Shown here: positions 1 through 20,368 of the stretch, piece by piece | Layout of the letters: every line of letters begins with the position of its first letter | How positions within the stretch are numbered: position 1 is the first letter of the stretch | IMG/VR virus record: IMGVR_UViG_3300028392_000347 | Span: 1-20,368 of that record | Origin: a virus | Reading direction: 5' to 3' (one strand) | Length of the DNA stretch: 20,368 nt | Program-made: the position numbers and the translations under genes | Notes under the pieces: model-generated | The model's input: the letters and a program-made list of their open reading frames with translations, nothing else | Told to the model about the DNA's origin: nothing | Databases searched by the model: none

Positions 1-237
1 ACTGTTGGAACAAACACACTTACAGTCACACCTTCAACACGTGTATTCAACACTTACGTACTAGGACAGCAAGCACTTGCTGAAGCAGTATGGAAGGAAC
101 CACGTATTGAGTTTGGTAACGTTGTTGACAAGTTGAACCGTTTCCGTCCAGTCGGCTGGCACGGTATTATCAACTGGGCAATCTTCCGCCAGGCTGCGCT
201 TTACCGCATTGAAACATCTTCTTCAGTTCACAACTAA
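1..237 (+). CDS. Major capsid protein, C-terminal end (partial)
   Basis: An open frame enters from the left edge and ends at the TAA at 235-237, giving the last 78 residues of a larger protein. The segment contains TYVLGQQALAEAV, a basic stretch around PRIEFGNVVDKLNRFRPVGW and an end reading FRQAALYRIETSSSVHN. This pattern matches my recollection of the C-terminus of the N4-gp56/P22-type coat protein family, where a late tyrosine/glycine-rich strand is followed by a short tail of the 'IETSSSV' kind. The position fits: a strong hairpin follows and then small virion-type genes, as expected just after a capsid gene. The start and the HK97-fold core lie outside the window, so the family call rests on the C-terminus only. 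It could be another abundant head protein, but capsid is by far the best reading. Confidence 0.75.
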   Translation, partial: TVGTNTLTVTPSTRVFNTYVLGQQALAEAVWKEPRIEFGNVVDKLNRFRPVGWHGIINWAIFRQAALYRIETSSSVHN

Positions 238-260
238 GAAGTAATCTAAGTAATTAGACG

Positions 261-288
261 GGTGGGTAGGGGGCAACCCCTACTCATC
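261..288 (+). other. GC-rich hairpin with GCAA tetraloop after capsid gene
   Basis: A 12-bp stem (5' arm 261-272, 3' arm 277-288) closes a GCAA loop at 273-276. The inner seven pairs (GTAGGGG/CCCCTAC) are perfect and the outer five include two G-T wobbles. No T-tract follows, so it is not a textbook intrinsic terminator. It may be an mRNA-stabilising or processing element at the 3' end of the capsid message, or a partial attenuator before the next genes. GNRA loops favour a stable RNA fold. Confidence 0.65.
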
Positions 289-311
289 AGTAAAAGGGCT
301 TAGGAGGCCAA

Positions 312-563
312 ATGGCATACAAATTTACAACACCCACAATCAGCGAAGGACCTGCTGCTGAAGGGCGTCTATTCAGCCGTTTTAGGCTTGTAAGAGGCAT
401 AACAGTACTGAAAGTAGATGGACAGTACTACCAGACACGTTTTCCTTCCTCAGAAGAAGTTACGGCTGCGGAGGTTGCTTACATAGGTGGATATTCATAC
501 ATTGTAAGTATAGGAGAAAAGGTTGCTTTAGAGGCAGCAGGATATACGGTGGAGACGGTATGA
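312..563 (+). CDS. Small hypothetical protein, head region
   Basis: This 83-residue protein is preceded by a strong Shine-Dalgarno sequence (AGGAGG, 302-307) at good spacing to the ATG. I do not recognise a named family. It has a mixed beta-type composition (YKFTTP, RLVRGITVLKVDGQYY), ends in an Ala/Gly-rich stretch, and has no membrane segment or cysteines. The segment VLKVDGQYYQTRFPSSEEVTAAE resembles the short strand-rich phage proteins found between capsid and connector genes. It overlaps the next gene by 4 nt (ATGA), so the two are probably co-translated. A small head-completion or decoration protein is possible, but this comes only from its position just after the capsid gene. Confidence 0.8.
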   Translation: MAYKFTTPTISEGPAAEGRLFSRFRLVRGITVLKVDGQYYQTRFPSSEEVTAAEVAYIGGYSYIVSIGEKVALEAAGYTVETV

Positions 564-874
564 AACATTTAGAGACACACCCAGAAACAGTTGATGGCTG
601 TTTTGGATGCAAGATTATGGGATTGCAGATGAACCCAGGAGATGCTGGTTCAAGCAAAGGTATGAGCAATAAAAAATGGGACAAAGAGTTAAATGCTTAT
701 AGCGCAGCACGTGCTGATGGCATTCAACCAGCAGGAACAAGTATGGAAAAGATTCGAGAGGCTCGTAGGGCTTCCGAAGCAATGGGGACAGCGTATAAAG
801 CAGACACTATGCCCAACACAAACCTAATACAAAACAACACAGTATCTAAACTAAAGGAAGTAGGGCTCGTATAA
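560..874 (+). CDS. Small hypothetical protein with His/CxxC motif
   Basis: This 104-residue protein starts at an ATGA overlap with the preceding gene and ends at a TAATG overlap with the next. Near the N-terminus it has HPETVDGCFGCK (residues 7-18). The C-x2-C pair with a nearby His could bind a metal, although only one pair is visible, so a full zinc ribbon would need other ligands or a dimer. The middle is polar and basic (MSNKKWDKELNAYSAARADGI), probably helical, and the C-terminus is Asn/Thr-rich. I recall small phage proteins beginning with a similar 'HPE.V.GCFGCK' motif near structural genes, function unknown. There is no signal peptide or membrane segment, and I assign no function. Confidence 0.78.
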   Translation: MKHLETHPETVDGCFGCKIMGLQMNPGDAGSSKGMSNKKWDKELNAYSAARADGIQPAGTSMEKIREARRASEAMGTAYKADTMPNTNLIQNNTVSKLKEVGLV

Positions 875-1119
875 TGGCAATAAGCAAAGCAAAAGCATAT
901 GCAGCATATGAAAAGACAGAATCACCAAAGATGAAAAAGGCTGAAATGAAGAATCCTGAAGGCCAAAAAGAAAAAGCCAGAGAAACTGCTTCTGGTATGG
1001 CTATGTTAAGCCAAGGAAAAAAGACAACCAAGTCTGGAATGCATAGCATGAATGGCAAAATGATGAAGAACTCTGCAATGTCAAAGTCTACTCCAAAGAA
1101 AATGGGAAAGAAGAAGTAA
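874..1119 (+). CDS. Lys/Met-rich small basic protein
   Basis: This 81-residue protein has about a quarter lysine (20 K by my count) and many methionines, and it ends in KKMGKKK. The start ATG shares bases with the upstream stop (TAATG), so coupling is likely. The sequence is low in hydrophobic residues and probably disordered or loosely helical. It is the first of five consecutive short, basic Lys-rich proteins. Strong positive charge in a head-gene cluster suggests nucleic-acid contact, such as DNA condensation inside the capsid or an internal virion protein, but this is inference. No domain is recognised. Confidence 0.75.
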   Translation: MAISKAKAYAAYEKTESPKMKKAEMKNPEGQKEKARETASGMAMLSQGKKTTKSGMHSMNGKMMKNSAMSKSTPKKMGKKK

Positions 1120-1121
1120 TC

Positions 1122-1358
1122 ATGCCAAACTCAGGTAAGCCAGTAGGTGGCCTCAAGGGCTACACACAGAATATTGTTAAAGAGGCAGGAGAATTTGTAC
1201 GCGCTTATCAACGTACAGATGAAATGAGACAGAGTACTGGTATTGGCTCGGACTCAGAAGCAACTCGTCTTCGTAAACAACAAGACCGCGCAGGCGGTCA
1301 ACTTGTTGGTTCTTTGTTTGGAAATAAATATGATTCCAAAGGTCGTAGAACAAATTGA
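1122..1358 (+). CDS. Small basic hypothetical protein
   Basis: This 78-residue protein lies 2 nt downstream of the previous stop, behind a weak purine-rich stretch (AAGAAGAAG). It is basic and polar, rich in Gly, Arg and Gln, with a probable helix around residues 16-35 (TQNIVKEAGEFVRAYQRTDE) and a Gly/Lys tail (GNKYDSKGRRTN). No family is recognised. Its stop codon overlaps the TTG start of the next gene (TTGA at 1355-1358). It sits in the run of five short Lys/Arg-rich genes. A small virion-associated or scaffolding-type role is possible from position only. Confidence 0.72.
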   Translation: MPNSGKPVGGLKGYTQNIVKEAGEFVRAYQRTDEMRQSTGIGSDSEATRLRKQQDRAGGQLVGSLFGNKYDSKGRRTN

Positions 1359-1531
1359 AAAAAACGCATCCAGGATTTAAAGCAGTTGCTGCTGGTATTG
1401 CAAAGAAGCAAGGTATCTCAAAAGACCGTGCTGGAGCAATCCTCGCTGCTGGTGCTCGTAAAGCATCTAAGTCTGCAGTCAAGGCCAATCCACGCTTGAA
1501 GCGTGTGAGCGGTGTTAAGAAAGGCAAGTAA
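1355..1531 (+). CDS. 58-aa basic helical protein (HPGFKAV type)
   Basis: This short gene is read from a TTG overlapping the upstream TGA (TTGA) and ends at TAATG, so both ends are coupled to neighbours. The product begins KKTHPGFKAVAAGIAKKQG, continues with SKDRAGAILAAGARKASKSA and ends in a Lys-rich tail. I recognise this 'HPGFKAVA..IAKKEG.S...A.AILAAGAR' layout as a small protein type seen repeatedly in head regions of diverse phages, without an established function. It looks like two amphipathic helices with basic faces and a basic tail. TTG is the only start fitting the complete motif, since no ATG or GTG precedes KKTHPG in frame. Confidence in the gene is high because the frame fills the gap exactly. 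Confidence 0.85.
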   Translation: MKKTHPGFKAVAAGIAKKQGISKDRAGAILAAGARKASKSAVKANPRLKRVSGVKKGK

Positions 1532-1824
1532 TGACAGCAGCCTGGACTCGTAAAGAGGGCAAGAACCCTAAAGGCGGACTAAACGCTAAGGGCAGAGCAT
1601 CATACAAAGGTGGCACTTTAAAGCCACCAGTTAAATCAGGTGATAACCCACGCCGTGCATCGTTTCTAGCACGCATGGGTGGAGCACCAGGACCTGAGCG
1701 TAAACCTAACGGTGAACCAACAAGGTTACTCCTATCGTTAAATGCGTGGGGAGCATCAAGTAAAGCAGACGCAAAGAAAAAGGCAGCAGCCATATCATCT
1801 AGGAATAAAGGGAAAACAAAATGA
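1531..1824 (+). CDS. Conserved phage protein with WTRKEGKNPKGGLN and PRRASFLARMGG motifs
   Basis: This 97-residue basic protein opens with AWTRKEGKNPKGGLNAKGR and continues with SGDNPRRASFLARMGG, RLLLSLNAWGASSKADAKKKA and a Lys-rich tail. The motif order matches a small uncharacterised family common in phage structural clusters. I believe it is the one catalogued as DUF6321, but I cannot confirm that here. The conserved Trp, NPKGGLN, Arg-rich and ARMGG blocks look like a compact fold and not just disorder. The start overlaps the upstream TAA (TAATG), and the end overlaps the next ATG (ATGA), so it is part of one translationally coupled chain. Function unknown. An internal virion or capsid-associated role is inference from position. 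Confidence 0.85.
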   Translation: MTAAWTRKEGKNPKGGLNAKGRASYKGGTLKPPVKSGDNPRRASFLARMGGAPGPERKPNGEPTRLLLSLNAWGASSKADAKKKAAAISSRNKGKTK

Positions 1825-2264
1825 AAGAACCAATGACAAATGGAAAGATGTCTAGCAAGATGTCTCCAGCAAACACTGCTCGAAGCACAGGAGATACTCC
1901 TGCTGCCAAGAAGACAGTAGTCTCACAAGCAATCATTGACCACATTAAATCACAAGGCATGACAGCAGCAATTAAAATGGCTGCATCAGGTGGCGGAAAT
2001 GCTGCATACAATGAAGGCGTAAAGCGCATGTATGGTGCAGACCGTGTTGCTAAGGCAACAGCAGCAAGAATGAACTCAAGTTCATCAACAAGAACAACAT
2101 CTGGACCAGATAAAGCACGTGGCGCTTATGCAAATAAGCCAGCAGCATCTAAGCCTGCAGCATCTAAGTCACAGAAGACCACTGACCCATTTGCAAAGTT
2201 TGTATTTGGGGTAGGCAAAGCAGCAGCAGAACCTTTCAAATCACAGCCTACAAAAAAGAAGTAA
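1821..2264 (+). CDS. Ala/Ser/Lys-rich small protein
   Basis: This 147-residue protein starts at an ATGA overlap with the previous gene. The N-terminal third is Lys/Met/Ser-rich. A helical central part (SQAIIDHIKSQGMTAAIKMAAS, then NAAYNEGVKRMYG) may be the folded portion, and the rest is low complexity and basic. It contains a tandem 5-residue repeat KPAAS encoded by two 15-bp copies at 2136-2165 that differ at one base, which suggests recent slippage. The end reads KSQPTKKK. It is the last of the five Lys-rich proteins and is separated from the tail genes by a 20-nt gap with a good ribosome site. No family is recognised. A scaffolding or internal head role is possible but unsupported by a motif. 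Confidence 0.75.
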   Translation: MKEPMTNGKMSSKMSPANTARSTGDTPAAKKTVVSQAIIDHIKSQGMTAAIKMAASGGGNAAYNEGVKRMYGADRVAKATAARMNSSSSTRTTSGPDKARGAYANKPAASKPAASKSQKTTDPFAKFVFGVGKAAAEPFKSQPTKKK

Positions 2265-2284
2265 TTAACCCTTAGAAGGAAATA

Positions 2285-3190
2285 ATGACAACCACTTACG
2301 GAAATTTGGTAGATGAGGTTCTGCTCAATCTATCTGGTTATACGCTGCGCCAAGAGCGCACAACACACCTAACCCAAGATATCACAGCCTCTGGCTTGAC
2401 TCTTAATTTAGGTACTACCACTAACATTGGTAAGGGTGTTGTCGAAATTGATGAAGAGTTGATTTGGTTGGATTCCTACGACCGTGTTTCGTCGACTGCA
2501 ACAGCAGCGCCGTATGGTCGTGGGTTCCAAGCAACTACTGCTGTGGCACATTCCTCAGGAACAAAAGTAACAGTTGCCCCAACTTTCCCACGCTCTGCTG
2601 TAAAACGAGCAATCAATGAAGCAATTCAAAGCGTATACCCTACACTCTATGCTTTAGATAAATATAGTTTTACATACAATGCTGTAGTAAATACATATCA
2701 ACTTCCTGCAAATGTGCAGACGGTCCTCTATGTATCTTGGTCTACAATTGGACCAACAAAGGAATGGCTTCCTGTTAAAGGATGGCGACTAGATACCTTG
2801 GCAAATACTTCTTCATTTTCAAATGGAGTCAGCCTTACTATTTATGATAATATTCCAGCAGGAAGAACAATTCAGATTACGTATACTAAAGTTCCTCAAT
2901 CACTTAATGGTTATGCAGAAAGTACAGTATTTGAAAATACTACTGGTTTGCTTGCATCTGCAAAAGATGTAATTATTTATGGTGCTGCTTATCGCCTTGC
3001 ATCATTTATTGATGCTGGTCGTCTTAATTACCTATCAGCAGAAGCAGATAATGCAGACACAAAGATTCAATTTGGTTCTGGTGCATCTAACTCACGCTTC
3101 CTCTTGGCGCTTTACAATCAAAGGCTCAATGAGGAAAAGACCAAACTCAGAGATTTATATCCAGCCCGAATCCACTACACGAGGTACTAA
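2285..3190 (+). CDS. Putative head-tail adaptor or tail-tube-type protein
   Basis: This 301-residue protein follows a clear Shine-Dalgarno sequence (AGAAGGA). It starts with a short helical segment (YGNLVDEVLLNLSGY). A beta-type domain follows at about residues 27-97, with the phage motif of the form 'E.IWLD...R.GRGFQATTAVAHSSGTKV'. A helix (about 103-122, RSAVKRAINEAIQSVYPTLY) leads into a strand-rich second half (YSFTYNAVVNTYQLPANVQTVLYVSW, then GRTIQITYTKVP) and a helical C-terminus. This layout resembles adaptor or tail tubular A-like proteins of podoviruses. The position between head genes and tail fibre fits a connector that joins portal to tail. The N-terminal beta domain is related in pattern to the start of the next gene's product. 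Confidence is moderate because no catalytic or signature residues exist for this fold. Confidence 0.6.
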   Translation: MTTTYGNLVDEVLLNLSGYTLRQERTTHLTQDITASGLTLNLGTTTNIGKGVVEIDEELIWLDSYDRVSSTATAAPYGRGFQATTAVAHSSGTKVTVAPTFPRSAVKRAINEAIQSVYPTLYALDKYSFTYNAVVNTYQLPANVQTVLYVSWSTIGPTKEWLPVKGWRLDTLANTSSFSNGVSLTIYDNIPAGRTIQITYTKVPQSLNGYAESTVFENTTGLLASAKDVIIYGAAYRLASFIDAGRLNYLSAEADNADTKIQFGSGASNSRFLLALYNQRLNEEKTKLRDLYPARIHYTRY

Positions 3191-3193
3191 TCC

Positions 3194-5500
3194 ATGACAA
3201 TTCGCAAGTATTCTTCTATATCCCAGGAAACCTCACTTACTGCAGCGCTTAACTCAAGTGCCACAACAATGACTGTTGGTTCAGGTTCTGCTTTGCTTGG
3301 TGGAATTACGCCAGCATCTGGTGAAACATTTACAGTAGTCCTTGACCCAGATACAGCCCTTGAAGAAATTGTAGATGTAATCTATCCTTCAACACCTGGA
3401 AGCAATACAATTACAATTTCTCGCCCTATTGATAGCACTCAGGCAATTGCTCACTCTGCTGGTGCCAAAGTGCGCCACATGGCTATTGGTCGTGACTTCC
3501 GTGAGGCTAATACTCACATCAATGGAACTCTTGCTGAACATGGTGCTACTACTTCTGCTCAACTTGCTGGTGTCATCTCTGATGAGACTGGTACTGGTTC
3601 TCTAGTATTTGCTACATCCCCTACTCTTGTAACACCAGCGCTTGGTACTCCAGCCTCTGGCGTACTTACTAACGCAACTGGACTTCCTCTAACAACTGGC
3701 GTAACTGGAACTCTTCCAGTAGCCAATGGCGGAACTGGTGTAACAACATCAACTGGTTCTGGCGCTAATGTACTTTCAACTAGCCCTACCCTAGTCACAC
3801 CAGTTCTTGGTGTAGCCACAGCAACAAGCATCAACGGTACAACTATTCCTACAAGTGCTACATTGGTCAAAACAAGTGACACTGGAACAGTTACAAGCAC
3901 AATGATTACCGATGGCACTATTGTAGATGCCGACATTAATGCATCTGCTGCAATTGCTAAGACTAAGGTTGCAGGAACTGCTATTACTGCAGCCGATACT
4001 GGCACAGTAACAAGTGCTATGATTCTTGATGGTACAATCCTTAACGCTGACATTAACGCATCGGCTGCTATTGATAAAACTAAGATTTCAGGCACAGCGG
4101 TAACAGTTGCCGATACTGGTACAGTCACATCTGCAATGATTGCTAATGGCACAATTGTAGATGCTGATGTATCTACTACAGCAGGTATTGCTTATACCAA
4201 ATTAAGCCTTGGTGGAACTATTACTTCCGCTGACTTGGTTGATGGAACTATTGTTGCCTCAGATATTGCTAATGGTACTATTACCGCAGCCAAGATGGTT
4301 ACAGACCCATATGCACGTGCTAACCACACAGGTACTCAATTAGCAGCAACCGTCTCAGACTTTGACACACAGGTACGCACATCTCGCTTAGACCAGATGG
4401 CTGCGCCTACTGGCTCTGTAGCATTAAATGCTCAGAAGATTACAGGACTTGCAACACCAACTCTTACTGGAGATGCTTCAACTAAGGGTTACGTAGATGC
4501 ACAGATTACCGCTCTTGTTGGTGGCGCTCCTGGAACACTAGATACGCTTGCTGAAATTGCTACTGCAATCTCTAGTGGAGGTTCAGTAATCAACACTTTG
4601 GTACTCAAGGCTGGCGATACTATGACTGGTCCATTGGTATTAAATGCTAATCCTTCTGCAGCCCTTGGCGCTGCTACTAAGCAGTATGTAGATGCTGTTG
4701 CTGGTTCTGCTACTGCTGCTGCAGCCAGTGCTGCTGCCGCTGAGACAACTTACGATAACTTTGATGACCGCTACCTAGGGGCTAAGTCAGCCGCTCCGTC
4801 TGTAGATAATGATGGTAACGCACTTATCACTGGTGCTCTTTACTGGAATACTCCTGCTGCAACTATGTTTGCTTGGTCAGGTTCTTCTTGGGGTTCAATT
4901 TCCTCAACTGCAGCAATCTATCGTTATCGTTATTCAGCATCAGGTGGAGAAACCACGCTTTCAGGTGCGGATGCAAATGGACTAACACTTTCTTACTTAG
5001 TTGGTAAAGAACAGGTATACCTTAATGGTGTACTTTTAGTCCGTGATTCAGACTATACAGCATCTAATGGAACATCACTTACTTCTCTTTCTGCATTAAC
5101 TGCTGGAGATGTTGTAGAGATTATTACATTCACGGCATTTGACCTAGCCTCAGCAGTACAGACATCTACTTTCACCGCTAAGGGTGACTTATTTGTTGCT
5201 ACTGGAGCAGGCACATCTGGCAAGATTGCAGTCGGAGCAAACACATATCTTTTAACTGCTGACTCAACAACAGCAACTGGAGTTAAATGGGCAGCACCTG
5301 CTCCTGGATACTCAGCACCAACTCTTGGTTCTACATCTATTGCATCAGGAGCAACAGTAACAACAATTGCTGGTCTAACTCTAACAGCACCAACATTAAC
5401 TGGAACAGTAACAGCATCAGGAGATATTACATTATCTGCTGCTGGAGCATTTGGCAGTATTATAGATTATCAAACACTCAATCTTATGGGTGCCCTCTAA
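3194..5500 (+). CDS. Tail fibre protein with repeat modules
   Basis: This 768-residue tail fibre starts 3 nt after the previous stop, behind GAGG. Residues 14-97 form a beta domain ending in IAHSAGAKV, like the one in the upstream adaptor, probably the virion-attachment part. Residues 140-185 carry a widespread fibre motif ([20 protein letters not shown]), and 229-345 hold three 39-residue repeats. Residues 405-502 carry phage tail repeat modules ([48 protein letters not shown]). Residues 530-565 match a common fibre segment ([14 protein letters not shown]). The last 170 residues contain [20 protein letters not shown] and [12 protein letters not shown], typical of distal shafts. There is no signal peptide and no chaperone or peptidase motif at the C-terminus. 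The product should form a trimeric, beta-rich fibre used in host recognition, with the final receptor tip perhaps supplied by the genes downstream. Confidence 0.9.
3878..4228 (+). repeat. Three tandem 117-bp units encoding 39-aa fibre repeats
   Basis: Three units cover fibre residues 229-267, 268-306 and 307-345. Each begins DTGTVTS.MI.DGTI..ADI, and the first two continue INASAAI.KTK. The third has diverged ([13 protein letters not shown]), and two partial DGTI/NGTI modules follow up to about residue 368. The DNA copies differ mainly at third positions, so the duplication is not very recent. Such arrays set fibre length and can expand or contract by recombination. Confidence 0.85.
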
Positions 5501-5517
5501 ACGAAAGGTAGTAACTA

Positions 5518-5820
5518 ATGGCTACAACAACTAAGGCTCTTTATCGAGGAGCCGCTGCAACATCCTCAACAACACTTTATACAGTTCCAGCATCTACTAC
5601 TACAGTAGTAACTAATATTGTGGTGGCTAATACTACATCTACTGCTGGAACATTTACGCTTACTCTTGATGGAGTATCTATGGCATCAGCAACAACTATC
5701 GCAGCCAATGACACGGTAGTAATTGACCTTAAACAAGTTCTTGCTACTACAAAAATTATTGCAGGACTTGCTTCTGCTATAACAATTAACTTTCATATTT
5801 CAGGTGTGGAGATTTCCTAA
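5518..5820 (+). CDS. Small beta-sandwich-like tail protein, copy A (TLYTVPAS type)
   Basis: This 100-residue protein is rich in Thr, Ala and Val. Key blocks are TLYTVPASTTTVVTNIVVAN (residues 19-38), TIAANDTVVIDL and a C-terminus ending GVEIS. The pattern is that of a small all-beta protein widespread next to phage tail fibres, function not established. It is a clear paralogue of the 109-residue product at 7487-7816: both have TLYTVP, a VV..I...N strand, AANDT and LATT.II, and both end in EIS. Like that copy it ends in a TAATGG junction with a larger gene starting MAI. The pair probably forms a module mounted on the tail tip. Spacing to the fibre stop (17 nt) with GAAAGG suggests its own initiation. 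Confidence 0.8.
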   Translation: MATTTKALYRGAAATSSTTLYTVPASTTTVVTNIVVANTTSTAGTFTLTLDGVSMASATTIAANDTVVIDLKQVLATTKIIAGLASAITINFHISGVEIS

Positions 5821-7109
5821 TGGCTATTAATAGATTAACACCAGCAAGTACTTCTACTGAAGGTATAGTTACAATTAAAATTGCGCAAGAAGTTTCAGAA
5901 AAAACAGTTCCCACTTCATTTCCTGCTGGAAACTACAGAATTGATACAGGAGCATCTGGTTTAATTAAAGTTGCTCTTTTAAAATCCGATGGCAGTCTTG
6001 AGTTAGAATTTTCATTTACAACCTCATCATTTTTTACAATTGCAAATACAGTTACAAAAGTTCAAATTGTTGCAACAACTGCATCTGTAAACGGAATTGT
6101 TACATTTCAACAATTATCACGTGGTGTTGTTTCAACAAACATATGGAGTTATTCAACACCAGGTGGAGATTTACAACGTGGTTGCAAAGCCGTAAACAAT
6201 GCTGCCAATACTGCAATTTATTTTGTTGGTGGAACAAATGATACTGATTGGTCTGTTCAGTCTGGTGCTGGTATTGTTCGTAAATGGGTTAAATCAACTA
6301 ATACTTGGTCTACTGTAGTAACTGGAAATACAAATATTAATTATCAGGTTCATGGAGTTGCAGTTAATAATGTGATGTATTTTTGTAATACTACTAATAC
6401 TTCAAATTGGTATAAATTTGATACTGCAACAGAAACAGTAACAACCCTTTCTGCTCCTAGTTATCCAATTCGTATTGGTACAGCAGTAAAAAATAATCAA
6501 AATACAAAAATTTATGCTTTGGGTTCTTACCAAAATGCTACTCCAATGTCATTTCGCGTTTACACTATTGCCACAAATACTTGGGCAAACTTAACAACTG
6601 CGCCTTTTGGTAGTGGCGGTTACGGCGGCGCTAATTCTTGGGCTCATCCTAGTGATAACGATAAACTTTATTGGTCTGATACGCAGGCGCAAACTACTAT
6701 TTATCGTTATAATATAACTGCAGATACTTGGACTGATACTGGAATTTCTGTAATAAATGTTGACTATACTTCTGGTACAGAAAGAACAAACTATAATGGT
6801 TTGGGCAGTTTAACTCCTTCTGGAAATTATTTTATTTATTCATATGATAGTAACAGAAGTGCTTCTGCTACAACAATTCCTTCTGCTACGGATTGGTGTT
6901 ATAACAATTCAATTCCTACAGTACGACCTGTTGCATTGACTGGAATTTATTCTCAACCCGCTACTGGAAGTCGTGATTCTTGGCATCAATCTATGGTACA
7001 TTTTGATGATACAAACATATATGTTTTTGGCGGTATGAGTACATTAAATCCTGGTGGCATTTGGTACGTTCCATATGCTACTTTCTTATCTAGAGTGGGG
7101 CTATCATAA
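5820..7109 (+). CDS. Receptor-binding protein candidate with Kelch-like propeller
   Basis: This 429-residue protein has an N-terminal domain of about 100 residues shared with the product at 7816-8727, and then a Kelch-like beta-propeller. Propeller cues are IYFVGG (133-138), STNTW (159-163), DTATETV (201-207), IYALGS (231-236), ATNTW (251-255), ITADTW (299-304) and a late IYVFGG (400-405). I estimate about six blades, with the last strand closing against the first. Kelch propellers bind proteins or sugars, and the family is known from many phage tail tips and host surface proteins. There is no signal peptide. The start overlaps the stop of the small beta protein upstream (TAATGG), so the two are probably made together. 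I infer a distal adsorption protein, but the receptor is unknown. Its mRNA is AT-rich with many Asn/Thr codons compared with the fibre gene. Confidence 0.75.
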   Translation: MAINRLTPASTSTEGIVTIKIAQEVSEKTVPTSFPAGNYRIDTGASGLIKVALLKSDGSLELEFSFTTSSFFTIANTVTKVQIVATTASVNGIVTFQQLSRGVVSTNIWSYSTPGGDLQRGCKAVNNAANTAIYFVGGTNDTDWSVQSGAGIVRKWVKSTNTWSTVVTGNTNINYQVHGVAVNNVMYFCNTTNTSNWYKFDTATETVTTLSAPSYPIRIGTAVKNNQNTKIYALGSYQNATPMSFRVYTIATNTWANLTTAPFGSGGYGGANSWAHPSDNDKLYWSDTQAQTTIYRYNITADTWTDTGISVINVDYTSGTERTNYNGLGSLTPSGNYFIYSYDSNRSASATTIPSATDWCYNNSIPTVRPVALTGIYSQPATGSRDSWHQSMVHFDDTNIYVFGGMSTLNPGGIWYVPYATFLSRVGLS

Positions 7110-7110
7110 A

Positions 7111-7296
7111 ATGAATCTAACATCACGTACTACAACATCTAACGGAGAAATTATTGCCTGGGTAGATAATGATGGTAAATCTTGGATAGAACAAGATTTT
7201 AATCCTAAAAATCAATCTGCTTGGTCATCAGAAACAGATGCTCTTGCTTGGGCTGATGCGTGGATTTCTCAACACCAGGAGGAATTTAATGACTAA
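7111..7296 (+). CDS. 61-aa Trp-rich acidic protein
   Basis: ATG at 7111 lies 1 nt after the stop of the Kelch gene. A longer in-frame start exists upstream inside that gene but has no ribosome site, so I prefer 7111. The product (61 residues) has WVDNDGKSWIEQDFNP and AWSSETDALAWADAWISQHQ, a beta hairpin followed by an acidic, Trp-containing helix. I recall short phage proteins of the form '.G..IAWVD..GK..I.Q.FNP....W....EA..WA' near fibre genes. An assembly chaperone for the Kelch protein would fit its place, in the way small chaperones accompany receptor-binding proteins, but no motif proves it. It overlaps the next gene by 8 nt. Confidence 0.75.
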   Translation: MNLTSRTTTSNGEIIAWVDNDGKSWIEQDFNPKNQSAWSSETDALAWADAWISQHQEEFND

Positions 7297-7483
7297 AGCA
7301 CGTGACCTAGCAAACGCAGCAACTGCGCTTAACGCAGTAACTGCCACAGAAATTGGATATGTAGACAACGTAACATCCCCAATTCAAACACAATTAAACA
7401 CTAAGGCAACAACTACATATGTAGATACAGCGGTGGATGGAGCAGACCCAACACCTACAGCACTAATGACAATGGGAGCATAA
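7289..7483 (+). CDS. 64-aa free-standing tail-fibre-motif peptide
   Basis: A perfect AGGAGG (7277-7282) six bases ahead fixes the start at 7289. An in-frame upstream start at 7238 would lie inside the previous gene and lacks such a site. The product opens MTKARDLANAATALNAV and contains TATEIGYVDNVTSPIQTQLN, a motif normally repeated within long tail fibres ('TE.GYVDGVTS.IQTQLN.K'). Here it occurs once, followed by KATTTYVDTAVDGADPTPTA and a stop. It is therefore either a reduced fibre gene or a small adaptor that trimerises with a fibre. Its N-terminus also looks like fibre N-termini, so I favour a shortened paralogue that is still translated. Confidence 0.75.
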   Translation: MTKARDLANAATALNAVTATEIGYVDNVTSPIQTQLNTKATTTYVDTAVDGADPTPTALMTMGA

Positions 7484-7486
7484 CAA

Positions 7487-7816
7487 ATGGCAGCAACATA
7501 CAAGGTACTCGGACAGGTAAACCCTTCCGCTACCACAGCAACAACTCTATATACCGTTCCCTCAGCAAAGAGTGCGGTTGTATCTACTATCACAATCTGT
7601 AATCAGGCTGCAACAGCAGCGACATTCCGTGTGGCTATCCGCCCTGCGGGTGCAACACTGGCTGCAATCCACTACATTTCATATGACTCAACAGTGGCTG
7701 CCAATGATACGACTGCTTTGACTATTGGTGTGACACTTGCTACTACAGATATTATCACTGTGTATGCATCAACCGCAACAGTGTCATTCAATGCATTTGG
7801 AAGCGAGATTTCATAA
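7487..7816 (+). CDS. Small beta-sandwich-like tail protein, copy B (TLYTVPSA type)
   Basis: This 109-residue protein lies 3 nt after the preceding stop. It shares with the product of 5518-5820 the blocks TLYTVPSA, the VVSTITICNQ strand, AANDTTALTIG, LATTDIITVYAS and an end of FNAFGSEIS. The core pattern matches many small phage tail-region proteins that I recall having a similar TLYTVP...NDT...FGSEI outline. It is 9 residues longer than copy A because of an insert around ATLAAIHYISYDST. It ends in the same kind of TAATGG junction with a larger gene beginning MAIS. Each copy seems to be the first gene of a two-gene receptor-binding cassette. Confidence 0.82.
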   Translation: MAATYKVLGQVNPSATTATTLYTVPSAKSAVVSTITICNQAATAATFRVAIRPAGATLAAIHYISYDSTVAANDTTALTIGVTLATTDIITVYASTATVSFNAFGSEIS

Positions 7817-8727
7817 TGGCAATTAGCAAAGTAAACCCAGTTGTAACTTCTACAATTAACGCAAGTTCTATTACTTGTATATCTGCAAATATTTTATACG
7901 CTGGGTCAGTTTCTTTAGACCCCGCAATTTATACAATAACTTGTGCTTCATCAACTATTGCAAATGTTGAATTTTTTTCAGGAATATCAACCTTAATAAC
8001 AACTGCAACAACATCATCTGGAACTGTGTCTATCAACCTTGCTTCTGCTGCAGATAGAGTTCGCATTTGGACAAATACTGGAAGCAATATTGTAGTTACA
8101 ATTACTAAAACTGCTGGTGCTTTGACAAACAATTTTAGTGGAACTCTTGACACAATTACAACTATTGGTTCTTCAACTTATACAGGCACATCTACCTCTG
8201 GCTATGGGTACGTTTTACTTAGCGGTGGTGGTGGTGGTGGCTGCGGTAGAGATAGTGGCATTAATGAAGGTGTTGGCGGTGGAGGAAGCAGCGGTTGTTA
8301 TACTGGTGTTGTTGCACTGACAGGTTCAATGGCAGTTGTAATTGGTGCCGCTGGCGTAGGGGGTAGTTCTTCTGGTACAAGCGGAACTGCAGGTGGTTCA
8401 TCTACATTTGCTGGTGTTACAGTAACTGGTGGTGGCGGTGGTGGACCTGGACGCGCTGGTGGCACGGCTGGAAACGGAACAAATGCAGAAGCAGGAACAA
8501 CAGTAAGTTCAGGTTCTTATCCAGGAGGAAATGGGGGCTCAATTATTTCTCCTCGTTCTTTTATAAATGGCGGAGGGTATGTAGGAACTGGCGGCGCAGG
8601 TGGTTTTGGTGCTGGTGGTGATGGTACGGGATATGGTTCTGGCGGTGCAGGTGGTTCCAAAAATAACGGTCCCGCAACTGCTGGTGGTAATGGCAGACCT
8701 GGCGTTCTTTACGTACTTCGCTTCTAA
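7816..8727 (+). CDS. Receptor-binding protein candidate, glycine-rich tip
   Basis: The product has 303 residues. Residues 1 to about 100 (MAISKVNPVVTSTINASS, AIYTITCAS, VRIWTNTGSNIVVTITK) align in pattern with the first 100 residues of the Kelch protein at 5820, indicating a shared mounting domain. Residues 115-135 lead into a Gly-rich region (136 to about 296) with runs of six glycines and GG.G motifs, ending GVLYVLRF. This matches the Gly-rich distal domain of some phage adhesins, where polyglycine II helices pack into a compact tip and exposed loops contact the receptor. Three cysteines lie near the tip region. There is no chaperone gene directly downstream. The start overlaps the upstream stop, so it should be co-translated with the copy-B beta protein. 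Confidence 0.75.
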   Translation: MAISKVNPVVTSTINASSITCISANILYAGSVSLDPAIYTITCASSTIANVEFFSGISTLITTATTSSGTVSINLASAADRVRIWTNTGSNIVVTITKTAGALTNNFSGTLDTITTIGSSTYTGTSTSGYGYVLLSGGGGGGCGRDSGINEGVGGGGSSGCYTGVVALTGSMAVVIGAAGVGGSSSGTSGTAGGSSTFAGVTVTGGGGGGPGRAGGTAGNGTNAEAGTTVSSGSYPGGNGGSIISPRSFINGGGYVGTGGAGGFGAGGDGTGYGSGGAGGSKNNGPATAGGNGRPGVLYVLRF

Positions 8728-8739
8728 TTAACTTATCCC

Positions 8740-8773
8740 TGAGCACGGATTCAAACTGCTCAACTAATTTTTC
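8740..8773 (+). terminator. Weak intrinsic terminator-like hairpin
   Basis: TGAGCA (8740-8745) pairs with TGCTCA (8757-8762) around an 11-nt loop, and T-rich sequence (ATTTTTCT) follows by 8774. The six-bp stem is short, so the element is probably a partial terminator or attenuator between the Gly-rich adhesin and the next gene. That gene has its own Shine-Dalgarno sequence (AAGGAG, 8779-8784). Confidence 0.4.
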
Positions 8774-8788
8774 TATCTAAGGAGTAAC

Positions 8789-10759
8789 GTGGCATCGCCA
8801 GACATTACGCAAGATTTACCCTTAAACGTAGGTAATCCTGGAACTTCTGGGTTTTGGACAAACAACGCAGAAGACTATGACATTGCTATTGGTGGTGAGC
8901 CATACATGCTTGCTCCTACAGACCAGACTCCATATCAGCGTGAGACTGCACCGTACCGCAAAGACCAGTTTGATGCTGCTGCTGAGCCTGGAGAACAATC
9001 ACTTACAGGTTGGTGGATTCGTTCACAGTCATCTTTCCATATTGGGCAGGGCATTAAGTTCTACGACCCATCTGCAGGTGAATCAACCAAGTATCGTTTT
9101 ACAGACTCACAAGGCGTTGATGTATGGACTAAGGGTCAGGCAACACTTCTTAAGAATGTAACTGAAGGACAAGTTACATATGCTGGGCTTGCTACAAACA
9201 AGAAACCACAACAGCATATCCGCTCTATTCAATACAGTGGAACTGATGCGGTATTGCTTCATGATGGCTACATCATAGACCGTGTTGATTCTGATGGAAC
9301 TATTGTACATTGGGTAAATTACAACTCAGCAACTCGTGACCCTATATTTTCTATCTGTGATGATGGCAAGTATGGCTATTGGGTAACTAATGATGCAATA
9401 TCTGGCAAATTAGAGTTTAACAGAAAATTGCTATCTGACGGTGCTTCTGTCAATCCTACTGTTATGTTTACAAAAGTAGGACTTACAGTTACAAGTGCTG
9501 TAATAGAGTTTGTCAAAGACCGCATCATTGCGTGTATAAATAATGAAGTCTATGAAATTTCCCCTACTGCTACAGCGTTGCCTTCTACAGCATCGTATAC
9601 TAACCCCAACACAAACTATGTTTATACAAGCATTACTGCTTCTGGTCCAGCAATTTATACATCTGGCAATTCAGGGTTATACTCAAGCATACAAAAGTAT
9701 ACATTGACAACTGGTGGCGCTATGCCAGTTATGACTCAGGCTTCTGTGGCTGCAGAACTTCCTATTGGCGAAACTATATTTAAAATCTTTTATTACCTTG
9801 GATTCATGTTAATTGGAACAAGCAGAGGTGTGCGTGCAGCCTTTGTCCAAGCAACAGATGGCTCACTTGCTTACGGTCCACTTATTGTAACAACTACGCA
9901 ACCAGTTTATGACCTTGCTGCTCGTGACCGTTTTGTTTGGGCAACTGCTACTATTGGAACATACGATGCTGGACTTATTCGCATTGACCTAAGTCAGACA
10001 ATTGAGGGTGAAGCCTTGCGTTATGCTTATGCAAATGATTTGCAATATGCTCAAACTGCCCAGCATCAAACAACAGCAGTTGCCTTTATTGGTTCTACAA
10101 ATCGTCTTGCTTTTTCTACAGAATATCGTACAACTAGCGGACATCTTTACTTTGAAGATAGTACAAACCTTGTTCCTACAGGCTATATAACTACTGGTGC
10201 TATTCGCTATGGAACTCTTGAGCCTAAGAACTTTAAGTTAATTCGTGGTCGTGGTGACTTTACCTATGGTGCTATGGATTTACGCTCTATTGATTCTGCT
10301 GGAAACCTTTATACAATCATTACTTACAATTCTGCTGTAGGAACCCCAGAGGCTGCTACAACTAACCCAGAAGGTCCACAAGAGTACCTGTCATACAAGT
10401 TTACGCTCTCACGTAGCGCAAGCGATACCAGTCGCGGTCCCGTATTTAAGGGCTATCAAACAAAGGCTCTACCTGCCACTGCACGCCAGAGACTGATTCA
10501 ATTTCCAGTTTGGTGCTTTGACGTAGAAACCGACAGATACAATGTAAAGACTGGGTATGAAGGCCGTGCGTGGGAGCGTATTCAAACACTTGAAAACGTT
10601 GAAAAACTAGGTGACATCATTAACGTACAGGACTTCACTACTGGTGAGCGTGTACAGGCTGTCATTGAGAAAATCAACTTCTTAAGAAAGACTCCACCAT
10701 CTGGTAACTTCTCAGGATTTGGCGGTCTGCTTTCTATCACAGTTAGGACTGTCTTATAG
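8789..10759 (+). CDS. Large tail structural protein (beta-rich, nozzle/tube-like)
   Basis: GTG start at 8789, with AAGGAG at 8779-8784. The 656-residue protein begins with an acidic, Pro/Thr-rich part (LPLNVGNPGTSGFWTNNAED). A long central region follows, made of repeated strand-turn units with IRSIQYSG, AVLLHDG, GYWVTND, VYEISP and WATATIG, which look like blades of a propeller or beta-barrel repeats. The last hundred residues or so are a separate beta domain (RQRLIQFPVWCFDVETDRYN, then NVQDFTTGERVQAVIEKINF). The size and tail location resemble the large tail tubular B/nozzle proteins of podoviruses, but some distal tail proteins of other phages also have this C-terminal style, and I cannot separate the two. 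No membrane segment or enzyme motif is visible. It overlaps the next gene by one base (TAGTG). Confidence 0.65.
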   Translation: MASPDITQDLPLNVGNPGTSGFWTNNAEDYDIAIGGEPYMLAPTDQTPYQRETAPYRKDQFDAAAEPGEQSLTGWWIRSQSSFHIGQGIKFYDPSAGESTKYRFTDSQGVDVWTKGQATLLKNVTEGQVTYAGLATNKKPQQHIRSIQYSGTDAVLLHDGYIIDRVDSDGTIVHWVNYNSATRDPIFSICDDGKYGYWVTNDAISGKLEFNRKLLSDGASVNPTVMFTKVGLTVTSAVIEFVKDRIIACINNEVYEISPTATALPSTASYTNPNTNYVYTSITASGPAIYTSGNSGLYSSIQKYTLTTGGAMPVMTQASVAAELPIGETIFKIFYYLGFMLIGTSRGVRAAFVQATDGSLAYGPLIVTTTQPVYDLAARDRFVWATATIGTYDAGLIRIDLSQTIEGEALRYAYANDLQYAQTAQHQTTAVAFIGSTNRLAFSTEYRTTSGHLYFEDSTNLVPTGYITTGAIRYGTLEPKNFKLIRGRGDFTYGAMDLRSIDSAGNLYTIITYNSAVGTPEAATTNPEGPQEYLSYKFTLSRSASDTSRGPVFKGYQTKALPATARQRLIQFPVWCFDVETDRYNVKTGYEGRAWERIQTLENVEKLGDIINVQDFTTGERVQAVIEKINFLRKTPPSGNFSGFGGLLSITVRTVL

Positions 10760-10959
10760 TGAGTGCTACAGATTGGGCTGCTCTTGTTGTAGCCGTTATG
10801 ACAATACTAGGTGGCTTTGCTACCTCAGTACGTTGGTTAGTTAAACATTACTTAAGTGAATTAAGACCAAACGGGGGCGGTTCCGTGAAAGACCAAGTAA
10901 ACCGATTGGAATCCCGAGTTGACCAAATCTATCTCCTTCTTTGCGAGAAAGACAAGTAG
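10759..10959 (+). CDS. Small membrane/coiled-coil protein, lysis region
   Basis: GTG start at 10759 overlaps the upstream TAG. The 66-residue product has one predicted membrane segment (WAALVVAVMTILGGFATSVRW, about residues 6-26), a short basic linker (KHYLSELRPNGGG) and a C-terminal amphipathic helix (VKDQVNRLESRVDQIYLLL). This 'membrane anchor, NGGGS, coiled coil' plan is common in actinophage gene clusters near lysins and is often listed as holin-like or minor tail-associated. It may act as a holin accessory or spanin-like part, but no function is proven. Its last 41 bases are also used by the next gene in another frame. Confidence 0.75.
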   Translation: MSATDWAALVVAVMTILGGFATSVRWLVKHYLSELRPNGGGSVKDQVNRLESRVDQIYLLLCEKDK

Positions 10960-12349
10960 CAAACTAGCAGTACTCTTTATCCTTTTTGGTACTTCTTTTT
11001 TTTGGAGTCCAAGTGCGCAAGCAACCGCTCCAGAGTTAATGGTTAGAAATGTAACAATCCTCTGTTCAAATCCTGCAGGAGAAACACACACTGCAATGAC
11101 AGGCTGGGATGCAGATAACTCTTACTTTAATGGCAAGGGTGATATTGCAAGATTATTCTGTGAAGGTGGATTTGGTGGTCAATGGACTACCTATTTAAGC
11201 GATAACTATACAGGCGTAGGAAGATTCTATAATGGAATCAATCCCACTCCCGTCGTGACTCAAAGTCCAACGCCTTCCAGTTCAAATCCCACTCCCTCAG
11301 CGTCTCCTTCTGAGACTGCAACCGCTTCTCCTTCTGAGTCATCCACCACCATTGTGTCTCCGAGTCCTTCAGTAGAAACAGCGACGCAACCAAGCCCGTC
11401 ACCATCCCCAGTATTAAGCCAATCACCCAGCCCGAGCCCAACTCCATCATTAAGTCCATCTGAGACCTCCACGGTAGTAGTGACACCAAGTATACCACAG
11501 GAGCCTGTAAACGTCCCTGTGACCCCTCCAGCGCCTCCTGCGGTAGAACCTACACCTGTTCCTGCTCCAGTATCTGTGCCAGTATTGCAACCCGAGCCAA
11601 CACCAGCCCCAGCGCCTGTGAGTCAGCCTGAACCAGTTTCAAGTCCTGCACCAGAACCTGTGGCAATTGCAGACCCTGCTCCAACCCTTGAGCCAATTCC
11701 TCTTCCAATTCCAGAACCAGTCGCTGAGCCAGACCCAATTGTTGAGCCAACGCCCGTACCCGTACAGGAACCAGTGATTGAACCACCCGTTCCTGTTGAG
11801 GAGCCTCCTGCTGTAGTGGAGGAACCAGTGTCAGATGACGCTTCATTACCGCCACTTCCTGAAGAAAAACCACCAGCGGAACCGCCAGTAGAGCCTATGC
11901 CACCTGTGCCTCATGATGAACCTCCTGTTGCTGATAAGAATGCGACGGATGAAGAAAAAGCCATTGTAGCACAAGCAATCATTGAACAAGCACATGGCGA
12001 GCCAGTAACAGCGCAAGCAATTGCGGATGCTGGTTTGACCTATGCAGATTTACCACCTGAAACACCAGTTGAAGTTCGTCAAGATGAGAATGGAAACGAA
12101 GTTGTTATCACAGCAGAGGTGGCAGCAGCGCTGGTTGTATTAGAAAACCCAGCAGCCCTTGTTGCTGCACTCTTTACTGACCCAGCACAGGCACTACTTG
12201 CTATTGCAAGCATTGGTGCTGATATGAGCCCACAAGAACGTGCACAGTCTGAAAAGACAGTAGTTGCTGCAGTTATTGTAGGACAAATCGCGGGACAAGC
12301 CGCAGTCACCGCTGCTGCAGGTGCAGCCGCATATCGGAGGAAACCATGA
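10919..12349 (+). CDS. Secreted Pro/Ser/Thr-rich protein
   Basis: TTG at 10919 is the only standard start that includes the export signal, and it lies inside the preceding gene. The 476-residue product begins with a signal peptide (KLAVLFILFGTSFF core, predicted cleavage after AQA, residue 35). A small domain with two cysteines (C49, C81) follows, able to form a disulfide outside the cell. Residues about 108-345 are a Pro-rich tract, first Ser/Thr/Pro and then PEP/PVP repeats, like cell-wall-spanning linkers, and possibly glycosylated. The final part (about 345-476) is an Ala-rich helical domain whose end (about 445-470, TVVAAVIVGQIAGQAAV) looks membrane-embedded, with the charged tail YRRKP. 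It resembles a surface-anchored host-type protein. Its place beside the lysins suggests a role at the cell envelope: wall remodelling, superinfection exclusion or a spanin-like bridge. A T8 run at 10996-11003 in the signal region is worth checking for sequencing error. Confidence 0.75.
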   Translation: MTKSISFFARKTSSKLAVLFILFGTSFFWSPSAQATAPELMVRNVTILCSNPAGETHTAMTGWDADNSYFNGKGDIARLFCEGGFGGQWTTYLSDNYTGVGRFYNGINPTPVVTQSPTPSSSNPTPSASPSETATASPSESSTTIVSPSPSVETATQPSPSPSPVLSQSPSPSPTPSLSPSETSTVVVTPSIPQEPVNVPVTPPAPPAVEPTPVPAPVSVPVLQPEPTPAPAPVSQPEPVSSPAPEPVAIADPAPTLEPIPLPIPEPVAEPDPIVEPTPVPVQEPVIEPPVPVEEPPAVVEEPVSDDASLPPLPEEKPPAEPPVEPMPPVPHDEPPVADKNATDEEKAIVAQAIIEQAHGEPVTAQAIADAGLTYADLPPETPVEVRQDENGNEVVITAEVAAALVVLENPAALVAALFTDPAQALLAIASIGADMSPQERAQSEKTVVAAVIVGQIAGQAAVTAAAGAAAYRRKP

Positions 12350-12519
12350 AGAAAATAATGAAAGATATGGTTGACCAACTATGGACTTTACTAGGCATGT
12401 TCATTGCCTGGGTAGTCCTTGATGGTTCAGCCAAGACAGTAGTTGGTTACGCCATCGCAGGCACACTCATTGCATGGGCTGTCACCTACCCGCTACGCAA
12501 TCCAAAGGATGAAGCATGA
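12346..12519 (+). CDS. 57-aa two-helix membrane protein, holin candidate
   Basis: ATG at 12346 overlaps the upstream TGA (ATGA), with CGGAGG at 12335-12340 as ribosome site. The 57-residue product has a basic start (MKKIMKD), two hydrophobic segments (LWTLLGMFIAWVVL and VVGYAIAGTLIAWAVTY) joined by a short polar turn (DGSAKT), and a charged tail (PLRNPKDEA). This is the class II holin plan of two membrane helices with both ends on the cytoplasmic side. It directly precedes the CHAP endolysin and is coupled to it by another ATGA overlap, which strongly suggests a lysis role. No family name is certain. Confidence 0.8.
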   Translation: MKKIMKDMVDQLWTLLGMFIAWVVLDGSAKTVVGYAIAGTLIAWAVTYPLRNPKDEA

Positions 12520-13016
12520 GTCAAGTGGATGATTTTCTAACCACAGCCAAGGCTGAGGTTGGAACCGTAGAAGGTCCTAAAGATAACGAAACTAAATACG
12601 GTGCCTTTACTAAACATAACTTTCAAGCATGGTGTGGTTCTTATGTCATGTGGTGTGCAGCGCAAGTAAAATTAAAGATTCCTAATGTGGTCTATACACC
12701 AGCAGGTGTCACTGGATTTCAAGGGATAGGTGCTTGGTCTAATGCAGCAACTGCTAAGCCAAAGCCTGGCGACATTGTGTTCTTTGACTTCGTTGAAGGC
12801 GGGAACCCAGTGGAGCATGTAGGTATCGTGGTCAAGGATAACCTTGATGGAACTGTTACAACTTATGAGGGCAACACTAGCCCTGAACATAAAACCAAAG
12901 GCTCACAAGCCAACGGTGGAGAAGTAGCAGAACGCATCCGTGCCTACAAGAAAGACAACAAGCGGAAACTCACACCTTACATCGTGGGCTTTGGCACACC
13001 GAAATGGAGTAAATGA
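12516..13016 (+). CDS. CHAP-domain endolysin
   Basis: This 166-residue protein fills a single CHAP (cysteine, histidine-dependent amidohydrolase/peptidase) domain. The catalytic Cys is at C40 in AWCGSYVMWC, the His is at H101 in PVEHVGIV, and an acidic/polar partner is probably in YEGNT (E118/N120). KPGDIVFFD (84-92) is the usual CHAP block between them. There is no separate wall-binding domain and no signal peptide, so the enzyme would need a holin to reach the peptidoglycan. It cleaves wall peptide bonds to release progeny. It is coupled to the two-helix membrane protein upstream (ATGA), and one nucleotide separates it from the next membrane gene. The C-terminal basic stretch (KKDNKRKLTPY) may help bind the wall. 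The family call is firm, but the exact bond cut is not visible. Confidence 0.93.
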   Translation: MSQVDDFLTTAKAEVGTVEGPKDNETKYGAFTKHNFQAWCGSYVMWCAAQVKLKIPNVVYTPAGVTGFQGIGAWSNAATAKPKPGDIVFFDFVEGGNPVEHVGIVVKDNLDGTVTTYEGNTSPEHKTKGSQANGGEVAERIRAYKKDNKRKLTPYIVGFGTPKWSK

Positions 13017-13205
13017 ATGAATAACGAAAAAATGAAACAGATTGCCCTAACTTACCTACGCTCTGCAGCAGCAGTAGCAGCAGGTTTGTACATGACTGGC
13101 GTACATGACCCTAAGACATTGGCATCAGCCTTTGTTGCTGGTCTAGTAGGTCCAATCCTCAAGGCGCTTGACCCATCAGCAAAAGAATTTGGTATTACAA
13201 AGTAA
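13017..13205 (+). CDS. Holin-like small membrane protein
   Basis: ATG at 13017 follows the endolysin stop directly. The 62-residue product has a basic N-terminus, a hydrophobic helix (YLRSAAAVAAGLYMTGV), a middle HDPKTLASAF, a second hydrophobic part (VAGLVGPILKAL) and a polar end (DPSAKEFGITK). The pattern 'AAA.A..Y..GV.DPK.L..AF.AG.....LKALDPS...FG' is a small membrane protein that I recall next to lysins in many actinophages. With the two-helix protein at 12346 it gives a probable holin/antiholin pair, though which one triggers lysis cannot be told from sequence. A GAAA-loop hairpin starts within its stop codon, and the main terminator follows. Confidence 0.8.
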   Translation: MNNEKMKQIALTYLRSAAAVAAGLYMTGVHDPKTLASAFVAGLVGPILKALDPSAKEFGITK

Positions 13206-13217
13206 GGCGAAAGCCTT
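13204..13217 (+). other. Short GAAA-loop hairpin at stop codon
   Basis: AAGGC (13204-13208) pairs with GCCTT (13213-13217) around a GAAA loop. It starts within the TAA of the holin-like gene, and the main terminator follows three bases later. Two adjacent GNRA-capped hairpins could stabilise the 3' end of the late message. Confidence 0.5.
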
Positions 13218-13219
13218 TC

Positions 13220-13269
13220 AGAACCCCCTGTTTTAGTAGAAATACTAAGATGGGGGGTTCTTTCTCTTT
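13220..13269 (+). terminator. Strong intrinsic terminator of the late block
   Basis: A 19-bp stem (13220-13238 with 13243-13261, outer nine pairs AGAACCCCC/GGGGGTTCT perfect, a few G-T wobbles inside) closes a GAAA loop at 13239-13242. TTCTCTTT follows. It sits exactly between the rightward late genes and the leftward mini-operon, whose stop is at 13268-13270, so it probably works from both sides, although the minus-strand U-tract is weak. Confidence 0.88.
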
Positions 13270-13444
13270 ATCCACCTGTTGAATAGAACCCATTACCATT
13301 AAACTTTACTGCTGTGGGCAAGATAATCCTACGCATAATTCGTAGACAATGCTGACAAGTTGGACATTCGTCTCGTTCTTCTATGTCACGCCAGTGCTCT
13401 TCTTGTGTATCGCAATCATCGCATCTGTATTCGTAATTCGGCAT
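13268..13444 (-). CDS. FmdB-type zinc ribbon protein
   Basis: On the minus strand, this 58-residue protein begins MPNYEYRCDDC and ends with VKFNGNGFYSTGG, both hallmarks of the FmdB family of small regulatory zinc ribbons. The metal ligands are C8-x2-C11 and C27-x2-C30. The family is widespread in bacteria and proposed to be regulatory, but its biochemical role is not established. The start (13444) overlaps the stop of the gene upstream on the same strand (TAATG), so it is the second gene of a two-gene operon. The stop lies in the tail of the shared terminator. It is one of only two leftward genes here, so it is probably expressed at a different time from the lysis genes it meets. Confidence 0.88.
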   Translation of the reverse strand: MPNYEYRCDDCDTQEEHWRDIEERDECPTCQHCLRIMRRIILPTAVKFNGNGFYSTGG

Positions 13445-13572
13445 TAAAACTCTATCCCTATGTACCAGAACCCTAATTCAATTCCAGCGCTATACTTGCT
13501 GATGTTAAATCCTATGGCGAATCCAGTGACTCGCCCACAGACAATCCATTTATTTAAGACGCGTTTTTCCAT
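13444..13572 (-). CDS. 42-aa hypothetical protein, minus-strand mini-operon
   Basis: I choose ATG at 13572 (minus strand). It lies exactly 6 nt after an extended -10 (TGG-TACACT), the same spacing as at two other starts in this region, while the longer in-frame start at 13668 has no ribosome site. The product begins MEKRVLNKWIVCGRVTGFAI and ends in LGFWYIGIEF: basic at first, then aromatic and glycine-rich strands, no obvious domain. It could be a small beta-hairpin protein. Its stop overlaps the start of the FmdB-type gene (TAATG), so the two are likely translated together. No family is recognised. Confidence 0.65.
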   Translation of the reverse strand: MEKRVLNKWIVCGRVTGFAIGFNISKYSAGIELGFWYIGIEF

Positions 13573-13578
13573 GCGGAT

Positions 13579-13587
13579 AGTGTACCA
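13579..13587 (-). promoter_or_regulatory. Extended -10 promoter for minus-strand mini-operon (predicted leaderless)
   Basis: Read on the minus strand this is TGG-TACACT, a TGN-TANNNT extended -10 box. Its end is 6 nt before the ATG at 13572, so the first transcribed base should fall on or next to the start codon. No clear -35 box or Shine-Dalgarno sequence is visible upstream, consistent with an extended -10 and a leaderless mRNA. Confidence 0.6.
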
Positions 13588-13664
13588 TATTGAGGCGGGC
13601 AACCGTGGGGCGGAAACTTCAAATGAAGGATGACGGCAACGTCTGAATCCAACTCCCTGAACCA

Positions 13665-13693
13665 CCATAATTTTTTATGGGGGGTAGGGGGGG
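13665..13693 (+). other. Inverted repeat and G-tract in the divergent region
   Basis: CCATAA (13665-13670) and TTATGG (13675-13680) flank TTTT, a perfect 6-bp hairpin. Overlapping it are two G runs, six Gs (13679-13684) and seven Gs (13687-13693), split only by TA. The run could form a G-quadruplex or act as a binding site for a regulator of the divergent promoters. The rest of 13588-13738, on either side, shows no gene. Confidence 0.5.
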
Positions 13694-13738
13694 CGTTTCT
13701 TAAAATCAGGACTCGGGCATGCCTTTAAAAAACTCGTG

Positions 13739-13747
13739 TGGTAGGGT
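13739..13747 (+). promoter_or_regulatory. Extended -10 promoter for the 55-aa Cys-rich gene (predicted leaderless)
   Basis: TGG-TAGGGT ends 6 nt before the ATG at 13754. With the usual 6-7 nt distance from -10 to start site, transcription would begin at the start codon. A -35 hexamer is not evident 17 nt upstream (13719-13724 reads ATGCCT). AGGG lies within the -10 box itself, so a weak ribosome site cannot be entirely excluded. Confidence 0.6.
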
Positions 13748-13753
13748 ATTTAC

Positions 13754-13921
13754 ATGACAAAAATAATTGATTCAAATGAGCATTACAACATACTCGATGT
13801 CCAGCATTACTGTTGTGACGAGTTCCAATTTAGGTATTTGTGCAAAATCTGTGATGAATTTGCGGGATGTTACTACTGCGAGTTTGACTACAGTAAACCC
13901 CATGACTGTGATACACTCTAA
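13754..13921 (+). CDS. 55-aa Cys-rich protein, first early gene
   Basis: The start at 13754 follows the extended -10 by 6 nt. The 55-residue product has C20-C21, C30-x2-C33, C39-x2-C42 and H50-x-C52. This gives enough Cys and His ligands for one or two zinc ions, as in a treble clef or small ribbon. Other residues are acidic and aromatic (EFQFRYLCKICDEFAGCYYC). No family is certain. A small zinc-binding regulator or protein-interaction factor at the head of the rightward early block is plausible. The next gene's -10 lies inside its last codons (13909-13917). Confidence 0.75.
   Translation: MTKIIDSNEHYNILDVQHYCCDEFQFRYLCKICDEFAGCYYCEFDYSKPHDCDTL
13909..13917 (+). promoter_or_regulatory. Extended -10 promoter for the Cas4-like nuclease gene (predicted leaderless)
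   Basis: TGA-TACACT ends 6 nt before the ATG at 13924, with no Shine-Dalgarno sequence ahead of that ATG. A TTGACT (13884-13889) lies 22 nt upstream, too far for a normal -35, so the TGN extension may substitute. The box lies inside the end of the 55-aa gene. Confidence 0.6.
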
Positions 13922-13923
13922 CC

Positions 13924-14664
13924 ATGAATGAATTACCCAAGCATATTTCCTATTCCTCTTTCAGCACATGGCAAGAATGTGGCTGGAAGTACTATCTAAC
14001 CAAGGTAGAGGGCGCATCAGAGCCTCATGCCGTATGGTTCACTGGCGGTACTGCCGTCCACAAAGCCACTGAAGTTTATGACCTTGAAGGTGGCACTTCT
14101 GAAGATATTTGGAACAAGGTGTGGTATGACCAAGTAGCCGAGGATGAGGCGCTACACGGTGACATGAATACTTGGCAGTACGCCAAGAAGGAAGACATGT
14201 CATGGTGGTACGGCGAAGGCATTTGGATGTTGGATAAATGGATTGAGTTCCGCAAGAACTGGTCAGTTTACGAAGATTTTGTTGAAAAGCAGTATGAAAT
14301 AGATATAGATAACACAACAGTCAAGATGGCAATTGACCGTGTTATGGTTGACTTCGAGGGGAATCGGGTGCTCCTTGATATCAAAACTGGTGCGTCATCC
14401 CAAAGGCATCCTTTGCAACTAGCAGTGTACGCGTGGGCACTGCAAAAGCAAGGGATTTCTGTCCATCGAGCAGGCTTTTGGGATGCACGTACTGGTCATG
14501 TAACTTTATGGAACCTTGACAACCTACACCCTGAGCGCGTAGAGGATATCCTCAATACTTTTGATAAGGCACGGAAAGAAACTATCTTCCTGCCTAACTT
14601 GTCTAACTGCGGTAGATGTGGTGTAGTATCTGCCTGCAAGTATGTCAATGGACACGTTTCTTAG
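13924..14664 (+). CDS. Cas4/AddB-like PD-(D/E)XK exonuclease
   Basis: This 246-residue nuclease has the RecB-type signature: SYSSFSTWQECG (10-20), GTAVHKATE (42-50, His46), E123 (less certain), D138 (AIDRV), D152-I-K154 (LDIKTG) and Q165...Y169 (LQLAVYAWAL). Four cysteines match an iron-sulfur staple: C19 near the N-terminus and C229-x2-C232-x5-C238 near the end. This is the AddB/Cas4 arrangement, and such proteins degrade or process DNA ends. It has no CRISPR context here. The start follows an extended -10 by 6 nt. The downstream genes for a small Zn-type protein and a RecA-like ATPase suggest a recombination or end-processing set. Fold and metal sites are clear, but the exact polarity of cleavage is unknown. 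Confidence 0.9.
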   Translation: MNELPKHISYSSFSTWQECGWKYYLTKVEGASEPHAVWFTGGTAVHKATEVYDLEGGTSEDIWNKVWYDQVAEDEALHGDMNTWQYAKKEDMSWWYGEGIWMLDKWIEFRKNWSVYEDFVEKQYEIDIDNTTVKMAIDRVMVDFEGNRVLLDIKTGASSQRHPLQLAVYAWALQKQGISVHRAGFWDARTGHVTLWNLDNLHPERVEDILNTFDKARKETIFLPNLSNCGRCGVVSACKYVNGHVS

Positions 14665-14761
14665 CAGTATAGTTCCGCTCATCAGGGACATAGACGATAT
14701 GGTAGATGAGGCGGAAGAACTAGGGTTCAAACATGAACAAGAAAAGGAGAAAAACCAATGA
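14642..14761 (+). CDS. 39-aa acidic protein
   Basis: This short frame starts at ATG 14642 (or 14648) inside the end of the nuclease gene and stops at 14761. It shares ATGA with the next start, so it fills the interval exactly. The product (39 residues) is acidic with a central helix (IRDIDDMVDEAEELGF) and a Lys/Glu tail. No family is recognised. The tight overlap on both sides supports translation, but without a good ribosome site its expression would depend on coupling. Confidence 0.55.
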   Translation: MSMDTFLSSIVPLIRDIDDMVDEAEELGFKHEQEKEKNQ

Positions 14762-15186
14762 CTGGTAATTTCCAAGTCAGTAGCAAACTGCCTGATGGGA
14801 GAATCTTCGTAGTCGCACATGAGACTTACGCTGGATTCTGCGAGGCACTTGAATCAGTAGTAGGAGTGACAGAATCACAAGACCTACTCACAGAGATGGG
14901 TAAGTCACTAGGTGGCACACCCTACAACTCATCAGGAGCAGTAGATAATATCCGTGCACAGTTTCCTAACGCACAGGTAGACCATACTGCACATCCAACA
15001 CAAACTCCTGCATCCACTGTAGGTCCAACTGGCAAGTCCTGTAAGCATGGTGTAATGTCACAGCGTACAGGCTCTGGTGCTAAGGGTCCTTGGAAGGCAT
15101 ATATGTGCCCTTCACCAAAGGGAACTCCTGACCAGTGCGAACCAGTATGGCTTCGCCGTGGCGATGCAGAATGGAATAGTTTCTAA
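14758..15186 (+). CDS. Conserved actinophage-type protein with C-terminal Zn motif
   Basis: The product has 142 residues. The first half (FQVSSKLPDGRIFVVAHETY, FCEALESVVG) looks like a small beta domain with a helix. A linker rich in Thr and Pro (about 77-92) follows. The last part (SCKHGVM, KAYMCPSPKGTPDQCEPVW, LRRGDAEW) has C95-x-H97, C117 and C127, enough to bind one zinc. This 'CKHG...CP.PKGTPDQC' tail is one that I recall from actinophage proteins encoded beside Cas4-like nucleases, with a single-stranded DNA role suggested but not established to my knowledge. The start is coupled to the upstream small gene (ATGA). DNA binding is an inference from context. Confidence 0.8.
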   Translation: MTGNFQVSSKLPDGRIFVVAHETYAGFCEALESVVGVTESQDLLTEMGKSLGGTPYNSSGAVDNIRAQFPNAQVDHTAHPTQTPASTVGPTGKSCKHGVMSQRTGSGAKGPWKAYMCPSPKGTPDQCEPVWLRRGDAEWNSF

Positions 15187-15189
15187 ACA

Positions 15190-15981
15190 ATGAGAACACT
15201 TGCCCGCGCCGTAGGTTCTAAAGACATAGGTGGCGAACCGCTGCCAACAGTATTTCGTACCTTTGATATCAATAAAATCGTATTTCGGCGTGCCGAGGTT
15301 TCGATGATTGCTGGTACTCCTGGCGCTGGTAAGTCTTCCGTTGCTTTAGCCATTGCACTTCGTGCAAAAGTTCCAACATTATACGTGAGTGCTGATACTA
15401 ATGCTCACACTATGGCTATGCGCCTGCTGTCTATGATTACTAGCAAGCCTCAAACTGATGCAGAACACATGCTTGAGTTTGATGTTGCTGGTAGTCGCAA
15501 GACCATTAACGAAAACTCGGGGCATATCTTTTGGTCATTTGAGTCAAGCCCAACGCTTGATGACCTTGACCAAGAGGTATCTGCTTTCGAGGAGTTGTGG
15601 GGCTGTTCGCCAACTCTCATTGTTGTTGATAACCTTATGGATATTTCCAACGATGGCGGAGAAGAGTTTGCAAATATGCGTTCAACTCTAAAAGAACTCA
15701 AGTACCTCGCAAGAGATACTAACGCTGCTGTTTTAGTACTTCATCATACGAAGGAGTCCTATACAGGTACACCGTGCCAACCACGCTCTGCTTTGCAGGG
15801 TATGGTTGCACAGTTACCTGCTCTTATCTGTACCGTGGGTACTGATGCCCCTGGCTTTATTGCCATAGCACCAGTGAAGAATCGGTATGGAAAGGCAGAC
15901 CCATCAGGCAATACTGCCTATTGGTTGAACTTTAATCCTGAATACATGGATGTCTCTGACATCGCTGAGAGGTTAAAATGA
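15190..15981 (+). CDS. RecA/DnaB-type ATPase (helicase or recombinase)
   Basis: This 263-residue single-domain ATPase has Walker A GTPGAGKS (42-49), Walker B LIVVDN (143-148, D147) and a following conserved strand VLVLHHTKES (181-190, His185-His186). The order is that of the AAA_25/RecA-like family, which also includes the C-terminal domain of DnaB helicases. No N-terminal DnaB domain is present, so it is a stand-alone motor. Candidates are a phage replicative helicase or a recombination ATPase working with the adjacent Cas4-like nuclease and Zn-motif protein. It lacks a strong ribosome site, and coupling to the gene upstream is likely. It overlaps the next small gene by ATGA. The fold is certain, the specific role is not. 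Confidence 0.88.
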   Translation: MRTLARAVGSKDIGGEPLPTVFRTFDINKIVFRRAEVSMIAGTPGAGKSSVALAIALRAKVPTLYVSADTNAHTMAMRLLSMITSKPQTDAEHMLEFDVAGSRKTINENSGHIFWSFESSPTLDDLDQEVSAFEELWGCSPTLIVVDNLMDISNDGGEEFANMRSTLKELKYLARDTNAAVLVLHHTKESYTGTPCQPRSALQGMVAQLPALICTVGTDAPGFIAIAPVKNRYGKADPSGNTAYWLNFNPEYMDVSDIAERLK

Positions 15982-16067
15982 GTATATTTGAACCCATAGT
16001 TCCTGACCCTAATTGGGGTCTTCCTACAGTAGACGTAGACCCAGAGGAATGGGAAGATGATGACTAA
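15978..16067 (+). CDS. 29-aa acidic peptide
   Basis: ATG at 15978 overlaps the upstream TGA (ATGA) and follows GAGAGG. The product has 29 residues, beginning SIFEPIVPDPNWGLPTV and ending DPEEWEDDD, strongly acidic at the C-terminus. It overlaps the next gene by 11 nt. No family is known. Acidic tails of this kind can mimic DNA or bind single-stranded-DNA-binding proteins, but the peptide may simply link two coupled genes. Confidence 0.55.
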   Translation: MSIFEPIVPDPNWGLPTVDVDPEEWEDDD

Positions 16068-16263
16068 ACATATAACAGAACTAAAACCAGATTATACAAG
16101 GGCGATGGATATACGTGGTGTACCTACCAGTATATGCATCTGTGGGAGTTTCATATGGAACCTGAAAGCATCATTTGATGAATACGGTAGCATAAGTATG
16201 TATTTTCTAGATATGGAGTGTGCTGACTGTGGAACGCAGGCAACCGCGCCAATTGAGGAGTAA
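16057..16263 (+). CDS. Small zinc-ribbon-like protein
   Basis: The start is ATG at 16057 or 16060 (tandem ATGs), overlapping the previous gene. The product has up to 68 residues, with MTKHITELKPDYTRAMDIRG, CICGS (27-31) and C-A-D-C-G near the end. The two CxC/CxxC knuckles would form a zinc ribbon. I recall small actinophage proteins of the type 'LKPDYTRAMDIRGVPTSICICGS...CA.CG', uncharacterised. It has no signal or membrane part and ends in an acidic tail. It sits between the ATPase and the secreted transglycosylase-like gene. Confidence 0.8.
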   Translation: MMTKHITELKPDYTRAMDIRGVPTSICICGSFIWNLKASFDEYGSISMYFLDMECADCGTQATAPIEE

Positions 16264-16265
16264 TA

Positions 16266-16700
16266 ATGAAACTGACAACATACACTTGGATAATGGCTGC
16301 TGTAGTCTTTGCGGGAACTTTACCCCACGCTGTGGGTGCGATGTTCCTACAAGGACAAATGCGGGCAATCGACGCAACAGCATCATGCAAAAATCTAAGT
16401 TACGTACCAATATCGGAGATGAAACGACTAGCAAAGCGAATCGCTAAGAACCGAGTAATGACAACGTACAACAGTAAATACGAGTGGAAAGCACTCTTTA
16501 CTTTGTGGGACAAGGAATCTCGCTGGGATTATACAGCGAAGAACCCCCACTCAACCGCCTATGGAATCCCTCAGATATTAAATATGGATGAGAAGACTCC
16601 TATGGCACGTCAGATTGATTTAGGATTAAAATATATACAGGCTCGTTACGATACCCCTTCAAAGGCATTAGCCTTTCATAATCGTTACGGCTGGTATTAA
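16266..16700 (+). CDS. Secreted/membrane-anchored lytic transglycosylase-like protein
   Basis: GAGGAG precedes ATG 16266. The 144-residue product begins with a hydrophobic stretch (WIMAAVVFAGTLPHAVG) that acts as signal peptide or anchor. It continues with a basic helical linker and ends in a transglycosylase-like (SLT) domain: LWDKESRWDYTAKNP (E84 as catalytic acid), TAYGIPQ (98-103), QIDLGLKYIQARY and a C-terminal AFHNRYGWY. This matches the domain of actinobacterial aggregation-promoting/resuscitation-type lysins, which cut glycan strands. It is separate from the main lysis region and lies among replication genes, so early or mid-infection expression is likely. Roles could be local wall opening, entry-related digestion or helping the CHAP lysin from outside. 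Confidence 0.8.
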   Translation: MKLTTYTWIMAAVVFAGTLPHAVGAMFLQGQMRAIDATASCKNLSYVPISEMKRLAKRIAKNRVMTTYNSKYEWKALFTLWDKESRWDYTAKNPHSTAYGIPQILNMDEKTPMARQIDLGLKYIQARYDTPSKALAFHNRYGWY

Positions 16701-16703
16701 ATA

Positions 16704-17048
16704 ATGGGTGGTCGCGCTGCCAAGGCTAAGGGTGCAGGAGCCGAACGAGATGTAGTAAAATACCTCAAGGAATGGTTTCCATATGTAGACCGTAGACTTG
16801 CTGGCGCGACACTCGATAAAGGTGATATCTCTGGGATTCCTGGAGTTACCATTGAGATAAAGAACCATGCCAAGATGGATTTGGCTGGTTGGACAGAAGA
16901 GTTGATAGTCGAGATGACTAACGACAAGGCGTGGACAGGTGTAGTCGTGCACAAGCGAAAGGGACGGGGTAATCCTGGAGATTGGTATGCGACTATGCCT
17001 GTACATGTATGGATAGAACTTCTTAAAAAAGTATTGGATAAACGATGA
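16704..17048 (+). CDS. PD-(D/E)XK nuclease, Holliday junction resolvase-like
   Basis: This 114-residue protein starts GRAAKAKGAGAERDVVKYL. Its active-site pattern is E14, D41 (DKGDISGIPG) and E51-I-K53 (TIEIKNHAKM), as in the Hjc/archaeal-type resolvases and phage relatives. The C-terminal half is helical and basic (LLKKVLDKR). It would cleave branched DNA formed during replication and recombination. It lies 3 nt after the secreted protein's stop, without a clear Shine-Dalgarno sequence, and overlaps the primase gene start by ATGA. A related restriction-type fold is possible, but the small size and phage location favour a resolvase. Confidence 0.85.
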   Translation: MGGRAAKAKGAGAERDVVKYLKEWFPYVDRRLAGATLDKGDISGIPGVTIEIKNHAKMDLAGWTEELIVEMTNDKAWTGVVVHKRKGRGNPGDWYATMPVHVWIELLKKVLDKR

Positions 17049-17425
17049 AGTATGATAAACCCGATATAGCAGTTATTTTAGAATACTATGGCGCTACTGT
17101 CCCAATCCGACGTGGTTGGTTTAGCATGAAGTGTCCATTCCATAATGATAGTCATGCATCTGCATCAGCAACGAGAGACGATAACGCTTTCTGTTGTTTT
17201 GCTTGTCAGATGAAAGGCGATGGTTATGCTATAATTATGCAGAAAGAAGGAGTTCAATTCCGTGAAGCAATCAATATCGCAGAGGGAATCTTTAACCAAA
17301 GCGGCAAAGTTCTACCACAGCGCTCTACACGAGGCGGAGGACTATCTCGCAGAGCGGGGTCTAACTCTAGAGCAGGCAACTCGCGCTCGATTGGGCGTCG
17401 TGCTAGAGCCACTGACGGGGCATGA
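17045..17425 (+). CDS. Primase zinc-binding domain protein (CHC2), N-terminal half of split primase
   Basis: The 126-residue frame contains the CHC2 zinc-binding domain of DnaG-type primases: C30-x2-H33, then C51-x2-C54 (KCPFHNDSHASA, then FCCFACQMKGDG). These bind single-stranded DNA and help choose primer sites. The domain ends near residue 83 (REAINIAEGIF). The remaining 43 residues are Arg/Gly/Ser-rich and look non-conserved, because the conserved primase sequence moves to another frame (see 17262-17897). That tail could be a harmless by-product or could bind DNA. The start overlaps the resolvase stop (ATGA). Either two separate polypeptides or a +1 frameshift product is expected. Confidence 0.85.
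   Translation: MKYDKPDIAVILEYYGATVPIRRGWFSMKCPFHNDSHASASATRDDNAFCCFACQMKGDGYAIIMQKEGVQFREAINIAEGIFNQSGKVLPQRSTRGGGLSRRAGSNSRAGNSRSIGRRARATDGA
17247..17252 (+). promoter_or_regulatory. Internal Shine-Dalgarno for the TOPRIM half of the primase
   Basis: AAGGAG lies 9 nt before the GTG at 17262, inside the CHC2 gene. The spacing is typical for initiation and supports independent translation of the second half. The same site could also pause a ribosome near a shift point, so it does not rule out frameshifting. Confidence 0.65.
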
Positions 17426-17897
17426 GAACTATGTCAACAGACTTGCGATTCCGTACATCACGCGTTCAGGGGTGGTTGACCTTAGATTCCGTTCCATGGA
17501 TTTATCGGAGCCAAAGTATATGGGGCTTACGGGTGCGACTACCCATCTCTATAACGTTAGTGCGTTCTTCAAAGCCTCCTCATATATATCTATCTGTGAG
17601 GGTGAAATCGATACGATTACGCTCGATAATGCTTGTGGCATACCTGCGGTGGGTGTCCCAGGAGTCAACAACTGGAAGAAACACTACACGCGGTTACTTG
17701 CAGACTTTGATAAGGTATTTCTTTTTGCTGATGGCGATAGCGCTGGTACTGATTTCGCTAAACATCTTGCCAAAGAACTAGGGAATCTAGTGGTGGTGCA
17801 GATGCCTGATGGTGAGGATGTAAACAGCATGTATTTAAAATATGGTGTAGAATATTTTCAACAGAAGATTGGAAGTGTTGTCGATGTTGTTTCCTGA
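17262..17897 (+). CDS. Primase TOPRIM-domain protein, C-terminal half of split primase
   Basis: GTG start at 17262 with AAGGAG 9 nt ahead. The 211-residue product begins with a helical region (TKAAKFYHSALHEAEDYLAE, RGLTLEQATRARLGVV) that in fused primases follows the zinc domain, then a strand-rich part (RLAIPYITRSGVVDLRFRS). The TOPRIM domain follows, with catalytic E113-G-E115 and D117 (ICEGEIDTITL) and D157-G-D159-S-A-G162 (LFADGDSAG). It synthesises RNA primers with metal ions. It lies in the +1 frame relative to the CHC2 gene and overlaps it by 164 nt. No separate helicase domain is present, so the RecA-like ATPase at 15190 may provide that activity. Confidence 0.87.
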   Translation: MKQSISQRESLTKAAKFYHSALHEAEDYLAERGLTLEQATRARLGVVLEPLTGHENYVNRLAIPYITRSGVVDLRFRSMDLSEPKYMGLTGATTHLYNVSAFFKASSYISICEGEIDTITLDNACGIPAVGVPGVNNWKKHYTRLLADFDKVFLFADGDSAGTDFAKHLAKELGNLVVVQMPDGEDVNSMYLKYGVEYFQQKIGSVVDVVS

Positions 17898-18237
17898 TAA
17901 AGATGGTTTAGTCCACTGCGAGACTGCAGATTGTGACTACAAGACCACCGACCTGTTTGATTTCCTAGACCATGCTGGTGTTGAGTTTACATGGGATGTA
18001 AGAGTCACACCTAAATATTCATTTGATTTATTTCAATTCTTGCAGACTGTATCTGACATGATAGACCATGCTGATATAGAAGAAGCCTATCAGGTGGTGC
18101 AGGACACAGCGTTCCTTTTCGTCAACGCGTCTAGTGATGAACTAGATGACTTCATTGAGGAGTCAATTGTTGCAGAAGAGGCAGACATGGGGATTAGAAA
18201 CATCGAGAGGATGTTAAAAGAGAATGGACAAGGATGA
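17884..18237 (+). CDS. Acidic hypothetical protein, early region
   Basis: I choose ATG at 17884 (117 residues). A TTG at 17869 would add five residues, but the ATG has GGAAG about eight bases ahead. It overlaps the primase stop by 14 nt. The protein is acidic, with HCETADCDYKTTDLFDFLDH (two cysteines, C12 and C17) at the start, a central strand/helix part (VRVTPKYSFDLFQFLQTVSD) and an acidic helical C-terminus (ASSDELDDFIEESIVAEEAD). No family is certain. The Cys pair could bind metal only with other ligands. It is coupled to the next gene by an overlap of 14 nt. Confidence 0.78.
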   Translation: MLFPDKDGLVHCETADCDYKTTDLFDFLDHAGVEFTWDVRVTPKYSFDLFQFLQTVSDMIDHADIEEAYQVVQDTAFLFVNASSDELDDFIEESIVAEEADMGIRNIERMLKENGQG

Positions 18238-18589
18238 CATGGGTGCTGTAAAAGCAGTGCTGTACAATGGTTTTAACGTATCTGACATGGATGAACATGA
18301 ACCAGACCAGTTGGAATTAGATATCTGGGCTATATCAGATGAGTTAAATAATCTTCTACTGTCCAAACATAAGGATTATGGTCCTAAGAATATCTCTCAG
18401 GCTCCTGGCGGTGCTATCAATGGGCTACGTGTACGCATGTGGGACAAGATGGCTCGTATCAATAACCTGTTAGATAGCAATCGTCACGACACACCCGCAC
18501 ACGAATCCCTTGAGGATTCCTTTAGAGATTTAGCAAACTATGCTATCATTTCCATACTCGTACTGAAAGGTAAATGGCCAACAGAATGA
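18224..18589 (+). CDS. DUF1599-type protein (nucleotide-modification-associated)
   Basis: This 121-residue all-alpha protein has motifs KHKDYGPKNIS (48-58), NGLRVRMWDKMARINNLL (66-83) and ESLEDSFRDLANYAIISILV (94-113). This order matches the DUF1599 / 'nucleotide modification associated domain 1' family. Members sit in phages near DNA-modification and nucleotide-metabolism genes and are thought to act on modified nucleotides, but the exact reaction is not known to me. In this window I do not see a base-modifying enzyme, so the substrate is open. The start overlaps the previous gene. Alternative ATG at 18239 is possible but would drop only five residues. Confidence 0.8.
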   Translation: MDKDDMGAVKAVLYNGFNVSDMDEHEPDQLELDIWAISDELNNLLLSKHKDYGPKNISQAPGGAINGLRVRMWDKMARINNLLDSNRHDTPAHESLEDSFRDLANYAIISILVLKGKWPTE

Positions 18590-18897
18590 AAATCTTTGGA
18601 CCCTATAAAGGCAGCAAACAAAATGGTGGGAGACCAATCTATGTTTTCAAACGTAAACAAAAAGATGGCACAACCGTTACTACTTCTAGCAACAAGGCTC
18701 GCGTGGATTTTGAAAAAGCCACAGGAAAAACCTTATCAAGAAAAACAGATGTAGACCATAAAGATAATGGTGGTCGTGCTGGTCACGATGGCAGGGGTAA
18801 TCTCCAAGCCATGACGCACTCGGCTAATGTTGCTAAAGAAAATAAGCGACGCGCAGGTAAACCTGCTGTGAAGAAAGCGACGAAAAAGAAGCCATGA
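18574..18897 (+). CDS. HNH-type endonuclease
   Basis: This 107-residue basic protein begins with a strand-type part (IFGPYKGSKQNGGRPIYVFK), then has the HNH core DVDHKDNGG (H62), GRGNLQAMT (N76) and HSANVAKEN (H82/N85), and ends in a Lys-rich tail. Metal-dependent HNH nucleases of this size are common in phages as homing or packaging-linked enzymes. No DNA-binding helix domain is attached, so recognition probably depends on the basic N-terminus and tail. The start (18574) overlaps the upstream gene end and follows AAAGG closely. The stop overlaps the next ATG (ATGA). Confidence 0.85.
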   Translation: MANRMKIFGPYKGSKQNGGRPIYVFKRKQKDGTTVTTSSNKARVDFEKATGKTLSRKTDVDHKDNGGRAGHDGRGNLQAMTHSANVAKENKRRAGKPAVKKATKKKP

Positions 18898-19634
18898 AAA
18901 ATATAGTTTGTATATCCGACTTGCAGGTTCCATATCATGATGTAGAAGCCACGAAGGCTGTGGCTAAGTTTATCCAATGGTATCAACCTGAGACAGTCGT
19001 CTCTTGTGGAGACGAGATGGATATGCAGACGATTAGTAAGTGGAGCAAGGGTACTGAACTAGAGTATGAACGCTCTATTGGTCGTGACCGTGACCTTACA
19101 CGCAGTGTGCTGTATGACTTAACAATTGAGCACATGGTGCGCAGTAACCATACTGACCGCTTGTTTAATACTGTGGCTATGAGAGTGCCAGGACTTCTTG
19201 GTTTGCCTGAGTTACAGTTAGAAAACTTTCTTGGTCTTGATGAACTTGAGATTAAATATCATACTGACCCATACGAACTAGCCCCTGGCTGGTTGCTTAT
19301 GCATGGTGATGAAGGAAACGTACAGCCTAGTGCTGGCGCTACTGCATTGGGCTTAGCAAAGCGTTCAGGTATGTCTGTGGTGTGTGGTCACACGCATCGC
19401 ATGGGCTTAACACATCAGACTCAAACATATCGTGGTGGTAAGCCACGTACCATTTGGGGCATGGAACTTGGTAATCTTATGGATTACCGTAACGCAAAGT
19501 ATATCAAGGCTGGGCTATTCACATGGCAACAAGGCTTTGGCATCTTGCATGTAGATGGTAAGAATGTAACCCCACAGATAGTACCTATCATCAATCAGTC
19601 ATTCACTGTTGATGGGAAAACTTTTAAGTGGTAG
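18894..19634 (+). CDS. Calcineurin-like metallophosphoesterase
   Basis: This 246-residue protein has the metal site of the family: D9 and H15 (ISDLQVPYHD), D40 (VSCGDEMD), N85-H86 (SNHTDR, replacing the usual GNHE), H137 (LLMHGDEG) and G165-H166-T167-H168. It hydrolyses phosphoester bonds, and in phages proteins of this class act on DNA ends, RNA or nucleotides. Length and motif order are normal. The coding start overlaps the HNH stop by 4 nt. Context among replication genes favours a nucleic-acid or nucleotide substrate. The substitution in the third motif keeps Asn and His, so activity is likely retained. Confidence 0.9.
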   Translation: MKNIVCISDLQVPYHDVEATKAVAKFIQWYQPETVVSCGDEMDMQTISKWSKGTELEYERSIGRDRDLTRSVLYDLTIEHMVRSNHTDRLFNTVAMRVPGLLGLPELQLENFLGLDELEIKYHTDPYELAPGWLLMHGDEGNVQPSAGATALGLAKRSGMSVVCGHTHRMGLTHQTQTYRGGKPRTIWGMELGNLMDYRNAKYIKAGLFTWQQGFGILHVDGKNVTPQIVPIINQSFTVDGKTFKW

Positions 19635-20332
19635 TTACTGAAACATATGCTGGCGTTGTTGGTGCTATAGCCTACGAGTATTCTCGCAAGTACCACATGT
19701 GTGATGCTGATGATATTCGTCAGGAACTATGGGTATGGTTTCTTGAGCATCCAAATAAAGTTAAGACATGGGAAGAGTTAGAGGGCAAGCAGTCTATTAA
19801 ACTGATTGCTAGGTCTCTTCGTAATGCTGCTAAAGATTATTGCCAAAGGGAAAAGGCGCGTGTTGTAGGCTACAAGGTAGAAGACAACTACTATTATGAC
19901 CGTGAGGTTGTAGAGGTATTGCTACCAGCAGTACTACGCAAGGACAAGACAGCACCAGCCATGACAGATTTAGGATTTACCAATAGCAAGAAGGTTGCTT
20001 CCGAAGGTGGTAATTGGTTTGCCATGATGGCTGACATTGAGAGGGCATTGGCTCGTTTGACTCATGAACAGTTAACTATCATTTACCTGCGTTTTGGCGA
20101 CGGATGTGATAATGTTACCTTGGCTAAGGAATTGTCAGTGACTGAAGATGCTGCGCGTATGCGCGTCAATCGTGCAGTCAACAACTTACTTAACTTTCTT
20201 GGTGGGCAACGCCCACGCAAGGAACGAGACTATACAGAGGAGCGGGTCAATGAGCAGAATAATGAAGATAGACGAAGTGATTCTGACACACCAGAAGTTA
20301 GAGACACTGATGAAGGACAAGACTTGGACTGA
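19628..20332 (+). CDS. Sigma-70-like factor (phage sigma/ECF-like)
   Basis: GTG start at 19628 overlaps the end of the metallophosphoesterase gene. The 234-residue protein has a region 2-like N-terminal half (SRKYHMCDADDIRQELWVWF, then KLIARSLRNAAKDYCQREKA). A poorly conserved linker follows, and then a C-terminal helix-turn-helix of region 4 type (ARLTHEQLTIIYLRFGDGCD, VTLAKELSVTEDAARMRVNR, about residues 143-182). An Arg/Asp/Glu-rich tail ends the frame. Such proteins direct host RNA polymerase to phage promoters. Whether it reads the TGN-TANNNT early boxes or separate late promoters is unknown. The last 83 nt overlap the next gene in another frame, so the acidic tail may be less constrained. 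Confidence 0.78.
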   Translation: MVVTETYAGVVGAIAYEYSRKYHMCDADDIRQELWVWFLEHPNKVKTWEELEGKQSIKLIARSLRNAAKDYCQREKARVVGYKVEDNYYYDREVVEVLLPAVLRKDKTAPAMTDLGFTNSKKVASEGGNWFAMMADIERALARLTHEQLTIIYLRFGDGCDNVTLAKELSVTEDAARMRVNRAVNNLLNFLGGQRPRKERDYTEERVNEQNNEDRRSDSDTPEVRDTDEGQDLD

Positions 20333-20368
20333 TAAGTTATCAGATGAGGATGTTATATTCCTTGGTGA
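20250..20368 (+). CDS. Hypothetical protein, N-terminal part (runs off the window)
   Basis: ATG at 20250 follows GAGGAGCGG, a good ribosome site, and the frame stays open to the window end. The visible 39 residues begin MSRIMKIDEVILTHQKLETL and continue KDKTWTDKLSDEDVIFLG, polar and helical. No family can be named from this portion. It overlaps the sigma-like gene by 83 nt in a different frame, which is long for a phage junction. Either this is true coupling or the sigma-like gene's tail is dispensable. Confidence 0.7.
   Translation, partial: MSRIMKIDEVILTHQKLETLMKDKTWTDKLSDEDVIFLG

Follow-up and report, generated by a model that had tools for sequence, protein, structure and literature searches.

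Candidate peptide-coded connector proteins for exchangeable tips in a tailed-phage locus

Introduction

Klebsiella phage KP32 (gp37/gp38) and phage G7C (gp66/gp63.1) have branched receptor-binding systems that rely on a conserved peptide for docking. In KP32, the second tip attaches to a virion-bound protein through a short conserved peptide at its N-terminus (PMC13082707); in both systems the docking site lies within the first receptor-binding protein, on a branching domain that resembles T4 gp10. Salmonella phage SP6 uses a separate intermediate adaptor that joins two different tailspikes to the virion (PMC13082707).

Here we analyse a 20,368-nt stretch of viral DNA (the window; positions 1 to 20,368 of IMG/VR record IMGVR_UViG_3300028392_000347), compared with some 250 phage loci. 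We consider it probable that a small protein encoded twice in this window is a plug-and-socket mount, a jelly roll that would couple the C-terminal tail of a stem to the N-terminal plug of a tip, type by type. Unlike KP32 and G7C, this proposal involves a separate jelly-roll protein, a C-terminal tail on the stem and at least two non-interchangeable types. SP6 has one adaptor for both tips, whereas each tip here would have its own small connector and stem. If tail and plug bind as we infer, the connector would add a further variant to the known modular receptor-binding systems.

A close counterpart is found in Streptomyces Arquatrovirinae siphophages (for example, Camvirus and Likavirus), where a homologous small protein stands directly before a variable protein of 397-737 aa, and the pair stands behind a baseplate hub with an IMGVW/Y tail; unlike the window phage, these phages are long-tailed. 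The Arquatrovirinae records seen label the small gene hypothetical; for the large gene the label is hypothetical, minor tail or tail fibre protein. A search of the available literature found no paper with the TLYTVP motif of the small proteins, and none with the connector terms tried.

Results

The ORF coordinates bear out the two tandem small/large cassettes of the original prediction, all genes described here lying on the plus strand. The main tail fibre (3194..5500, 768 aa; PHROG 38058 tail fibre, E 8e-88), in which a T4 gp10-like branching domain was sought and no Pfam match found, precedes small protein A (5518..5820, 100 aa) and large protein A (5820..7109, 429 aa). The second cassette comprises small protein B (7487..7816, 109 aa) and large protein B (7816..8727, 303 aa). 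In both, the stop of the small gene and the start of the large one share one base (TAATG). The variable region is closed by a conserved 656-aa tail protein (8789..10759; phrog_11667, E 7e-152), a lineage marker with a homologue in the Streptomyces podophage Abafar (PMC11536984). Relatives in which the two genes are unlinked are not the pattern found: linkage is tight, and of 185 small genes in relatives, 174 have an ORF of 100 aa or more within 60 nt downstream.

Two ORFs between the cassettes had been overlooked. One (7111..7296, 61 aa) has no family match, and comparable positions in relatives hold other small ORFs. The other, a fibre-like 64-aa 'stub' (7289..7483, MTKARDLAN...TPTALMTMGA), proved important; its PHROG match, to a virion structural protein, is weak, and in many relatives with two cassettes a member of its family immediately precedes small B.

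Small proteins A and B are paralogues, as had been supposed (Smith-Waterman score 176 against 52 +/- 8 for shuffles, 0/2000 as high), and their tree splits A from B on one branch with support 100. Small A belongs to phrog_1276 and has its closest cultured relatives in Streptomyces Arquatrovirinae; a search of bacterial genomes with small B returned one MAG contig. The AlphaFold model of small B (pLDDT 93, eight strands) predicts a jelly roll, whose structural matches are mostly oligomeric and in many cases virion proteins. They include the trimeric cement protein of Helicobacter phage KHP40 (Z 9.3, rmsd 2.8 over 102), the HFTV1 turret (Z 8.9, 2.8 over 95) and Bacillus Ena appendage subunits (Z 8.9, 2.9 over 96), although these have another particle location and only 9-14% identity. 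Nucleoplasmins score at least equally well (Z 10.2), which marks the fold as generic. Family assignment from the fold was dropped, since the best Foldseek E value was 0.004 and the top matches were mixed. Derivation of the small protein as a copy of the large-protein N-domain was rejected (hhalign probability 0.2%).

Three elements are constant across loci. One is the small protein itself; the others are the peptide of ~8 residues with which the large protein begins and the tail at the C-terminus of the protein upstream. In the window the fibre before small A ends ...LNLMGAL and the stub before small B ends ...TALMTMGA, giving proposed docking tails of type A (codons for TLNLMGAL, 5474..5497) and type B (codons for TALMTMGA, 7457..7480). 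The fibre tail is class A by a fibre-tail position weight matrix (PWM) that includes this fibre, and the stub tail falls into class B with a PWM for which fibre tails alone served as training set. Of 43 fibres with an A tail, 43 have a small gene of type A ahead of the 656-aa protein gene; a B tail accompanies small B in 28 of 29, and neither tail type is present where the small gene is absent (8/8). In the single exception, locus L204, the start of the small B ORF is placed too far upstream, a gene-start artefact. Tail thus agrees with small type in 79 of 80 main fibres as scored, the lone mismatch being that artefact; the fibres in this set are related, and tail and plug motifs were read off the same loci used for most counts.

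Such agreement could in principle reside in the DNA, with tail and plug conserved solely through recombination or translation signals at the junctions, which do resemble one another from locus to locus (the consensus, ...GGAGTGGAGATTgCaTAATGGC, contains a Shine-Dalgarno-like GGAG). Both peptides nevertheless vary with type, and matching tails are found even when the tail lies one or more genes away from the small gene. Tail codons vary synonymously as much as those of the small gene, which argues that selection acts on the peptide; a DNA site as the explanation of the tails was rejected on this ground, and we regard the signal reading as highly improbable.

A third kind of upstream protein carries a comparable tail. 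The baseplate hub ends in IMGVW/Y in 12 of 12 Streptomyces phages, with the small protein next, and in 8 of these 12 the tip begins with the plug MGF[NS]V[IV]P; the non-MGF plugs are those of Salutena and Hank144 (PYD or PYD-like) and of OzzyJ and Lika (VALNIYP and VALTVYP). Nine hub homologues come from phages in which no small gene could be detected; none of the nine has the tail, and six extend to proteins of 563-662 aa. Fibre, 64-aa stub and siphophage hub are unrelated carriers that share a putative docking tail.

Dedicated tail-fibre chaperones are common in phages, and the overlap of small and tip genes suggests translational coupling. The small protein might accordingly be a chaperone that helps to assemble the neighbouring tip and is missing from the mature virion, with plug and tail as the signals that it would read in the process. 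We judge this unlikely: the pairing of the small protein is not confined to the tip but extends to upstream proteins, same-family hubs without it often gain extra C-terminal domains, as would be expected of a structural coupler, and its jelly-roll matches are mostly oligomeric and many are virion proteins. A connector that would be present in the virion remains the preferred reading.

At the tip side, the putative plug is the N-terminal peptide of the large protein, MAINRLTP in large A (5820..5843; pLDDT about 47 in the AlphaFold model) and MAISKVNP in large B (7816..7839). The latter is B-type and fits the B pattern (KVN). [FIYV]P occupies plug positions 6-7 in 70 of 89 type A proteins and in 0 of 75 of type B. 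Large A is one of the 19 of 89 A-type proteins whose plug lacks it, several others having [KR]LxP, which its own plug resembles, and A plugs are, by these motifs, not uniform. Where bodies at least 45% alike are mounted on opposite types (25 disjoint pairs), the plug agrees with the small type in 19, agrees with the opposite type in 0 and ties in 6 (p 4e-6). Type changes 12 times on a tree of 41 bodies, against 12.5 with shuffled labels, indicating that bodies are unlinked to type. The body of large B shares 83% identity with a protein of locus L246 that is mounted on type A and has another plug. The plug thus seems to match the small-protein type while the rest of the large protein moves freely between types.

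Neighbouring genes could pass as a block, and many of the compared rows are related, so common descent of linked genes might produce the agreement of tail, small protein and plug with no protein contact at all. Yet the bodies are randomised with respect to type though they start about 8 codons behind the start, and the tail is common to the non-homologous fibre, stub and hub; we give this explanation almost no credence beside contact through a connector.

Behind the plug, large A has a beta-rich N-domain (residues 15-105, 5862..6134; eight strands and mostly high pLDDT in the AlphaFold model) and a Kelch-like tip, and large B an N-domain and a glycine-rich tip. Direct alignment of the two N-termini (z about 2; 86/2000 shuffles as high) was too weak as proof and was superseded by profiles. 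A profile of 20-24 large B relatives, built without large A, picked out large A with E values of 7e-6 to 1e-6, against 0.007 for the best among 1000 shuffles, and hhalign of the two N-domains gave 87% probability and E 4e-6. Homology of the first ~100 residues, claimed in the original prediction, is therefore upheld at profile level (E ~1e-6), the two domains having been compared by profile.

That prediction went on to make this domain the mount, with tips exchangeable beyond it and the small protein an accessory. Differing tips on homologous N-domains agree with it: large A and large B both have the domain, which is found combined with Kelch as well as glycine-rich tips. As a mount, however, it is too rare. 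Only about 24 of ~164 related pairs have it, with small proteins of both types, and it travels with the body; in the other pairs, about 140, different bodies follow directly after the plug, and bodies that bear the domain have their plug exchanged when they cross from one type to the other. We consider mounting by the N-domain very unlikely, and the plug the better candidate.

The tips do differ as described. Tip A matches Pfam Kelch_6 at E 0.0013 (19.1 bits, under the cut-off of 25.3) and KEAP1 in sequence at E 0.001. Foldseek finds galactose oxidase and Kelch domains (E 3e-9), and structure comparison gives VIA Z 12.8 (rmsd 4.2 over 168), both from a low-confidence region of the model. Tip B resembles a tail-fibre family (PHROG 863, E 2e-14) and Gly_rich_2 (PF21722; E 0.003, 17.9 bits, under the cut-off of 24.3), the latter likeness being also compositional. 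Phage records contain no close relatives of large A and no relatives of large B; for large A, IMG/VR has only one near-identical contig.

A switch between two specificities, also suggested originally, finds no support. Scans of ORFs in the 20-kb window, which is part of an incomplete genome, revealed no recognisable recombinase or reverse transcriptase, and switching by inversion was set aside, as no inverted repeats flank the cassettes. Two tips carried together are the simpler reading.

Discussion

In the proposed mechanism, a small protein of ~100 aa would offer two docking sites, one for the C-terminal tail of a virion-anchored stem (fibre, stub or baseplate hub) and one for the first ~8 residues of a tip that probably binds receptors. 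There would be several types of connector (A, B and probably others), and to every type would belong particular tail and plug peptides. The window phage would carry fibre, small A and Kelch tip alongside stub, small B and glycine-rich tip with no mis-assembly, and tip bodies could swap freely provided that plug and socket match.

Further types are indicated elsewhere. Cyanophage-like loci have tails such as GFTFWAGAM and plugs of the form MGRxL[ST], a kind to which the MGRYLSNP of AcaML1, an Acidithiobacillus phage with a tail sheath gene, also belongs. A tail FAIALG and a plug M.GYIGKS hint at a fourth type. Whether peptide-coded connectors of several mutually exclusive types serve short-tailed, long-tailed and contractile-tailed phages generally is, in our estimation, evenly balanced.

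The model is testable in cultured Streptomyces phages. If it is true, phrog_1276, now a family with no function, would be a coupling for tip exchange and for carrying two tips at once, and tip genes would be recognisable from tail, small protein and plug even when the tip is unfamiliar. Connectors in very different phages may account for free tip exchange.

Locus organization and phage lineage

The two-cassette region is bordered on the left by a 768-aa tail fibre (3194-5500), which has repeated segments within its sequence, and on the right by a conserved 656-aa tail protein (8789-10759). In each cassette, a small gene (small A, 5518-5820; small B, 7487-7816) is followed by a large gene (large A, 5820-7109; large B, 7816-8727), and the two share one base where the first stops and the second starts. 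The 656-aa protein has relatives in Streptomyces Beephvirinae, including Abafar, which has podoviral morphology (PMC11536984), suggesting that the lineage is short-tailed; no tape-measure gene was recognisable in the window, which spans only 20 kb. IMG/VR contains one contig, L001/L166, that is near-identical to the window. Cassette A (5518-7109) has a G+C of 0.33-0.39 and a GC3 of 0.10-0.17, compared with 0.44 over the whole window. Large A is also without a close relative, and this cassette was perhaps acquired recently. Elsewhere, a 476-aa ORF (10919-12349) with a TTG start is flanked by a small ORF and a CHAP-domain endolysin; its product begins with a hydrophobic, signal-like segment, contains a long region of proline-rich repeats and had no match in Pfam or PHROG. 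A weak lytic-transglycosylase (SLT) match (16266-16700) lies in the replication region, distant from the lysis genes, and a protein like Sigma-70 region 4 is encoded near the window end (19628-20332).

Small and large proteins of the two cassettes

The original prediction held that the small proteins are paralogues, which is beyond doubt, and that the N-termini of the large proteins are alike. Direct alignment of the latter was unconvincing, but the two N-domains, compared by sequence profile only, are homologous: a profile of large B relatives built without large A found large A at E about 1e-6 (best of 1000 shuffles, 0.007), and hhalign agrees. AlphaFold predicts eight strands in the large A N-domain, mostly at high confidence, with the first ten residues uncertain and the tip poorly modelled; three weak-to-moderate lines of evidence suggest a Kelch-like tip. 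The large B tip is glycine-rich and similar to tail-fibre proteins. Small B (pLDDT 93, eight strands) is predicted to be a jelly roll, a fold that is often oligomeric; the structures that match it best include nucleoplasmin-like domains (Z 10.2, rmsd 2.4 over 93) and jelly rolls of viral proteins, the KHP40 cement protein among them, and these do not name a family.

Related loci vary in arrangement. Tandem small A genes precede a single tip gene in L120 (5001-5657), L156 (2951-3612) and L083, and the B-type small proteins of L138 (2436-2999) and L139 (2467-3033) are 187-188 aa long, apparently through an insertion of ~70 residues. Small A genes without a tip gene directly behind occur in L092, L101 and L143, with a hairpin-like sequence (CCCCAGCC...GGTTTGGGG) just 3' of the gene in L092 and L101.

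The N-domain had been proposed as a mount for exchangeable tips. Among 168 unique small/large pairs (one-base overlap in 128/168), only about 24 besides large A carry it (18 behind small A, 6 behind small B), which argues against this role, and bodies without it start directly after a short N-terminal motif. Unrelated tips can occur on pairs whose small proteins are >90% identical, and different small types carry bodies up to 83% identical.

Peptides on either side of the small protein match its type

A short C-terminal tail on the protein encoded upstream also differs with small type. Typical tails are [LI]MGA with one further bulky residue, or MDS[LK], ahead of small A, and LMTMGA, FMMMGA, LGGM or LIGG ahead of small B. 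Two-cassette phages often have a stub of 42-81 aa before the second small gene; that of the window (7289-7483) ends in TALMTMGA. Among 80 main fibres with the entire interval in view, A tails preceded small A in 43/43, B tails preceded small B in 28/29, and no small gene followed in 8/8 with neither tail. The sole exception among B tails, L204, does carry small B, in an ORF predicted with too early a start. Most of the motif counts here and below draw on the very loci from which the motifs had been read, and the fibres are related to one another. Types were assigned by which window protein scored higher, and the tree supports this typing. A position weight matrix built from fibre tails alone classed 6/7 distinct stub tails correctly, the one miss being not a short stub but a protein of 229 aa; it called all siphophage hub tails A. 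Synonymous variation in the tail codons is as high as in the small gene; conservation therefore acts on the peptide, not the DNA.

The first ~8 residues of the large protein, the plug, also track small type, with [FIYV]P at positions 6-7 in 70/89 A versus 0/75 B. A comparison less affected by shared bodies used 25 disjoint cross-type pairs whose bodies are alike: plug and small type agreed in 19, were opposite in 0 and tied in 6 (p 4e-6). Restricting the analysis to well-supported branches left four independent pairs, nearly always all agreeing and too few for significance. A tree built from 41 bodies shows 12 changes of small type, about as many as with shuffled labels (12.5), whereas one branch separates A and B on the small-protein tree. 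The clearest case of plug following small type is large B, whose body is 83% identical to that of an L246 protein encoded after small A, with plugs MAISKVNP and MAISVFPA, respectively.

A third signature, tail FTFWAGAM or relatives with plug MGRxL[ST], was seen in cyanophage-like loci, many of them close relatives, in an additional set collected after the A/B counts. Small-protein relatives in L278-L344 have tails GFTFWAGAM or NYFL and plug MGRx; those in L355, L358 and L359 have tails ALAFAIALG or AVSVALS and plug M.YIG[KN]S.

Streptomyces phages

Small A found 135 records, all Streptomyces phages, many through individually weak matches. All 12 phages examined, each from the Arquatrovirinae, have the order hub, small protein, variable protein (397-737 aa), and their hubs end in IMGVW or IMGVY. 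Amela and Joe share 92% identity in small proteins versus 11% in tips. Tips start with MGF[NS]V[IV]P in 8/12; OzzyJ and Lika have VALNIYP and VALTVYP, and Salutena and Hank144 also depart from the motif. The IMGVW/Y-type tail is absent from nine hub homologues of phages without a detectable small gene, of which three stop at a similar position and six extend to proteins of 563-662 aa. These six may be hubs covalently fused to a part that may bind the receptor.

A putative connector between stem and tip

We propose that the small protein is a virion component that would join stem to tip, one contact binding the stem's tail and the other the plug of a presumed receptor-binding tip, and that connector types would not cross. 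Such a system would work much as the SP6 adaptor and the docking peptides in KP32-type branched systems do (PMC13082707), but its connector would be a different and separate protein with two peptide signals. The original prediction offered two specificities or a switch between them, and no evidence of switching between tips was found. The phage would instead carry two tips together, the Kelch tip on the fibre and the glycine-rich tip on the stub.
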